Source of the DNA: Syntrophobacterales bacterium
GTDB taxonomy: Bacteria > Desulfobacterota > Syntrophorhabdia > Syntrophorhabdales > Syntrophorhabdaceae
DNA: 64,000 bases
NCBI GenBank assembly: GCA_031274925.1
Contig: JAISPL010000057.1
Location: 1-64,000, forward strand
Direction: 5' to 3'
Below the pieces are notes generated by a model, which had not been told where the DNA came from, did no database searches, and saw only the letters and a list, made by a program, of their open reading frames with translations. Each line of letters starts with the position of its first letter. Positions within the stretch are counted from its first letter, which is position 1. This document shows positions 1 through 64,000 of the stretch, in pieces. The position numbers and the translations under genes were made by a program.

Positions 1-2
1 CA

Positions 3-665
3 TATGGGTTTGCACAGGAGAGGCCGAGGATCGGCGTTCTGAGATTTACGAATCATACCCGTGCAGGTTGGTGGACCGGGAGCGTGGGTCAGGAACTTCA
101 GGACATGCTCGCGGCGGAACTTGCGGCCACAAAGTCCTTTCAGGTTCTTGAGAGGCGGGAGATTGATGCGGTGCTCGGGGAACAGGATCTCGGAGCCTCT
201 GGCAGGATAGACACACGGACGAGGGCGAAAATAGGGGCAATCAAGGGGGCGAAGTATCTCGTGGCTGCCACAGTGACCTCCTATGAGGAAGATGTGAGCG
301 GAACAGGCGGCGGTTTCGGAGCTTTCGGGGTTCGCATCGGCGGAGAGACGAGAAAGGCTTACATCGCCATAGATTTGAAGGTAATCAATACCACCACTTC
401 AGAGATCGTGGATGCGCGGTCCGTGGAGGCGTCTTCATCGTCAAGCGCCGTGGGGCTTAGCGGGTACCACCATGGTTTTTCCGGAAGTCTGAGTAGCCAG
501 AACAAGACTCCCACGGGAAAAGCCATCAGAGGATGTATTATTGAGGCGGCCGAATATCTCCAATGCTCATTGACAATGCCGAGAGATGATTCTTGCTGGC
601 AGGAGTATGCCGCAAAAGATTCGAGGAGAAAGGAACGGACCAAGGGGTCCATTGACCTGGAGTAG
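3..665 (+). CDS. CsgG-like protein, 3' part (5' end outside window)
   Basis: The reading frame is open from the first bases of the window, so the gene starts upstream. A GTG at 84 is only an internal codon, because the residues before it (RIGVLRFTN..., WWTGSVGQELQDML) already match the CsgG/curli-assembly fold: a strand giving IAVLxF followed by a helix with GxxLxDML. Next come VLERREIDAVLGEQ and a KYLVAATVTSY strand, also typical of this family of envelope lipoproteins. The tail after about residue 160 (Ser/Gly-rich, then charged) is not conserved. It probably acts in the periplasm or outer membrane; secretion of curli itself cannot be claimed because no csgA/B/E/F is in view. Confidence 0.72.
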   Translation, partial: YGFAQERPRIGVLRFTNHTRAGWWTGSVGQELQDMLAAELAATKSFQVLERREIDAVLGEQDLGASGRIDTRTRAKIGAIKGAKYLVAATVTSYEEDVSGTGGGFGAFGVRIGGETRKAYIAIDLKVINTTTSEIVDARSVEASSSSSAVGLSGYHHGFSGSLSSQNKTPTGKAIRGCIIEAAEYLQCSLTMPRDDSCWQEYAAKDSRRKERTKGSIDLE

Positions 666-690
666 AAGGGCCATTGTAGGGACGGACAAA

Positions 691-735
691 TAAAAATGCC
701 CGGCCACCGTTCATGGTTGAGCCGGGCATTTTTAT
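691..735 (+). terminator. Rho-independent terminator after the CsgG-like gene
   Basis: A 13-bp stem (AAAAATGCCCGGC / GCCGGGCATTTTT) with a 16-nt loop ends in a T run. The symmetric A/T tails mean it can stop transcription from both sides; the minus-strand gene at 794 does not read into it from its start but ends towards it, so it is shared by the convergent pair. Confidence 0.85.
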
Positions 736-793
736 TTGATATGGACTATTTCGCGCACTCCTCGTTTAAGGAGTCCCTGCATCAATTACCATA

Positions 794-1192
794 TCACCTT
801 ATAATATTTCCCTCTTTGTCCTTGCTGAAGGTGCCGACTAAGATCAGTACCCCTTCTATGAATCCCCACAGGGCTCCAAACCCTAATGTGCAGATGGTGA
901 CGATGATCTGCACAATTCCAATCACTGTGTAGCCGAGATAGAACCGATGGATGCCTAAACCCCCGACCAATACCCCCAGCAATCCGGCTACAATCTTAGT
1001 CCTCTCTCCCGGCGCTCCGAGGCTTGAGGCGCTGGCAAGCCTTGCCCCGCATTTTATGCAGATCTCCTGCTTCGCGTCCGTTGCGACCCCGCAGTTATGA
1101 CAGAACTCGTTTCCGTTTTTAGGCCTTACTCCGCAAGACATACAAAATTCCGCACCGACAGGCACTTCCTTTCCGCAATTTCTACAATGCAT
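794..1192 (-). CDS. Double zinc-ribbon TM2 domain membrane protein
   Basis: 132 aa. The N-terminal 55 residues hold two CxxC...CxxC zinc ribbons (CRNCGKE, CMSCGVRP, CHNCGVA, CIKCGAR). The C-terminal half is a TM2 domain: two membrane helices with the GGxGxHRFYLG motif (here LVGGLGIHRFYLGY) and a short acidic turn. TM2 proteins sit in the inner membrane; their biochemical role is not established. The ATG at 1192 is preceded by GAGG. It lies just downstream of a second protein with nearly the same zinc-ribbon head but a different membrane part, so the two are head paralogues. Confidence 0.85.
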   Translation of the reverse strand: MHCRNCGKEVPVGAEFCMSCGVRPKNGNEFCHNCGVATDAKQEICIKCGARLASASSLGAPGERTKIVAGLLGVLVGGLGIHRFYLGYTVIGIVQIIVTICTLGFGALWGFIEGVLILVGTFSKDKEGNIIR

Positions 1193-1223
1193 TAGTAAGC
1201 CTCATGTTCTTATCAAAGGTTGG

Positions 1224-1718
1224 CTAAAAATTGAGCTTCTCGGCAAAGTCGCCCAGGATAGGAATCTTCCACTCTTTCCCCTGAATGGCCTGAACAATGC
1301 CGATAATTCCGATCACAAAACAGCCTAAGACTACCAAGCTCAGGACTACACTCATAATCGGTCCTATATAAGGGATAAACGAGACAAAGATCTTTAAAAT
1401 CCACGCAATCATCCACGTAATAAAGAGCACCAGCCCCTGTTTGGCATGAAATATTATAAAACGGTTCTGTTTCTGGGTCAGGAGAGGAATAAAACAGAGT
1501 ATCCCCAGGTACGCAAGGATGCACCAGAGTTTTCCTTCGTCCACCGAGGTCCCGCTGTGTGCAAGGCGGACGCCGCATCTTATGCATACCTCCTGGTTGG
1601 GATTTGTCTCTACCCCGCAATTGTTGCAGAACTTGTTGCCGTTTGATGGCCTGAACCCACATGAAAGACATACGTCTGCATTTTGTGCCATTTCCTTTCC
1701 ACAGTTCCTGCAAAACAT
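1224..1718 (-). CDS. Double zinc-ribbon DUF4870-type membrane protein
   Basis: 164 aa. The head is a pair of zinc ribbons (CRNCGKE, CLSCGFRP, CNNCGVE, CIRCGVR) closely resembling that of the next gene downstream. The rest is a DUF4870/Tic20-like membrane domain: about three helices, with the family pattern of a LAYLGILCFIPLL helix, FIIFHAKQGLVLF and a last helix ending in IQGKEWKIPILGDF. The start ATG at 1718 has GAGGTG eight bases upstream. The pair (1224-1718 and 794-1192) is probably co-transcribed, with a 31-bp gap. Function is unknown; the ribbon may bind metal or a protein partner at the cytoplasmic face. Confidence 0.82.
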   Translation of the reverse strand: MFCRNCGKEMAQNADVCLSCGFRPSNGNKFCNNCGVETNPNQEVCIRCGVRLAHSGTSVDEGKLWCILAYLGILCFIPLLTQKQNRFIIFHAKQGLVLFITWMIAWILKIFVSFIPYIGPIMSVVLSLVVLGCFVIGIIGIVQAIQGKEWKIPILGDFAEKLNF

Positions 1719-1805
1719 GCTTTCACCTCTTTAAAATTGGAATTTACAAATTTACCCTATCACTGACCAGAAATTGAAGTCAACATAAAATGTGAAGTGT
1801 TTTTG

Positions 1806-2828
1806 CTAACTACTCACGGCTGCTATACTTAGCGCGTCGAACACATCTCCCTCCACGGCCCGGCCTTCAAGCTCTATGACGAATGTGCCTTGTGTGATCT
1901 CCCTTGTCTCCCACTCGATGGAAAACCCCTCCTTCCCGTATTCGGCCATATTCTTCCGCTTGTAGCCCAGAAGGTGAGGGATATCGCGATGATTGAGGAG
2001 GATTTTTGTCGGGCCGCCACTAACTGATAAGCTTCGCAGTTTCGCCACCAGGGCGAGGCGGAAGGCCCACGATTTGACTATGTATCCGAAAGATGGGTGA
2101 AAATGACCGGCGATTATCCTGTCACTTATCACTTCGTTATCCGTAAGACCCATCTTTACCACTTTTATGCCTTTTTTCAAAAGATGGAGATAGATATAAA
2201 GCGTCCTTTCGACCGCTTTCTCAAAAGGAATCGGGACAAATGTACCCTCCCGGTACATGGTCTCCAAGGGAGTCCCCTTGAGGACTGCCAGGGGATAAAT
2301 TCTCACGTAATCCGGTGCAAGGGTAGCCAAATGCTCGGTCGTCTCCGCGATGTCCGTCATAGTCTCGCCGGGAAGGCCGACCATGGTCTGAAGCGCCATG
2401 GTGAAACCTTCTTCCCTGAGCCTCAGGAAGCTTCTCCTTAAGTCTTCCGCCGTATGCCGCCGGTTGATCACGCGGAGAATCCCATCGTTAAAGGACGGTA
2501 TACCGAGCTCTATAACTCTCACTCCATTTTCTTTCAAGATACGGATGATTTCATTGCCGAGAGGAACGGGTTTTGTCGAGATCCTAAAACCGACGATCCT
2601 GTCTCTATGAGGCTCAAAAAAAGCGAAAAGCCGCCTCAGATTGTCCGCCTTAAGCCCAAATATGTTTCCGCCGAAAAGACCGACCTCAATAGGTTGCCGG
2701 ACGGACCCGAGATGGGCCGCAACTGTGGCCTCCATATTGTTGGTCCGTAAATCAGTAATGCTCATTTGATCACAGTAGATGCACCTGTCTCCGCATCCGA
2801 GGTGGGGCAGGAATACAGGAACGATCAT
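1806..2828 (-). CDS. Elp3-like radical SAM protein
   Basis: 340 aa from the ATG at 2828, which overlaps the rnc stop as ATGA; the longer open frame upstream lies inside rnc and is not coding. The iron-sulfur motif CGDRCIYC (CxxxCxxC) stands near residue 14, followed by Elp3/MiaB-like signatures: GLFGGNIFGL, STKPVP, RVIELGIPSFND and ALQTMVGLPGET. It lacks the acetyltransferase domain of true Elp3. Families of this size sit beside rnc in many Deltaproteobacteria; the substrate is not known, though an RNA-modification role would fit the rnc coupling (inference). Confidence 0.85.
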   Translation of the reverse strand: MIVPVFLPHLGCGDRCIYCDQMSITDLRTNNMEATVAAHLGSVRQPIEVGLFGGNIFGLKADNLRRLFAFFEPHRDRIVGFRISTKPVPLGNEIIRILKENGVRVIELGIPSFNDGILRVINRRHTAEDLRRSFLRLREEGFTMALQTMVGLPGETMTDIAETTEHLATLAPDYVRIYPLAVLKGTPLETMYREGTFVPIPFEKAVERTLYIYLHLLKKGIKVVKMGLTDNEVISDRIIAGHFHPSFGYIVKSWAFRLALVAKLRSLSVSGGPTKILLNHRDIPHLLGYKRKNMAEYGKEGFSIEWETREITQGTFVIELEGRAVEGDVFDALSIAAVSS

Positions 2829-3496
2829 TCGCCTTGCCTGATCTCGTTCAAGAGCAGCCTCGCCGCCTGCCGTTCCGCTTCCTTCTTGCTCTTGCCCGTA
2901 CCCTTTGCCTTTAAGGCGTCGCCGACACAGACGATGACGGTGAAGCCTTCTTTCGTTTTTCGTGCCAATTTGTACTGGGGTAGTATACCCCATCTCTTCT
3001 GGGAGTACTCCTGGAGTATGTTCTTAGGATTCTTCTCGTTCAGTTTTTGTTCGTCGAAATAAGGAGAAAAGAGCGCCTTGATCATCTTGGTTAATTTTCT
3101 GATGCCCCCGTCAAGGTAGACCGCGCCGATAAGCGCTTCAAGCGTGTTGGAAAGCACCTTCGATTCTTCGGGAACATCCCTGTCTCCGCTGCCGTAACGC
3201 ATGTGAGTATTGAGCGATATGCTTTTTGCCACTTCCGTGAGAGTCCCTTTCTTGACCAGGTATGACCTGGCGTTGCTCAGAAACCCTTCATGCCTGTCTT
3301 TGTATTTTTTGTAAAGGAGTATGCTGATGACTGTATTCAGAAGCGCATCGCCAAGATACTCAAGCTTCTCGTTTTTCGATCGCCGTGACGCCTTTTTTTC
3401 GTTGAAGCATGAGGTGTGCGTGATGGCCTGGTCGAAAAGTTCCCTATCCTTGAACGTGTACTTTATGATCTCTTCTAAAGGAGTAGGATAATCCAC
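2825..3496 (-). CDS. rnc: Ribonuclease III
   Basis: 223 aa. The catalytic domain (about 1-150) carries the signature NEKLEYLGDALLN and the second acidic patch EALIGAVYLDGG. A double-stranded RNA-binding domain follows (about 155-222: NPKNILQEYSQKRWG... KSKKEAERQAARLLL). It cleaves double-stranded RNA such as rRNA precursors. Start is GTG at 3496; no strong ribosome site is visible because a hairpin lies directly upstream. Its stop overlaps the start of the radical SAM gene (ATGA), so the two are translationally coupled. Confidence 0.95.
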   Translation of the reverse strand: MDYPTPLEEIIKYTFKDRELFDQAITHTSCFNEKKASRRSKNEKLEYLGDALLNTVISILLYKKYKDRHEGFLSNARSYLVKKGTLTEVAKSISLNTHMRYGSGDRDVPEESKVLSNTLEALIGAVYLDGGIRKLTKMIKALFSPYFDEQKLNEKNPKNILQEYSQKRWGILPQYKLARKTKEGFTVIVCVGDALKAKGTGKSKKEAERQAARLLLNEIRQGE

Positions 3497-3512
3497 TATA
3501 TGCTGCGCCTAA

Positions 3513-3542
3513 AATGGGGCAGGGGGGGAACCCTGCCCCATT
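3513..3542 (-). terminator. Hairpin terminator between the ligase and rnc
   Basis: A perfect 12-bp stem (AATGGGGCAGGG / CCCTGCCCCATT) with a 6-nt loop. On the minus strand it is followed by TTTT and lies just after the acyl-CoA ligase stop and only 17 bases before the rnc GTG, so it may also limit rnc expression. Confidence 0.75.
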
Positions 3543-3547
3543 GCGTT

Positions 3548-5128
3548 CTATATCTTGAATGCTTCTTCCATTCCCGAGTAGTGTTTTCTAAGTTTCGGCT
3601 TTTCAATTTTGCCGGTCGGATTTCTCGGGACTTCGCCGAAGAATACCTTGCGGGGTCTCTTGTACTTGGGAAGAGCCTCCGAGAACTTCATTACCTCTTC
3701 CGTGGTGAGTGTCTTGCCCGGCACCAGCTCAATGATCACTGCCACGATCTCGCCCAGGCGCTCATCTGGCAGGCCAATGGCCGCCGCATCTTTCACGTTC
3801 GGATTTGTATGGAAGAAATCTTCCACCTCCACCGGGAAGACGTTCTCGCCGCCCGTAATGATTATGTCTTTCTTGCGGTCCACGAGCCATATAAAACCGT
3901 CCTCGTCCATTCTCGCCATATCGCCCGTATATAGCCAGCCGTCCACGAGGGACTTCGCAGTTGCCTCGGGGTTATTGTAGTACTCTCTCATTACGCCGTT
4001 ACCTCGCACCAGAAGTTCTCCCGGCGTTCCTGCGGGCACTGTCTTTCCGTCTTCGTCAATGATCTTCACTTCCCAATTGAAGCCTGGGATACCGATCGCG
4101 CCTATCTTGTGCTCATTGCCCATGCCGAGGTGTACACAACCCGGCCCCGTGGATTCACTGAGACCGAAATTCGTGTCATAATCCATTTTCGGAAAATAAG
4201 TCTTCCAATGCTTGATGAGCGCCGGCGGAACAGGCTGGGCGCCTATATGCATGAGCCGCCACTGTCCGAGCTTGTAATTCGAAGATTTCAGCTCCCCGCT
4301 GTCGAGTTTTAAGAGGATATCCTGGGCCCATGGAACGAGGAGCCATACGATGGTTCCCCCTTCCTCGCTCACTGCCTCAAGAGTATATTCTGGAGAGACG
4401 CCTTTGAGGATTACGGCCTTCCCTCCCACAATAAAGCTGCCGAACCAGTGCATTTTCGCTCCGGTATGATAAAGGGGCGGAATAAGAATGAACACATCGT
4501 CTTTTGTCTGGCGATGGTGCACATTCTCCGTGATGCAGGCGCAGGCCATGTTGTTGTGAGTAAGGAGTATGGGTTTTGGTTGTCCTGTGGTGCCTGAGGT
4601 AAAGTACAATCCGCAAGGATCGTCGAAACGGATCTCCGTGTCGAGGGGTGACGCATCCGCCCCCGTCATGAGCGCATCGTATGATTCAGCAAAGGCCGGC
4701 GTGTTTTTGCCCACGCATATGTATCCCTTTACTGTGGGAAGTTTGTCTTTTATCGAGTCGATTCTGCCCGCGAACTCCTCGTCAAAAACCACGTAAACAG
4801 GCAGGGCTACATCGGCGCAGTACTTCACATCGTCTGCGGTAAAGCGGAAATTGAGCGGCACAACCCATGCTCCCGTCCTTACCACGCCGAAATAGGCGAC
4901 AAGCCAGTCTATCGAGTTCTGCATAAAATGGAGGACTTTATCACCTTTTTTGACGCCTTTCTTTTTTAGCAGATTGGCAAACTTGTTTGCTCTGTCGTCA
5001 AACTCCTTCCACGTGATTTCAACCCTTTTCTTTTCCGCCGGGATACGCTCCACAAGCGCCACGTCTTGTGGGTACATCCTGGCATTTCGCGCAAGAATTT
5101 CTCCAATGTGTACTTGCAAATCTTTCAT
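3548..5128 (-). CDS. AMP-dependent acyl-CoA synthetase (ligase), copy 1
   Basis: 526 aa from the ATG at 5128, which has GGGGTGG upstream and begins MKDLQVHIGEIL; longer starts (5185, 5275) lack a ribosome site and run into the divergent gene. Adenylate-forming enzyme motifs: phosphate loop YFTSGTTGQPKP, A5-type FGLSESTGPG, GWLYTGD, DRKKDIIITGGENVFP and the C-terminal catalytic lysine in NPTGKIEKPKL. It would activate a carboxylic acid to its CoA thioester in the cytoplasm with ATP. The acid is not readable from sequence; fatty or aromatic acids are both possible. A related ligase is divergently encoded. Confidence 0.88.
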   Translation of the reverse strand: MKDLQVHIGEILARNARMYPQDVALVERIPAEKKRVEITWKEFDDRANKFANLLKKKGVKKGDKVLHFMQNSIDWLVAYFGVVRTGAWVVPLNFRFTADDVKYCADVALPVYVVFDEEFAGRIDSIKDKLPTVKGYICVGKNTPAFAESYDALMTGADASPLDTEIRFDDPCGLYFTSGTTGQPKPILLTHNNMACACITENVHHRQTKDDVFILIPPLYHTGAKMHWFGSFIVGGKAVILKGVSPEYTLEAVSEEGGTIVWLLVPWAQDILLKLDSGELKSSNYKLGQWRLMHIGAQPVPPALIKHWKTYFPKMDYDTNFGLSESTGPGCVHLGMGNEHKIGAIGIPGFNWEVKIIDEDGKTVPAGTPGELLVRGNGVMREYYNNPEATAKSLVDGWLYTGDMARMDEDGFIWLVDRKKDIIITGGENVFPVEVEDFFHTNPNVKDAAAIGLPDERLGEIVAVIIELVPGKTLTTEEVMKFSEALPKYKRPRKVFFGEVPRNPTGKIEKPKLRKHYSGMEEAFKI

Positions 5129-5229
5129 CTCGGCCACCCCGAATCGTTTTTTGATATTGACAAAACCCTCAGCTAAATCTATCATGGGATATACACATGA
5201 AGCAACACAAAATAAAGAGGGAGGGTTAT

Positions 5230-6825
5230 ATGAATTTTGCGAGTTTTTCCGGGCTAAATGCATCGAAATTTCCAAAGAGGGAGTTTATCATTGAATCCTA
5301 CCCTTCGAAGGGCTTGAGGAGGAGCCTGACGTGGGAGCAGTTTGATGACCAGGCGAACAAGTTGGCGAACTACCTGACCAAAGAGTGCGGCGTAAAAAAG
5401 GGCGACATTGTACTCCATCTCATGATGAACTCCATGGAGTGGTACGCCAGCTACATTGCCGTGCTGAAGACGGGCGCCACAGTGACACCGCTCAATTTCC
5501 GGTTCGCGAGCGCCGACATCAAGTATGCGGCGGACGTGACGAAGTGTAAGGCCTTTCTTTTTGGCGAACAGTTCATCGGCAGGGTCGAGCCGATTATGAA
5601 GGAGATGGATTACTGCAAAAATTTCATCTGCTTAGGCGAGAATGTACCGTCTCAATTCAAGTCCTATAAAGAGATAATGGAAAAGGGCGATCCTGCCCCC
5701 GTTCTTGCGGACATGAAGGGCGATGACATGGCGGAACTTATGTTCACATCTGGCACCACGGGAGCGCCGAAACCGGTCTCCCATACCCACGAGACGCTCT
5801 TTTTCATCGGCATCGGAAACGCCCTCACGTATAACGAGGGCTATAGCAGCATCTATCTCTCACCCCACCCCTTCTATCACAGCGGCACCCTTTTCCTCTC
5901 TTTCCCCTGTTACATTGCCGCAGGCAAGATACTCATGCCCATGGAGACACAGCCCGAACTCTACCTGAAAGCGATAGCCGACGAGAAATGTACGGGCGGC
6001 TGGAACACGGTCCCCACATGGTCTGACGTAATAGATGCCATCAAAACGGGGAAGGTCGACCTTTCGAAGTATGATCTGACGGCGCTTCGTCACATCGAGA
6101 TCGGCGCCCAGCCGGTCCCTTACGTGCTGCTTGAGGACTCAAAGAAGATATTCCCCGATCTCCCCGTCTCCAACATCTATGGCATCACGGAGGGCGGCGG
6201 CGGCGGCACTCTTAACTGCTATGGCGAAGATATTATGAGAAAACCGGGTTCCATCGGCAAAGCCACTGCTTTTATGGAAGCAAAGGTTGTGGACAGCGCG
6301 GGCAACAAGCTGACAGGCGGCAAAGTGGGCGAGTTGCTACTTAAAGGACCGCGCCTCATGAAAGAATACGCCTTTAATCCCGAGATGACCGCCAAGACGA
6401 TAAAGGACGGCTGGCTCTATACCGGCGACCTCGCCTATGAGGATGAAGAAGGCTTCATCTTCTTCGCCGACAGGTCCAAAGATCTTATCATCAGGGGTGG
6501 CGAGAATATCTTCCCGGCTGAGATTGAGGACGCTCTAAGGAAACACCCCAAGATCGCCGACGTGGCCGTTTTCGGATATCCTCATCCGAGACTCGTCGAG
6601 ATCGTCATGGCTGTCATACAGCCGAAAGACAACCAGACCATTACCGATCAGGAAGTCTTGGACTTCGTGAAAGAAATAGGCTTCGCAAAATACAAATGGC
6701 CTGAGAAGATAGTATACACCACCATTCCTCGCAACCCTGCAGGCAAGATTGAAAAGCCGAAGCTCCGGGAAATTTACGTGAACCCTGCAAAAGAAGCGAT
6801 GGAAAAAGAGTTCAAGAAACAGTAA
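5230..6825 (+). CDS. AMP-dependent acyl-CoA synthetase (ligase), copy 2
   Basis: 531 aa from the ATG at 5230, which follows a clear GAGGGAGGG; the upstream in-frame ATG at 5197 has none. Motifs: LMFTSGTTGAPKP, NIYGITEGGGGG, GWLYTGDLAYEDEEG, DRSKDLIIRGGENIFP, and catalytic lysine in NPAGKIEKPKL. It is plainly homologous to the ligase on the opposite strand (same length, same spacing of motifs) but diverges around the acyl pocket, suggesting different acids. Only 101 bp separate the two start codons, so they may share a control region. Confidence 0.88.
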   Translation: MNFASFSGLNASKFPKREFIIESYPSKGLRRSLTWEQFDDQANKLANYLTKECGVKKGDIVLHLMMNSMEWYASYIAVLKTGATVTPLNFRFASADIKYAADVTKCKAFLFGEQFIGRVEPIMKEMDYCKNFICLGENVPSQFKSYKEIMEKGDPAPVLADMKGDDMAELMFTSGTTGAPKPVSHTHETLFFIGIGNALTYNEGYSSIYLSPHPFYHSGTLFLSFPCYIAAGKILMPMETQPELYLKAIADEKCTGGWNTVPTWSDVIDAIKTGKVDLSKYDLTALRHIEIGAQPVPYVLLEDSKKIFPDLPVSNIYGITEGGGGGTLNCYGEDIMRKPGSIGKATAFMEAKVVDSAGNKLTGGKVGELLLKGPRLMKEYAFNPEMTAKTIKDGWLYTGDLAYEDEEGFIFFADRSKDLIIRGGENIFPAEIEDALRKHPKIADVAVFGYPHPRLVEIVMAVIQPKDNQTITDQEVLDFVKEIGFAKYKWPEKIVYTTIPRNPAGKIEKPKLREIYVNPAKEAMEKEFKKQ

Positions 6826-6847
6826 GGACAAACGGAGAAGAATAGAC

Positions 6848-6883
6848 AAAATCCCCGCCCCCTCTTGGGGGCCGGGGATTTCT
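6848..6883 (+). terminator. Rho-independent terminator after ligase copy 2
   Basis: AAATCCCCGCCCCC, loop, GGGGGCCGGGGATTT: a strong GC stem ending in a short T tract, 20 bases after the stop codon. Confidence 0.85.
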
Positions 6884-7117
6884 ATTGATCATTGACGTTG
6901 CCCGCAATACTCCTCACCTTCCTCGTGAATATCAATGGCCGTATCGAAAAAGATGGCCCTCTGGAAAAAATTTCCTTCCAAAGAGATTGAGGTAATCCGT
7001 GGTGATGGGTATCGGACAGGGAAATAAGTTTTTTGACTTGACTCCTCATGCGGAACGTAATATCTTGACTCTGACACGGCTTGAGCGCCGACAAATAGAT
7101 ATAAAGAGTTATAAAAG

Positions 7118-7903
7118 ATGGAAGACAAGATCCGTCAGATAGCGGAATTGATTGTGAATTCCAAGACTGTAGTCGTCTTCGTGGGAGCGGGCCTCAGCAC
7201 GGAATCGGGAATCCCCGACTTCAGGAGTCCGGGAGGCGTCTGGGATAAGTACGACCCTGAAGATTTCGATTTCCAGAACTTTATCTCAAAGCAGACATCA
7301 AGGGAAAAATACTGGCAGATGGCTACCGAGATGTACGAGGCCATGAAGGACGCCAAACCAAACACAGGCCACCTTGCCATCGCCGAGATGGAACGGCTCG
7401 GTAAACTCGACTGCCTCATTACCCAAAACATAGACGGCCTTCACTGCAAGGCGGGCAATTCCAGCGAAAAAGTGCTGGAGCTCCACGGCACTGCCATGCA
7501 CGTCTCTTGCCTGAAGTGTTATAAGAGATACAAAAGGGATGAGGTTCAGACCCGGATTGAGAAAGGTGACAAAGCCCCCTGCTGTGATTCCTGCGGAGGA
7601 TTTTTGAAACCTGCAACCATCTCCTTCGGCCAATCCATGCCCGAGTGGGAGACAGCGGAAGCGTCCAGACGCTCCGAGAATTGTGACCTCTTTATCGTAA
7701 TCGGATCCTCTCTTTTGGTGCATCCCGCAGCGTACATGCCGGTCATTGCAAAGCGTGGAGGAGCCAGACTTGTGATCATAAACCGCGACGGAACGCCGCA
7801 CGACGCCATGGCCGACATCGTGGTGAACGGACCGGCAGGCGCCACCATGGCCGGTATTCTGGAACATGTAAAAAGGATCATGGGGCAAAGCAAGCTCTCA
7901 TAG
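7118..7903 (+). CDS. Sir2-family NAD-dependent protein deacetylase/deacylase
   Basis: 261 aa. The sirtuin landmarks are all present: GAGLSTESGIPDFRS (NAD loop, about 24-38), TQNIDGLH, catalytic His in LELHGTAMH, four zinc cysteines (SCLKC and CDSCGG), FGQSMP, GSSLLVHPA and IINRDGT. It would remove acyl groups from protein lysines using NAD. In an organism rich in acyl-CoA ligases this may reverse acylation of those enzymes, as known for acetyl-CoA synthetase control; that role here is inference. The gene is 37 bp before dinB on the same strand. Confidence 0.93.
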   Translation: MEDKIRQIAELIVNSKTVVVFVGAGLSTESGIPDFRSPGGVWDKYDPEDFDFQNFISKQTSREKYWQMATEMYEAMKDAKPNTGHLAIAEMERLGKLDCLITQNIDGLHCKAGNSSEKVLELHGTAMHVSCLKCYKRYKRDEVQTRIEKGDKAPCCDSCGGFLKPATISFGQSMPEWETAEASRRSENCDLFIVIGSSLLVHPAAYMPVIAKRGGARLVIINRDGTPHDAMADIVVNGPAGATMAGILEHVKRIMGQSKLS

Positions 7904-7940
7904 AGATCGAATAATCACCGTTGCATCGTTTAATCCTGAT

Positions 7941-9023
7941 ATGAGAATCATTGGACATATTGATATGGACGCATTTTTTGCCGCCGTTGAAGAACGGGGC
8001 AATCCGCAGTGGGCGGACAAACCTATTGTGGTGGGCGCCGACCCCATGAGAGGGAAGGGCAGGGGGGTTGTTTCCACAGCCAATTACAAAGCCCGCAGAT
8101 ATGGGATTCATTCCGCCTTGCCCATCGCACAGGCTTGGCGGTTTTCCGAGGAAGCCAATATAAAAGGTCTTCCGCCTGTCATTTTCCTGCCCCCTGATTT
8201 TAAGCATTACAATGCAGCGTCCCAAAAAATCATGACTGTTCTTAGAGATCATGCCGGCTTGATCGAACAGGCAAGCATTGATGAGGCATATTTCGACCTG
8301 TCCTTTGCCGGATCATATGACAAGGCAGTGGAAATCTGTCGCCTCATAAAGAAGGATATCAGGGATAAGGAGCGTCTGACCGCTTCCGTCGGCATTGGCC
8401 CCAATAGACTGATTGCTAAAATTGCATCGGACCGGCAAAAACCGGACGGCCTGACCGTGGTGACTGCGGAAGAAGCAGAACAATTCCTTGAGCCGTTGCC
8501 CATCAGGAAGATACCGGGAATCGGCCCTAAAAGCGAGCGGAAGTTTGCCGGCCTTGGAGTGAAGACCGTGCGCGACCTGAAAAACCTTACCGCTCGGCAA
8601 CTGGAAGACCTGTTTGGCAAGTGGGGCGCGGATATTTACCGGCGGGTAAGAGCTCTCGACGATACGCCCGTTCAAGAATACTATGAAACGAAATCGATAG
8701 GGGTACAGGATACCTTCCTCCACGATACCCTGGATGTGACCTTCATTTTTGACCGGCTGAAATCCTTGTGCGACAAGGTACTCTCAAATCACGACAAAAG
8801 TGGTTTTCATGGGTTCCGTACCGTGGTCGCCACCGTTCGTTTTTCGGACTTTGAAACAAAGACTAGGTCCCGCACCCTTCATAGGCGCCTAAGCCGACTT
8901 AACCAACTCGAATTTGAAGCCATGAAGCTTCTCATGCCATTCGTGGACGGAAGGCTCAACCCCAAACGCAAACTCATCCGGCTTATCGGCGTGAGGGTAG
9001 AAAAACTCGTTGAAGAGCAGTGA
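7941..9023 (+). CDS. dinB: DNA polymerase IV (Y-family)
   Basis: 360 aa, the usual length. Palm motif IGHIDMDAFFAAVE (first catalytic Asp), the YxAR patch in VSTANYKARRYGI, and the second acidic pair in ASIDEAYFDLS. A helix-hairpin-helix (LPIRKIPGIGPKSERKF) and the little-finger domain follow. It performs error-prone bypass synthesis. No clear LexA box is visible before it; the 37-bp gap to the sirtuin suggests a shared transcript. Confidence 0.94.
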   Translation: MRIIGHIDMDAFFAAVEERGNPQWADKPIVVGADPMRGKGRGVVSTANYKARRYGIHSALPIAQAWRFSEEANIKGLPPVIFLPPDFKHYNAASQKIMTVLRDHAGLIEQASIDEAYFDLSFAGSYDKAVEICRLIKKDIRDKERLTASVGIGPNRLIAKIASDRQKPDGLTVVTAEEAEQFLEPLPIRKIPGIGPKSERKFAGLGVKTVRDLKNLTARQLEDLFGKWGADIYRRVRALDDTPVQEYYETKSIGVQDTFLHDTLDVTFIFDRLKSLCDKVLSNHDKSGFHGFRTVVATVRFSDFETKTRSRTLHRRLSRLNQLEFEAMKLLMPFVDGRLNPKRKLIRLIGVRVEKLVEEQ

Positions 9024-9329
9024 AAGGCCGTGAGTTAATAGTCCAAAAGTCCAATTATTAAGCCGCTTGCCTCATTCCCTAATACGCGCTGTCCCGTCTG
9101 CCTTGCGCGGGTAAAACCCAATCGTCATCCCTTGGCCGACTCACATAACGCCATTATCGGCCAAAGGCATGTCCCATTCTGGCCGGATCAGAGCCGCCCC
9201 TTTACCTCACTTTTCATGGCTAACCTGTCGTCAATGTCAACTTTGTAATATACCGCATCACCGCAGAACCAAAAACCCTCTTCGCCCAGCACATGTATGG
9301 GGATAAGACTTCTTTATTGGTCCCGTCGT
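9024..9329. other. Intergenic region without supported gene
   Basis: About 300 bp between dinB and the end of the DUF4013 gene on the other strand. No conserved coding frame, RNA gene or clear terminator was recognised. Confidence 0.5.
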
Positions 9330-9995
9330 CTAACTGCCAGATTGACCCTCGTGGATTTCCGTCGAAAGGGATGTCCTCCTGAAGAGCCTGGTGAAATAGT
9401 AGGTTGAAATGAGCAGTACATAATAAGTAAGCATAGACAATGCGGCGATGGTGAAGAGCTGAAGGAAATAGGACTTTGGGGCGGGCACTATGAGCCAGCA
9501 AAGGAAAAGCGCCAGCACGGTGCCCGCATATCCGACGAAATAAGATATAAAGACCTCTTTGATCCCCCGGAGGATTCTCTCAAATTCCAAGGCCTTTCTG
9601 AAATCCATCTGTTCCGAAAAGGTTATGAACGCGAAGGGCAGAAAAAAAGAGGATATAAGCAGGGCCACATATGAAAGCTTGATCATGATGGTGCCGAATA
9701 AGCCTGTAACGCTGGAGAGGGCCGTGAGAAAGAACCCGCAAGAGAACATGAAAAAGGGGATGGAACCGTAAAGAATGAAAACGAGCAGCATCTTGGCGCC
9801 TTCAAGCCATATCTCGGCTCTTTGCTCCCACGTGGGGAGTCCGATGCTTCCGATCATAAGAAGCCGGGAAGCCTTGGACAGGTACCCGAGCGAAAAGAAG
9901 TTAAGGACAGGAATGTAGAGCAGCAATCCCCCGTATATCCATCGCGTAATATAATGGCTGTTCAAACTGAACCGGACAAAAGGGATTACCTCCAT
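9330..9995 (-). CDS. DUF4013-like multi-pass membrane protein
   Basis: 221 aa with about five or six membrane segments. The early part (YGGLLLYIPVLNFFSLGYLSKASR ... GLPTWEQRAEIWLEGAK) matches the DUF4013 pattern: a GY motif, then a LPxW stretch before a membrane helix. No catalytic residues are seen. It is the last gene of a four-gene minus-strand operon and starts two bases after the SDR stop codon. Function unknown. Confidence 0.75.
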   Translation of the reverse strand: MEVIPFVRFSLNSHYITRWIYGGLLLYIPVLNFFSLGYLSKASRLLMIGSIGLPTWEQRAEIWLEGAKMLLVFILYGSIPFFMFSCGFFLTALSSVTGLFGTIMIKLSYVALLISSFFLPFAFITFSEQMDFRKALEFERILRGIKEVFISYFVGYAGTVLALFLCWLIVPAPKSYFLQLFTIAALSMLTYYVLLISTYYFTRLFRRTSLSTEIHEGQSGS

Positions 9996-9997
9996 GA

Positions 9998-10792
9998 TTA
10001 TTTGCCTTTTACCGCCCGGGCCATGAAATCAAGGAGCGATTCAGGGGTGTACCCCGTCATTCCTCCGTCCATAGTAATCGTCTCGCCATTGATGTATGCC
10101 GCTTCTTTGGAAGCCAGAAACAGTATGAGCGACACGTATTCCTCCACATTTGCCATTCTGCCGATGGGCGTCCGGGAGGAGAGGTAATCCACGAATGCCT
10201 GTTTTCTTATAAGTCCTTCATTCATCCCTCCACCAATGAAGCCGGGAGCCACCACGCATGTGGTCACCCCGAATTGAGACCATTCGTAAGCGAGGGTTCT
10301 TGCCATCACCATCAAGCCCGACTTGCTTACCGCATAGGGAAGAAATCCCTTTTCTCCGAACATCGCCACTTGGGACGCGATATTTATGATCCGTCCGTAT
10401 TTCATTTGAATCATCCGTTTTCCGAATATTTGACTCGCGTAGAACGCACCTTTCAGATTGATGTCGATTGACTTGTCGAATTCTTCCTTCTTCATTTTTT
10501 CCGCGGGCATAAGGGCGTTTACCACACCTGCGTTATTTATGAGGACATCGACCTTGCCCCATTTTTCGACGGTCTTTACCGCTGCATTTTCCATCTCTTC
10601 GTAATTGGTGACATCGGCATTGAACGCAAGGACAGGCTCCTCCTTAAACTCCTCCTCAAACAGGGTTACAGCTTCCCCTGGAATCCCGTTTACCCCGACA
10701 AAAGCCCCTTCCGCCAGGAATTTTTTTGCCATGGCCTTGCCTAAGCCCCTCGTTCCTCCCGTGATGAAGACAACCTGTTCCTTAAACCTCAT
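9998..10792 (-). CDS. Short-chain dehydrogenase/reductase (FabG-like)
   Basis: 264 aa, classical SDR. Cofactor loop TGGTRGLG (about 11-18), DVTN, the NNAG motif, catalytic Ser in NIASQVA, and YAVSK (Tyr and Lys). The C-terminus (INGETITMDGGMTG) is typical. It would oxidise or reduce a hydroxy/keto group with NAD(P). The start ATG overlaps the stop of the upstream radical SAM gene (ATGA). Substrate unknown; a 3-hydroxyacyl thioester is one possibility, but the neighbours do not support a specific pathway. Confidence 0.9.
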   Translation of the reverse strand: MRFKEQVVFITGGTRGLGKAMAKKFLAEGAFVGVNGIPGEAVTLFEEEFKEEPVLAFNADVTNYEEMENAAVKTVEKWGKVDVLINNAGVVNALMPAEKMKKEEFDKSIDINLKGAFYASQIFGKRMIQMKYGRIINIASQVAMFGEKGFLPYAVSKSGLMVMARTLAYEWSQFGVTTCVVAPGFIGGGMNEGLIRKQAFVDYLSSRTPIGRMANVEEYVSLILFLASKEAAYINGETITMDGGMTGYTPESLLDFMARAVKGK

Positions 10793-11739
10793 AGAGCACC
10801 TCCGTACAATGTTTTTATTCTTTCGTCGAAAAGGGCGATCAAATCTTCATTTCCGTTCACTTCCCTGCCGGTGACCTCTTTCCACACATCAGGCCGCTCC
10901 ATGCAGAGATACACAAAAAGGTCAGCCTCTTTATTTGTAAGCATCCTGTATAGCATCCGGTAGACTTTCACCCTCTCCTTCTTGAGGTACCGGTATTTCC
11001 CGTCTTCCCCCATTATGAACTCTCCTGAGAGCAGGGTCTTCCTTTCGTTCTCAATAAAATGGTCCATAAGCTTTGGTGGGAATCTCAGAAGTCCCAAGCT
11101 TATCCAGATAATCTTGTCCTGGTCAAGGATTTGGCCTATGTCCTCAATGAGACGCTCGTAATCCTTTTCGAAACCATCGTAAATGATGATCGGATCGAAG
11201 TGGAGTCCCACGAACAAACCGAGATCCTGAGCCTTTTTCGCTGCTCTGAGCCTCTTGTACAGGGGGCTTGTCCGCTTCTCTTCCCGCATGATCGCCCTTT
11301 CGGGAGCAAGGGAAAAAGATATGACCGTGTATGGATTCAGGCAGTCAGTGAGATGGCCAATGGAAGCCCACTTCGATTTCAGCTCAAGGATGGCCTTTCG
11401 TTTTTTGCCGAAAAACTCTATTAGGGGCGCGTTGAGCCCTAATCTCCTGTCCAGGGCAAGGCTGTCGGAGAGCTCTCCTGTGCCGAATCTTGGGATATGC
11501 CCGCTGGAATTTTCGTCGATTGCCGCTTCAATCTGGGAGAGAATGTACGGTATGTCGGTATGGACGTTCACCCCTTCGGAATTTATATAATACTTCAGGA
11601 TGCAGTATGAGCATGAGAGGATACACCCCTCAATGAGATCAATCGTTTTGTATCCACAGCAGATATGGTTTTTCGTCCCCGGGCAGTTTCGAACAATGTT
11701 GCCTTTTGTCTCGGCAAAATTAACCTTTTGTAAGCTCAA
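10789..11739 (-). CDS. Spore photoproduct lyase-like radical SAM protein
   Basis: 316 aa from a TTG at 11739 preceded by CAGGAG five bases away; an ATG at 11760 is the alternative and overlaps the ParB-like gene more. The motif GCILSCSYCIL (CxxxCxxC) and the preceding CPGTKNHICCGYKTIDLIE are laid out as in SplB, which repairs the UV lesion spore photoproduct. Later blocks (RFGTGELSDSLALD, ELKSKWASI, ISFSLAPE, VGLHFDPII) also fit the SPL family. No spore genes are in view, so repair of this lesion is not established. It is coupled to a ParB-like gene before it and an SDR after it. Confidence 0.83.
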   Translation of the reverse strand: MSLQKVNFAETKGNIVRNCPGTKNHICCGYKTIDLIEGCILSCSYCILKYYINSEGVNVHTDIPYILSQIEAAIDENSSGHIPRFGTGELSDSLALDRRLGLNAPLIEFFGKKRKAILELKSKWASIGHLTDCLNPYTVISFSLAPERAIMREEKRTSPLYKRLRAAKKAQDLGLFVGLHFDPIIIYDGFEKDYERLIEDIGQILDQDKIIWISLGLLRFPPKLMDHFIENERKTLLSGEFIMGEDGKYRYLKKERVKVYRMLYRMLTNKEADLFVYLCMERPDVWKEVTGREVNGNEDLIALFDERIKTLYGGAL

Positions 11740-12634
11740 GCATACTCCTGAGTGATCCATCTTCCATGACCTTGCCGAGTTTTTCCAAGGCCTGTTCCAC
11801 ATCGTTGATATTCTTGACTCGTATATCTATATCAATATACTCCTTTTCAAAAGAAGGGTCTACCTTTATATCCATGTTCGGGGGCAGAGCGCACCTCCGA
11901 CGCAGGGTCTCCAATTGTTCCTGAAGTGAAGAGAGCATGGGGAATGTCCGATGTTTCAGTTTCGTCCTCAAATCCTCCGCATTTTCCGAGCCGGATAAGC
12001 CCTGAAAATCAATACGGCCATCCTTCAATCTCATTAGAGCCGCCATCTTGAGTATCTCCCGCAGATAGCCTTCCGTGGTGTGAATCTGGGTAAAGAGAGA
12101 CAGGAGCTGCTCCATCTCGCCATTATCGAATCTCATGAGCCCTTCTATGTTCGTCACAGAGAGATTTCTGGAGACGACGAATGATTTGAGCGATTCCTTT
12201 GAATCCGCCAGGGCAATGAAAGTTCGGAGAATCTTTTCGTGGGTCTTGAGTCCGAGGAGTGTCATGGTTTCCTTTACTTCTTCCAAGGGAAAACCCATCC
12301 GGACCATTTTCGAAAGGGCGAGCGCTTTTTCCACGGCGTTAAACCCCCGGCTCAGATTATCGTGAATCGCGCAGAGAAGGGCGTCCTTCCCACTTAGGCG
12401 GTCGGTCACAATAGCAGGGACTGAGATGGAGCCAAGTTTCATGGCGGCCTCTATTCGCCTGCAACCAGTCACAACAGTGAAGGTGGGACCGTCTATTATT
12501 AAGAGCACAGGCTGAATCACACCGGCCTTGGCGATTGATTCTAAAAGAAGAGGAGACTCCATGGGATAGGAGACAGAGAATCTCCGATCATCTCTGTTGA
12601 TCCTGTCGAGTCGTATGATGTGAAGAGAATCCAT
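11720..12634 (-). CDS. ParB/RepB-type N-terminal domain protein (not the housekeeping ParB)
   Basis: 304 aa from ATG 12634; a further upstream in-frame ATG (12721) gives a poor N-terminus. The ParB fold is seen in IRLDRINRDDRRF, LLESIAKAGVIQPV and TGCRRIEAAMKLG. The last keeps the RR pair that in ParB binds CTP phosphates but has Cys instead of the usual Glu (GERR). Next come the NLSRGFNAVEKA block and a helix-turn-helix-like region. The C-terminal 90 residues are unusual. No parA is adjacent. It heads a four-gene operon with an SPL-like radical SAM protein, so a role in plasmid or chromosome segregation is doubtful. Confidence 0.8.
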   Translation of the reverse strand: MDSLHIIRLDRINRDDRRFSVSYPMESPLLLESIAKAGVIQPVLLIIDGPTFTVVTGCRRIEAAMKLGSISVPAIVTDRLSGKDALLCAIHDNLSRGFNAVEKALALSKMVRMGFPLEEVKETMTLLGLKTHEKILRTFIALADSKESLKSFVVSRNLSVTNIEGLMRFDNGEMEQLLSLFTQIHTTEGYLREILKMAALMRLKDGRIDFQGLSGSENAEDLRTKLKHRTFPMLSSLQEQLETLRRRCALPPNMDIKVDPSFEKEYIDIDIRVKNINDVEQALEKLGKVMEDGSLRSMLELTKG

Positions 12635-12853
12635 AATCAGAAAGTTTAAACAATAGCAGAACCGAAGATAAAGTGTCAAATGTGAATATGAAGAAAGGGG
12701 CGGGACCGCTCGCCTGGCCATATGCTCACGCCAGACTCCACGGAAACGCTTAAAATTATACAGGAGGAAAGGTCCACATGGATTTTAGCGCAGTGGATCG
12801 CCGGTATCTTGCCCCCAAAGAAGCGGCATGTCCTTCTTTATCATGGTTTCCTG

Positions 12854-13534
12854 CTATTCTCCGTATTCTTCGAGATAGCGCTCTATGTACTCCGTCACTT
12901 TCCTGTTCGGCTGATAAACACCGAAATGGCCTTCGCAGAGCACGTCCGCCTTGAGGGCGAGGAGTGTCTTCATTGATTTCGTCCAGGCCTTCATGTCAGA
13001 GCCGAAATCTTTGAGAAAAGGGCCGTGGATATCCTGGCCGAAAAGAACCCTTTTCTTTTCCAGGTCGAAATAGACCGACATAGAACCAGGGGTGTGGCCC
13101 GGCGTGTGGAGACAGACCACATCGTGGTCGCCCACGGAGATCCGCCTCTCCTCTCCGCTGAATGTGATATCAATGGGCAAAGGCTTAAAATCTATATTGT
13201 AATAGAATGCGGCGGTCATCCGATTGTCGCCTTTTTCGACCGCCTGCGCATCCAGTTGGTGCATAATGATTTTTGGGCCGTACTTTTCTTTGAACAGGTA
13301 GGCGCCTCCCACGTGATCAATGTGACAGTGGGTAAGGATAAGGGTGGATATATTTGCCGGATCAAGGCCGAGCCCTTTGATATTAGACACGATGCTGTTG
13401 AAGCCGGGCCCTGCCCCCGCATCAACGAGAACCAGGTCTCCCATGTCCACGAGGTAGACGGAACAGTCTCTCGAATCGGAAATATCAGAACTTCCCACGA
13501 GGTATACGCCTTTGCAGACTTCCCTTGCTTTCAT
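12854..13534 (-). CDS. MBL-fold metallo-hydrolase
   Basis: 226 aa from ATG 13534 with a strong GGAGGGG site; the longer frame to 13585 is not needed. Metallo-beta-lactamase fold: THCHIDHVGG (HxHxDH, metal 1/2), HTPGHTPGS (second His), FGQDIHGP (bridging Asp) and a final His in LCEGHFGVY. Such glyoxalase-II-like enzymes hydrolyse thioesters or similar bonds using two metal ions. The substrate cannot be read. Stands alone on the minus strand. Confidence 0.9.
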   Translation of the reverse strand: MKAREVCKGVYLVGSSDISDSRDCSVYLVDMGDLVLVDAGAGPGFNSIVSNIKGLGLDPANISTLILTHCHIDHVGGAYLFKEKYGPKIIMHQLDAQAVEKGDNRMTAAFYYNIDFKPLPIDITFSGEERRISVGDHDVVCLHTPGHTPGSMSVYFDLEKKRVLFGQDIHGPFLKDFGSDMKAWTKSMKTLLALKADVLCEGHFGVYQPNRKVTEYIERYLEEYGE

Positions 13535-13781
13535 ACTTTCCCCTCCATTTTTGAGGATAATAGCATTTTTCTTTGTCATAGCCAACGGGAAAAGTTATTG
13601 CAAACGACCAGTGTAAGGCCGGATCCAAAATGTTGCGGGAGCGCCAGGACGGACGGGAAAGGGCGGCGGCAGACCCCTGCACATCTCACCCTTCGTTGCC
13701 ATTCAGCGCCACCTGGTGTATGCTTTTAAATATTGACGCAATTTTCTCCCTCAATGGCCTGTGTAATGGCGAACAATAGAT

Positions 13782-13810
13782 TTGACAAACTGCAAAACAG
13801 GACATATCTA
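13782..13810 (+). promoter_or_regulatory. Sigma-70-type promoter of trxA
   Basis: TTGACA at 13782-13787, 17-bp spacer, TATCTA at 13805-13810. It is 73 bp before the thioredoxin start. Confidence 0.7.
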
Positions 13811-13882
13811 TTTAAGGAAGAGGCAATGCCCGTTTATAATTACATATTCTGCGTATAGAGAGAAAATACAAGGAGGCTTTTT

Positions 13883-14209
13883 ATGAGTAAAGCGAACCCG
13901 GTAAATGACGGGGAATTTGCAAAAGAAGTAATCGAATCCGAAATACCCGTTGTGGTAGATTTCTGGGCAACATGGTGCGGGCCTTGTCAGGTTATGGGTC
14001 CTGTCATCGACGCGATAGCTGGCGAGTATGAAGGAAAAATAAAAGTACTGAAACTCAATGTGGACGAGAATCCAGTTACGCCTTCCAAGTATGGCGTCAG
14101 AGGGATACCGACCCTCATTCTCTTTAACAAGGGAGAGGTTGTGGACAGAATCATTGGCGCACAGCCGAAAAACGCGGTAGATAATCTTCTGAAAAAGGCT
14201 GTGGTCTGA
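13883..14209 (+). CDS. trxA: Thioredoxin
   Basis: 108 aa, the standard size. Active-site disulfide WCGPC, preceded by VVVDFWATWC, cis-proline in RGIPTLILF and a GA turn (IIGAQPK). It is a general cytoplasmic disulfide reductant. AAGGAGG sits 5 bases before the ATG, and a good promoter lies upstream, so it is a single-gene unit. Confidence 0.95.
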   Translation: MSKANPVNDGEFAKEVIESEIPVVVDFWATWCGPCQVMGPVIDAIAGEYEGKIKVLKLNVDENPVTPSKYGVRGIPTLILFNKGEVVDRIIGAQPKNAVDNLLKKAVV

Positions 14210-14220
14210 AAAAATAAATA

Positions 14221-14257
14221 GGCTAAAGGCTGAGTCCTGGACCCGCGGCCTTTAGCC
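14221..14257 (+). terminator. Hairpin after trxA
   Basis: A perfect 10-bp stem GGCTAAAGGC / GCCTTTAGCC with a 17-nt loop, 12 bases after the stop. The following T tract is weak (CACATTGTTTCTT), so it may be a partly factor-dependent terminator. Confidence 0.6.
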
Positions 14258-14284
14258 GCACATTGTTTCTTGTTTAATGAGTTT

Positions 14285-15946
14285 TTACTTGTTGGGAGTC
14301 AGAATGACGTGAGCCCTTTTGCCTACTTCCGCTTCAATGACAGCCCTGTCCTCGTTAACATAGTAGGTGACTACCTCTCCGGAGAGCCTGTCATGGCCTT
14401 GGTAGACCACTACGTTCCCCTTGAGTATGATCTCCCCTTTCTTATTGTCGAAGATTGCTTCACTTGACGTGGCGGTACGCTCCTTCTTCACGATTTTCAC
14501 ATTTTGCCTGGCATACGCCCTTTCGATCTCGTTTGACGTATCGTTCAGGTGGGCCTCAATAATATCGGCAAAAATATAAAGATCTTCCTGTTTTGCAATC
14601 ACATTTCCCCTAAATACCACATATTTCTCTTTATCGAAGCCTTCCATGCTGTCCGATACTATATCGACAGGCTTGCTCTTGTCGAAGAAGTCAAGATCCT
14701 TCTTCTTGTCTTTTTCATCAGATTTTGGTTTTTCAGCCTCTTTCGTTTCTTCCGGGCTGACCTTTTTCTTGTCTGTCACAGGTTTAGGTATCTCCTCCTG
14801 GTACATCTTTGGGGTCAGCAATATGGTATCCCCAGGTTTTTTATCTTGGACCTCTTCGGCCGGTCGTGTACGGTCGAGTTTTGCCATTTGCGGCCCCGGT
14901 TGAGGTGGCTCGACATGATCGGATCCAGAAGGGTCATGCCGTATAAGCTCGGCGTCAAAGGCCCCAGGCTCTGCTATTGCAGGTGTTGGGGGCTGAGAGG
15001 CGATGACAGGCTCGTCGGTCCTAGATGATCCGGATGCAGTCTGTGAATCGGGTTGTTGAGCCGTTGGCTCTCCCGGTTGGGTGGGTCTGTCGATCTCCTC
15101 CGGTTTGGCTGTCTGCGCAGGTTCGTCTGTCTTTGCCGACTCAGGCTCAGCCACGGGATTCAACCGCTTTCTCTTTATCCCCTGCGAACCGGCTGGTTGA
15201 GCGTTGGCAAGTTTCAAGGTCTTTTTCTCTCTGATTGTAGCCCGGGCATATACGCTCCTCGGAAACTGGGCCTTCAGCTTCTCCATGTAATAGTCGGCTT
15301 TTTCCGGATTTGCCAGTTCCTTGTAAGAACTGCTGATATAAAAGTATGCCTTGTCCGTCCCGGATGCATTGGGATATTTTTTGAGGAAATATTCGAGGCG
15401 CACGATGGCTGCATTATACTGGCTCGTTCTGTAATAGAACTCACCCACGTACAGCTCTCTGTCGGCCAGCTTCTGTTCAAGATGTTTCAATTTCTCGTCC
15501 ACCTGGCCCGCGTAATTGGTTCTGGGATAGCGATTCTTGAGGAAGGTATATTTTTCCATGGCTTTCAACGTGTTTGCCTGATCCCGGTCTACAGACAGTG
15601 AGAGCTTTTCATAACATTCCCCCAATCTGAACAGGACATACGGGGCATTCTCATCCTCCGGATGGGCGCCCACAAAACTGTCGTACACGCTCGCAGCTAT
15701 GACATGGTCTTTTTTCTCGAAGTGTGCGTCACCGAGTTTGACCGCTGCTACGAGGGCAAGGGGATCAAAGGGATAATCTTCTATTACCCCGTTGAATTTT
15801 TGGACTGCCTTGTCGTACTGTTTTGCCTTCATGAGGTTGACGCCTTCCACATATAGCTCGCCGGGACCTTGTTTCTTTGTCGGGGCGCTGGCACAGGCGG
15901 TCAGAAGAAAACACAGGGCAGCAATAACCAATAGTCTTTTCATCAC
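14285..15946 (-). CDS. BamD-LptA fusion lipoprotein
   Basis: 553 aa, more than twice the length of either family. Residues 1-18 are a lipoprotein signal with lipobox LTAC (Cys18). Residues about 28-240 are BamD/YfiO-type tetratricopeptide repeats (LYVEGVNLMKAKQYDKA, VLFRLGECYEKL, AYFYISSSYKELANPEKA). A Pro/Glu/Lys-rich linker of roughly 180 residues follows. Residues about 425-550 are an LptA/OstA jelly-roll domain (VDIVSDSMEGFDKEKYVVF, NVIAKQEDLYIFAD, GEIILKGNVVVYQG, LSGEVVTYYVNE). BamD helps insert outer-membrane proteins; LptA carries LPS across the periplasm. A single frame runs through both without a break. Confidence 0.88.
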   Translation of the reverse strand: MMKRLLVIAALCFLLTACASAPTKKQGPGELYVEGVNLMKAKQYDKAVQKFNGVIEDYPFDPLALVAAVKLGDAHFEKKDHVIAASVYDSFVGAHPEDENAPYVLFRLGECYEKLSLSVDRDQANTLKAMEKYTFLKNRYPRTNYAGQVDEKLKHLEQKLADRELYVGEFYYRTSQYNAAIVRLEYFLKKYPNASGTDKAYFYISSSYKELANPEKADYYMEKLKAQFPRSVYARATIREKKTLKLANAQPAGSQGIKRKRLNPVAEPESAKTDEPAQTAKPEEIDRPTQPGEPTAQQPDSQTASGSSRTDEPVIASQPPTPAIAEPGAFDAELIRHDPSGSDHVEPPQPGPQMAKLDRTRPAEEVQDKKPGDTILLTPKMYQEEIPKPVTDKKKVSPEETKEAEKPKSDEKDKKKDLDFFDKSKPVDIVSDSMEGFDKEKYVVFRGNVIAKQEDLYIFADIIEAHLNDTSNEIERAYARQNVKIVKKERTATSSEAIFDNKKGEIILKGNVVVYQGHDRLSGEVVTYYVNEDRAVIEAEVGKRAHVILTPNK

Positions 15947-15988
15947 GTAATTATAACAGAATGAAACATTTTATGCTACGCTTTATGG

Positions 15989-16609
15989 GTGAGATCCGAG
16001 GAAATGATAGCGGAAGGATTGGCTTTTTTCCACATTCCTTATGACGAAAAAGCCGTCGGAGACATTACTTTTTACGTAACCGAGCTTTCGAAATGGAACG
16101 ACCGGGTCAACTTGGTGGGCTACAAGGACATAAGGAATGTGGTCCGGGATCTTTTGTATGACGCCTTTTTTCTGTGGGGCCATACATGTGATAGCCTTAG
16201 GACCCTTGACCTTGGGTCGGGGTCGGGGATCATAGCCATCCCGCTCAAGATACTCTCTCCTGGAATGGAAGTGTATCCGGTGGATCGAAGTCTCAGGAAG
16301 ATTCAGTTTCAGCGGCATATAAAGAGAAGTCTGCAGTTGGAGGGGTTCTTCCCGATACACGGGAGAATCGAAGAGGTGGAACCGCTTATGGTGGACAGCG
16401 TAGTGGTAAAGGCTTTCGGGGCGATTCCTGCCATACTGGAAATGAGCGAAAGGCATCTTAATGAGGCGGGAAGGGTATTTATAGTGAAGGGCATGGCCGA
16501 GGAGGCTGTGAGGGCCGGAGGGTTTGCCCTGGAAAGTGTTGTCCCGTATACGCTCCCTGGAAGCGGCAGGAGATACCGAATGTTTGTGTACAGGAAAGAT
16601 GGTTGTTAG
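15989..16609 (+). CDS. rsmG: 16S rRNA m7G527 methyltransferase
   Basis: 206 aa. The RsmG layout is clear: KWNDRVNLVGYKD before the fold, then the SAM-binding loop LDLGSGSGIIAIPLKIL (about 73-89), and a VVVKAFGAIPAILE strand. It methylates G527 of 16S rRNA. The start is GTG at 15989; an ATG six codons in (16004) is possible. In most bacteria rsmG follows mnmE-mnmG; here it is upstream of rpmH and divergent from the BamD-LptA gene, with only 42 bp between them. Confidence 0.88.
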   Translation: MRSEEMIAEGLAFFHIPYDEKAVGDITFYVTELSKWNDRVNLVGYKDIRNVVRDLLYDAFFLWGHTCDSLRTLDLGSGSGIIAIPLKILSPGMEVYPVDRSLRKIQFQRHIKRSLQLEGFFPIHGRIEEVEPLMVDSVVVKAFGAIPAILEMSERHLNEAGRVFIVKGMAEEAVRAGGFALESVVPYTLPGSGRRYRMFVYRKDGC

Positions 16610-16948
16610 TAGGTCCAGCAGGGAAGCATATACGGGGAAGAGAGAGGGACAGGACAAGGAGGAAATGAAGCTTTATTTCACTGATATCCCGCCTGCTTGC
16701 GTGCGGCCTGACGTTTCATGCAGGTTCCTTCCACTACTATGACATGGCAGCTTTCCGGGACAGTGAGACAGCAATACTCCGGCCATGTTCTCCCGAAGGT
16801 TGACTTCAAGGCAGGGTCTTTGATGAATCCGCCCAGAACATGACGGCAACCTTTTGGTCCGCTTTCAAGAAGTACGGGTATTTATTGACATTACGGGATA
16901 TTCTATGTTTAAGTAGTAACTTCTAAAATATACTGGAGTGAAGATACC
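16610..16948. other. Leader region of rpmH, no supported gene
   Basis: About 340 bp between rsmG and rpmH. It has no convincing coding frame and no cluster of DnaA boxes, which in many bacteria would be expected upstream of rpmH. The only element recognised is a possible promoter near its end. Confidence 0.5.
16885..16913 (+). promoter_or_regulatory. Possible promoter of rpmH-rnpA
   Basis: TTGACA at 16885-16890, 17-bp spacer, weak -10 TTTAAG at 16908-16913, 36 bp before the rpmH start. Confidence 0.45.
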
Positions 16949-17083
16949 ATGAAGAGAACATACCAGCCTCACACAAAAAGCAGAAAAAGAACTCACGGTT
17001 TTCTCGTAAGAATGAGAACTGCTTCGGGACGGGACATTATCAGGAGAAGGCGGGCAAAAGGGAGAAAACAACTCTCTGCCTGA
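16949..17083 (+). CDS. rpmH: 50S ribosomal protein L34
   Basis: 44 aa, starting [18 protein letters not shown] and ending in an Arg/Lys-rich tail ([13 protein letters not shown]), as in all L34 proteins. A GGAG site lies about 10 bases before the ATG. It is a small structural protein of the large ribosomal subunit. It opens the conserved rpmH-rnpA-yidD-yidC-jag-mnmE order. Confidence 0.97.
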
Positions 17084-17161
17084 TGAGCCATTGGTGGACT
17101 TGCCGCTTTCCTGTTACGGGCGTATCCACCGTCTGTAATCCATCACCACGACCACCCGAGC

Positions 17162-17500
17162 ATGGCTTACACTCTCACGAAAAACGAGTTATTGAAAAAG
17201 GGGGACTTTCGAGGTATAAGATGGGTGAAACGTGGTGAAACAACCCATTTTCTTATCCTGTGCAACAAGAATCGGCCTTTGACAAGAAGGATCGCTATCG
17301 GTATACGTAAGAAAACAGGGGGAGCGGTCGTCAGGAACAAAATGAAACGACATATAAAAGAGTTCTTCAGGCTCCATAAGGAGCTTTTTCCAGGCCACCG
17401 CGACACGCTTATAAAAGTGAAGAAGATACCATACAAAATAGAATGGAAAAATACGAGCGAAGAGCTTCGCCAACTATTATTGAATGTAAAAATTAGATAG
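17162..17500 (+). CDS. rnpA: Ribonuclease P protein component
   Basis: 112 aa. The family signature is seen in [29 protein letters not shown], split by the conserved RNxxKRxxRE-type helix. It is the protein cofactor of RNase P, which matures tRNA 5' ends. The stop codon overlaps the yidD GTG by one base. Confidence 0.94.
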
Positions 17501-17709
17501 TGAAAAAACTTTTCTTGTACCTGCTTAATGTCTACACTTTACTTATCTCGCCCTACGTCCCCACCGAGTGCAGGTTTTATCCGACCTGTTCTTGCTATAT
17601 GAAAGAGGCTATAGAAAAGAGAGGCGCTTTAAAGGGCGTCCTGCTGGGCCTTAAGCGGATTCTGAAGTGCAATCCTTTTTACCCGGGTGGATATGATCCG
17701 GTCAAATAA
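17500..17709 (+). CDS. yidD: Membrane protein insertion efficiency factor YidD
   Basis: 69 aa. Conserved cysteines and motif [23 protein letters not shown], then [18 protein letters not shown] at the C-terminus, as in YidD. Amphipathic membrane-bound helper of YidC. Start GTG at 17500 overlaps the rnpA TAG (TAGTG), so the two are coupled. Confidence 0.95.
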
Positions 17710-17721
17710 CGGAGGTATTGG

Positions 17722-19317
17722 ATGGAAAAGAGAAACATAATATTGCTCGGCCTGACCATAATATTGCTATTTTTCTTTCAGATGTATTTCAGTCCGAAGG
17801 AACCCCAGAAGCAACCTGCTCAGTCTTCTGGACAGGTTGAGCAGGCACCAGGCAAAAGCGAAGAGGCAAAAGCAACGGTTCCGTCCACTTCCGGCGGCAT
17901 ACCCCAACCCTCTGTTAAAGGACTGTCGGTACAGAAACCGACAAGAACAATTACTGCGGAGACCGACCTTCTGCAAGTCACCTTTACCGACCTTGGCGGC
18001 GGGATAAGCAGCGTGAAACTCAAGAAGTATAGACAGACCGTGAAGAGACCCGATGATAAGGAAATAATTGAGGATGTAAAGCCTTACATTTATTTGCCCA
18101 GGACTTTTGCAACAGTTGCGAGCGGTTTAGCCACGGACGAGACCATCTTCAAGCCGGACAAGGATGCGGTAAGAACACAAGACAAACCGGAAACCATCGT
18201 CTTTTCCGGTACTTTGACTGACGGGCGGTCCGTCAGAAAGACTTACACCTTTCATCCGGGAATCTACACGATTGATATGAAAGTTGAAGTGGCAGGGGTG
18301 GATGCGGCGAGGACCGATATGGATTTTGCTGCCATTACAGCCAAGCGTGAGTCTTCCTACACGTTCAAAGGCCCTTTCTATTATGCAGGCAATAAGTTTG
18401 AGCAGGTGGACAAGCTCGACAATAATGTGATCCTCGGCAAAGCATACAAGTATGCGGGCCTGGACGACGGTTTCTTCACCTTCATCTGGATTCCCAACAC
18501 CGATTCGTTGCCTGCCGCTACCATAATGAAGGGTGATAATGATATCCCCGTGATCAGGCTTGCCCTGGCGGGCGGAACGACTTCAGGTAAAATGTATTTC
18601 GGTCCCAAGAAGACGGACATCCTCAAAACTCTCAACGTGGGGGCGGAAAAGATTGTCGATTTCGGTTGGTTCGACATTATCGCAAAGCCCATGATTCTGG
18701 GGATGAATTATTGCAACAAAATCACCCACAACTACGGCATTGATATTATACTTCTTACCATCCTGATCAAGTTCATTTTTTATCCTTTAAGCGTGAAGAG
18801 CTACAAGTCGATGAAAGAGATGCAGAAGATACAGCCCATGATCGCCAAGCTCAGGGAAAAGTATAAAGACGACAAGCAGAAACTTAACCAGGAAATGATG
18901 GAGATCTACAAGACGAAGGGAATAAACCCCATGGGTGGATGCCTTCCAATGATCATTCAGATCCCTGTTTTCTTTGCCCTCTACAAGGCTCTCTCAGCTG
19001 CGATTGAACTCAGACACGCGCCTTTCATGCTATGGATCAACGACCTTTCCTCTCCGGAGGACCTCTATACTATCCATGTTGCGGGCTACGAACTGCCCGT
19101 CAGGCTTCTGCCTATTGTAATGGGTGCCACCCAGGTGATCCAGCAAAAAATGACCCCCTCCGGCGGTGATCCCATGCAACAAAAATTGATGCTCGCCATG
19201 CCCATAGTCTTCACTTTCATTTTCTGGGGTTTCCCGTCGGGGCTTGTTTTGTACTGGCTCGTAAACAACGTCATATCCATCGCCCAGCAATACTACATCA
19301 ACAAGAAAGTCTCATGA
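17722..19317 (+). CDS. yidC: Membrane protein insertase YidC
   Basis: 531 aa, the Gram-negative form. N-terminal anchor (residues about 5-20), a Pro/Gln-rich linker, the periplasmic beta-sandwich domain (about 70-310), then five membrane helices with KSYKSMKEMQKIQPMI, NPMGGCLPMIIQIPVFFALY and LVLYWLVNNVISIAQQY. It inserts and folds inner-membrane proteins. GGAGG lies before the ATG. The large periplasmic domain supports a diderm host. Confidence 0.97.
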   Translation: MEKRNIILLGLTIILLFFFQMYFSPKEPQKQPAQSSGQVEQAPGKSEEAKATVPSTSGGIPQPSVKGLSVQKPTRTITAETDLLQVTFTDLGGGISSVKLKKYRQTVKRPDDKEIIEDVKPYIYLPRTFATVASGLATDETIFKPDKDAVRTQDKPETIVFSGTLTDGRSVRKTYTFHPGIYTIDMKVEVAGVDAARTDMDFAAITAKRESSYTFKGPFYYAGNKFEQVDKLDNNVILGKAYKYAGLDDGFFTFIWIPNTDSLPAATIMKGDNDIPVIRLALAGGTTSGKMYFGPKKTDILKTLNVGAEKIVDFGWFDIIAKPMILGMNYCNKITHNYGIDIILLTILIKFIFYPLSVKSYKSMKEMQKIQPMIAKLREKYKDDKQKLNQEMMEIYKTKGINPMGGCLPMIIQIPVFFALYKALSAAIELRHAPFMLWINDLSSPEDLYTIHVAGYELPVRLLPIVMGATQVIQQKMTPSGGDPMQQKLMLAMPIVFTFIFWGFPSGLVLYWLVNNVISIAQQYYINKKVS

Positions 19318-19326
19318 GGAGGTATC

Positions 19327-19974
19327 ATGGATTTTGTGGAAGTCGAGGGAAAAACATACGAAGAAGCTATCAGAAAAGCCTCCCTGGAGCTTAACGCAGA
19401 AGAGAAAGATCTCGATGTAGACGTAAGAGAGGTTGACACGAAAGGTATTCTTGGCCTGCTGGGAAGCAAGAAGGTGCGCATTACCGCACGTCTGAGGGCC
19501 AAAGAGGTGACACCAGAAGAGTACGGCCAGACCTTCCTCAAAGAATTAGGCGCCCTTGTGGGCCTTACCTTCTACACGAAGGTGTCCCAGTACGAAAACC
19601 GGGTCATATTTCTTATCCAGGCCAACGATGGTGATGTGCTGATAGGTAAAGACGGGGACACCTTGGAAGCGCTGCAGCATGTCCTGAGGCTCGCAATCGC
19701 AAAGAGATACAAACAAGGCCTCAAGGTCCTTGTGGATATCAACGGCTACCGCGAGAAAAGAAAGAAAGCGCTTACCACAATGGCAAAAAAAACGGCGGAC
19801 AAGGCCAAGCGAACGGGTAAGCGGCTCAAGACGGACCCCTTGAACCCTTATGAGAGGAGAATCGTTCACTCCATATTGAAACATAATAAGAGCATCACGA
19901 CGAAGAGCGAAGGAGAAGGGCACACAAAGAAGGTGGTAATCTCGCCTGTTGGCGCTTCCAATGGAAAACATTGA
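19327..19974 (+). CDS. jag: RNA-binding protein Jag/KhpB
   Basis: 215 aa with the three parts of the family. The Jag-N domain (about 1-50: EGKTYEEAIRKAS, GILGLLGSKKV) is followed by a KH domain (LIGKDGDTLEALQHVLRLA). Last is an R3H domain ending in PLNPYERRIVHSIL. It binds RNA, and in other bacteria acts with KhpA. It overlaps the mnmE start by 14 bp. Confidence 0.93.
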   Translation: MDFVEVEGKTYEEAIRKASLELNAEEKDLDVDVREVDTKGILGLLGSKKVRITARLRAKEVTPEEYGQTFLKELGALVGLTFYTKVSQYENRVIFLIQANDGDVLIGKDGDTLEALQHVLRLAIAKRYKQGLKVLVDINGYREKRKKALTTMAKKTADKAKRTGKRLKTDPLNPYERRIVHSILKHNKSITTKSEGEGHTKKVVISPVGASNGKH

Positions 19975-21328
19975 GACGATTTGTGCTGTTTCGACCCCTT
20001 CCGGAGAGGGGGGAATTGGCATTGTAAGGTTGAGCGGGCCGGATGCCCACAAGGTCCTCAAGGCCATCTTCAGAAAAGCGAAAGGCGGCGGCGACATCAC
20101 GTCCCGCCGCATGTATCTCGGTCACATCGTTGACCCCGAACATTCGGAACAGATTGATGAGGTATTTGCCGTCTTCATGAATGCCCCTCTCACGTATACG
20201 AGAGAAGATATAGGGGAGGTCTACTCACATGGAGGGCTTGCCGTTCAGAGAAGGATTCTCTCCGTTATGATCCGATGCGGCGCGAGACTTGCAGAGCCGG
20301 GAGAATTCACGAAGCGGGCATTCTTGAACGGAAGAATTGATCTCGCACAAGCCGAGGCAGTCCTTGACATTATCGAGAGTGAAACCGACGAAGAGCTGGG
20401 TCACGCGATAAAATCCCTGGAAGGCGTGTTGTCGAAAAAGATTAATGGCATCAGGAACCAACTCAGGCGCGCCCTTGTGGAAGTGGAGGCGCTCATAGAT
20501 TTTCCCGAAGAAGAGATTGATGTGGACGAAAAGGAGGTTCTCGCCGGTGTAGAGTGTGCGGAAAAAGAAATAGCGGCGCTTGCCGACTCATACTACGAAG
20601 GCAACGCGGTGAAACACGGACTTGAGGTTCTCATCGTGGGGCGGACGAACGTGGGGAAATCGAGCCTTCTTAACGCGCTTCTGGCCAGGGAAAGGGCCAT
20701 TGTGACACCCTTGCCAGGGACTACCAGGGATATGATAGAGGATACGATCCATATCATGGGTATCAAGGTAAGGATCGTGGATACAGCGGGTTTTGGGCTG
20801 CCCCGGGATATTGTGGAGCGGGAAGGACTAGCGCGGGTGAAACGGAAGATCCCTGAAGCCGACCTTATCCTCTGGGTTGTGGACGGCTCCCGCCCGTATT
20901 CTGATGAAGACCGTGAGGTCTGTGAGGAGATAGGAAAGAGAAGGAAGATCGTCGTAATTAATAAGACCGACCTGCCCCGTTTGCTTGAAATTGATATCCC
21001 GCCGGAATCTCCCATCTCCGGGATCGAGGTATCGGCCCTGAGGGAAGAGGGTATTGAAGCCCTGAAGACCGCCATCTACGAAGCGCTCATGAGTAAAGAG
21101 CGGCGCGCCAATGCGATTCTTGTCACGAATCTCCGGCATAAGGACGCCCTTTCCCGAGCCCTCACCGCGGCGCGTAACGCCGTCTCCGGTCTTAAGCGGC
21201 AGGAACCTGCCGAATTCATCGCCTTTGATCTCCGTGATGCCGGCCAGTGCCTGGGAGAGATCACAGGAGAAGCATGGACCGACGATATTCTCCATGACAT
21301 ATTCAGCCGGTTCTGTATAGGAAAATAG
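19961..21328 (+). CDS. mnmE: tRNA modification GTPase MnmE
   Basis: 455 aa from ATG 19961; a TTG at 19949 would add four residues. The N-terminal folate-binding domain starts ETICAVSTPSGEGGIGIVRLSG. The G domain holds GRTNVGKSSLLNAL (P-loop), TPLPGTTRDMIED, DTAGFG and NKTD. The C-terminus ends in FSRFCIGK, the conserved catalytic cysteine motif. With MnmG it modifies U34 of certain tRNAs. mnmG does not follow here, unlike in many genomes. Confidence 0.96.
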   Translation: MENIETICAVSTPSGEGGIGIVRLSGPDAHKVLKAIFRKAKGGGDITSRRMYLGHIVDPEHSEQIDEVFAVFMNAPLTYTREDIGEVYSHGGLAVQRRILSVMIRCGARLAEPGEFTKRAFLNGRIDLAQAEAVLDIIESETDEELGHAIKSLEGVLSKKINGIRNQLRRALVEVEALIDFPEEEIDVDEKEVLAGVECAEKEIAALADSYYEGNAVKHGLEVLIVGRTNVGKSSLLNALLARERAIVTPLPGTTRDMIEDTIHIMGIKVRIVDTAGFGLPRDIVEREGLARVKRKIPEADLILWVVDGSRPYSDEDREVCEEIGKRRKIVVINKTDLPRLLEIDIPPESPISGIEVSALREEGIEALKTAIYEALMSKERRANAILVTNLRHKDALSRALTAARNAVSGLKRQEPAEFIAFDLRDAGQCLGEITGEAWTDDILHDIFSRFCIGK

Positions 21329-21346
21329 ACGATGGTACTCCTCAAG

Positions 21347-21380
21347 TTTTCAACAAATTTTGTTGAAAAACTGTGGAAAA
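21347..21380. repeat. Cluster of three DnaA-box-like 9-mers
   Basis: TTTTCAACA (21347-21355) and its exact inverted copy TGTTGAAAA (21361-21369) are followed two bases later by TGTGGAAAA (21372-21380). The last one differs at a single position from the TTATCCACA consensus (read on the minus strand). They could be DnaA sites, or the inverted pair could simply be a hairpin after mnmE. Confidence 0.5.
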
Positions 21381-21740
21381 CTTGTCGAACGCTGCTGTTA
21401 ACTATCAGACATAATTGAGGTAAGTTCTATTGGATCGACTCGGATGTAATATGAAAAACGTAATTAATACAGCAACTTCCAACATGAGATGCGAATCGGT
21501 AGTCTCCTTTCCGGCCCAAGGTCTGACGCAATCAATACCCTTTAATATGAATATATTACAGGTGGGGTTCATTATGAGAAATATTTTCGCCCTTTATCTG
21601 CAAGGAGTTATGGGAGAGAGAGAAAAGAACTTCCTGTTATGATTCTTATTTCAATCGCGGCATCTTTATGCGGCCGCCATATGTCATCCAAAAATTGAAG
21701 AAACTTCAGTCAAAAACGGCTATTGAAACGGTTATTAAAC

Positions 21741-21769
21741 TTGACAAAAGGTCTATTTTTTCATATCCT
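21741..21769 (+). promoter_or_regulatory. Promoter of the tRNA-Lys/tRNA-Glu pair
   Basis: TTGACA at 21741-21746, 17-bp spacer, TATCCT at 21764-21769. The tRNA begins 11 bases after the -10 box. Confidence 0.75.
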
Positions 21770-21779
21770 AATACCCTCC

Positions 21780-21853
21780 GGGCCGTTAACTCAGGTTGGT
21801 AGAGTATCTGCCTTTTAAGCAGAGAGTCGCAAGTTCAAGTCTTGCACGGCCCA
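21780..21853 (+). tRNA. tRNA-Lys (anticodon TTT)
   Basis: Acceptor stem GGGCCGT / ACGGCCC, D arm with AACTCAGGTTGGTAGAGT, anticodon stem CTGCC/... with loop CTTTTAA giving anticodon TTT, and a T arm CAAGTTCAAGTCTTG. The 3' CCA is not encoded (the discriminator A is followed by AAA). Confidence 0.93.
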
Positions 21854-21857
21854 AAAC

Positions 21858-21932
21858 GTCCCTATCGTCTAGCCCGGCCTAGGACATCGGCCTTTCACGC
21901 CGACAACGGGGGTTCGAATCCCCCTGGGGACG
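21858..21932 (+). tRNA. tRNA-Glu (anticodon TTC)
   Basis: Acceptor stem GTCCCTA / TGGGGAC, anticodon stem CGGC/GCCG with loop CTTTCAC giving TTC, and T arm GGGGGTTCGAATCCCCC. Four bases after tRNA-Lys, so on the same transcript. CCA is not encoded; a T-rich run (CTTCTTTTTATTTG) follows and may end transcription. Confidence 0.94.
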
Positions 21933-21957
21933 CTTCTTTTTATTTGTACAATATTTT

Positions 21958-22950
21958 CTATTCCCTGGCCAAAGATCGAAGGAACTGTTTCTGGTTCTTA
22001 TTTGGGTTTCCAAAGAAACGCTCATAGGTAGTATTTTTGAGCAATAGCCCCCACGCCTTGGATCCGTTCGGCGCAAAGAGGACAAAAAAGATATTATCTC
22101 TGCAGTCATGTTTTTTGCAGACGCTGCTTGCTTCATACGTGATGCCGCCTGACTTGATGAGCCTTCTTGGCATCGCAAGGCCGTTCTCTGTCTTTGCATA
22201 CAGAACGAGCCATCCGTCAATATTTTTTTCTCTTTTGAACAGTTCGTTCCATGATTTCTGATACGAAGGTTTTTCCAGGAGGTCAAATAAATAGGGTTGT
22301 GAAGCATCTATAGAGACCTTTTTATCTTGTCCAGGACCAATTTTGTGGTTCTGGTCTGACTCCTGTACAGATTCAGCAACATGTTCGTTTTGGGGGCTGT
22401 CAGGGGGGATCAAAAACATGATGCGGCTGAGTTTCCATGATACTATGCCATCCCGCCTGAAAATAAACTCCACGCCATCATCGTCCGTTTCCTTTTCCCT
22501 GATCCTCATGGTGAAGCGGTTAAAACTTTTATACGACATTGAAATATCCGGACCCATGTCCTTACGACTCTTCTCTGGTCTTTTCAGGGATCCTCTTCTG
22601 TGGTTGCCGAGATCTGGTTTTTCTCCTTTCATAAGTACAGCCAAATTTTCAGGAGTTATAAAGATGTCGACCATGGGCCCGACCATGACGGAGGCGAAAG
22701 CGGTCCCCAGGAATCCTAATGGATTACGGTCTCCAGTCTTTGTCGCTTTGTCAATCAGGAGAGTGTTGATGCTGGCTTTAAGATTTTCCCGAAGCGCCGG
22801 GTAATCAATGTAACCCGAAAAGGTATCAAAATCTTTGACTTCGATGGCTCTTTTCATATTGTGAATTGCCAGATGCGGTGTAAAGTAAAAACCTGCGCCC
22901 ATAATAATCACAATTATCCCGATAAGCCACACCTTCAAGGCATTACCCAT
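21958..22950 (-). CDS. Membrane-anchored DUF2939 protein with Ivy-type lysozyme-inhibitor domain
   Basis: 330 aa. Residues about 5-27 form one membrane anchor. The next region (HNMKRAIEVKDFDTFSGYIDYPALRENLKAS...) matches DUF2939. The C-terminal 120 residues resemble Ivy, the periplasmic inhibitor of vertebrate-type lysozyme: PYLFDLLEKPSYQKSWNEL, DGWL, NGLAMP, and the loop CKKHDC at residues 278-283. In E. coli Ivy this loop is CKPHDC and its His enters the lysozyme active site. The domain ends with FFGNP. Probably faces the periplasm. Joining the two domains is unusual as far as I know. Confidence 0.8.
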   Translation of the reverse strand: MGNALKVWLIGIIVIIMGAGFYFTPHLAIHNMKRAIEVKDFDTFSGYIDYPALRENLKASINTLLIDKATKTGDRNPLGFLGTAFASVMVGPMVDIFITPENLAVLMKGEKPDLGNHRRGSLKRPEKSRKDMGPDISMSYKSFNRFTMRIREKETDDDGVEFIFRRDGIVSWKLSRIMFLIPPDSPQNEHVAESVQESDQNHKIGPGQDKKVSIDASQPYLFDLLEKPSYQKSWNELFKREKNIDGWLVLYAKTENGLAMPRRLIKSGGITYEASSVCKKHDCRDNIFFVLFAPNGSKAWGLLLKNTTYERFFGNPNKNQKQFLRSLARE

Positions 22951-23360
22951 ACGTGCCCCCTCTTATTACACATAACGCACTATTTGAACAGCCGGTTCTT
23001 TTGGTGATCTAGAGTTTTTCACCGTACTTGATTGTAACACCGCTACATATGAAATCAACCTCAAAAAAGAGACAGGAAGAGACTTGGCAATATCTCAACG
23101 AACTTTTTCGTCATTCTCTTTCTCGTGGCCTGCCTCTTCCGGTCCGGTCGTCACTTTACCACAGTTAAGTGTTTCGGTCTCTTTGGGTTGCGGCCTGCAT
23201 ATCGCAGTCTTTGATCCAATCCCCTTTAGCAAAACAATAATAGTTCCCGGCGAAATACCAGGAGACGTCCGCGGCAGCATACGGTATTTCTCCTATCAAG
23301 CTGGACCTCCAGGTGATTGATAAAATTTACATCACTTGATAGCATGATATAGGGGTAAAT
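22951..23360. other. Intergenic region without supported gene
   Basis: About 410 bp. Short open frames on both strands carry no recognisable motif or ribosome site. Confidence 0.45.
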
Positions 23361-23692
23361 GTGATCAATACGAACGATGCACCACCACCATATTATGGCG
23401 GAAATATGGCCTCCGTGGCCACTCCAGGCGGGCCTGTCCGCTATCCATTCGTATTCCTGGACGGAGACGAATACTTCCGTATTTGGATATTCAACATCTT
23501 CCTCATCATCGTAACCTGAGGCATCTACGCCGCCTGGCCACAGTGAGGACGTGCCGCTATTTCTATTCAAATTATCTCTACCTGTCCCGTAACATCCGAA
23601 CGAGTGAAATTACCTTGAGGAACTGGAAAAAGCGGTCAGAGCAAATAATAAAGGAACAAACCCGGAACGGGTCGCAGAATAGAGACGCCTAA
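23361..23692 (+). pseudogene. Broken DUF898 membrane protein gene
   Basis: From a GTG at 23361 (AGGGG upstream) the frame reads VINTNDAPPPYYGG and YPFVFLDGDEYFRIWIFNIF, which is the start of DUF898 proteins (FxFxGxGxEYFRIxxxN followed by TLGIYxxW). It then meets TGA at about 23517 where a Leu/Gly pair is expected. GIYAAW continues, and after the loss of one base near 23536 the next frame gives TVRTCRYFYSNYLYL, also as expected. So one stop plus one frameshift interrupt it, and it is much shorter than the usual DUF898 protein. Sequencing error at one site cannot be excluded, but two lesions suggest decay. Confidence 0.7.
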
Positions 23693-23701
23693 AAATTTCT
23701 T

Positions 23702-24400
23702 TTACCGGCCAGCGTGCCGCTTCAGCCAGTCAATAGTCTTTTTCACTATCCGGCCGAACACCTCCTCTTCAGTCAGTCCGAGCGACTTGGGCACGTGGAA
23801 AGAATGGTCTCCGCCTTCAATCGTGAATAGATCCCATGAGGTCTGAAGACTTTTCAATACAGGATCAAGCTTGCCGAGATCGCACAGCGGGTCTCTGGTT
23901 CCTTCAAAGAAGAGCATGGGGATTTTTACCCGGTAGAGATGGGCGTCGCGGAGTTTTTCCTTGTTATCCATGGGGTGAAGCGGGTAACCGAGGAAGATGA
24001 GGCTGTCGGCGGGCAGTATGCCATCCGCGGCCATAATTGCGGCCATCCGGCCTCCCAGGGATTTCCCTGCCGCCGTGATGGAGGTCGCCTTTGACCCCAT
24101 GATCTCTTTAAACGACCTGCATGCGGCGAGCCACGCATCCATCAGGGCCTCGGGACGGTCGGGCGTTTTCCGGCCGTGCTCGCTGTAGAGAAAATTGAAC
24201 CTCAGGACCGGGTATCCCGCCTTTGCAATGCCTTCCGCAAAAGCGACGAGAAGGGCGGTAGTCATGTCATTCCCTGCGCCGTGGGCCACGATGACCGCCC
24301 TGCTTTCAGTCGCCGCCGCTGGTCTTGTAAGGATACCGGAAGTACTTCCTTTGTCTCCGACCGGTATGGCAATCTTATCGCTGGTTATCTCATGACCCAT
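23702..24400 (-). CDS. Alpha/beta hydrolase (TEX30/KANL3-like)
   Basis: 232 aa from the ATG at 24400 (AGGAGGAAG upstream); longer starts add an unlikely leader. Fold signs: VIVAHGAGNDM (oxyanion loop), PVLRFNF, nucleophile elbow GKSLGGRMA, acid loop FFEGTRDPLCD, and the catalytic His in GGDHSFHVPKS. This arrangement matches the small TEX30/KANL3-type subgroup of dienelactone hydrolase relatives. Substrate unknown; probably cytoplasmic. Confidence 0.85.
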   Translation of the reverse strand: MGHEITSDKIAIPVGDKGSTSGILTRPAAATESRAVIVAHGAGNDMTTALLVAFAEGIAKAGYPVLRFNFLYSEHGRKTPDRPEALMDAWLAACRSFKEIMGSKATSITAAGKSLGGRMAAIMAADGILPADSLIFLGYPLHPMDNKEKLRDAHLYRVKIPMLFFEGTRDPLCDLGKLDPVLKSLQTSWDLFTIEGGDHSFHVPKSLGLTEEEVFGRIVKKTIDWLKRHAGR

Positions 24401-24487
24401 GGGATTGTGCTTCCTCCTTTTATACATGTTTCTCTGCAGATGACTGGCTGGATGCGTTTTTATGTATAGACTATAGCATAATGGCAT

Positions 24488-24989
24488 CCACTCACAAACT
24501 CAACAATTTTGGCGCAGCCACCGTTATCCGTATTTGATGAACGTTACGTCCAGGTATTCCTTGAACGCAATTTTCAACTCCCCTTATGGTGTTCTTGACG
24601 ATAAGCCCATACTATGACGGGGCACTCCAATGGACTTCTCGGAGGCGGAAGAGGCGACCTCATAAGCCCCACATGAATCCATCTTTCCGTCCTTTCGGCA
24701 TCTCCTGGTGGATGCTGCCTCCTCCCGCAGTCATCCAATGAATGTTCCCTGTCACGATAGGGTCTCGCCATTAAAACCCTATTGATTGTCTTTGTGATGC
24801 ATCTATCTTTTTCATGGTTATGTCTCACATTCTTACGGAAGAACGTAAGTTGTGCTCCACGGTGATATAACCCTCTTCATCATTGCATAATAGGGGTCCG
24901 ATTGAGTATTATTATATGGAGAGACCAGGTATAGCCGTCTCACGGTCTCTCCATAGCGTACCCGCAAAAGGGGCCTTAAGGAGCGCGCC
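24488..24989. other. Intergenic region before the VOC gene
   Basis: About 500 bp. No supported gene. A perfect inverted repeat lies close to its right end (24915-24955). Confidence 0.5.
24915..24955. repeat. Perfect 12-bp inverted repeat upstream of the VOC gene
   Basis: TATGGAGAGACC (24915-24926) and GGTCTCTCCATA (24944-24955) around a 17-nt loop, 34 bp before the VOC start codon. No T run follows, so an operator or RNA leader hairpin is more likely than a terminator. Confidence 0.65.
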
Positions 24990-25562
24990 ATGATCTCACG
25001 GATAGACCACGTTGCAATCGCGGCAAGGGATTACAGAGAAGTAGCCGATTTTTTTCGCACGATCCTTGGGGCATCTCCCGGAACTTCATCGGTGGACCAG
25101 GACCAGAAGTACCTGGCTGAGACGTTTTCCTTGGGTGACTTGAGCAGAATCGAAATTATTACTCCCACGGAAGAAGGCAGTTTTCTCGACAAGTTCCTGG
25201 CTGAGAGGCAGGGAATCCATCACCTGTGTCTCCAAACTTTGGACATCAGGGAAGCCCGCCGTGCCCTGGATGAGCACGGCATACCCTATTTCGGGTATTA
25301 CGAGTGCGAGGGTGACGGTTGGAAGGAGCTTTTCATCCATCCGAGAGATGCCTTTGGGGTTCTCATACAGATCGCCGAATTCACCCCTGACGATTTCATC
25401 GCTGATGAACTGAAGGTCCCTGGAGGCGCCCGATGGACCGTCGAGAAAACCTCAAACGGCGCAACCCTCACATTCACCCATCCTGGTGGTGGCACGGTGA
25501 GGTTCAATATGTCAAGAGATGAGCTAAAGGCCCTTGCAGAAGATCTTACGGAGGCAGGATAG
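24990..25562 (+). CDS. VOC-family protein (methylmalonyl-CoA epimerase-like) with C-terminal extension
   Basis: 190 aa. The first 130 residues are a vicinal-oxygen-chelate domain: RIDHVAIAARDYREVADFF, IEIITPTEEGSFLDKFLAERQGIHHLCL, and LIQIAEF. His, His and Glu sit where the metal ligands of methylmalonyl-CoA epimerase are. About 55 residues after it (from TPDDFIADELK) are not part of the epimerase and look like a small beta domain. No mutase or carboxylase of the methylmalonyl pathway is adjacent, so the function is open. Confidence 0.8.
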   Translation: MISRIDHVAIAARDYREVADFFRTILGASPGTSSVDQDQKYLAETFSLGDLSRIEIITPTEEGSFLDKFLAERQGIHHLCLQTLDIREARRALDEHGIPYFGYYECEGDGWKELFIHPRDAFGVLIQIAEFTPDDFIADELKVPGGARWTVEKTSNGATLTFTHPGGGTVRFNMSRDELKALAEDLTEAG

Positions 25563-25724
25563 AGACGGACACGGACTCTATTTCGCTTTTCATGCGCCCC
25601 ATCTCTCTTCTTGCCTCTCTCAGGTCTTGATTTTTTACCGCCTCTTCTCTAAAATCTGACATACTGCGGACCGTTATTGTTATGGATGGCAGGTTCGTAT
25701 ACGTGGATTCTTTGAGGAGGCGTT

Positions 25725-26147
25725 ATGAAAACCCTTGGCGGGATAAGACTGTCGGGAGATATTTACTCCCTTCCTGTTATGCTCGAATTCGTGACTCATC
25801 ATGCTAGAAACTCCGGCCTTCAAAAAGAGAGAATCTCCGAGGTCCTGAGGGCGATAGAAGAGGCTATCTCAAACATATTGGAAGAGGCATACGGGAACGT
25901 CTATGGCGAGATTGACCTTACCTGCAGTGAAGACACCACGGGCAGGCTGATAATTACCATCACGGATTTCGCTCCGCCTTCAAATGTCCTTAATGTAACG
26001 GGAGCTGTCGCCGAGCAGGGCGGAATCACAGGAGGAGTTGCGGGGAGATTCTCAACCGTCTTAATGGGTAAACTTATTAATAATATTACCTATGAACGCA
26101 TTGAGGACAGGAACGTTTTAACTTTCACCGTCGAAGAAGTGGCCTGA
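25725..26147 (+). CDS. RsbW-like anti-sigma / serine kinase ATPase
   Basis: 140 aa. A single HATPase domain with the N box EAISNILEEAYG and the glycine-rich EQGGITGGVAGRFSTVLMGK lid region. These small GHKL proteins bind a partner such as a sigma factor or phosphorylate an anti-anti-sigma (STAS) protein. No STAS or SpoIIE phosphatase gene is next to it, so its partner must be elsewhere. Strong site GAGGAGG before the ATG. Confidence 0.8.
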   Translation: MKTLGGIRLSGDIYSLPVMLEFVTHHARNSGLQKERISEVLRAIEEAISNILEEAYGNVYGEIDLTCSEDTTGRLIITITDFAPPSNVLNVTGAVAEQGGITGGVAGRFSTVLMGKLINNITYERIEDRNVLTFTVEEVA

Positions 26148-26327
26148 CGCCGCTTTGAGCGGCTTCAGTGAATAGCCGTCAGCCCGACATAAGGTAATCA
26201 GATAGCCAGCAGTAAAAGCAAAAACTACATACAGGTCAAATCGTGGGATGCCGGGCAGACAATACTGTCCCGTCCAACTATGGTAAAATGAAGCGTTTGT
26301 GCAAAGAAAGCGCTTCATTTTTGCTGC

Positions 26328-26996
26328 TTATATATAGGTTGTCAATTGCGCTACCGAATAGACGGCAGACGGCATACTCGAAAGCGCGACGAGAAGTGCG
26401 TCGATGATCGTTTTGTTCCTTGAGGTTTTTGCCAGTTGAATATTGAGGGTCTCGGCGTCGCGGAGCATATCGGCACGGGTCACGTCGTCAATGGAAGTGT
26501 CGTCAAGAATTATTTTGATAATCTGCAGAATAAGATCCCTGATTCTGGGATCCATGGAGGATTTTTCAGTGGCCCCGAGTCCGTATTCTCCGGCCGGAGC
26601 TTCCATGGCCGGAGGGGTGAATTCCGCGAGCTCAATATTAGGCGCATTGAGCCAGGCCGGGACATCATTCTCTTTTACGAAGACCTCGGGGTTTTCCCGG
26701 TACTTGCCTATAATGCCGGTTTTCCCGCCGTCCTCGACATAGGAATTACCTTCCAGGTTGATAAGGGCGCTTATCTGTCCCAGCATGTCCTGAGAAAGCA
26801 TGACGAGGCCCAGCTCTTCAAGGCCCTCGGCAATCTTCCTGAGCTCAACGTGATCGGTTATCCCTGCGGCTGTCGCGAAATCAACGAGAGGAAAGAAAAA
26901 AAAGTTATGTGCTTCGGCTTCCGCCTTGTCATAAAGGTATGCAAGCAAGAGTTCTGCTAACTCGTCTGTCGTCAATGATCTCTCCTGTGTCGGCAT
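26328..26996 (-). CDS. Hypothetical protein, winged-helix-like N-terminus
   Basis: 222 aa; family not recognised. Residues 1-100 are mostly helical and alternate in a way that could form a winged helix (LTTDELAELLLAYLYDKAEAE ... HVELRKIAEGLEELGLVMLS). The middle is Pro/Ala/Glu-rich, and the C-terminal 75 residues form an amphipathic helix bundle (DLILQIIKIILDDTSIDDV, RNKTIIDALLVALSS). No membrane segment or signal peptide. The coding bias resembles the neighbours and the start has a purine-rich GAGAGATC upstream. It is a single gene on its strand. Confidence 0.65.
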   Translation of the reverse strand: MPTQERSLTTDELAELLLAYLYDKAEAEAHNFFFFPLVDFATAAGITDHVELRKIAEGLEELGLVMLSQDMLGQISALINLEGNSYVEDGGKTGIIGKYRENPEVFVKENDVPAWLNAPNIELAEFTPPAMEAPAGEYGLGATEKSSMDPRIRDLILQIIKIILDDTSIDDVTRADMLRDAETLNIQLAKTSRNKTIIDALLVALSSMPSAVYSVAQLTTYI

Positions 26997-27142
26997 TTGT
27001 AGTGAGGAATTATTATACCAGATTTGTGTTCCAAAGCGGGAAAAAATGAGCGCTGCCTTATTTGTTGGGATACGGCAAGAAAATGAGTTATGGTATAAAG
27101 TAAGGATATCAAAAAGAAAGGGGATTCCTTATTTATGGCTTC

Positions 27143-27157
27143 TGGCACAGAAAATGC
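27143..27157 (+). promoter_or_regulatory. Candidate sigma-54 promoter
   Basis: TGGCACAGAAAATGC: TGGCAC at -24 and GC at -12 with the exact canonical spacing. It would give a leader of about 345 nt before the ligase. No activator gene is adjacent. Confidence 0.4.
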
Positions 27158-27425
27158 GGACGGTTTCCATTGTAAACGCTTTTACGTTACCTGAGGTAGG
27201 AGATGCAAAGGCGTGAGGTTCAAGTCGAGAGGGGTGTCTATTCGCACTTGAAAGGATGTTCTGGTCCTGCTCTTTTGAATTAATCAAGATTGGATGCGCT
27301 ATCTGACGGTGGATCTTACAACATTATCGCTGTTGGAAAATAGGCATAAACGGAATTCCCGTCGGTTCCCGAGATTTTCACGAGTTAAGCGAGGCGTGCG
27401 AGGCAAAAGAGTAGTTTTGATCATG

Positions 27426-27482
27426 AAACGTTGAGACGGGCATGGCAGAGACGGCGAAGAGCGCAAGCCGGTCTTAACGTTT
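27426..27482 (+). repeat. Leader hairpin before the PaaK-type ligase
   Basis: A 12-bp stem, AAACGTTGAGAC with GTCTTAACGTTT (one G:U pair), encloses 34 nt. It ends about 20 bases before the AGGAGGT ribosome site, so it could influence translation or RNA stability. Confidence 0.5.
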
Positions 27483-27514
27483 GGGAATATCTTGAATTCA
27501 ACAGGAGGTAACAT

Positions 27515-28813
27515 ATGGAAGGACGTTTTGCGCCGACGATGAAAACAGAAGAGGAGATGTTTACCTTTCAGCTTGAAGGACTAAAATGGACTCTGGATCA
27601 CGTATACTGCGGCTCGGAATTTTACAGGAAAAGGTTTGATGAGGCGGGAATTAAGCCGGCTGACATAAAGACGCTGCAGGATATAGAAAAACTACCGTTC
27701 ACCACAAGTAAAGACCTTCAGGAGGGCTATCCTTTTCCCTTGCAAAGCGTTCCGTTCGAGAAGATTGTGCGCATACATGCCTCAAGCGGCACCACCGGCA
27801 AGAGAAAAGTACTCTGTTATACCAACAAGGATATAGAAGACTGGGCCGCCATGTTTGCCAGGTGCTATCAATACGCAGGATGTACCAGGGAAGACAGAAT
27901 CCAGATTGCCGTGGGATACGGCGTTTGGACCGCCGGAGCAGGCTTCCAGAACGGATGTGAAAAGTTCGGGGCCATGGCCATACCCGTGGGGCCCGGGAAT
28001 CTCGACATACACTGCCAGTTTTTAGAGGACCTCCAGACGACAGTTATGTGTTGCACCGCATCGATGGGCCTTCTCATGGCGGAAGAAATAGACAAACTGG
28101 GCCTGCGCGGAAAAATAGCGCTAAAGAAGATGATATTCGGCGCTGAACGTTCGAGTGACGCCATGCGGGCAAAGATTTCTGAACTTTCCGGCGTGGCCGT
28201 GGAAGATCTCTACGATATTCCCGGTCTTACCGAACTTTACGGCCCCGGGACCGGTCTTGACTGTATCTATCACAAAGGTATCCATTATTGGGCGGACTAT
28301 TATATTGTTGAGATTCTCGATCCTGACACGTTGAAACCCGTGAAGCCGGGTGAAGTCGGCGAAATGGTCGTAACCACGCTTCGCAAGGAAGCCGCCCCGC
28401 TTGTCCGCTACAGGACCAGGGATCTTACCCGGATTATCACTGAGAAGTGTCCCTGCGGAAGCATCATGCCCATGCATGACAGGATTTTGGGCAGGTCTGA
28501 CGATATGTTCATCTTCAGGGCGGTAAACATCTACCCGAGCCATATCGAACAGATCCTCTCGAACATTGAGAACATTGGAAGTGAGTACCAGGTGTTTCTC
28601 GACAGGAAGTCCGACGGCAAAGATTACATGGTGGTTAAAGTGGAGAGGGAGCAGGGGGTTCACCCTGAGGAGAATGACCTCATAAGTAAACGCATAAAGA
28701 AAGAGGTGAAGAAGCAGATTCTGGTGAGCTGTGACGTGGAGATATGCGATTACTACGAATTGCCGAGATCTGAAAGAAAGACCAAAAGGGTATTCGACAG
28801 GAGAGATGACTAA
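27515..28813 (+). CDS. paaK: Phenylacetate-CoA ligase family protein
   Basis: 432 aa, the PaaK size. Adenylation motifs HASSGTTGKRKV (P-loop), ELYGPGTG, YRTRDLTRI, GRSDDMFIFRAVNIYPSHIE and a C-terminal domain ending in ERKTKRVFDRRDD. PaaK-type ligases activate aryl acids (phenylacetate, benzoate derivatives, anthranilate) to CoA esters. In this gene context an aromatic acid is likely, but the exact one cannot be told. ACAGGAGGT precedes the ATG. It is monocistronic. Confidence 0.9.
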   Translation: MEGRFAPTMKTEEEMFTFQLEGLKWTLDHVYCGSEFYRKRFDEAGIKPADIKTLQDIEKLPFTTSKDLQEGYPFPLQSVPFEKIVRIHASSGTTGKRKVLCYTNKDIEDWAAMFARCYQYAGCTREDRIQIAVGYGVWTAGAGFQNGCEKFGAMAIPVGPGNLDIHCQFLEDLQTTVMCCTASMGLLMAEEIDKLGLRGKIALKKMIFGAERSSDAMRAKISELSGVAVEDLYDIPGLTELYGPGTGLDCIYHKGIHYWADYYIVEILDPDTLKPVKPGEVGEMVVTTLRKEAAPLVRYRTRDLTRIITEKCPCGSIMPMHDRILGRSDDMFIFRAVNIYPSHIEQILSNIENIGSEYQVFLDRKSDGKDYMVVKVEREQGVHPEENDLISKRIKKEVKKQILVSCDVEICDYYELPRSERKTKRVFDRRDD

Positions 28814-28957
28814 AAAAGCGGGGGTGACTTACCGCCGTCTCAAGTGCGACCCGCACGCGAAGGAATGTTTGACGGCCGGCCACTATGGGGTAAGGATATT
28901 AGGCCCTGCTGAGATAAGGAACATGGGGACTGCGGTGGGGGGTGCATCATACAAGCT

Positions 28958-29120
28958 CACGCACTTAAAAGAGGTCCAATCATCCTTATTCGCCGGAGCT
29001 AAACCTGATTGAACGTTTCCGGAGCCGACTCAAATCTCGGTTGCGTAGTATCCTGTTGCATCTGTTCGATTCATTTGATGTGCTCTTGCAGACTGTTTTT
29101 CAAGTGCGGCGACTATAACC
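28958..29120 (+). pseudogene. IS630-type transposase C-terminal remnant, copy A
   Basis: One frame reads NHPYSPELNLIERF, then RSRLKSRLRS and LLHLFDSFD, the C-terminal end of an IS630-family DDE transposase (the SPELNxIE glutamate motif). Nothing of the first three quarters of the transposase is present. The nucleotide sequence closely matches copy B at 31770-31930, which is in the opposite orientation. Confidence 0.75.
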
Positions 29121-29356
29121 GCTCACTGTCCCGCAAGCTCCCGCACCGGACCCGCTCTGTCTGGGCGCGCACTTCACGCTCATAGGCTTGGGGGGAGAGG
29201 ACAGTGCGCCCCTCAAAACGGACATGGTCCGGTCTCTTCGCGGTAAGGCCGTGACTGTGAGCGGTGATCACGCCTGCTGATGTAGCGGCGGTAGCCCCAC
29301 TTTGGCCTGTCGAAAAGTGGTCCATATGCGATAAACGAGGGGGACGACGGGGGGGC
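29121..29356. other. Intergenic region after the IS630 remnant
   Basis: About 235 bp between transposase remnant A and the sensor-like gene. No supported gene; the stretch from paaK (28813) to here carries only the IS remnant. Confidence 0.45.
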
Positions 29357-29740
29357 TTATCTCGCATGACCCCGCCGGTGCTTTCTGAACTGCTCTCTCA
29401 CTGTGTCAAGCTTCTTTTTCTGGGCGTCATTAAGCTCATTTTTTATTTCAGAAAAACTCCCGTCGATAATCCGGTCTACTTCAGGTTTGCCCTTGAGGAA
29501 ATGTTCATGTAACTTTTGCGACATCTGTTCAAGGATTCTCCCGACGGCAATTTTCTGTTCGGCGTTAAGATCCAGACTCTTTGAGAGCCGTTCCGTGGCC
29601 TCCATCGTTCTGTTTCTGAAATCCTTTGGTCCGTGCATATGATGGGCCGGTTTGACAAGGAGCCATGTACCCACCGAGCCAAAGAGAATACCTGCGAGGA
29701 GCAGGAGAGCCACTCCCGATACCAGTTTCCAAACATTCAT
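29357..29740 (-). CDS. Periplasmic heavy-metal sensor-like protein (CnrX/Spy type)
   Basis: 127 aa. One N-terminal membrane anchor or signal (LVSGVALLLLAGILFGSVGTWLL), then HHMHGPKDF and a helical hairpin with NAEQKIAVGRILEQMSQKLHEH and a second helix ending in HRRGHAR. This is the layout of the Metal_resist/LTXXQ families, in which periplasmic helical proteins sense metal or misfolding. The His cluster right after the membrane is a plausible metal site. It is the third gene after an ECF sigma factor and a small membrane protein, as in CnrYXH-type systems. Confidence 0.75.
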   Translation of the reverse strand: MNVWKLVSGVALLLLAGILFGSVGTWLLVKPAHHMHGPKDFRNRTMEATERLSKSLDLNAEQKIAVGRILEQMSQKLHEHFLKGKPEVDRIIDGSFSEIKNELNDAQKKKLDTVREQFRKHRRGHAR

Positions 29741-29750
29741 ACATTCCCCC

Positions 29751-30080
29751 TTAAGTTGAAAAAATTGCAGATAAAGTCATTTCTTCCTCGCCGTTCACGA
29801 GCATATAAAGGGCGTCATAGTTTGAACCGAGGTTGAGTCCGATGAAACAGGCGACCAATATCAGTATAAGTACCAGCGGGGATGTGAGAGGGGTGAGCCG
29901 CCACACCACACTTTCGAATGAGGGCAGGAAACCTGGTTCAGGCCGAATGGGGCCAATCTCACGGACTTGGGCCATAAGCCCGGTCCTCCATCTTTGGCCG
30001 ACCTCGATATTCTCTTTGTCCCGATAGGCCTGCCCCAGCGCCTGTCTAAGCTTTTCCTTTTCCTGACCGGAAGTTTTCAT
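29751..30080 (-). CDS. Small single-pass membrane protein, probable anti-sigma factor
   Basis: 109 aa. A charged cytoplasmic N-terminus (EKEKLRQALGQAYRDKENIEVGQRW) is followed by one membrane helix at about 68-86 (LVLILILVACFIGLNLG) and a short periplasmic tail. No zinc-binding HxxxCxxC motif. It overlaps the ECF sigma gene stop (ATGA), which is the standard place for the cognate anti-sigma factor; this role is inferred from position and topology. Confidence 0.7.
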   Translation of the reverse strand: MKTSGQEKEKLRQALGQAYRDKENIEVGQRWRTGLMAQVREIGPIRPEPGFLPSFESVVWRLTPLTSPLVLILILVACFIGLNLGSNYDALYMLVNGEEEMTLSAIFST

Positions 30081-30700
30081 ACATCGTTCCTCCTGCTTTT
30101 TGCCGCCTCAGTGAGCATTTCGTGAAGCTTCTTGCGGGACCGGAATAACCGTACCTTCACGTTGGCGATACTCAGACCCAGAAGATGAGCCGCCTCCTTT
30201 ACCGAATTGCCCTCAAAGTAAATGAGTTCCAAAACCATTCTTTCCGCCGCGGAGAGTTTGTTGAGAGCCCAGTCCAGGACCTCTCTCGCTTCATTTTGAA
30301 CCTTCGTTTCATGGAACGACCGGCTTGACTGATCCGACAGTGTCGCCTCAATCCATGCCTGGTGTTGTTCCGTGAGAGAACTCATAGAGATTTCCCGTGT
30401 TTTGTAATGATCGCGCCAGAAGTCATGGCAAGTCCTTACTGCAATCACGGAAACCCATGGCTTGAAGCCATTGTCGTTCTTGAAGGTAGATAACGATCGG
30501 TACGTTCTAAGGAACACGTCTTGTACTGTATCTTCCACATGTTCAAAGGGCACGTGTTTCTTCACGATGGCCAGCACGAGATTCTGATACCTGTCCACAA
30601 GATGTTCGAAAGCATTGACATTTCCGGCAACAATCTGACGGACAATTTCTGCATCTCTCGGACTATCAGCATCATCTGTCACTGCAGACATTCTCTCCAT
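30077..30700 (-). CDS. ECF sigma factor (RpoE-like)
   Basis: 207 aa. Region 2: NAFEHLVDRYQNLVLAIVKKH, HVEDTVQDVFLRTYRSL and FKPWVSVIAVRTCHDFWRD. Region 4: LNKLSAAERMVLELIYFEGNSVKEAAHLLGLSIANVKVRLFRSRKKL, a helix-turn-helix for the -35 element. It would direct RNA polymerase to a small set of envelope-stress promoters. Stop overlaps the start of the membrane protein gene, and GGAGG for that gene lies inside its own end. Confidence 0.92.
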   Translation of the reverse strand: MERMSAVTDDADSPRDAEIVRQIVAGNVNAFEHLVDRYQNLVLAIVKKHVPFEHVEDTVQDVFLRTYRSLSTFKNDNGFKPWVSVIAVRTCHDFWRDHYKTREISMSSLTEQHQAWIEATLSDQSSRSFHETKVQNEAREVLDWALNKLSAAERMVLELIYFEGNSVKEAAHLLGLSIANVKVRLFRSRKKLHEMLTEAAKSRRNDV

Positions 30701-31102
30701 TATGCCTCAATCAATATAATAACGCATATGTTCGACCCGTACCGCAAGTCATGGTGATCAGTCACTCTGACAAATAAGAGTCGCTTTCTTCTCCTGAAAG
30801 GTTACAAAGTTCGGGCAGTGTAACCTTTCGGCGGCGCCTGGCGACTAATTCTGTAAAGGCGGATATGAGGCAATGACTTCGCAGCCGGAAAGAAACAAAA
30901 CGCTTGGTGTGAATATTGAAAAGGCAGCAAGAGGGGGCCGTATGAGACCCGAGACGGTAATTGTTCCGTCGCCTCTTTAATATACGCTGCAATATGTATC
31001 TCTGACATCTGCTTGGGGTCACGCAGGGCGCCCGGACAACAGCAGATAGAGGAGACAGATGATGCGGACGATAGTCTGCAAATATAATTCATGGAGGGTA
31101 AT
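30701..31102. other. Divergent control region of the ECF operon and the Spy-like gene
   Basis: About 400 bp between two divergent genes. Frames on the minus strand look spurious. The most striking element is an 11-bp perfect inverted repeat at 30796-30829. Confidence 0.55.
30796..30829. repeat. Inverted repeat in the ECF/Spy-like control region
   Basis: GAAAGGTTACA and TGTAACCTTTC, 11 bp each, around a 12-nt spacer. No T tract. A protein-binding operator or an RNA hairpin are both possible. Confidence 0.6.
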
Positions 31103-31642
31103 ATGAAAAACCTGTTTGCAATTGTCATAGCATTTTCACTGGTCTTTTGCATCGCCACGAGTAAGGCCGTCGCGGCTGATCCGGGCGACGTGAAAGCGGC
31201 CGACGGCGTACGATTCCATAAGAAGATGGATGTACCTCATAAGTCTTCAGGCCTTAATCTCTCCGGAGAACAAAAGGAAAAGGCGAAGGACCTGCGAAAT
31301 CGGTTCCGTGCCGATACCCGCGACCTGAGGTATGACCTTGAGATGAAAAGGCTTGAAATGAGAAAACTCTTTACTGATCCGAATGCCAGCGAGGCGGCCA
31401 TAGTCGCAAAACAGCGGGAGATCGGAACGCTGTTCCAGAAGCTGTTCGAGAAGCGGGCGCAGATGAAGATTGAGTGGAGGAAAATCCTCACTGCCGAGCA
31501 GATCAGTAACCTTGACCAGACGCCATGGGGGCAGGGGCACGGTCACATGAAGGGCCGGCATATGGGTCAGCACATGAGACCCGACATGGGACATGGATCT
31601 CATGGGGGTCCGGCATGTCCGGTATGGGACGGAAACCACTGA
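31103..31642 (+). CDS. His-rich Spy/LTXXQ-like periplasmic protein
   Basis: 179 aa from ATG 31103 (GGAGGG upstream); the ATG at 31091 lacks a site. Signal peptide (MKNLFAIVIAFSLVFCIATSKAVAA), then helices LNLSGEQKEKAKDLRNRFRADTRDL and FEKRAQMKIEWRKILTAEQISNL, the Spy/LTXXQ hairpin. The C-terminal 40 residues are His/Met/Gly-rich (HGHMKGRHMGQHMRPDMGHG), a likely metal-binding tail. Divergent from the ECF operon and probably its target (inference). Confidence 0.82.
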   Translation: MKNLFAIVIAFSLVFCIATSKAVAADPGDVKAADGVRFHKKMDVPHKSSGLNLSGEQKEKAKDLRNRFRADTRDLRYDLEMKRLEMRKLFTDPNASEAAIVAKQREIGTLFQKLFEKRAQMKIEWRKILTAEQISNLDQTPWGQGHGHMKGRHMGQHMRPDMGHGSHGGPACPVWDGNH

Positions 31643-31678
31643 GGTTTATCCCAAGAAACTGAAGACGGAAAGAAATTT

Positions 31679-31716
31679 CAGGGCTGCCTCTTTATATACG
31701 GGCAGCCCTCCTCTTT
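31679..31716 (+). terminator. Rho-independent terminator after the Spy-like gene
   Basis: AGGGCTGCC / GGCAGCCCT, 9-bp stem with a 12-nt loop, followed by CCTCTTT. Confidence 0.75.
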
Positions 31717-31769
31717 GCTCGGACGAATGGAGTCTGGAACCTGAAAATCCCCGTGTCAGATTTTTGTAC

Positions 31770-31930
31770 CGTAGGCGGTGTAGTCACCGTACTTTAAAAC
31801 AGTCTGCAATGGCATCGTCAAATGAATCGAATAGATGCAAGACGCCACGCAGCCAAGATTTGAGCCAGCCCCGGAAACGTTCAATCAAGTTTAGTTCCGG
31901 CGAATAAGGATGATTGGATCTCTTTCAAGT
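31770..31930 (-). pseudogene. IS630-type transposase C-terminal remnant, copy B
   Basis: Minus-strand frame NHPYSPELNLIERF, then GWLKSWLRGVLHLFDSFDD and AIADCFKVR, ending in TGA. Only the C-terminal end is present. It is an inverted near-copy of the remnant at 28958-29120, and together they bracket the ECF gene cluster. Confidence 0.75.
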
Positions 31931-32062
31931 ACGTTAGCTATAATCAGATGTATGCGCGCGATTCCGCCTCGCTTGAGGCTCTGCAAGAAACCGGTCTCTG
32001 GCCCCCCATCTGTAGCCAAGGATCAAAAAGCGAAGACTATTCCGAAAGAAAAGCTTACCGGC

Positions 32063-32542
32063 TTATCGGGTTGCAACCTTGAGCGAGGCCCCGTAATTAC
32101 ACGTAAACTTGTAGTTGGGGGTGGCGGATCCTCTGAAAAAAAAGACGAAGGAAAGGAACCCGAGAACCACGCACAGGATCACGATCCATTTCCTCCTTAT
32201 GTCCATGTTTAAAAGAAAAAGCAGGAATAGTATGACGCCGAAGGCCAGACAGAAGGGACAATACACTTTGCTTCTCACCTGAAAGGCCACAAGGAATACT
32301 TCTACGCCGGCGCCTGCAGAAACGAGGATACTGAGAAGCGGGTCTTTTTTCAAAATACTCAGGACGATGAACGCTGCCATATATATAATGCCAACGTACT
32401 TGAGGTCGAGTCCGAGGATATCGCCTTTCAGGTAGGAGCAGGACGTTTCACAAACGGCATAGAAGGCCATGGTCCCTATCGCGGCCAAGGCAAGCAGTAT
32501 GTTGATAAGATATTTTCTTGACATGAGTGCCTGTTTCAGCAT
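32063..32542 (-). CDS. Vitamin K epoxide reductase-family membrane protein
   Basis: 159 aa with four or five membrane helices. The VKOR cysteines are present: CETSCSYLKGDILG (loop pair) and the active CxxC in YCPFCLAFG. Bacterial VKORs reoxidise DsbA-like proteins using quinone, replacing DsbB. No thioredoxin-like partner is fused or adjacent. Start 32542 has GAAAGG upstream; ATG 32524 is an alternative. It follows the site-2 protease gene on the same strand after 23 bp. Confidence 0.88.
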   Translation of the reverse strand: MLKQALMSRKYLINILLALAAIGTMAFYAVCETSCSYLKGDILGLDLKYVGIIYMAAFIVLSILKKDPLLSILVSAGAGVEVFLVAFQVRSKVYCPFCLAFGVILFLLFLLNMDIRRKWIVILCVVLGFLSFVFFFRGSATPNYKFTCNYGASLKVATR

Positions 32543-32565
32543 GGAGAAGCCTTTCGCAAACCGTC

Positions 32566-33189
32566 TCAGGGCAGAAGAAGGTTGATGATCAGCACTATGG
32601 CGCTCTGAATGAAATTGATAAGCGGATTCAAAATACCTAACCAGAGGGCTGCAAGGATGATGAAAAACCCGTAAGGCTCGATCCGCGCCAGAGAATATTG
32701 GAACTTTCTCGACGCGAACCCCATGAGAATTTTCGACCCGTCGAGAGGCGGTATTGGAATAAGGTTGAATGCGGCAAGCATCACGTTGATCCGGGCCATG
32801 TAATAAAACAGATCATGGATGGCGCTCGTGCCGTAGACGCTTAAGAAACGCAGGAGAAAAATGGAAATGAAGGCAAGAATGATGTTGGTCACGATCCCCG
32901 CCGAAGCCACAAAAATCAACCCCTTGCGAAAAGGTTGAAGGTTGTTGAAGTTTACAGGGACCGGTTTGGCCCAGCCGAACCCGAAGATGAAAAGCATGGC
33001 CGTTCCTATGGGATCAAGGTGTTTCAGGGGATTGAGAGCCAACCTTCCGAGCCACCTCGCAGTGGGATCGCCCATTTTGTTCGCCACCCACCCATGGGCC
33101 AGTTCGTGGAGGATGATGGAATAGAGGAGCGGAATGGCCACAAGAATAAATGTAAAGGGGTCCTTGAATAAGAGGTTTAAAAGTCCCAT
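32566..33189 (-). CDS. Site-2 protease family (M50) membrane metalloprotease
   Basis: 207 aa, the short form without PDZ. Zinc motif HELAH in ILHELAHGWVANKMGDP and the second metal site in NLIPIPPLDGSKIL, within five to six membrane helices. Such proteases cut within membranes, often releasing regulators. No target is evident nearby; the probable anti-sigma factor at 29751 is in the same region but is not shown to be a substrate. Confidence 0.9.
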   Translation of the reverse strand: MGLLNLLFKDPFTFILVAIPLLYSIILHELAHGWVANKMGDPTARWLGRLALNPLKHLDPIGTAMLFIFGFGWAKPVPVNFNNLQPFRKGLIFVASAGIVTNIILAFISIFLLRFLSVYGTSAIHDLFYYMARINVMLAAFNLIPIPPLDGSKILMGFASRKFQYSLARIEPYGFFIILAALWLGILNPLINFIQSAIVLIINLLLP

Positions 33190-33491
33190 ATGTTCTATAT
33201 CATAAGTATCACACAGGTTTACGGGATTTTCAATGTAAACTTGACCGCCTTACCTCTATCCTTTGCAGTTCACAAGTCGCTATGGAAAAGCCCTGGATTC
33301 CCCCAACAGTTGATCAATAAGGTCATCCATGGTCTTCAGCGTTCTATGACAGAATAGCGGGAACAACGGATGGTATAGAATGACGACCCTCACGCAGGCA
33401 ACGTGCGTGCGAGGGTCGAGGCATGGGAGCGTGGATTGAAACATTTCCTTATGTAGGCGCGCAGGTAGCGCGTGCGAGATTGAGGCGGCCC
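33190..33491. other. Intergenic region with hairpin and a CRISPR-repeat-like 28-mer
   Basis: About 300 bp. A hairpin CGACCCTC / GAGGGTCG (33384-33418) is followed at once by a sequence ending GGAGCGTGGATTGAAAC (33415-33442), which looks like the 3' half of a type I-C CRISPR repeat. No array or cas gene is present. Confidence 0.4.
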
Positions 33492-33917
33492 TTAGGGAGC
33501 GGCGTCTCGCGCGCCATAAATATGAGCCGTTGTTACCTCTTTGACAATCTTTTCCGTGATCCTCCCGCATATACCCATCAATACCTCAATCCCTTCAGGC
33601 GAAAGCTGCTCCCGATGGACGCCTGCAACCACGACAACCTTCCCGTTGAGACGTTTCGCCAATTCCTCGGCCATGGGCTTGACGATCTCGTCTTCCTTGT
33701 GGCTCAGGAACGTAAAGACTGAACTGGTAGCGCCTGACTTCCGGGGATCGGCGAGGCTCGGTCGGGCCTCGGCCATTCCCACCGCCCCTATATGATTTGC
33801 CCCGCCGACGAGATTCACCTGAAGGTCGCGGCCCAATAAATTGACTTGGGCGTGTATTTCAAAATCGCCGGTTCCTTCCGAAATAAGAAATGTCTGTAAA
33901 GCTCTGTCAGTTGTCAT
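33492..33917 (-). CDS. LpdD-like prenylated-flavin chaperone/decarboxylase accessory protein
   Basis: 141 aa. Pattern of the LpdD (gallate decarboxylase small subunit) family: VNLLGRDLQVNLVGGANHIGAVGMA near the N-terminus, then FTFLSHKEDEIVKPMAEELAKRL and VVVVAGVHREQLSPEGIEVL. These small proteins support UbiD-type decarboxylases that use prenylated FMN. A UbiD gene begins only 157 bp away, divergently, which supports a shared job. AGGAGGG precedes the ATG. Identification is by motif recall, so moderate confidence. Confidence 0.68.
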   Translation of the reverse strand: MTTDRALQTFLISEGTGDFEIHAQVNLLGRDLQVNLVGGANHIGAVGMAEARPSLADPRKSGATSSVFTFLSHKEDEIVKPMAEELAKRLNGKVVVVAGVHREQLSPEGIEVLMGICGRITEKIVKEVTTAHIYGARDAAP

Positions 33918-34073
33918 AAAAACCCTCCTATAGAAACATTATAGCAGATCCGCTCACCCTTGAAAGGTGGGAGCGGGCTTTTTTGTTGATTTTCTATCAA
34001 AAAAACGTGATGGTATATGTTTGTAAATTAAGGCGTTCCGGCAAAACGGAGCCACAAAATCAAGAGGTGCGCT

Positions 34074-35510
34074 ATGGATTTGAAGAGCCTCATGACCGCA
34101 TGGGAAGACAGAGGCGTCCTCAAAAAGGTTTCCCATCCCGTGAGCAGGGACCTTGAAATCACGGAAATATATCAGAGGGTTTTTCGGGAGAACGGGCCAG
34201 CCCTTCTTTTTGAAAACGTGAAGGATACGGGATACCCGCTTCTTATCAATATATTTGGCACATGGGAGAGGGTGTGGGACGTGTTCGGCGTTGCCTCCGA
34301 AAAGGAATTGATCGGCAGAGTGGAGTCTTTGCTAAGCGTGGAGCAACCCGTCGGTCTTCTTGACAAGGTCAGGACATTGTGGAAGTTGAAAGACCTCGCG
34401 GGCATACTCCCCAGGAGCGCGAAGAAGGCCCCATGCCAACAGCATGTCATAGAGGGACCTGATATCAACCTTGACTCTTTCCCTGTTATGAAGTGCTGGC
34501 CGGAAGATGCGGGAAGGTTCATCACACTGCCGGCGGTGATTACGAAGGATGCTGTTACCGGCAGACAGAACATGGGCATGTATCGAATGCAGGTTATCGA
34601 CAGGAATAGAACGGCAATGCACTGGCACCCTTCCAAGGGGGGCAATATTCATCTTCAACGCGCCAGAGAGAAAGGAAAGAGGCTGGAAGTCGCTGTGGCG
34701 ATCGGCTGCGAACCTGCGGTGACCTACTGCGCTACCGCGCCTCTGCCGCCTGATGTGGGCGAGCTGCTTTTCGCGGGTCTGCTTATGGGGCGTCCTGTAG
34801 AGACGGTGAAGTGTAAGACTGTCGATCTTGAAGTACCCGCTGAGAGCCAGATAGTGCTTGAAGGTTATATTGACGAGGAAGACTCTTTCATGGAAGGACC
34901 TTTTGGCGATCACACCGGCTACTATACGCCAGAGCGGATTTTCCCCATATTCAACGTCCAGGCGGTTACCTTGAATGAAAACCCTGTGTATCCGTCCATT
35001 GCGGTAGGGTGGCCCCCTCTGGAAGACGTACTCCTGGGTAAGCTGACCGAACGCCTTTTCTTCCCTCTTATAAAGTTTGTAATCCCTGAGATACGGGACA
35101 TAGAGATACCGGAGGCCGGGGTGTTCCACAACTTCGTCTTCGTCTCTATTGATAAGAGATACCCCGGGCAGGCGTACAAAGTGATGGACAGCCTCTGGGG
35201 ACTCGGCCAGATGTCGGCCACGAAGGTGATTGCAGTGTTCGACTGCGACGTCAACGTTCATGACCTCCGGGAAGTGCTGTTCCACCTGGGGAACAATATA
35301 GACCCCCTCAGGGATGTGGTCCTGAAAAAAGGGCCTGTGGATATTCTTGATCATGCCTCCCTGGAGGAAGGGTTTGGTGGTAAAATGGGAATAGACGCAA
35401 CGAAAAAGCTGAAAGAAGAAGGACTCGCGAGACCATGGCCCAAGCGCGCAGTAATGGACGAGGAGACTGTGAAAAGGATTGATGGGATATGGAGTCTGTT
35501 AGGGCTGTAG
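34074..35510 (+). CDS. UbiD-family decarboxylase
   Basis: 478 aa, full length. Family marks: MYRMQVIDRNRTAMHWHPSKGG (cofactor region), the conserved EGPFGDHTGYYTPE carrying an active-site Glu, and a C-terminal FHNFVFVSIDKRYPGQA block. UbiD enzymes (de)carboxylate aromatic or alpha,beta-unsaturated acids with prenyl-FMN. Immediately followed by a UbiA prenyltransferase (22-bp overlap), so the pair most likely serves quinone synthesis (UbiD/MqnL with UbiA/MqnP). A catabolic aromatic decarboxylase is the alternative, hinted at by the LpdD-like neighbour. Confidence 0.9.
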   Translation: MDLKSLMTAWEDRGVLKKVSHPVSRDLEITEIYQRVFRENGPALLFENVKDTGYPLLINIFGTWERVWDVFGVASEKELIGRVESLLSVEQPVGLLDKVRTLWKLKDLAGILPRSAKKAPCQQHVIEGPDINLDSFPVMKCWPEDAGRFITLPAVITKDAVTGRQNMGMYRMQVIDRNRTAMHWHPSKGGNIHLQRAREKGKRLEVAVAIGCEPAVTYCATAPLPPDVGELLFAGLLMGRPVETVKCKTVDLEVPAESQIVLEGYIDEEDSFMEGPFGDHTGYYTPERIFPIFNVQAVTLNENPVYPSIAVGWPPLEDVLLGKLTERLFFPLIKFVIPEIRDIEIPEAGVFHNFVFVSIDKRYPGQAYKVMDSLWGLGQMSATKVIAVFDCDVNVHDLREVLFHLGNNIDPLRDVVLKKGPVDILDHASLEEGFGGKMGIDATKKLKEEGLARPWPKRAVMDEETVKRIDGIWSLLGL

Positions 35511-36364
35511 GCGGAAAAATAACAGGAATTATAGAGCTTATTAAATTCGAACATAGCATCTTCGCCTTGCCCTTCGCGATGATGACGCTTTTCATGGTCT
35601 ACGGCGGCACGCCGGAGCTGACGAAGACATGCTGGATCGTTGTGGCAATGGTATCGGCCAGGAGTGCAAGCATGTGCTTCAACAGGATCGTCGATTACAC
35701 CTATGACCTTAAAAACCCCAGGACCAGCGAAAGACCACTCCAGTCCGGTAAAGTGAGCGGTATAGAGGCGTGGATTTTCACGGTGGTCATGTCGGTGATC
35801 TTTTTAGCGTCTGCGTGGATGCTTAACGGGCTGGCCTTCGGTCTGGCCTTTGCGGTGCTTCCCGTCCTCTTGGGATATTCATTCCTGAAAAGATTTACGG
35901 TATTTTCTCATCTTATACTGGGCGTCAGCCTGGGCCTTAGTCCCATGGGGGTGTGGGTGGCGGTAACGGAGACAGTATCGTTGGTGAGCGTTCTCCTGTG
36001 CCTGGGGGTGACGTTCTGGGTGGCGGGCTTCGATGTTTTTTATGCCCTGCAGGATGTGGAATTTGATAAAAAGGAAGGGTTATCGTCGATTCCGGCAAGG
36101 TTCGGGGTGGAGAAGTCGCTTAGCATAGCGGTTGTGTTCCATATACTTACGATGGGGATGTTCGTCGCGGCAGGTGCGCTGGGAGGAATGGGAGCCGTTT
36201 ATTATTTGGGGCTGGCGGTAATAGCGGCGTTTCTGGCGTACGAACACAGGACGGTGAGGGCGCGCGGTCTTGAAAAGATAAATATGGCGTTTTTCACGGT
36301 GAACGGTATAGTGAGTATCCTTTTCTTTATGTTCTCGGCGTTAGATATTTATGTGAGGAAATGA
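35489..36364 (+). CDS. ubiA: UbiA-family aromatic prenyltransferase
   Basis: 291 aa with about eight or nine membrane helices. First Asp-rich motif NRIVDYTYDLKNPRTSERPLQSG (NxxxDxxxD) and second DVFYALQDVEFDKKEGLSSIPARFG (DxxxD). It attaches a polyprenyl tail to 4-hydroxybenzoate or a futalosine-pathway intermediate (MqnP) in the inner membrane. It overlaps the ubiD end by 22 bp. The choice between ubiquinone-type and menaquinone-type substrate is not readable here; an anaerobe favours menaquinone (inference). Confidence 0.92.
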   Translation: MESVRAVGGKITGIIELIKFEHSIFALPFAMMTLFMVYGGTPELTKTCWIVVAMVSARSASMCFNRIVDYTYDLKNPRTSERPLQSGKVSGIEAWIFTVVMSVIFLASAWMLNGLAFGLAFAVLPVLLGYSFLKRFTVFSHLILGVSLGLSPMGVWVAVTETVSLVSVLLCLGVTFWVAGFDVFYALQDVEFDKKEGLSSIPARFGVEKSLSIAVVFHILTMGMFVAAGALGGMGAVYYLGLAVIAAFLAYEHRTVRARGLEKINMAFFTVNGIVSILFFMFSALDIYVRK

Positions 36365-36733
36365 AGGCGTTACGGCAAAAAATGTTTCCGCAAACCTTTT
36401 GAACCCATTCAAAGCAGTTCAGACCCAATTCCGAGAATCGCTTTTGCTTCCGAAAAGAAATATAATCCACTTTCGTTCCTGTGATGATGCGAAAGCATTT
36501 GCCCACAAGTGCAATGTGCAGTGGGACTTCCGCGCTTCGGTCATGTGTGAAGCCCAGAACAAAGCCGCCGACACGGTGTGCGCACAGGCAAGCCGGGAAT
36601 GCGGCGGAACATCAGAAAGGGTTGCCACTCCTGCTCAGAATAATAACCATTAGGAAGCAAGGCGAAGAAATAACGGTCCTGTGTAAGGAATCGGCGATCT
36701 CCCAAGATGAACCGTGATGCGGTTGTCTTTCCC
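36365..36733. other. Intergenic region without supported gene
   Basis: About 370 bp between convergent genes. Open frames on both strands overlap each other and lack motifs or ribosome sites. Confidence 0.45.
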
Positions 36734-36916
36734 CTACCTCACATTGAGGTACGCCCCATCCCACAGGGAACCGGAAAGCCCCATCTCATTGCCCCACTCA
36801 TCATAAACCTTCTTCCCTTTTTCAACGTCCTTGAGAAGTCTTGTCTGAATAAGGGCATGTTTCACCTTCATTCCGTCGAGCAACCTTATTTCCTGACCAG
36901 CCACGCATACTACCAT
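36734..36916 (-). CDS. Small conserved-looking protein coupled to 5'-nucleotidase
   Basis: 60 aa: begins MVVCVAGQEIRLLDGMKVKH, contains VYDEWGNEMGLSGSLWDG and ends AYLNVR. The start ATG overlaps the stop of the upstream 5'-nucleotidase gene (TAATG), strong evidence that it is translated. The short beta-strand/helix alternation resembles small beta-grasp (ThiS/MoaD-like) domains, but it lacks the C-terminal GG those need, so no such function is claimed. Function unknown. Confidence 0.65.
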   Translation of the reverse strand: MVVCVAGQEIRLLDGMKVKHALIQTRLLKDVEKGKKVYDEWGNEMGLSGSLWDGAYLNVR

Positions 36917-38487
36917 TACGGCAACTCTTTTATGCGCCCTTCTACAGACGGCGCGACTTTCTTTCCTGATTTTGTTAAATTTTTGATGTACTCGACGACC
37001 ATGTCCCTCAAGTATGTTCCCGCATCATTATAAACGAGATTCTCACCTTTCATGGAGCCTCCTACATCGGAAAAATCCTTGGATGATTTTACCGCCTCGC
37101 TGAAAGATACATATCCATCGCCTCCTGCGGCCAGGAAGTCCTGGGTGGCCACTGTATACGCCTTGTCCGGCTCCAACGGATTCCCAGCGATCATCACATC
37201 TCTTACCCGCTTGCCTTTCAGCGCACTGCGAGAATAGGTGAACGAAAACCCAGAGATCTGAGGGAATGCCCCCTTTTTGTTCTCCACGCCGGCCACTCCA
37301 TGCTCCACTGCGTCTCTTATCTGTCTTCCCGTCATCTTGACGGCGACTATATAGTTGTCGAAGGGAAGGGTAGAGTAGATGTTTCCCACCTCAATTTTTC
37401 CTTTACTGATACTTGTTCTTATGCTCCCCCCATTGATCAGGGCCGCATCAGCTCCCGTCTTTTGCCGTATGACGTCTGTCGCCAGATTGCCCAGATTGGT
37501 CTCCCCGAGCCGTACGTTCTTTCCGTCAAGATCGACGTCCGCTTCCCCGATTTTCTCCCCCAGCACGGTGTCTATTTTCTTCCTGTATTTGTCGACAATT
37601 GCGGCGACGGGAGCCGACTTCTTCATTGTCCCGGGCACTATCTCTTCAAGTCGGCTCTTGACCTGCACAATTTCTCCATCCCTCAGTGTCAGGTCAACCA
37701 CGCCTAGCGACAGCCCATGTTCCCATGCCTGCACTATGGCTGTCTTTCCCACAGGCATGTAAGTGGCGAGTTTTGTGTGGGTATGGCCGCCCACGATGAC
37801 ATCGATGCCTTCGATACTTTTAGCGAGACGTATATCCTCGTTTAAACCGATATGGGAAAGGACGACTATAATATCGACTTCCTTTCTCAATTCTCCTACG
37901 TATTTTTGCACCGTATCGACAAGGGGGAGTATTTGCAGGCCAACCATATTCTTCGGATGGGTAGCCACAGGCGTGTCCTCTGTCACCACGCCGATCACGG
38001 CTATTTTTATCCCGTCAACTTCCTTTATCACATAAGGCTCAAGCCCAGCCATGCCTTTTACGTTTGCCCCAAGGATAGGAAATATGGCTTGGGAAATTCT
38101 ATCCTTAAGAACGGACTGACCGAAGTCGAACTCGTGATTCCCTACTGTCATGGCATCGAAGCGCATTTTGTTCATCACGTCGATCACCGACTTGCCATGG
38201 AAGATGTTCGCCCAGTTATTACCCTGAATCATGTCTCCCGCAGCAAGGAATACAGTCGGCTTTTCGTTTCTCAAAACGTCGGCTTTCCATGCAAGATATG
38301 AGATACCTCCGAGCATTTTATCAGAGCCCAGGGGCTTGTACCCAATTGCATAGCCATGGAAGTCGTTGACGTGGAGTATCCTTATCTCTTTCGTCTCCAT
38401 AGGCTCGCAACGGACGTGAGAGATGGAAAAGAGGAGAACTGCTATACCGACTAACAGCAGACATAAAATCTTTTTCGCCTTCCTCAC
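36916..38487 (-). CDS. Secreted 5'-nucleotidase / UDP-sugar hydrolase family
   Basis: 523 aa. Signal peptide (KILCLLLVGIAVLLFSISHVRC), then a calcineurin-type metallophosphatase domain with metal ligands in HVNDFHG, AAGDMIQG, VGNHEFDFG, LSHIG and GGHTHT. The C-terminal substrate-binding domain has TNLGNLATDVIRQKTGAD, NGGSIR and AGGDGY. It hydrolyses nucleotides outside the inner membrane. Start is GTG at 38487, overlapping the stop of the aminotransferase-like gene (GTGA); it is also coupled to a 60-aa gene after it. Confidence 0.93.
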   Translation of the reverse strand: MRKAKKILCLLLVGIAVLLFSISHVRCEPMETKEIRILHVNDFHGYAIGYKPLGSDKMLGGISYLAWKADVLRNEKPTVFLAAGDMIQGNNWANIFHGKSVIDVMNKMRFDAMTVGNHEFDFGQSVLKDRISQAIFPILGANVKGMAGLEPYVIKEVDGIKIAVIGVVTEDTPVATHPKNMVGLQILPLVDTVQKYVGELRKEVDIIVVLSHIGLNEDIRLAKSIEGIDVIVGGHTHTKLATYMPVGKTAIVQAWEHGLSLGVVDLTLRDGEIVQVKSRLEEIVPGTMKKSAPVAAIVDKYRKKIDTVLGEKIGEADVDLDGKNVRLGETNLGNLATDVIRQKTGADAALINGGSIRTSISKGKIEVGNIYSTLPFDNYIVAVKMTGRQIRDAVEHGVAGVENKKGAFPQISGFSFTYSRSALKGKRVRDVMIAGNPLEPDKAYTVATQDFLAAGGDGYVSFSEAVKSSKDFSDVGGSMKGENLVYNDAGTYLRDMVVEYIKNLTKSGKKVAPSVEGRIKELP

Positions 38488-39533
38488 GATCTGACCTCCA
38501 TGATCCGGCGCAAGGCACGCATAAAAAACGCATTGGATTTGTGCCGTTTCACCGGAACCCTCAAGTATGCGGTACCGTGTGGGCCAATGAAACCATCCGC
38601 AAGTATATTACGTTTCCTGAAGGAATGGAGGATGGACTCCAAATCATCACGCAGCGCAAGGAGAACGAAATTACAGGGTGTATCAATGAGACGGATGTCC
38701 CTGATGTCGCCAAGTTTTTCCCGTAGGTATCTTTTTTCCTCTTCGATAAATTTCAAGGTCCTTGCTCTGAATCCCTTGTCCTTGAGCGAGACGATAGCCC
38801 CCTGAGGCGCAAGTCCGTTCACCAGGGACGAGGGCACGGTTATATTCAACTCATCGACAAGCCGCAAGGAGCCGACACCGTATCCGAGGCGAAGACCGGC
38901 AAGGGCGTGATAGAGAGAAAACGTGCGGAGGATAATCGTAGACCGGGACGTGACCGCACGCCTGAGCGGGGAGGCGACCGGCGTATAATCCCTGTAGGCT
39001 TCGTCTACTACGAGAACTTTTCCGAGCCGGTCAGACTCCTCTATAAGAAGGTCAAGCTTCTCATCGGGAATTATCGCACCCGTCACATCATGGGGATGGG
39101 GAAGGATCATCATGTCCACATCACCCATTAATTCGCACAGTTTTTCCGCATCTGCAGTAAAGCCATCTCCTTCGTCCATGATGGGAATCGGTCTGATCTC
39201 CGTCTTATGCAGGCGCAAACTATTTTCCAGCCTTGTAGAGCAAGGAGAGAGTACGCCGACAACCCCTGGTTTTACAATCTGCAGCAACAGAGCGAGAAGG
39301 TGTGTCGATCCGGCGCCGAAAACAAGCCGGTTCTCCGCCACACCTTCGAGTTTGCTGAGATATGCCTTCAGATACCTCATGCTCTCGTCAGGAAAGATAT
39401 CGAGACTCCTGGCTTTCTTCCGAACTACATATCTGACTTTATTTGAAGGTCCAAGCGGGTTGACCCCTGTGGTGAAATCCTCGACACGGCGAAGAGACAT
39501 CTTTCCAATATAGGCATGATCATGGATATCCAC
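38484..39533 (-). CDS. Class I/II aminotransferase homologue (HisC/CobD-like) lacking the PLP lysine
   Basis: 349 aa from GTG 39533 (GGGGG site inside the livF end); TTG 39560 or ATG 39500 are alternatives. The fold is that of HisC/CobD enzymes: FTTGVNPLGPS, FGAGSTHLL, LPHPHDVTGAIIP, VVDEAYRDY and LAGLRLGYGVG. In the family the lysine that binds PLP lies in SFSKxxxLAGLRxGY. Here the codon is CTC, giving RTFSLYHALAGLRLGY, so the Schiff-base lysine is absent. The gene is otherwise intact and coupled to the nucleotidase. It may have lost transaminase chemistry; substrate unknown. Confidence 0.85.
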   Translation of the reverse strand: MDIHDHAYIGKMSLRRVEDFTTGVNPLGPSNKVRYVVRKKARSLDIFPDESMRYLKAYLSKLEGVAENRLVFGAGSTHLLALLLQIVKPGVVGVLSPCSTRLENSLRLHKTEIRPIPIMDEGDGFTADAEKLCELMGDVDMMILPHPHDVTGAIIPDEKLDLLIEESDRLGKVLVVDEAYRDYTPVASPLRRAVTSRSTIILRTFSLYHALAGLRLGYGVGSLRLVDELNITVPSSLVNGLAPQGAIVSLKDKGFRARTLKFIEEEKRYLREKLGDIRDIRLIDTPCNFVLLALRDDLESILHSFRKRNILADGFIGPHGTAYLRVPVKRHKSNAFFMRALRRIMEVRS

Positions 39534-39537
39534 TCGT

Positions 39538-40248
39538 CTAGACCCCCAAGTAGGCTTCAATTACATTTTTATCGCACTTTATATCGGCGGAAATCCCCTC
39601 CATTGCTATCCTCCCGTTTTCGAGGACATATGTTCTTCGGGAATGTTCAAGGGCTATATGGGCATTCTGTTCTACTAGTATTATAGAAATACCCTTCTCC
39701 GAATTGATGAAACGTATGAGAGAGAAAATCTCCCTCGTGATGATGGGCGAGAGTCCCATGGAAGGTTCGTCGAGGAGTAGCAGTCTGGGATTGCCCATTA
39801 AAGCGCGGCCCATGGCAAGCATCTGTTGTTCTCCCCCAGACAGTGTACCCGCGTGCTGCTTGAGCCTCTCCTTCAGGCGCGGAAAAGTGGAGAGGGCAAG
39901 TTCGAAGATCTCCCGTTTCAACGCCCCGGTACGGAGTGTATAACCCCCCAGTTCAAGGTTTTCTCTTACGGTTAGATCTGGAAAGATCCTTCGGCCTTCA
40001 GGTACCATGGTGATGCCAAGCTTCACGATTCTGTCTGGCCTCATCCCCTGAATCGGCGCGCCTTCCACCTCTATTACCCCTGATACAGGCTTTACTAAGC
40101 CTGTCAGGGTCTTGAGCAAGGTAGATTTACCAGCCCCATTTGCTCCTATTACCGAGATGATTTCGCCAGCATCTATATGAATACCGATGTCGTCAAGGGC
40201 ATTTATGGTACCGTAATTTACCCTGAGGTTCCTGGTCTCCATCAACAT
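39538..40248 (-). CDS. livF: Branched-chain amino acid-type ABC transporter ATPase LivF
   Basis: 236 aa. Walker A GANGAGKST, signature LSGGEQQMLAMGRAL, Walker B LLLLDEPSMGLSP, and a LivF-type ending (NVIEAYLGV). It powers import together with LivG. It starts 6 bp inside the end of livG. Last gene of the livKHMGF run. Confidence 0.93.
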   Translation of the reverse strand: MLMETRNLRVNYGTINALDDIGIHIDAGEIISVIGANGAGKSTLLKTLTGLVKPVSGVIEVEGAPIQGMRPDRIVKLGITMVPEGRRIFPDLTVRENLELGGYTLRTGALKREIFELALSTFPRLKERLKQHAGTLSGGEQQMLAMGRALMGNPRLLLLDEPSMGLSPIITREIFSLIRFINSEKGISIILVEQNAHIALEHSRRTYVLENGRIAMEGISADIKCDKNVIEAYLGV

Positions 40249-41012
40249 GTGGAATCCTCGCCAAGATACGCCTCTATTACTTTCTTATCCTTTCTCACCT
40301 CTTCAGGGAGACCTTCCATGATCTTTTCACCGAAATCCATCACCACGACACGGTCCGAGAGGCTCATTACCAAACCCATCTGGTGTTCAATTATGAGCAA
40401 TGTCAGAGAGAACTTCTTTTTCACATCTCTCAAAGTCTCCACGAGGTCCATGACTTCTCTCGGATTCATTCCCGCCCCAGGCTCGTCAATAAGAAGGAGC
40501 CGCGGCTCAATGGAGAGGGCCCTGGCAAGTTCCAGCCGTCTTTGTTCGCCATAGGGAAGGTTTTTCGCCAGATAATCTTCCTTGCCCGAGAGCTTAAAAA
40601 AGTCGATCAGTGACCTTGCCTTTGCCTCAGCTTTTCCTTCTGCATCATAGTAGCGGTTGGTTCTGAAAATCGTTGAATAAATGCTGTAGCCTTTTTTCCT
40701 CAGCACCCCCGACAGCAGATTTTCAAAAACCGTCAGATTACCGAAAAGCCTCATGTTTTGGAATGTCCTCCCCAGACCCATCCGGGGCAGCTTATAGGGC
40801 GGCACTCCCAGGATCTCTTTTCCGAAGAGCTTAATTGACCCGCCGTCAGCCTTGTAGAATCCCGTTATAAGATTAAAAACCGTTGTCTTGCCCGCCCCGT
40901 TGGGGCCAATTATGCTGACGGTCTCACCTTCTTCAATGCGAAAGGAGATGTTGTCGACCGCCTGCACCCCGCCGAAACTCTTCCCGAGACCCACTACTTC
41001 CAGCGCGTTCAT
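40242..41012 (-). CDS. livG: Branched-chain amino acid-type ABC transporter ATPase LivG
   Basis: 256 aa from the ATG at 41012, which overlaps the livM stop (ATGA). Walker A GPNGAGKTT, signature YGEQRRLELARAL, Walker B LLLIDEPGAGMNP, and the LivG-type insert around RTNRYYDAEGKAEAKAR. Second ATPase of the importer. Confidence 0.94.
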   Translation of the reverse strand: MNALEVVGLGKSFGGVQAVDNISFRIEEGETVSIIGPNGAGKTTVFNLITGFYKADGGSIKLFGKEILGVPPYKLPRMGLGRTFQNMRLFGNLTVFENLLSGVLRKKGYSIYSTIFRTNRYYDAEGKAEAKARSLIDFFKLSGKEDYLAKNLPYGEQRRLELARALSIEPRLLLIDEPGAGMNPREVMDLVETLRDVKKKFSLTLLIIEHQMGLVMSLSDRVVVMDFGEKIMEGLPEEVRKDKKVIEAYLGEDSTC

Positions 41013-41959
41013 GACCCGAGCTGCCTTGATCTCTTGGTGATAAGTCCATAAGGCTTCCACATCATCAGAAGGATGAGCATGAGCGGAATAAATACCCAGC
41101 GCAAATCAAGCATTTCAACGGGCAGGAGTATTCTCAGACCCTCTATGACCCCCACCCATATAAGCCCCGCACATATGGTACCCGTGATACTCCCCATTCC
41201 TCCTATTATCACGATGATCAGAAAGTCGATGGATTTCAGGATATCAAAACTTGATGGATGAAGAAAGGTGTAGAGATGGGCGTAGAGTGCCCCTCCTATG
41301 CCGGCAAGAAAACATCCGTAGGAGAACGCCATAAGCTTCATCCTTGTGGTGTCCACCCCGATGGAAACGGAAGCAAGCTCGTCTTCTTTGATGCATCGCC
41401 AAAAAAGACCATACCTGGAAAAAATGATATTTCTCGTAACGAGTATGATAAAGACCGTAACGGAGATGGTAACTTCAAGATTGGTAATTCGCGGTATACC
41501 AACAAAGCCCCTTGATCCGCCAAGGATCTCTGCGAACCTGTCGGAATTGTCGAGCACCACCTTAAACATGGTACCAAGACCGAGAGTCGCTATGGCGAGA
41601 AAATCGTCACGAAGTTTGAGTATGGGTATACCGATCACATATCCCGCGAGACCCGTCATCATCCCGCTCAAGACCATGGCGGGAAGAAAACCCAGAACAC
41701 CCTCTATCTCAAAAACCTTCGTGAGGTACGCCGATAAGTAGGCGCCCATACCGTAGAAAGCGGCATGGCCGAGGGAAAACTGTCCAGTGTAGCCATATAT
41801 CACGTTGAGGCCCAGGGACGCAACGATCATTATGAACGCAAAAAGAGTGATCTGCTCTATGTACTGAGAGACGGCGCCAAGGGTAAACAAGGCCTTGAGT
41901 ACGACGTAAACGGCAAGCCCCAGAAACAAGACCTTTCTCGACTCAATGAAAAACTTCAT
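41009..41959 (-). CDS. livM: Branched-chain amino acid-type ABC permease LivM
   Basis: 316 aa with about eight to ten membrane helices and the LivM motifs LNVIYGYTGQFSLGHAAFYGMGAY, LRDDFLAIATLGLG and IIGGMGSITGTICAG. Forms the membrane channel with LivH. Coupled by ATGA overlaps to both neighbours. Confidence 0.93.
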   Translation of the reverse strand: MKFFIESRKVLFLGLAVYVVLKALFTLGAVSQYIEQITLFAFIMIVASLGLNVIYGYTGQFSLGHAAFYGMGAYLSAYLTKVFEIEGVLGFLPAMVLSGMMTGLAGYVIGIPILKLRDDFLAIATLGLGTMFKVVLDNSDRFAEILGGSRGFVGIPRITNLEVTISVTVFIILVTRNIIFSRYGLFWRCIKEDELASVSIGVDTTRMKLMAFSYGCFLAGIGGALYAHLYTFLHPSSFDILKSIDFLIIVIIGGMGSITGTICAGLIWVGVIEGLRILLPVEMLDLRWVFIPLMLILLMMWKPYGLITKRSRQLGS

Positions 41960-42846
41960 ACTTTCTCGGTCCTCTTACCGAATATGCCGCTCGGTTTCAA
42001 GAGAAGGACAAGAAAGAGGACAATAAAGATAACGCCATCCCTGAACGTGGAAGAAAGGAATGCAGAGACGAACACCTCGGACATACCTATTATGAGTCCA
42101 CCGAGCACCGCCCCGTGTATTATCCCGATACCTCCGAGCACAGCGGCGACAAAGGATTTTATGCCCGGCATGACACCCATGAAAACATTGATCTGCGGGT
42201 AGGCTATGCCGTACAGTATACCGCCTAGGCCTGCTAAGGCCGCTCCTACAATGAACGTCATGGATATGGTCCGGTCTATATCGATACCCATGAGGGACGC
42301 CGCTTCCTGATCATAAGATACTGCTCTCATGGCCCTCCCCTGCTTTGTTCTATACACGAGAACATAGAGGAGCCCGAGCGAGACACCCGTAATCGTAAAA
42401 ATGAGAATCTGGACATTGGTTACGCTGAGTATGGAGAAATTGTAGCTTACGACTTCGAAAGGTCTGGGGAAACCGATGTAATTAGGCGTAAATATCATCT
42501 TGAGACTCAGGAAGTACTCCAGAAATAAAGAGACGCCGACAGCTGTGATGAGGAGAGATATCTTTGGCGCTCCCCTCAGAGGCTTGTATGCCACCTTCTC
42601 TATTATGTATCCTGCGCAACCCGTGAGGGCCATTGTGATAATGAACACGAAATAGATCGGAATGGTAAACTTGGTGATGAGGTAATAGCCTGTGAAAGCG
42701 CCAAGCATGAAGATGTCACCGTGAGCGAAGTTGATGAGGCGGAGCACTCCGTAGACCATCGTGTAACCCAGTGCTATAAGAGCATAGACCGCACCGAGTT
42801 GAAGGCCATTGATACACTGCTCAAGAATATAACCTAATACTTCCAT
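41956..42846 (-). CDS. livH: Branched-chain amino acid-type ABC permease LivH
   Basis: 296 aa. LivH features: LGAVYALIALGYTMVYGVLRLINFAHGDIFMLG at the N-terminus, ALAGLGGILYG and FVAAVLGGIGIIHGAVLGG later. Membrane channel partner of LivM; 45 bp after livK. Confidence 0.94.
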   Translation of the reverse strand: MEVLGYILEQCINGLQLGAVYALIALGYTMVYGVLRLINFAHGDIFMLGAFTGYYLITKFTIPIYFVFIITMALTGCAGYIIEKVAYKPLRGAPKISLLITAVGVSLFLEYFLSLKMIFTPNYIGFPRPFEVVSYNFSILSVTNVQILIFTITGVSLGLLYVLVYRTKQGRAMRAVSYDQEAASLMGIDIDRTISMTFIVGAALAGLGGILYGIAYPQINVFMGVMPGIKSFVAAVLGGIGIIHGAVLGGLIIGMSEVFVSAFLSSTFRDGVIFIVLFLVLLLKPSGIFGKRTEKV

Positions 42847-42891
42847 GGTTCACATCCGGGTCGGTCCGCTACAAACAATATACGCTCAATC

Positions 42892-44025
42892 TCAGGGCTC
42901 TATGGTGGTTACGTACTGCGACTTTTCATTTCCCACCTTCAGAATGACGACCGACTTCACCACGTCGCCGCTCTTGTCGAAACTGATATTGCCAGTAACG
43001 CCTTTGTAGTTCTTTAAGCCCGCGAGTCCTTTCACTATTTCCTCAGGGTTGGGGCTTTTTGCTGCGTCTAAGGTCTTGAAGAGAATTCCTGTGGCATCGT
43101 ATGCAAGGGCGCCGAGCGCATCTGGCACCATACCGTGCTTTTCCTTATATTTCTTAATGAAAGCCTGGGTCACCGAGTCTTTCCTATCGGCTGAATAATG
43201 GTTTGTGTAATAACTCCCGATTATGGAGTTTCCCGCGATTTTCGCCAACTCAGGCGAATCCCATCCGTCACCGCCCAGAAGGGTCCCCTTGAGACCTTTT
43301 TCCCTGATCTGTTTTGAAATCAACCCTACTTTATTGTAGTAATCGGGCAGGTAGATCACCTCCGGCTTCTTCATCGCCAGTTTGGTTATGAGGGCGGAGA
43401 AATCGACATCGTCTTTCTGATAGGACTCATAGGCGGTGACCGTACCGCCACCTTTTATAAAAGTGGACCTGAAAAATTCGGCAAGGCCCTTGGAATAATC
43501 ATTGCTCACATCGTAAAGCACTGCGGCGGACCTGGCTTTCAGATCCTTGAGTGCAAAATTCGCTGCTATCGAACCCTGGAAATTATCGGTATAGCAGGTC
43601 CTGAAAACAAAAGGCTTCCTCTTGCCGTCGCTTATTGTTACCTTGAGATTTGTCGCCGTACCGGTGATCATGGGGATCTTATATTTGTTCGCCGTCTCAC
43701 TTACAGGTATGGCAACTTTCGACGTAAGGGGCCCTATGATTGCGACTACCTTATCCTGGGTGATTAGTTTAAGCGCCGCATTGGTACCTTCAGTTGGATC
43801 ATTCCTGTCGTCGGCTATAACGGGGACGATGGTATACCTGCCGTTTTTCGAATATTGTTCAAGGGCCATAAGAAAACAGTTCTTGGTCGATTCGCCGTAG
43901 GTCTTCACGTCGCCCATGAGAGGCGTGATCACGCCTACCTTGACCGTTTCCTTGGCAAAACTGACTGGAGGCGCCGAAAAAAGAGCGCTGATTAATAGTA
44001 ATGCCACAATCAATGCCTTTTTCAT
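42892..44025 (-). CDS. livK: ABC transporter substrate-binding protein LivK-like
   Basis: 377 aa from the ATG at 44025 with AGGAGGACC upstream; the frame further upstream overlaps selB control DNA and is not coding. Signal peptide (MKKALIVALLLISALFSA), then a Leu/Ile/Val-binding fold: VGVITPLMGDVKTYGES, DDRNDPTEGTNAALKL, AIIGPLTSK, TGTAT. Catches the ligand in the periplasm for livHMGF. Ligand is not certain; relatives bind amino acids, short amides or aromatic acids. Confidence 0.92.
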   Translation of the reverse strand: MKKALIVALLLISALFSAPPVSFAKETVKVGVITPLMGDVKTYGESTKNCFLMALEQYSKNGRYTIVPVIADDRNDPTEGTNAALKLITQDKVVAIIGPLTSKVAIPVSETANKYKIPMITGTATNLKVTISDGKRKPFVFRTCYTDNFQGSIAANFALKDLKARSAAVLYDVSNDYSKGLAEFFRSTFIKGGGTVTAYESYQKDDVDFSALITKLAMKKPEVIYLPDYYNKVGLISKQIREKGLKGTLLGGDGWDSPELAKIAGNSIIGSYYTNHYSADRKDSVTQAFIKKYKEKHGMVPDALGALAYDATGILFKTLDAAKSPNPEEIVKGLAGLKNYKGVTGNISFDKSGDVVKSVVILKVGNEKSQYVTTIEP

Positions 44026-44268
44026 GGTCCCGGTCCTCCTAGAATATGGTCTTCGTATATAAATAGAAACACAGTCCGGTACTTGAAAGCAACGATTTTT
44101 GTGAATTCCGGAGCCGGCATTTAGAGCCGGAACTGTATGTAGGATATTAGAGAGAAGGACCGCAGTGAACTTCTGATCGCCTGCTGTCCCTATCGGTTGC
44201 CTGAATGCCCGAAAACCGGGAATCTGCGATTGTTTAGACAGATGAAATGTTGTATAGTACAAATAGCG

Positions 44269-46164
44269 ATGAAAAGAATAGTCGTCGGAACCGCCGGCCA
44301 TATTGATCATGGAAAGACCGCACTTATCAGGGCCCTCACAGGTATTGACTGCGACAGGTTAAAAGAAGAAAAAGAAAGAGGCATTACGACAGAACTTGGT
44401 TTTGCCCACTATAGGTCAGGTGAAGACCTTGTCATCGGCATAGTCGATGTACCCGGACATGAAAAATTCGTTCGCCACATGGTGGCTGGAGCGTGGGGAA
44501 TAGACATGGTCCTCCTTGTTGTGGCGGCGGACGAGGGTGTAATGCCCCAGACAAGAGAGCACGTTCAGATATGTGAGCTGCTCGGGTTGAAAAGGGGCAT
44601 CGTCGCTATTACCAAGACGGACCTTGCCGACGACGACATGGTCGAGCTTGTCAGAGAGGATACCGTTGATTTTCTGAAGGGAGGGCCGCTCGAAGGGTCG
44701 CCCATTATAGCCGTCTCCGCAGTCACTGGGCAGAATATTGATGTATTGAAACAATCCATTCGCTCCATAGCGATGGAATTACAGGAAAGGTCCGCAGAAG
44801 GCATCTTCAGGCTCCCTGTCGACAGAGTATTCACCATCAGGGGCTTGGGGACCATCATTACGGGGACATGTATCTCCGGCTCCATAAGAGTCGGCGAGGA
44901 AGTCGAGATGTACCCCCTCCGCCGGCGGGTAAAAGTAAGGAGTATCCAGACCTATCACGAAGACGCTTCAGAAGCCAGTGCTGGCGAGCGCGTGGCTCTT
45001 AACCTGCAGGGCGTTGAAAAGCAGGAAGTGGGGCGGGGAATAATTATCGGAAGGCCCGACACGCTTGTTCTTTCCACCAGGGTTGACGCTACCCTGAAGT
45101 ATCTGAAACTACCCCTTAAGCCGATCAAGAATGACGCAATTCTGAGATTCCATATCGCCACCACACTGACAGAAACAAGACTTGTGCTTCTCGACAAGGA
45201 CAAGATAGAACCAGGGGAGGAGGCTTTCACCCAGTTCGTGTTTCCGCAACCCATCGTGACCCTGCCCGGAGATAGGTACGTCCTGAGAGGTCCGTACCTG
45301 ATACAGACCATTGGTGGAGGCGCGGTTCTTGACATGATGCCCGGAAAGCATAAGCGAAAGGCTGCAGACTTAGGTCCTACCTGCAATCTCCTCACCGGAG
45401 ACGATATAATCGGCAAGGCTGAATTCTTTATAAGGAAAGGGGGGCATGGCGGGATTGCCGGAAGTATGCTTGCCATATTCCTCGGTCTCGACCAGGATTC
45501 GGCGGAGCCCATCACGGCAAAACTGGAAGAACTGAAGAAGATAAGGTCCATCGGCAGGTTGATCGTTCACAAGGATAACTTTTCCGCATATAAGGAGACG
45601 CTAAGGAAACTTGTCCGTGAATTCCATGAAAAGAACCCGGTTAAGATCGGGATTTCAAAAGAAGAGCTTCGATCGCGCCTTCCAAAGGTTACACCGCAGG
45701 TGTTTCAATCAGCCCTTGACGAGTGCATCCTTGAGGGCGGTATCGAGACTGACAGAGATAAAGTGAAAGAGTCTGGTGCACTCTCAGTCGTAGACAGGGA
45801 GCGGGAGGGCTTGGAAACGGAAATCCTTCAAAGACTGAAAGGTTACGGCCTCACCCCTCCAGGGATAAAAGATTTTGCCGCAGAATTGAAAAAGCCGGAA
45901 AAGAATCTCAGGGACATACTTGGGAGACTCGCGTTCGAGAGGAAAATCACGAAAATAAAAGGAGAAATGTATTTCCACATCGATGCCATGGAGATGCTGA
46001 AAGAACGTATTACCGATTTCCTTCGTGCACAAAAGGAGATGACCCCATCCGACTTCAAGTCCATGTTTGACCTGTCAAGAAAATATATGATCCCAATTCT
46101 CGAACACCTCGACGAAATAAAACTGACCATCAGGGTGGGAGATAAACGGGTACTGAGGGGGTAA
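44269..46164 (+). CDS. selB: Selenocysteine-specific elongation factor SelB
   Basis: 631 aa from ATG 44269 ([17 protein letters not shown]); the frame upstream has no ribosome site. GTPase motifs [16 protein letters not shown] and TKTD; EF-Tu-like domains 2 and 3; then about 300 residues of winged helices that bind the SECIS hairpin. It delivers Sec-tRNA to in-frame UGA codons. selA, selC and selD are not in this window and no selenoprotein gene was found in it. Divergent from livK with 243 bp between. Confidence 0.95.
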
Positions 46165-46217
46165 GATGCTCGGTATAATACCAGCGCCTCACCGTGTCCG
46201 GACCTTCCTGTCGGCCG

Positions 46218-46863
46218 TTCCTGGTGTTCAACCCCACATTGAGCGGTTTGGGTCACCTGCAAATCTTTCAGGCTCAAGTGTCCATATATTTGATGAAATC
46301 ATAAGGAGATTTTCTTTATAAGCTTTTTAAACGATTGCCAGATTGTACGCCATGAGAAACGCATGGAGGTTTCTTAAGTTCTATGGCTGCCATAATGGTA
46401 ACCAGTAGCTTCCTTGATACATCCGCTCTGCTTGGCCGTTAGTCCAAGGATGTTTTGCGGTCAAATGAAGCGACGGTTGGTAAACTGGATGCCGTTATCC
46501 GTCATCTTGGCTGTGGCTCTCATTGTATGCACACTTTGATGTTCTAAATAACTTCCGTTTGCACCTCGGCGAGAGAGAAAATATCTTCGGACAATCCAGG
46601 CCGTAGACAACGATGTAGAGGTTGATTCCTGCAGCGAATACAGACAAATCCTGTATGTCCTTCTTCAACCTGGCTTAGGATGACCTTTGGCCCCATAGGT
46701 GCATCATGGACAAAGCCTCTTTTTCACCATTTTTCAATAGTTTTTAGTTTTTGGGTTCACCGCCATAATGTGCTGCAATGTTTATCAGACTTTCTTGACT
46801 ATTTTGTATTTCTCTACGCACTGCCGGAGTCGTCTTGGGGCGAGCATGGAGTACATGTCTCAT
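46218..46863 (-). pseudogene. Decayed IS481-family transposase
   Basis: Read on the minus strand, pieces in different frames follow the order of an IS481-type transposase. The N-terminus is HARPKTTPAVRREIQNS. Then come DAPMGPK, LHRCL, LAEVQTE, TDNGIQFTNR and HPWTNGQAERM. The end gives FLMAYNLA, SPYDFIKY and VGLNT. Several frameshifts, stops and deletions (about 650 bp left of about 950) make it inactive. No clear terminal inverted repeats were found. The intergenic space 46165-46217 on its left holds nothing else. Confidence 0.8.
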
Positions 46864-46925
46864 GTGAGGTATAGCATACACCATTAATTTAAAGGGGCTA
46901 TAAACAATATCGACATACTCGTCAA

Positions 46926-47549
46926 TCATGGTTTACAATCCTTGTCTGGCACATAACCGATCTTAATTGCATCCATCCGGTTTCTGAAAACAATCCGGCT
47001 CTTTTCTGGTATCTTGGATACCAGTTTGCAAAACGGCCTGTGGAAGGCGTACGTCCTCTTGTTTCCCATATAGAAACTTTCCGTGTCTTTCTTTTTCTCC
47101 TGCCAAAGTCCTCTCTCTTCCTCCATTGCCTTTTTCTGAAGATTGAGCAATATATTCCCGTACTTTGTATTAGGCTGTTTTATGACTGCCCGGGCATACC
47201 CGTTCTTGACAAGTTCTCCGTTCACGAAGGTATTCTTGACGAACACATACGCAAGAATCCTGCCGGAATGATCTTTCTTTTCCACATCGTATTCCAAGCG
47301 AATCTTTTTGAGAAGCACCAGCTTCTTGTTGTATCGCATAGCCTCCTTTGCAAAAAACTCGCTCCCTCCTTCCTTCAAGAAGAGCTTGGGAGCGTCAGAC
47401 CCGATGTACCTTACCACTTCGCCGGTATCCAACTGAATCGTGTCACCGTCCAACACCTTACTGACCACATAATTTTTGCCTTGAGAGTCACCAATCCAAC
47501 AAAGAGAAAAAAGGCAAACAAGGAACAGGGCTGCTGTAATCCGTCTCAT
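46926..47549 (-). CDS. Secreted thermonuclease-like protein with C-terminal Cys/His domain
   Basis: 207 aa. Signal peptide (RRITAALFLVCLFSLCWIGDSQG), then an SNase domain: VLDGDTIQLDTGEVVRYIGSDAPK (DGDT and Arg motif), KKIRLEYDVEKKDHSGRILAYVF and LVKNGYARAV. The tail (YMGNKRTYAFHRPFCKLV ... DAIKIGYVPDKDCKP) is the short Cys/His motif often seen after such nucleases and probably binds metal. Degrades DNA or RNA outside the cytoplasm. Its end touches the IS481 remnant region. Confidence 0.88.
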   Translation of the reverse strand: MRRITAALFLVCLFSLCWIGDSQGKNYVVSKVLDGDTIQLDTGEVVRYIGSDAPKLFLKEGGSEFFAKEAMRYNKKLVLLKKIRLEYDVEKKDHSGRILAYVFVKNTFVNGELVKNGYARAVIKQPNTKYGNILLNLQKKAMEEERGLWQEKKKDTESFYMGNKRTYAFHRPFCKLVSKIPEKSRIVFRNRMDAIKIGYVPDKDCKP

Positions 47550-47761
47550 AAGGAAAGAGTTTACAATATTTTACCCTCGGAATAAATACTTACTCATCTT
47601 CATTTCTCTATCTTTTCTTTATGAGGCCTGAGAATGCTCCAAGCCGGTTGTACAGTATCTGCCATCCAATTTTTATACGGAAGGTCATTTATATCCTTTC
47701 CGGCGCATGAAGCGGGGGGGGTTCTGCCTATGTCGCGTTCCCGGAGTTTCTCTGGTACACA

Positions 47762-47794
47762 CAAAAAGGGCCGCCCCCGTACGGGAGCGGCCCT
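47762..47794 (-). terminator. Rho-independent terminator after the thiolase gene
   Basis: On the minus strand: AGGGCCGCTCCCGT / ACGGGGGCGGCCCTTTTT, a long GC stem with a T run, 27 bases after the stop. Confidence 0.85.
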
Positions 47795-47820
47795 GACAGA
47801 CCACTTAAGAAAGCTCTTTC

Positions 47821-49035
47821 TTACTTGCCGACCTTCAAAATTAGGGAGGCGCCGGTATCGCCAGCAGCGCAACCGGTGAAAAGGCAGTATCCGCCGCCCA
47901 GCAACACGGTTTCTTCGATCATCTCGGCAATAATTCTGCCGGCTGTGGGAGCCTGAGGATGACCGTAGATCAGGGAGCTTCCATAGTTGTTCATCATATT
48001 GACATCAATATTGAACTTCTTTGCAAAGTTGAGGTCGTTCGTCGAGAACGGGTTGTGGCTCTTTATGGTCTTCATATCCGTGATCTTCAAACCCGCATTG
48101 GCGAGAGCCATCTCGGAAGCAGGTACGGGAGCCGCAGCCATAAAGCCAGGATTGACCCTTGAAAAACCGTAAGATATGATCTGGATTTCGATGCTCGGAT
48201 CGGCGCTCAGTTGTTTCGCTTTTTCTTTTGTAGCGATTATGAATCCGCAGTTGCCGTCTGCAGGGAATGTCTGTGCCGCAAAGCTATGTACTCCTCCCTT
48301 TTCCGCAGGACCCAGTTTGGCCAGACCTTCGGCTGTCGTCGGTGTTGCGCCTTCATCCAACTCCACGAGACGGGTTTTCTTCTTGGAGAGCTTTACTTCC
48401 GCAGGGAACATATATTTCTTCTGGAACTCGCGGTCGTTGGCCAACGCCATCTGATACTGCTCGTAGCGTCTCAAAACGACGGCATCACATTGTTCTTTCG
48501 TAAACCCTTCCAGCTTGGCCACGCCCTCAGCGGTCTCTACCATCTTTAGGGGCGGTACGACATTGGGATCGGAATTGAAATTATCCATCAGCCAGTTCTC
48601 GTGGATTACTTCTCCACCGGGGCCCATGGGGTTCGGCCATACAGTATGAGCGCCGTTCGAAGTGCGGTCGGCCATAAGACCGAAGCCTACCTCATACGCG
48701 CCCTGCTCAATGGACAGAGCGGCGAGGTTGAGAATCGTCGTAGAGGTGCTGCACGCCTGGTTAATCATGAGGCCGGGCAGGTTCTTCTTGTTGTCCGTCA
48801 GTATGCCTGCTGCCCAGTTATGGCTGTAGAAGAGGTGGAGCTGATGAATGGTGATGCCGAAATACAGGTAATCAAGAACCGCTGGATCTATTTTCTTTTT
48901 CTCCAGAAACCATCTTCTTGCTGTCTTTCCGCCCAATTCGATCGCGTTCTCATTCTGCATGCTCCCCTGCCAGCGGGTAAAGGGGGTAGAGTAATATCCA
49001 CCATAAGGGATATAGGCTTTTGAAAAAGTGTTCAT
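47821..49035 (-). CDS. Thiolase-family protein (acetyl-CoA acetyltransferase-like)
   Basis: 404 aa. Nucleophilic Cys in MINQACSTSTT (about residue 93), His in SHNPFSTND, GHPQAPTAGRI, and the second Cys in LFTGCAAGDTG, in the order of the thiolase fold. The sequence is a divergent branch, not the standard PhaA/AtoB type. In the context of neighbouring hydratase and dehydrogenase it would split acetoacetyl-CoA to two acetyl-CoA. GAGGAGG lies before the ATG. Confidence 0.85.
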   Translation of the reverse strand: MNTFSKAYIPYGGYYSTPFTRWQGSMQNENAIELGGKTARRWFLEKKKIDPAVLDYLYFGITIHQLHLFYSHNWAAGILTDNKKNLPGLMINQACSTSTTILNLAALSIEQGAYEVGFGLMADRTSNGAHTVWPNPMGPGGEVIHENWLMDNFNSDPNVVPPLKMVETAEGVAKLEGFTKEQCDAVVLRRYEQYQMALANDREFQKKYMFPAEVKLSKKKTRLVELDEGATPTTAEGLAKLGPAEKGGVHSFAAQTFPADGNCGFIIATKEKAKQLSADPSIEIQIISYGFSRVNPGFMAAAPVPASEMALANAGLKITDMKTIKSHNPFSTNDLNFAKKFNIDVNMMNNYGSSLIYGHPQAPTAGRIIAEMIEETVLLGGGYCLFTGCAAGDTGASLILKVGK

Positions 49036-49185
49036 ATTATAACCTCCTCGTAAATTTTGTTTTATTCGGATCTTGATGCATGTTTCGAAGATCCATTAAT
49101 TATCTTTCTTTGCACCGTCCAGCCTCGAAACTGCCGTCCCGTACCTCTCTCCAACCAGGGACTCTCAGACAGGTGGTGTATTTAG

Positions 49186-49968
49186 CTACTTACCCTTGTA
49201 AACAGGCTTTCTTTTCTCGGCAAAAGCGTTCACTCCTTCCCGGCCGTCCTCGGAAGTAAACGCGATAGAAAAGCAATCCATCTCCATAGTCAATCCTGAT
49301 CCGAGATCCATATTGAGTCCGCTGTCAATACATTTTTTTATGAGCCCAAGGCTGACTTTCGGTTTTGCCGCCAGTTTCTTGCCTAAGGCTTTCGCTTCAT
49401 CCATCAGCTTGTCTTTCGGAACCACTTTGCTTACGAGACCGAAACGATAGGCCTCCTCCGCGTTTATGTTGTCGCCCGTGAGCAGCATATCCTTTGCGCG
49501 GGCCACCCCGATGAGTCTGGGAAGCCTTTGTGTGGCTCCTGACCCAGGCATTATTCCAAGATTGATCTCCGGTAAACCAAAGATAGCGTCATCGGAGGCA
49601 ATCCTGAAATCACAACAGATTGCCACTTCACAACCACCGCCTAAGGCAAGGCCGAAAACGGCAGCTATTGTCGGTTTCTCAATACTCGTCAGCTTATCAA
49701 ACGTTTTTCTTGGGCCTGTCCAGAGAAAATCAAGGGTCTCCACCGCTGACTTCCCCATGACGTCTTTTACATCAAGTCCTGCGGCAAAAGCCTTGTCGCC
49801 ATTGCCCGTTATGATGATCGCCCCCACTCCTGCATCATTATCAAGTTCACAGACCGCATCATAGAGCTCTAGGTAAGACTTGACGCTCAGGGGATTTACA
49901 GGCGGTCTGTTTAATTTGATGATCGCAAGATTGTCTTCTTTTTCAACTATCAGCGTCTCATAGCCCAT
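49186..49968 (-). CDS. Enoyl-CoA hydratase/isomerase (crotonase)
   Basis: 260 aa from ATG 49968 (GGGAGGAAC upstream). Crotonase family: LNRPPVNPLS, AFAAGLDVKDV, the oxyanion-hole block FGLALGGGCEVAICCDFRIA and LPEINLGIMPGSGATQRL, which carry the second Glu typical of hydratases. Would hydrate crotonyl-CoA to 3-hydroxybutyryl-CoA. It follows the dehydrogenase gene by 29 bp. Confidence 0.93.
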   Translation of the reverse strand: MGYETLIVEKEDNLAIIKLNRPPVNPLSVKSYLELYDAVCELDNDAGVGAIIITGNGDKAFAAGLDVKDVMGKSAVETLDFLWTGPRKTFDKLTSIEKPTIAAVFGLALGGGCEVAICCDFRIASDDAIFGLPEINLGIMPGSGATQRLPRLIGVARAKDMLLTGDNINAEEAYRFGLVSKVVPKDKLMDEAKALGKKLAAKPKVSLGLIKKCIDSGLNMDLGSGLTMEMDCFSIAFTSEDGREGVNAFAEKRKPVYKGK

Positions 49969-49997
49969 CTTGTGTTCCTCCCTCAATCACTCTTATT

Positions 49998-50861
49998 TTA
50001 TTTCTTCGAGTAATCGTACCATCCTTTACCGGTTTTTCTTCCGAGCAGACCGGCCCTTACTTGGTTCTTGATGGCAAGAGGGGCATCCCATTTATTCTCT
50101 TTCGGAAGCTCTTTATAGAAATAATCCAAGACATGGAGATTGATGTCAATGCCGGTTAGGTCCATAAGCTCAAACGGGCCCATCGGGTAGTTGAGGCCGA
50201 GTTTCGCTGCCTTATCGATATCTTCTTTGGTGGCAATGCCCTGCTCAAACAGTTTGATTGCTTCTACCGCGTTTGCCATCATGAGTCTATTGGCGAGAAA
50301 ACCCGGAACATCCACTTTAACTTCAACGGGTTCTTTGCCGACTTTCTTCGAAAGCGCGATTGTCGTGGCTGTTGTTTCGTCGCTCGTTCTTACACCCCTG
50401 ATAACCTCCACAAGTTTCATGAGAGGAACCGGGTTAAAAAAGTGCATACCTACGATTTTGTCGGGTCTCTTCGTGGCGGCTGCGATCTCGGTGATCGACA
50501 TGGAAGAGGTGTTAGAAGAAAGAATGACCTCTGGTTTCACTATCTCGTCAAGTTCTGCAAATACTTTCTTTTTGACATCCATGACTTCAATAATAACTTC
50601 AATGATGAAATCCGCATCCTTCATGTCACCAATATTTGTAGTGCCCTTGATCTTGCCCATGACGGCGGCTTTCTGCTCGGCGGTCATTTTCCCTTTTTCG
50701 ACTGTCTTTGAAAGAAACTTGTCGATATTCTTGATGCCGCCCTCTACAAACCTGTCCTCAATGTCTCTCATTATGACATTGAAGCCGGCCTGAGCGGCAA
50801 CCTGGGCGATTCCATTCCCCATAACGCCTGCGCCTAACACTCCAATAGTTTTAATCTCCAT
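49998..50861 (-). CDS. 3-hydroxybutyryl-CoA dehydrogenase
   Basis: 287 aa, the single-function bacterial type. NAD fold GVLGAGVMGNGIAQVAA, then SSNTSSMSITEIA, MHFFNPVPLMKLVEVI (catalytic His in HFFNP), VDVPGFLANRLM and the C-terminal LLGRKTGKGWYDYSKK. Oxidises 3-hydroxybutyryl-CoA to acetoacetyl-CoA. First of three minus-strand genes; divergent from an acyl-CoA dehydrogenase about 500 bp away. Confidence 0.94.
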   Translation of the reverse strand: MEIKTIGVLGAGVMGNGIAQVAAQAGFNVIMRDIEDRFVEGGIKNIDKFLSKTVEKGKMTAEQKAAVMGKIKGTTNIGDMKDADFIIEVIIEVMDVKKKVFAELDEIVKPEVILSSNTSSMSITEIAAATKRPDKIVGMHFFNPVPLMKLVEVIRGVRTSDETTATTIALSKKVGKEPVEVKVDVPGFLANRLMMANAVEAIKLFEQGIATKEDIDKAAKLGLNYPMGPFELMDLTGIDINLHVLDYFYKELPKENKWDAPLAIKNQVRAGLLGRKTGKGWYDYSKK

Positions 50862-51034
50862 GCAGTCCTCCCGGTTTGATTTATTTTGTGTTAATTAAAA
50901 AATTCACATAACGCATCAAAAAGAAACTATGAGCTTTTATTTTATACACCAAGCCTTCTGGAATAATCAAGTACATTCAGGAGAAAAATTAATGCTCAGC
51001 CTCGGCTCTACCTCCCTTGCCGGGCCTTTCCAAA

Positions 51035-51096
51035 CGAAGATCTTGACCGCTTCACCTGCGTAGAAGTTCGCCGATTCTGCAGCATAGCATTCCGCC
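51035..51096 (-). pseudogene. 62-bp relic of an acyl-CoA dehydrogenase gene
   Basis: The minus strand here matches 52332-52393 of the intact acyl-CoA dehydrogenase gene at 56 of 62 positions by direct comparison, encoding YAAESANFYAGEAVKIF against YAAESANFCAGEAVKIF. Differences are mostly silent, which suggests it came from a once-functional paralogue. The flanks do not match. Confidence 0.75.
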
Positions 51097-51297
51097 AAGG
51101 GCATGACTCCGCTCAATACAAAATTACGGACCGATAAACTCATAACGCCGGTCATGTCCAGACCGCCGCCGTTTTGGCCCTCCGTCCCTACGTCGGTAAG
51201 GCTTTCTGGCACGACCGCCGCCGTTCGTACGGTATGAAACGGGGTCCAATTTCCCTGACCGACGCGACGAAAACCTTCCCGAAGAGACAGAAATTAC

Positions 51298-51326
51298 TTG
51301 ACACGGAAAAATCGCTTTGATAAGAT
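51298..51326 (+). promoter_or_regulatory. Promoter of the acyl-CoA dehydrogenase operon
   Basis: TTGACA at 51298-51303, 17-bp spacer, TAAGAT at 51321-51326, 47 bp before the start codon. Confidence 0.75.
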
Positions 51327-51372
51327 TCTTTGTTAATAGTTTCACATTCTTAATTAAACTTGGAGGAATATT

Positions 51373-52530
51373 ATGGATTTTAAATGGTCCGACGAATTGG
51401 AATCAATGCGCAAAATGGCATATGATTTTGCAGTAAAGAATATTAAGCCAACTGTGGAAGAGGACGAAAAAGAGCACAAATATCGTCCTGAAATGTTGAA
51501 AAAGATGGGCAGCCAGGGTATGTTCGCGTGCATCGCCCCCGAGCAGTACGGCGGACTTGGACTTGAAGAAGGGAACATGGCAGCTACTCTGATGGCTTCC
51601 GAATTCGCAAGAGTAAGTCCGTCATGGGGACTTCCTTTCAATCTTCAGATGAATGGACCCCAGAACGTCCTTCTCCAGTTTGGAAGCGAAGAGCTGAAGG
51701 AAAGATATCTTCCTGGATTGATCTCCGGTGAGGTTGGCGGTTGCTTCGGTATTACCGAGCCTAACTCCGGCTCCGATGTCGCCAGCATGAAGACCACGGC
51801 AACGGAAGTTGATGACGGGTATATCCTGAACGGCTCCAAGACGTGGATTTCAGGTGTTCCTTATTGCGGTTGTGGCGTGATCTATGCGATGACTGACAAG
51901 GCTGCAAAGCACAAAGGCATGTCCGCTTTCTTTATTGATTTCAATACCCCCGGTGTTGTCCAGAGAGCTATTACCACGAAACTTGGGCTTCATTGCGCAC
52001 CTACAGGTGAAATCTTTTTCGAGGAAGCGAAGATTCCCAAGAGCGCTCTCGTAGGCAAACTCGGACAAGGCTTTAACATCTGTATGACTATGCTCAATTT
52101 TACGAGATTGAGTTCTGCTGCAAGGGCTGTAGGCGTGGCACAGGCCTGTATTGATGAAGCCTGCAAGTATGCAAACGAAAGAGAGCAGTTCGGCCAGCCT
52201 ATCGGACAGTTCCAGATGATCCAGGAGCAGATCGGTAGGATGTCAGTGGAACACGACGCTGCAAAATTGCTTGTTTACAGAGCTGCATGGCAGAAAGATC
52301 AGGGCATCAGCAACACCCTTGAGACATCCATGGCGAAATACTATGCTGCGGAATCGGCGAACTTCTGCGCAGGCGAAGCGGTCAAGATATTCGGCTCCTA
52401 TGGATTCTCTTCAGAGTACCCGGTAGAGAGATACTTGAGAGACGCGAAGTCTTACCAGATTGTTGAAGGTACATCGAATGTTCAGAAGATGATCATCGCC
52501 CAGTTCGCACTGGGTTACAGAAAGGCATAA
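51373..52530 (+). CDS. Acyl-CoA dehydrogenase
   Basis: 385 aa, full length. FAD and substrate motifs GCFGITEPNSGSDVASMKT, WISGVPYCG, QFGQPIGQFQMIQEQIG, and the region YQIVEGTSNVQKMIIAQ whose Glu is at the place of the catalytic base of short-chain enzymes. By context it may be a glutaryl- or butyryl-CoA dehydrogenase. The Arg that marks decarboxylating glutaryl-CoA dehydrogenases was not verified. Followed after 27 bp by a biotinyl carrier gene. Confidence 0.92.
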   Translation: MDFKWSDELESMRKMAYDFAVKNIKPTVEEDEKEHKYRPEMLKKMGSQGMFACIAPEQYGGLGLEEGNMAATLMASEFARVSPSWGLPFNLQMNGPQNVLLQFGSEELKERYLPGLISGEVGGCFGITEPNSGSDVASMKTTATEVDDGYILNGSKTWISGVPYCGCGVIYAMTDKAAKHKGMSAFFIDFNTPGVVQRAITTKLGLHCAPTGEIFFEEAKIPKSALVGKLGQGFNICMTMLNFTRLSSAARAVGVAQACIDEACKYANEREQFGQPIGQFQMIQEQIGRMSVEHDAAKLLVYRAAWQKDQGISNTLETSMAKYYAAESANFCAGEAVKIFGSYGFSSEYPVERYLRDAKSYQIVEGTSNVQKMIIAQFALGYRKA

Positions 52531-52557
52531 AACGCAAACAATTCTAAGGAGGTTCAT

Positions 52558-52773
52558 ATGGCAGCAGACGTAACAGTCCCAATGGTTGGAAAGATAATGA
52601 ATGTTCTTGTGAAAGTCGGTGACAAAGTCCAGGAAGACGATCCCGTAGCAACCCTCGAGGCAATGAAGATGGAGATGCCTATTGTGGCGCCTGCAGCAGG
52701 AACAGTAAAAGAGATATTGGTTTCGGCAGGTCAGGAAGTCGAGGCTGACACGGTAATTATTACCTTAGCTTAG
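52558..52773 (+). CDS. Biotin carboxyl carrier (biotinyl-domain) protein
   Basis: 71 aa, a bare biotinyl domain: VTVPMVGKIMNVLVKVGDKV, biotin lysine in the EAMKM motif, and APAAGTVKEILVSAGQEVEADTVI. Such stand-alone carriers are gamma subunits of sodium-pumping acyl-CoA decarboxylases (for example glutaconyl-CoA decarboxylase) or of carboxylases. No carboxyltransferase or membrane decarboxylase subunit is adjacent. AAGGAGG before the ATG. Confidence 0.93.
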   Translation: MAADVTVPMVGKIMNVLVKVGDKVQEDDPVATLEAMKMEMPIVAPAAGTVKEILVSAGQEVEADTVIITLA

Positions 52774-52804
52774 AGGTAGGTAGGGTAGTATAAGGAATTG
52801 CAAC

Positions 52805-53584
52805 ATGCTAGTCGCAGGCATTGATATAGGCTCCATTACAACGGAGGCGCTCCTCTTTGATCGGGAGAAAGGTATCGTTGGATACAACATACTTCAGACC
52901 GGAGCAGATTCTAAAAAAACGGCTGAGAGTGCCCTCCAGGGAGTCCTTACTGAACCTGGCAAGACCATGTCCGAGTTGTCTTATATTGTGTCAACGGGAT
53001 GTGGAAGGAAACGGGCGATTTTTGCCCAACAGGCGGTAACCGAAATCACGTGCATTGCGAAAGGCGTTAATTTTCTGTTCCCCGATGCGAAGACAATTAT
53101 AGATATTGGCGGACAGGATACGAAAGTGATAAAGGTTGATCAAAGCGGCCGTGTGGTTGAGTTTGAAATGAATGACAAATGTGCCGCAGGCACAGGAAGA
53201 TTTATTGAGGTCATGGCGAAGGCCCTCAATGTGGATTTGAACAAAGTTGGTCCGCTCTCGTTGAGCCACAGGAAGAAACTGACCATCAGCAGTATATGTA
53301 CCGTTTTTGCAGAATCGGAAGTCATTTCCCTGGTGAGTGAAGGCGAGGAACTGGAGGATATTCTCTACGGAATCCATAAGGCTATCGCAGACAGAACAAT
53401 GGGGTTGATCAACAGGGCAGGCGGCATCGAAAAAGAAGTTGTTATGGCAGGCGGTGTAGCCAAAAATTCCGGGGTGGCGAAGGCCCTTGAAAACGCACTT
53501 GGTGCACCCCTCAATATTTATGCGGAACCTCAGATAGTAGGTGCTCTGGGTGCGGCTGTTCTTGCCCTTGAAAAGATCGCCTGA
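52805..53584 (+). CDS. HgdC/BcrD-type acyl-CoA dehydratase/reductase activase
   Basis: 259 aa, the HgdC size. ASKHA ATPase fold: AGIDIGSITTEALLF (phosphate 1), IDIGGQDTKVIKVD (phosphate 2), cluster-ligand cysteines in NDKCAAGTGRF and ISSICTVFAESEV, and VMAGGVAKNSGV (adenosine). A homodimer with one iron-sulfur cluster gives ATP-driven electrons to 2-hydroxyacyl-CoA dehydratases or benzoyl-CoA reductases. The partner enzyme is not in the window. Confidence 0.93.
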   Translation: MLVAGIDIGSITTEALLFDREKGIVGYNILQTGADSKKTAESALQGVLTEPGKTMSELSYIVSTGCGRKRAIFAQQAVTEITCIAKGVNFLFPDAKTIIDIGGQDTKVIKVDQSGRVVEFEMNDKCAAGTGRFIEVMAKALNVDLNKVGPLSLSHRKKLTISSICTVFAESEVISLVSEGEELEDILYGIHKAIADRTMGLINRAGGIEKEVVMAGGVAKNSGVAKALENALGAPLNIYAEPQIVGALGAAVLALEKIA

Positions 53585-53599
53585 CGAATATTGGTCTCA

Positions 53600-53635
53600 C
53601 AAAGGGCCGGGCTTGTTGTCCCGGCCCTTTTTTTA
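53600..53635 (+). terminator. Rho-independent terminator after the activase
   Basis: AAAGGGCCGGG / CCCGGCCCTTT stem with a short loop and a run of seven T, 16 bases after the stop. Confidence 0.92.
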
Positions 53636-54405
53636 TTGTCTTTAACGTCACCGATGTAAAATTTTCAGGGCGATTTTTTATTTTTTCTGACAACCGGCCT
53701 CAAGAGGTTCTCCGTACAATTTTGGTGCAATTACTCAGATTCATAACGGTTATATTCCGCTCCGCCTCAATCGTCAGCGATGGTAAGTCAATTATATCGC
53801 CCACTGAGACCTCCCTCTCTGACTGATATCAGGAAAAGAATCCTGGATAGTCTTCCCCATTCCTTTTATCTCGGCCTTACCAGTTAAAAGCGCGTAAATA
53901 GTACGGAGTCTCATCGGTGGAGTCCCGGAAGGGTTTCACGGGACTCATCTCTCAAGAAGAGGCGTGGCCTTTTACGGAGAAATTTTCGTAGAATAAGGAG
54001 GGTTCCCACAAAAACCTCAGTCTCTGGAAGCTTCTCTAAAAGAGGCCTGCCGCTAGCTATGGCGTTTAAAGATAAGGGAAATTATCAGCCTCGAAGAAAG
54101 AAGGCAATTCGGAACTTCTTATCCATAACGTCATGTGGGCTTTCGGGGGATATATAAGCGGCAAGAGACCCTACCCTTTAGAGGGGCGCATGACATGCCA
54201 TATATAGACGAAATGAGAGAGAGTCTCCTTGCGGTCTGCTGTAAAAGGGATATTTGGAATAGGCGGTCAGGGAGAGGTGATGGAAGGAAAAAAGAGTAGG
54301 GGAGGGGAAAGTCTTGATAATTTGCGAAGTTGAGGTTATATTAAAAGAAATTAGCACCCATAAGGATGGACGCAGAACGGTCCGCTCGTATAGTTTTCTG
54401 GAGGA
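53636..54405. other. Long intergenic region before tig
   Basis: About 770 bp with no supported gene or recognised RNA. One short plus-strand frame from about 54193 (MPYIDEMRESLLAV...) has no ribosome site and stops after some 30 codons. The tig promoter lies at its right end. Confidence 0.5.
54314..54342 (+). promoter_or_regulatory. Promoter of tig-clpP-clpX
   Basis: TTGATA at 54314-54319, 17-bp spacer, TATATT at 54337-54342, 70 bp before the tig start. Confidence 0.75.
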
Positions 54406-54411
54406 ATGTTT

Positions 54412-55692
54412 ATGAAAGTCGAAGTCACGAATATTGATCAGGTAAGGAAGAAAGTAGAGGTTATTCTTCCAGAAGAAATGGTAAAGGAATTGGAGAACGA
54501 GATCTATGACGAACTTAAAAAGCAGGCAAAGATAAGGGGCTTCAGACCGGGGAAGACCCCGAAATCAATCATTGCCGCTTATTACAAGGATTACGTCGAT
54601 GAGGAGTTGAAGAAGAGGATGGTCCAAACGACCATGCCCGAGGCTCTTTCCACGGCGGCGATATCGCCGGTTACAGAACCTTTCGCGGATTTCATTGAGA
54701 GCGACGGGCAGCGGGGATACACTCTTGAATGCGAGGTGCAACCCGAGTTTGAGGTTCCCGAGTACAAGGGCATTGAGATTGAGGTCGCGAAGATTGCTGT
54801 GACCGATGAAGAGTTGAATGGACGGCTGGACGGCATCAGGAACATGCATGCGGAAATGCATATGAGAGAAGAGGATTCTGCGGCTGCAAAAGGAGACTTT
54901 CTCATTATAAAATATCAGGGATATGTGGACGGCAAACCGGAGAAGGACATCGCGACCGAGGGATATCCTCTTGAACTGGGGACCACCACTTTGCTTGCCG
55001 ATTTTGAGACAGCGCTTATTGGAATGAAGGCTGGCGAGGAAAAAGACGTAACGATCGACTTCCCGGACGACTATCCAGACACCAGCATCGCATCGAAAAC
55101 AGTAGTATTCCATGTTACGGTAAAGGAAATAAGAGAGAAGAGACTGCCTGATCTGAACGATGAGTTCGCAAAGGACCTTTCTTTCGACAGCATGGAAGCG
55201 ATGAGAGTGGCCATCACGAAAGAGATGGAGAAGGAAAAGGAAGTCGGAGAAAACCGGAACGTTCACCAGCAAATCACCAGAGCGCTCGTCTCGCGTGTAG
55301 ATATACCCGTACCAGAGAGATATCTTGAGAAGCGAACGACGGCCATGGTGGAAGAAGCAAAATCACGCTTCAGGGGCCAGGGGCAGACCAGTGCGGAAGA
55401 AGACAGGGCGCTCGACGAAAACTTGAGAAAGGAGTTCGGCCCGAGAACGGAGGAACGGATCAAAGCGGAGATGATATTCGTGAAGATCGCCGAAAAAGAG
55501 GAGATAACGGTAAGCGAGGACGAGGTTACCGAGAAGATAAAAAAATTTGCGGAGGACGCGAAGCGTCCATATTCCGAGGTCTATGATTTTTACAGGCAAT
55601 ACGATCTCATGGGAGGCCTGAGGCAGGGCATTATGGAAGAAAAGACCGTGGAACTGATTCGAAGCCACGCGGTGGTAAAGGAGAAGCAATGA
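54412..55692 (+). CDS. tig: Trigger factor
   Basis: 426 aa from the second ATG (54412), which is 7 bases after GGAGG; the first ATG (54406) is too close to it. The ribosome-binding domain has the signature [10 protein letters not shown] (GFRxGxxP). Then a PPIase domain ([15 protein letters not shown] ... [20 protein letters not shown]) and a long helical chaperone domain. It folds nascent chains at the ribosome exit. ATGA overlap with clpP. Confidence 0.95.
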
Positions 55693-56273
55693 ACCTCGTG
55701 CCAATAGTAATCGAGAAAGACGGCAGAGGAGAGCGTGCTTACGATATTTACTCAAAACTGCTGAAAGAAAGGATAGTATTTCTTGGCTCAACCATTGATG
55801 ACAACGTGGCCAACATCGTAATCGCTCAGATGCTCTTTCTTGAGTCCGAAGATCCCGCAAGAGAGATCTCGTTGTATATAAATAGTCCTGGCGGTTACAT
55901 TACCAGTGGGTTGGCCATTTATGATACAATGCAATATATAAAGTCCCCCGTAATCACCATGTGCATAGGCCAGGCAGCAAGCATGGCGGCAGTGCTCCTA
56001 GGAGCTGGAGAAAAAGGAAAGCGCTACGCGTTGCCTCATTCAAAGATACTTATACACCAGCCTTTAGGGGGCGCCCAGGGGCAGGCGACGGACATAGGTA
56101 TCCAGGCAAAAGAGATACTTCGGACGCGGGAAGAGTTAAACAGCATCCTTTCGCATCACACCGGACAGCCCAACGACAGGATCGTGCTTGATACCGAGAG
56201 AGATTTCTACATGACCGCCATCCAAGCAGTAGAATATGGTATTATAGATGAGATCGTGGAGAAAAGAAAATGA
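55689..56273 (+). CDS. clpP: ATP-dependent Clp protease proteolytic subunit
   Basis: 194 aa. Catalytic Ser in [13 protein letters not shown], His in [14 protein letters not shown], and Asp in [21 protein letters not shown] near the N-terminus. Forms the tetradecameric peptidase served by ClpX. Overlaps tig and clpX by 4 bp each (ATGA). Confidence 0.96.
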
Positions 56274-57529
56274 CAATGATCAAGAAAAATAACGGGAGGA
56301 CGGTGAAATTGCATTGTTCTTTTTGCGGTAAAAGTCAGGACGAAGTTAAGAAATTGATTGCGGGCCCGATGGTTTATATTTGCAACGAGTGTATTGAACT
56401 CTGCAACGAGATCATACAGGATGAGGCAAAAAAAGAAAGGTTTGATTACATCAAGACATCCATACCTAAGCCCCATGAGATCAGAAAACTCCTTGATGAG
56501 TACGTAATAGGTCAGGACTACGCGAAAAAGATTCTCGCCGTCGCCGTCTATAATCACTACAAGCGGATTGAGGCAAAGGGCAACTTCGACGACATTGATA
56601 TCCAGAAAAGTAACATTCTCATGATCGGACCCACCGGTTCAGGAAAGACACTCTTAGCCCAGACTCTGGCGAAGGTACTCCATGTACCCTTCACCATAGC
56701 AGATGCGACGACCCTCACCGAGGCCGGATATGTGGGCGAGGATGTTGAGAATATAATCCTTTACCTTCTCCAGGCGGCGGATTACAACATCGAAAAAGCG
56801 GAGAGAGGTATCGTATATATTGATGAGATCGACAAGATCTCGAAAAAAACGGACAGTCCCTCAATTACGAGAGATGTATCGGGCGAAGGCGTCCAGCAGG
56901 CCCTTCTCAAAATAATAGAGGGAACAGTCGCCAATGTGCCACCGAAGGGTGGGAGAAAACACCCCCAACAGGACTACATCAAGGTGGATACCACGAACAT
57001 TCTCTTCATATGCGGAGGGGCTTTCAACAGTATGGACTCCATCGTTGCAGGGCGTATTGGCAAGAAGGGGTTGGGTTTCGGGGCCGAGATTGAGGGCGGA
57101 AGGGACAAGAAGTATTTTGAGCTGATGAGAGAAATCCAGCCCGAAGACCTTTTGAAATACGGGCTTATCCCGGAGTTTATCGGAAGGTTGCCCATCATCG
57201 CGACCCTTGACGAACTGAGCGAAGACAACCTCGTGGAGATATTGAAGAGGCCGAAAAACGCAATCTCGAAGCAGTACAAGAAACTCTTTGAGCTGGAAAA
57301 CGTGAAGCTCACCTTTACCGAAGGCGCCCTCCGGGGCATTGCCAGAGAAGCTACGAAAAAGAAGACAGGCGCCAGGGGTTTACGATCCATCTTGGAGAAA
57401 ATCATGCTCGACATCATGTACGAGATCCCGACGCTCTCCAACGTGAAGGAGTGCGTGGTAAACGAGGATGTCGTTGTGAGTCATGAAAGGCCGATAATGA
57501 TTTACGAAGAGGAAGCTGAGATTGCGTGA
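56270..57529 (+). CDS. clpX: ATP-dependent Clp protease ATPase subunit ClpX
   Basis: 419 aa. N-terminal zinc domain (CSFCGKSQ ... [11 protein letters not shown]), Walker A GPTGSGKT, Walker [10 protein letters not shown], ClpP-contact IGF-type loop present as [11 protein letters not shown], and sensor region [12 protein letters not shown]. Unfoldase that feeds ClpP. Third gene of tig-clpP-clpX; lon, which often follows, is replaced here by tRNA genes. Confidence 0.96.
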
Positions 57530-57533
57530 AACG

Positions 57534-57562
57534 TTGACATTTAGTTCAGAAGTTGTTATATA
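57534..57562 (+). promoter_or_regulatory. Promoter of the tRNA-Val/tRNA-Asp pair
   Basis: TTGACA at 57534-57539, 17-bp spacer, TATATA at 57557-57562; it begins 4 bases after the clpX stop. Confidence 0.75.
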
Positions 57563-57577
57563 TAATTACCGAACAAT

Positions 57578-57652
57578 GGGCGGGTAGCTCAGCGGGAGAG
57601 CATCGGCCTTACAAGCCGGGGGTCACAGGTTCAAAACCTGTTCCGCCTACCA
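57578..57652 (+). tRNA. tRNA-Val (anticodon TAC)
   Basis: Acceptor GGGCGGG / TCCGCCT, D arm GCTCAGCGGGAGAGC, anticodon stem CGGC/GCCG with loop CTTACAA giving TAC, T arm ACAGGTTCAAAACCTGT and encoded 3' CCA. Confidence 0.95.
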
Positions 57653-57658
57653 TTTTAC

Positions 57659-57736
<78 letters not shown>

Positions 57737-57751
57737 TTTATGACTTGAACA

Positions 57752-57788
57752 CAGGGGGTTAGGAAATCCTAACCCCCTGATTCTTTAA
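57752..57788 (+). terminator. Rho-independent terminator of the tRNA operon
   Basis: CAGGGGGTTAGG / CCTAACCCCCTG, a perfect 12-bp stem with loop AAAT, followed by ATTCTTT. Confidence 0.9.
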
Positions 57789-57866
57789 TTATTGTAGCCT
57801 CCCCGTGAAGGAGCGGGTAAGACCGTTTACCCCGCGAACAATAGCCTCATAGGCAGCGGACGGAGA

Positions 57867-58721
57867 ATGAATGGATCCGATAATATTCATCAAGGAATAG
57901 ATGATGGCGTGGCGCTCGTTTCGATAATAGTCACTACTTACAACAGAAAATCCTATCTCAAACAAGCGGTTCTTTCCACTCTCTCTCAGGACTATCCCGA
58001 AAAGGAAATAATCGTGGTCGACGATGGCTCGACGGACGATTCCGCTGAGGAGGTCCAGGGGTTGCCGGTTTCTTATCTGTATAAAGAGAACGGGGGGATA
58101 AGCAGTGCGCGGAATGCAGGCATAAAGGCATCAAAGGGGGACTTCCTCGCTTTTCTCGACGTGGATGATTTGTGGCTCAAGGGCAAACTTTCCGTACAGA
58201 TGAAGTTAATGGATATGGAGGGATTCAAGGTCTCGTACACCGATGAGATCTGGATCAGAAACGGGAAAAGAGTCAACCAGAAGTTGAGGCACAGAAAATA
58301 TACGGGATGGATATTTGAGCAGTGCCTGCCGCTCTGCATCATAAGCCCCTCCTCGGTGGTGATAAAGAGGGATGTTCTTGATTCCTCAGGTCTTTTCGAC
58401 GAAAACCTGGCCGTATGCGAGGATTATGACCTCTGGCTCAGAATATCGTGCCGATATCCGGTCCTTTTCATTGAAAAACCGCTTATCGTGAAGACGGGTG
58501 GTCACGCGGATCAGCTTTCCAGAAAATACGAGGCAATGGATCGATTCAGAATCGAAAGTCTTGTCAAGTTATTGAAGTCCGAAACCCTTTCTCGCGGGAT
58601 GCGCGGCTTGGCCCTTCGGGAACTGTGCAATAAATGCCGTATTTACGCAATGGGAGCGAAAAAAAGAGATAAACGCGAAGAGGTGGCACACTACCTTTCG
58701 CTCCCGGATCAATTCATGTGA
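57867..58721 (+). CDS. Family 2 glycosyltransferase
   Basis: 284 aa. GT-A fold: VSIIVTTYNRKSYLKQAVLSTL, VVDDGSTDDS (nucleotide), NGGISSARNAGI, and the DxD-type metal motif in FLDVDDLW. The later ED of VCEDYDLWLRI is the usual catalytic acidic pair. Transfers a sugar, probably to an envelope polysaccharide. No other sugar-transfer genes are adjacent. No membrane helices, so peripheral. Confidence 0.9.
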   Translation: MNGSDNIHQGIDDGVALVSIIVTTYNRKSYLKQAVLSTLSQDYPEKEIIVVDDGSTDDSAEEVQGLPVSYLYKENGGISSARNAGIKASKGDFLAFLDVDDLWLKGKLSVQMKLMDMEGFKVSYTDEIWIRNGKRVNQKLRHRKYTGWIFEQCLPLCIISPSSVVIKRDVLDSSGLFDENLAVCEDYDLWLRISCRYPVLFIEKPLIVKTGGHADQLSRKYEAMDRFRIESLVKLLKSETLSRGMRGLALRELCNKCRIYAMGAKKRDKREEVAHYLSLPDQFM

Positions 58722-59035
58722 CGGGAGGCTTGGGCGTCAGTCTCCACTTCCCGGAGACTATAGGTCACCAGTTGCTTGGGGGCAACTGACGCCGGCGCCC
58801 GTCAAAGTCTCTGTGCCTCGCCTGGTTCCACTGTCGGACCTATTCAAATAGCAATCCTACCTATGGCATTACATAAAGTTTACGCGAAAGATTCTCGACG
58901 ATGAGCGTCTTCAGCACGTCACAGGTGTGAAGCCTGACTCCATCAGACCATCCGCGCAGGCGTGCAGGCCGCAGAATGAAGATATCGAAGACAACAAGGA
59001 TGAATCGGCTCAATTGCCTTCCGCGTGTATATTCA
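58722..59035. other. Intergenic region without supported gene
   Basis: About 310 bp; GC-rich repeats such as CTCCACTTCCCGGAG and TTGCTTGGGGGCAA could form small hairpins, but no T run or gene was recognised. Confidence 0.4.
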
Positions 59036-59133
59036 CCGCGTCAAATGAATCGAATAGATGCAAGATACTACGCAGCCGAGACTTGAGCCAGCCCCAGAAA
59101 CGTTCAATCAAGTTTAGTTCCAGTGAGGGTTAA
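59036..59133 (-). pseudogene. IS630-type transposase C-terminal remnant, copy C
   Basis: Minus-strand frame LELNLIERFWGWLKSRLRS, then ILHLFDSFD. It is the same segment of the IS630-type transposase as at 28958 and 31770, and nearly identical at nucleotide level through the core. The rest of the element is missing. Confidence 0.72.
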
Positions 59134-59183
59134 GACAGGCCCCCATTTTAACTTGTGACGGTCCTGCCCCTATAATATGGGAA

Positions 59184-60471
59184 ATGACACACGATACGCC
59201 ACGCACTCAATCAGGGCTGAAATTTGCAGCCCGCGCCTTCAGACTTAAGAATTATCGGCTTTTTTCGTTGGCCAGGACATCTCCCTGTTTGGCACCTGGA
59301 TGCAACAAATCGCTATGAGCTGGCTCATCTATAGCCTCACCGGGTCTCCGTTTTACCTCGGTCTCATCGGTTTCACCGGCCATATCCCCATATTTCTTTT
59401 CTCATCTTTTGCAGGGTTCTTGCCGACAGATATGACCGTCGCCACCTCCTCATATTTATCCAAATGCTGTCCATGATACAGGCTTTTCTCTTTGCAGTCT
59501 TTACCTTTACTCATTACGTGTTCATTTGGCATATTGCACTGCTCAGCATATTTCTTGGGTGCATGAACGCTTTCGACATGCCGATCAGACAGTCCTTTGT
59601 GGTGGAAGTCGTGGGTAACAGAAAAAACCTCAAGAACGCCATTTCCCTCAACTCGTTCATGTTCAACGGCGCCAGGCTTGTGGGCCCTTCCATCGCCGGG
59701 GTTTTGATCGGGATTACGGGCGAAGGTACATGCTTTCTTCTGAACGGATTCAGTTTCCTTGCGGTCATCGCAGCTCTTCTTCGAATGAAAATGCCGCTAA
59801 AAAAGAAAGTGAAGCCCAAGGCGCAGTCCTTCACGGTTTCAGAGAGGGATACAGGTATGCGTCGGGGTTTCTTCCCATTCGGTATATCCTGCTTTTTCTC
59901 GTGCTCATGAGTTTGTCGTACCAGGTGCTTCTGCCTGTCTTCGCAAAAGACATACTTCATGGTGGATCGGGCACTTTAGGATGCCTCATGGGAGCTGCGC
60001 AGGCAGGAGGAGCTCTTACGGGAGCTCTCTATCTTGCATCCAGGCGAACAGTACGCGGTCTCGGCAGGGTTGGTCGTGATCGCAGCATTCATGTTTGGGA
60101 TAAGCCTTATTGCTTTCTCCATGTTCCGCTATCTCGTTATGTCCGTCTTCCTCATATTCGCCGTGGGTTTCAGTGTGACGCTGCAGACCATCTCATGTAA
60201 CACGATCCTCCAAACCATCGTTCATGAAGAGATGAGGGGTAGAGTCATGGGCTTTCTGGCGATGGCATTCATGGGAATGACACCTTTTGAAAATCTTCTC
60301 GCCGGGCTTATCGCAGGTAGGATCGGCGCTCCGAATACCCTTGTCATTAGCGGCGTGACATGCCTCGCCGCAGGGTTTTTCTTTTACGTCCGCCTCCCGG
60401 CGATACAGAAACTCGTCCGGCCCATCTATGCCAGGATGGGTATCATCCGGATACCTGATGACCTCCGGTGA
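59184..60471 (+). pseudogene. Frameshifted MFS transporter (EntS-like exporter)
   Basis: Pieces in changing frames rebuild a 12-helix major facilitator protein. They are FAARAFRLKNYRLF; then GQDISLFGTWMQQIAMSWLI and TGSPFYLGLIGF; then AFDMPIRQSFVVEVVGNR and LNSFMFNGARLVGPSIAGVL; then GYRYASGFLPIRYILLF; and finally LQTISCNTILQTIVHEEMRG and RVMGFLAMAFMGM. Frame changes lie near 59255 (T run), 59415, about 59835 and about 60066. The family includes enterobactin-type exporters with a similar MFS_3 layout. At least four shifts in 1.3 kb make it nonfunctional unless the assembly is poor here. Confidence 0.82.
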
Positions 60472-61600
60472 CGAGCGTTGCGAATGAGTTCATGATCGCT
60501 GCACCCATCCTTCCGCGAGATCGTCATCACGTACTTGATGTACCTTGAATTCCTTGTCTTGTAATCTGCGGCCAGAAACGTAATCCGCTGCTTCGGTTGG
60601 AGTGAGTTTATGATCTCTGAAAAGCTCTCCAAGCCTGCTACACTGACCGTTTATCTCAACAGCATATCGCCGAAAAGTTCTATGGTCAACCTACACCATG
60701 ACTGCCCCCCCCAGCCCGTATTTTGCCCGCTTCTTTGGGCGTCCGAGCCTTACTTTAGCTCCCGCGCTGCTTGACCGACGATGTCAGTACATTTTTGACA
60801 GACCCCCCCCGCAGGGCGCGAAGTTGCCGCAGTTGCGGCGCAGAAATACGCCGAAAAGAGTTGCCCGTTGCAGATTGAATCTCCAAAGGTAAAATACAGC
60901 GAAGATTCAACAGCTTTCTTGACGGAAAAAACACGGCAGAATAGTATCTATTTCAAATACCGAAGTGTTGACATTTAGCAAGTTTTTGAGCCTGTACATC
61001 AGCATGGATGCTATGCTGTTATACCCCATTCGGGGAGGCTGAATGGTTTTATACACTACCGTCTTGAACGGGGTCTTGTGTATTCTAAGGGGAGTTTGTA
61101 TGTCAGAAATGAAATACTCAAAAAACACTATCACAACCACGAAAGCCGGACAGACTGACCTTGTTGAAGTGTATCGACAAGGCCACATACGGGATTAAAG
61201 TCCATTTCCGCCTGACAAACAGGGAAACTATGATGATAAAGCCAAACATATGTTTCGGAATGAAGGTTGTCCAAATGTAAATATTTTGGAAATTTGATTA
61301 AAAAGTTGGTGACATTTTGTTTCAGGATTGACTATGCGATCTTTGTTGCCTGAGGATGTTATCCCTGCGATCTTTGAGGGCCATGTTCTACAATAAAAAC
61401 CATTCTACACGTCTTTTTTCCCGCATGACCAGTGTCTTAACGCCCGTAAATGGAAAATTCAACCCTTTTCCGCACGGCACTGTATTTTCCCGTGAACTAT
61501 AGAAAAGCTAATTTGCGGAGAGCCTCCGGCTCAGACGAAGCTCTCCACATTTTTACAAGATGTTTTATTTGTCGGACGCTACGTGGGGGAGGAACCGATG
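60472..61600. other. 1.1-kb region without supported gene
   Basis: Only short frames with no family match were found. It has runs of C (60704-60712 and 60804-60811) and a 10-base direct repeat GCGATCTTTG near 61336 and 61368. The stretch near 61300 (GGTGACATTTTGTTTCAGG) could be an insertion-sequence end, but no partner was found. Looks like decayed DNA. Confidence 0.4.
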
Positions 61601-62365
61601 CTACTGGTTCTGCGGTACCCAGACCTTGTGCGAAGGAACCCACTTGCCATCGACCCATTGACCGTGGACCTCAATCCACTGCCCCGGAGGGGCTTTTTCA
61701 TCATTATAGCCCTGGCTTTCTCCGAAAGGCTCTCCCGATGTGCCGAAGGATGGGTTCAACGTCTGGGATTGGTCCAAATAGGTACCAGAAGGAGCTACCA
61801 GATCGTAATCTGGTTCCGTGCTCCCCAAGGCTATTCCCCCCGAATAAGCCCAGTCTCCATAATAGCCGTACGGCGCCCAGTAAGGATAATACGCTGGTCC
61901 CCACCACAATGGGCTGCTCCACCAGGGATAATAAGGCCGTTTAGCGGGATATCCCCACCAAAAGGAATTATAGCCACGCCAATACGGCCGATAACCGTGC
62001 CCGTACCAATATCCATAACCTCGCCAATAACCCAAGTTATGCGAACGAGCGTTCCACCCGGGATTGTACGGACGGATGCTTGGATGATACGGGCGATAAG
62101 CGGTTCCCGGCGTGTGGAACCCTGGATTGACTGCGCCGCGGCTCAAGCCGAAAGACCGGTTCGGAACCATTGGCGCGTGACTGCCACCGAAAAAGCTTCC
62201 CCGTGATCCGCCGAATCCATGGGATCCGCTGAATCCTCCATGACCTCCACCGCCATGACCTCCGAATCCTCCACGGCCTCCACCGCCTCTCGCGTCGCTC
62301 ACGTAAGGAAAAATGAGGCATAAAGCCGCCGCTAAAACCAATCCGACAAAAACGTATCTCTTCAT
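61601..62365 (-). CDS. Secreted Gly/His/Tyr/Trp-rich low-complexity protein
   Basis: 254 aa. Signal peptide (MKRYVFVGLVLAAALCLIF...), then a Gly/His-rich zone (GGGGRGGFGGHGGGGHGG) to about residue 65. Next is a Tyr/Trp/Pro-rich zone (about 85-175: YWRGYGYWYGHGYRPYW, WWSSPLWWGPAYYPYW). It ends in APPGQWIEVHGQWVDGKWVP, a motif shared by several secreted proteobacterial proteins. AGAGGTAAATAA is before the ATG. Structural or surface role likely; function not known. Confidence 0.75.
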   Translation of the reverse strand: MKRYVFVGLVLAAALCLIFPYVSDARGGGGRGGFGGHGGGGHGGFSGSHGFGGSRGSFFGGSHAPMVPNRSFGLSRGAVNPGFHTPGTAYRPYHPSIRPYNPGWNARSHNLGYWRGYGYWYGHGYRPYWRGYNSFWWGYPAKRPYYPWWSSPLWWGPAYYPYWAPYGYYGDWAYSGGIALGSTEPDYDLVAPSGTYLDQSQTLNPSFGTSGEPFGESQGYNDEKAPPGQWIEVHGQWVDGKWVPSHKVWVPQNQ

Positions 62366-62811
62366 TTATTTACCTCTAGGGCAGATGAACGCCGACTTCC
62401 ATGTTTGATGCCCTAACAAAAAGTATAGCAAAATACGTGCCTTGCGGTCAAAAATGTGCAAAGATTTGGAATGGTTGAAGTTATCTTCCAAAACAGAGTG
62501 TCATCTTCTTGATTCTCGGACAATGAATGTCGAAACGGCAAGTTGGCGTCGACAGAATTGTCGACAGCTTCCATGCCGGGCTGTCTTGGTCTGTATCCCT
62601 CGCACTTGATCAGGCCGCACGGATATCCATTATTCATTCCTTTTTGATTATTGAGATGGGTCAGCCGGAGCAGGAGAGTTTCTTTGACTTGCCTGGCAAA
62701 GTCACCCATCGCCTAAAATTCGACAGGCCAGGCAAGTTTTCTTCCCTCTATGTTATCCATTCCATGCTTCTCACCAGCGACAAACGACTGTTTCTCAGGG
62801 ATGCCTTTCGA
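62366..62811. other. Intergenic region with inverted repeat
   Basis: About 445 bp. Open frames on both strands overlap and have no motifs. An 11-bp inverted repeat (62687-62737) is the main feature. Confidence 0.45.
62687..62740 (+). repeat. 11-bp inverted repeat followed by T run
   Basis: ACTTGCCTGGC (62687-62697) and GCCAGGCAAGT (62727-62737) with a 29-nt loop; TTTT follows on the plus strand. The nearest gene, prmA, ends 72 bp to the right on the minus strand, so the repeat may terminate in either direction. Confidence 0.5.
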
Positions 62812-63645
62812 TTATTCGCTATTCACTTCAAAAAGAAACCCCCTCCACGAATTTTTCTGTTCAATTCGAATCAGTTCCAGAGGCTTGAAGAGGGAGATGA
62901 GCTTCATACGATCGCGGCCCAATATGCCAGAGACGACGATTTTTGAGGCGGGCCTTGTGAAGGCCGTGACTATGGGAACATGGGCGGTAAAGGTTCTTAT
63001 GTCGAGGTTCGCAAGCACCACATCGTATGATCCCCTGACATGGGTCAGGTCGGCGCAGACGAGTTCTATATCGCGGGCTTCATTGAGGGTCACGTTCTTC
63101 CGGGCATTGAGCACCGTGTCGAGATCGTTGTCCACTGCTACGACGGTCTTTGCGCCCAGAAGCGCCGCATAGAGGGAAAGTATTCCCGAGCCGCATCCAA
63201 GATCAAGAACAGTAGCGCCCTTGAAATCAAGAGACCTCATTATTTTGATCATGAGCCTCGTAGATTCATGCCTTCCTGTGCCAAACGCCATTCCAGGCTC
63301 AATAACAAGCGACGGACCGATTGGTTTCCTCTTGCTCCAAGGAGGGAGAATGGTAAGACCTTCAATCCTAATGGGGCGGAAATACTGTTTCGTGAGGGCG
63401 TTGTAATCTTTCAGCTCTTCCTGTTCCGTGTGAACTTCCAATACGGGAAGGTCCGAGTCCTTTAGGGCTCGCAGGAAGGCATCGCTGTCTTCCGGATAGA
63501 ACCGCATTGTGATGACCTCATTCTTCTCTTCCATCCATACTCCCGAGTCTGAAAGGTGATAGAATGAGTCAGGCAACAGTTCCTCGACGCCCTTCTCTAC
63601 CAGTAATTCTATTCGTGTTCTGTACTGTGGGGTTCTATTTTTCAC
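62812..63645 (-). CDS. prmA: Ribosomal protein L11 methyltransferase
   Basis: 277 aa, usual size. PrmA marks: EPGMAFGTGRHESTRLMI, SAM loop VLDLGCGSGILSLYAALLGA, AVDNDLDTVLNARKNVTLN and VLANLDI (the NI-type motif), ending SWRGFLFEV. It trimethylates L11. The start is GTG at 63645. It lies 54 bp after a PBP-domain gene on the same strand. Confidence 0.93.
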   Translation of the reverse strand: MKNRTPQYRTRIELLVEKGVEELLPDSFYHLSDSGVWMEEKNEVITMRFYPEDSDAFLRALKDSDLPVLEVHTEQEELKDYNALTKQYFRPIRIEGLTILPPWSKRKPIGPSLVIEPGMAFGTGRHESTRLMIKIMRSLDFKGATVLDLGCGSGILSLYAALLGAKTVVAVDNDLDTVLNARKNVTLNEARDIELVCADLTHVRGSYDVVLANLDIRTFTAHVPIVTAFTRPASKIVVSGILGRDRMKLISLFKPLELIRIEQKNSWRGFLFEVNSE

Positions 63646-63699
63646 AAAACGAGGTACTCTCGAGAAGCAGATTTATTATTCAGGCTACAGAGGATACTT

Positions 63700-64000
63700 C
63701 TAACCACGGGGGAATACGACCTTCCCCATTTTGTCGAGGTCATATCCTGTAAAGTCCCTAACATTTGGCAGAAGCGCGGACTGTTCACAGAACGCCAGAA
63801 ATGCCTTTACGTGAGAGCTGTAATAGCGTTCTTTCGGGATTACTACATCGAATCTTTCCTTGAAAAGAAATACGAAATCAAGACCGAGCATGTGGGCCAC
63901 ATGCCTGATTCCGAACCCCACATCCGCAAGCCCCTTCAATACGCTAAGACCTACCTGAATATGGGTGTCGACTTCGGTCCCATAACCCTTTAGGCTCATG
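63700..64000 (-). CDS. PBP-like domain protein, C-terminal part (5' end outside window)
   Basis: About 100 codons are visible and the frame runs off the window edge; the ATG at 63999 is probably internal. The text GTEVDTHIQVGLSVLKGLADVGFGIRHVAHMLGLDFVFLFKERFDVVIPKE follows the PBP-like domain (PF12727 type) found in MoeA-fused or winged-helix molybdate/tungstate-related regulators. It ends with VRDFTGYDLDKMGKVV. The fused N-terminal part cannot be seen, so the full function is unknown. Confidence 0.75.
   Translation of the reverse strand, partial: MSLKGYGTEVDTHIQVGLSVLKGLADVGFGIRHVAHMLGLDFVFLFKERFDVVIPKERYYSSHVKAFLAFCEQSALLPNVRDFTGYDLDKMGKVVFPRG

Follow-up and report, generated by a model that had tools for sequence, protein, structure and literature searches.

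According to the textbook account, the linking element of the LPS bridge, LptA, is soluble, and BamD is a free-standing subunit of the Bam machinery. E. coli LptA (YhbN; structures 2r19 and 2r1a) and Pseudomonas LptH (4uu4) each possess a complete OstA jelly roll, and the E. coli protein is soluble and periplasmic. E. coli BamD (YfiO; 5d0o chain D) and the BamD of Rhodothermus marinus (3qky) share a lipoprotein signal and a full-length TPR fold, with the E. coli protein being a stand-alone polypeptide of 245 residues. Work on the two systems has tied residue R197 of E. coli BamD to BamA-BamD coordination (PMC6529637), has demonstrated that E. coli BamD touches strand 24 of LptD during assembly (PMC6887485), and has shown that the N-terminal region of LptA contacts LptC while the C-terminal region contacts LptD (PMC3944529). 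A covalently fused BamD also exists in 5efr, a BamA-BamD fusion engineered for crystallisation; however, that protein is man-made and remains inside one machine, whereas the BamD-LptA protein described here is natural and spans two. The open-access papers searched contained no account of either fusion, BamD-LptA or LptC-LptA, as a natural protein, and an initial sequence-only reading had likewise not known BamD-LptA as a described system; domain-architecture databases may nonetheless list the combination uncommented.

The bamD-lptA gene occupies positions 14285..15943 on the minus strand of the window (the whole 64,000-nucleotide stretch analyzed, from a member of the Syntrophorhabdales), where it forms a single uninterrupted open reading frame of 552 amino acids plus a stop codon; all features given below lie on the same strand. 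This length assumes the ATG at 15943. A GTG at 15946, with which the sequence-only reading had begun the gene (14285-15946), is an alternative start; the frame itself stands, and the ATG is the likelier start because relatives begin there. Residues 1-16 (15896..15943) constitute a lipoprotein signal peptide, with the lipobox LTA ahead of C17, a cysteine that is invariant in 28 Syntrophorhabdales sequences. Reading from the sequence, the mature N-terminus is C17 and residue +2 is alanine, without the aspartate of the inner-membrane retention signal, and the LTA|C junction and the +2 alanine together predict sorting of the lipoprotein to the outer membrane. Directly ahead of the start codon is a stretch conserved in nearly all loci of the order (L006-L035), TAGCATAA-N-TTCTGTTATAAT/ACT, at window positions 15944-15990. 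It includes the -10-like element TATAAT (15950..15955), 12 bases ahead of the ATG, and in 28 of 30 loci of the order a hexamer of this kind starts 11-14 bases upstream of that codon. This arrangement suggests that the transcript has little or no leader and that the gene shares its promoter, back to back, with rsmG.

Following the signal peptide, the protein consists of a BamD domain of TPR helices (residues 17-235; 15239..15895), a disordered linker (residues 236-417; 14693..15238), and an LptA domain with the OstA jelly roll (residues 418-552; 14288..14692). AlphaFold2 assigned a pLDDT of about 97 to the BamD half, below 50 to nearly the whole linker, and mostly 85-94 to the jelly roll. The BamD model TIGR03302 matched residues 2-233 with 194.6 bits (cut-off 81.4), covering profile positions 1-238 of 239, and PF13525 matched the same half with 108 bits (cut-off 25). 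In Foldseek comparisons, the BamD half was superimposed on E. coli BamD (5d0o_D) with a target-normalized TM score of 0.91, and the alignment placed R182 of the fusion as the counterpart of E. coli R197. This position is invariant in 36 of 36 aligned fusions, and a gene for BamA, the BamD partner, is present in the window’s own genome. What distinguishes the protein from E. coli BamD is the addition of the linker and the LptA domain.

The LptA half was likewise recognized by both profile and structure. PF03968 matched residues 429-533 with 65.7 bits (cut-off 20.4), TIGR03002 gave a borderline match to residues 421-552 (68.0 or 71.7 bits in two runs, against a cut-off of 71.7), and the jelly roll, which is complete from first through last strand, was superimposed on E. 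coli LptA (2r1a_E) with a target-normalized TM score of 0.87. Unlike the E. coli protein, this LptA domain has no signal peptide of its own and is fixed to a predicted outer-membrane lipoprotein. It is also better conserved than any other part of the fusion: among 28 sequences from the order, mean pairwise identity was 70.7% for LptA, 65.6% for BamD, and 34.5% for those stretches of the linker that were aligned. In the window’s protein the linker comprises 182 residues, of which 26 are proline, 22 lysine, 20 glutamate, and 17 alanine. Taken as a whole, the architecture proposed from the letters of the DNA, namely one frame with a lipobox, BamD-type TPRs, a Pro/Glu/Lys linker of 180 residues, and an LptA/OstA jelly roll, was borne out in each part, with neither half failing its profiles.

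The search for separate bamD and lptA genes began with the window’s own genome (2.06 Mb, 97% complete), where the LptA/OstA profile matched only three genes, encoding BamD-LptA, an LptC with an LptA-like domain, and LptD. The BamD profile revealed no second BamD in this genome beyond the fusion, bar a short match resembling an L,D-transpeptidase. That weak YfiO match, on contig C35, was read from its sequence as an L,D-transpeptidase-like protein containing a TPR stretch and was rejected as a second BamD. The sample was then 46 genomes of the order Syntrophorhabdales (Thermodesulfobacteriota), representing 19 genera and three families. BamD scored above cut-off in 43 of these, and in all 43 the LptA domain lies in the same frame; of the other three genomes, one has the gene cut at the start of a contig and two lack both halves, exceptions that look like assembly gaps. 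A free-LptA model (A4) run over the 46 genomes at E up to 0.1 scored 98-154 bits on the BamD-borne domain (the lowest value coming from a truncated copy) and 36-67 bits on the LptC-borne domain, and it also matched LptD. Neither a free LptA gene, with this model and threshold, nor a separate BamD was found in the 46 genomes. Separate full-length genes, which the sequence-only reading had named as evidence against itself, are not seen, and the survey of relatives that it had called for traced the fusion through the order and, beyond it, into no fewer than seven further families of the phylum.

The machinery on either side of the fusion is largely in place. BamA was found in 44, LptF/G in 45, and LpxC in 43 of the 46 genomes, and LptD is present in most of them. 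LptE matches, all weak, occurred in 40 of 46, and LptE was not detected in the window’s own genome with PF04390. These results bear on two alternative explanations. It might be proposed that two neighboring genes were merged by a sequencing or binning error, given that metagenome bins make up the majority of the named genomes. However, the same frame and domain order recur in 43 assemblies from the three families of the order, and in other families besides, so an artefact is vanishingly improbable, the independent assemblies being numerous enough to refute it. Alternatively, the LptA domain on BamD could be an OstA-like accessory that binds another lipid or partner outside of LPS export, since the OstA-type jelly roll is a general fold. 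This is very improbable: the domain fits the LptA models best of any in the genome, another complete LptA is absent, and genes for LPS export, along with LpxC, are in place.

The second LptA-like domain is found at the canonical lpt locus. In other families of the phylum, this locus reads kdsA-kdsD-(kdsC)-lptC-lptA-lptB-rpoN, while in Syntrophorhabdales the lptC-lptA slot is filled by a single open reading frame of about 300-330 residues, encoding LptC with an LptA-like domain directly behind it. Such an LptC is present in 44 of the 46 genomes. The copy in the window’s own genome (G000:C42, L002), whose gene lies between kdsD and lptB, has the transmembrane helix and jelly roll of an LptC but differs from it in the extra LptA-like jelly roll that directly follows and in the missing separate lptA gene; AlphaFold2 predicted one transmembrane helix and an unbroken run of strands. 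Judging from its position, the ancestral lptA appears to have become fused to lptC. While the sequence-only reading identified the BamD fusion correctly, it missed both this second LptA-like domain and the spread beyond the one genome. From its gene content, the order would thus seem to have only tethered forms of a bridge protein that E. coli makes in soluble form, one on LptC at the inner membrane and one on BamD at the outer membrane.

The anatomy of the fusion is firm, and from it we infer a mechanism. The explanation to which we lean, and which we consider somewhat probable, is that BamD-LptA fills the place of bamD and is at the same time the principal lptA, in this organism and throughout its order, anchoring the last segment of the bridge beside LptD. 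The BamD part would belong to the Bam complex, alongside BamA. The LptA domain on its tether would make two contacts, docking with its C-terminal edge on the N-terminal jelly roll of LptD and with its N-terminal edge on the far, C-terminal end of LptC-LptA in the inner membrane, such that a trans-envelope LPS bridge would be closed from membrane-anchored pieces alone. The tether would also hold LptA near the site of LptD folding; in this way the bridge and LptD assembly would be coupled, and a diffusing periplasmic LptA would not be needed. In favor of this explanation are the scores of both halves above family cut-offs and their confident folds, the failure to find a separate BamD or LptA among the 46 genomes, the free-LptA model scoring the BamD-borne domain far above every other LptA-like domain of the order, and the strong conservation of that domain. 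The tether joins LptA on its N-terminal side, leaving the LptD-facing C-terminal edge free, and a linker at the short end of the range (about 45 residues, some 16 nm when extended) would, as we estimate from the dimensions of the chain, still reach a neighboring LptD. It is because of this reach, the free C-terminal edge, and the R197 equivalent that BamD-LptA is taken to be an outer-membrane anchor. Two ideas had been raised at the outset, that the tethered LptA is brought near nascent LptD or that it acts as a swinging shuttle, and both appear compatible with the anatomy; the presence of the neighboring jelly rolls, those of LptC-LptA and LptD, makes a bridge segment likelier than a shuttle. 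One point against the bridge-anchor explanation is that Bam complexes may far outnumber Lpt bridges, in which case most of the tethered LptAs would have nothing to do.

Features of the linker are not all explained by a plain tether. Across the order its length ranges from 45 to 192 residues, while the flanking domains are constant in length, and a KKRxIxLxP motif (searched as a regular expression) occurs in 33 of 35 linkers of the order. In the window’s protein this motif includes TILLTP at residues 373-378 (14810..14827), and in the order alignment (A1) I374 and L376 are invariant and P378 is nearly so. A more than fourfold spread in length combined with a conserved motif counts against the bridge-anchor explanation in its simplest form. 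As a candidate function, the motif was considered as a self-capping copy of the LptA C-terminal strand, and this was rejected, as the strand profile scored no higher on it than on shuffled linkers. A signal-peptide-like stretch ahead of LptA was looked for in the linkers of the order and none was seen, so LptA should enter the periplasm solely within the fused protein. The fusion could nevertheless be a precursor, with a periplasmic protease cutting the linker to free a soluble LptA and the covalent link having no lasting role. A long, disordered, and poorly conserved linker would suit such processing, as would an order without any other source of free LptA, but a known cleavage site is not evident in the linker, which never falls below about 45 residues and retains its one conserved motif (although the motif could itself be the processing site). 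On this evidence, a precursor is quite improbable. As a separate observation, fusions from families f11 and f44 (L102-L106, L180, L184) contain a well-conserved segment, GPGLPLLFMARDYF...YLTTTFxPExYSPRL, inside the linker directly after BamD, and it looks like an extra BamD element.

Beyond the order, same-frame BamD-LptA was found in 24 of 148 genomes of the phylum, comprising the order and families f10, f11, f15, f23, f26, and f44. A 25th genome (G053, family f13) carries a BamD with a strongly diverged LptA-like end (L113; PF03968, 37.5 bits) and retains a free LptA; with it, fusions occur in at least seven families outside of Syntrophorhabdales. A free LptA accompanies the fusion in 17 examined genomes outside the order. 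The largest fusions there, L094 (G102) and L095 (G066) of family f23, are open frames of 873-953 amino acids with long Ser/Gln/Pro linkers and about 250 more residues past the LptA domain. A reduced LptA tree places the fused domains in one group (support 86/92), separate from the free LptAs that the same genomes carry; three LptAs from families f36 and f70 also fall in this group. A single fusion clade was not rejected in this tree (p-AU 0.491) and was neither shown nor rejected in the BamD tree (p-AU 0.154). The neighborhoods of fused genes differ among families, and unfused BamD genes often adjoin trxA/trxB. One ancient fusion followed by losses is plausible, and multiple origins are possible. 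In what is plausibly the simplest history, a duplicated LptA joined BamD early and, in Syntrophorhabdales, the other LptA later attached to LptC. Canonical-locus LptAs with about 270 extra N-terminal residues occur in families f36 and f70 (L141, L142, L143, and L153) and also at L069, L083, and L092; in them, a signal peptide precedes a FlgO/CsgG-like domain (PF17680, E 0.0012 in L142). By its predicted domains, this FlgO/CsgG-like LptA is a different LptA fusion.

Because relatives outside the order keep a free LptA, the fused copy there may have another task. The same fact, which makes the fused copy an addition in those families, lends some weight to another proposal, that the BamD-borne LptA is a docking chaperone or checkpoint acting on the N-terminal jelly roll of LptD and carries no LPS, with LptC-LptA alone spanning the periplasm. 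The near-universal LptC-LptA of the order (44/46 genomes) would be available for that role, and BamD does contact LptD in assembly (PMC6887485). Within the order, however, it is the LptC-borne domain that is the more diverged (36-67 vs. 98-154 bits), whereas the BamD-borne domain is complete and strongly conserved, and we regard a docking checkpoint as unlikely.

In the fullest form of the bridge-anchor explanation, the LPS bridge of Syntrophorhabdales would have no diffusible part: an LptB2FG/LptC-LptA half would meet an LptD/BamD-tethered LptA half in the periplasm, and Bam and Lpt would form a covalently linked supercomplex, with LptD staying beside its Bam complex. This fuller picture is tentative, a real possibility that we stop short of calling probable. 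For weighing bridge against shuttle models in E. coli, the fusion also supplies a design ready for use: an LptA tethered to the outer membrane, with a length that can be adjusted. For the organisms themselves, domain architecture suggests that Bam and Lpt, two supposedly independent machines, are physically coupled in this order. Every LptA detected there is covalently attached to LptC or BamD, suggesting that a diffusing LptA is dispensable. As such, the lineage is a natural test of whether Bam and Lpt work next to each other, and of the number of jelly rolls needed to span the periplasm.
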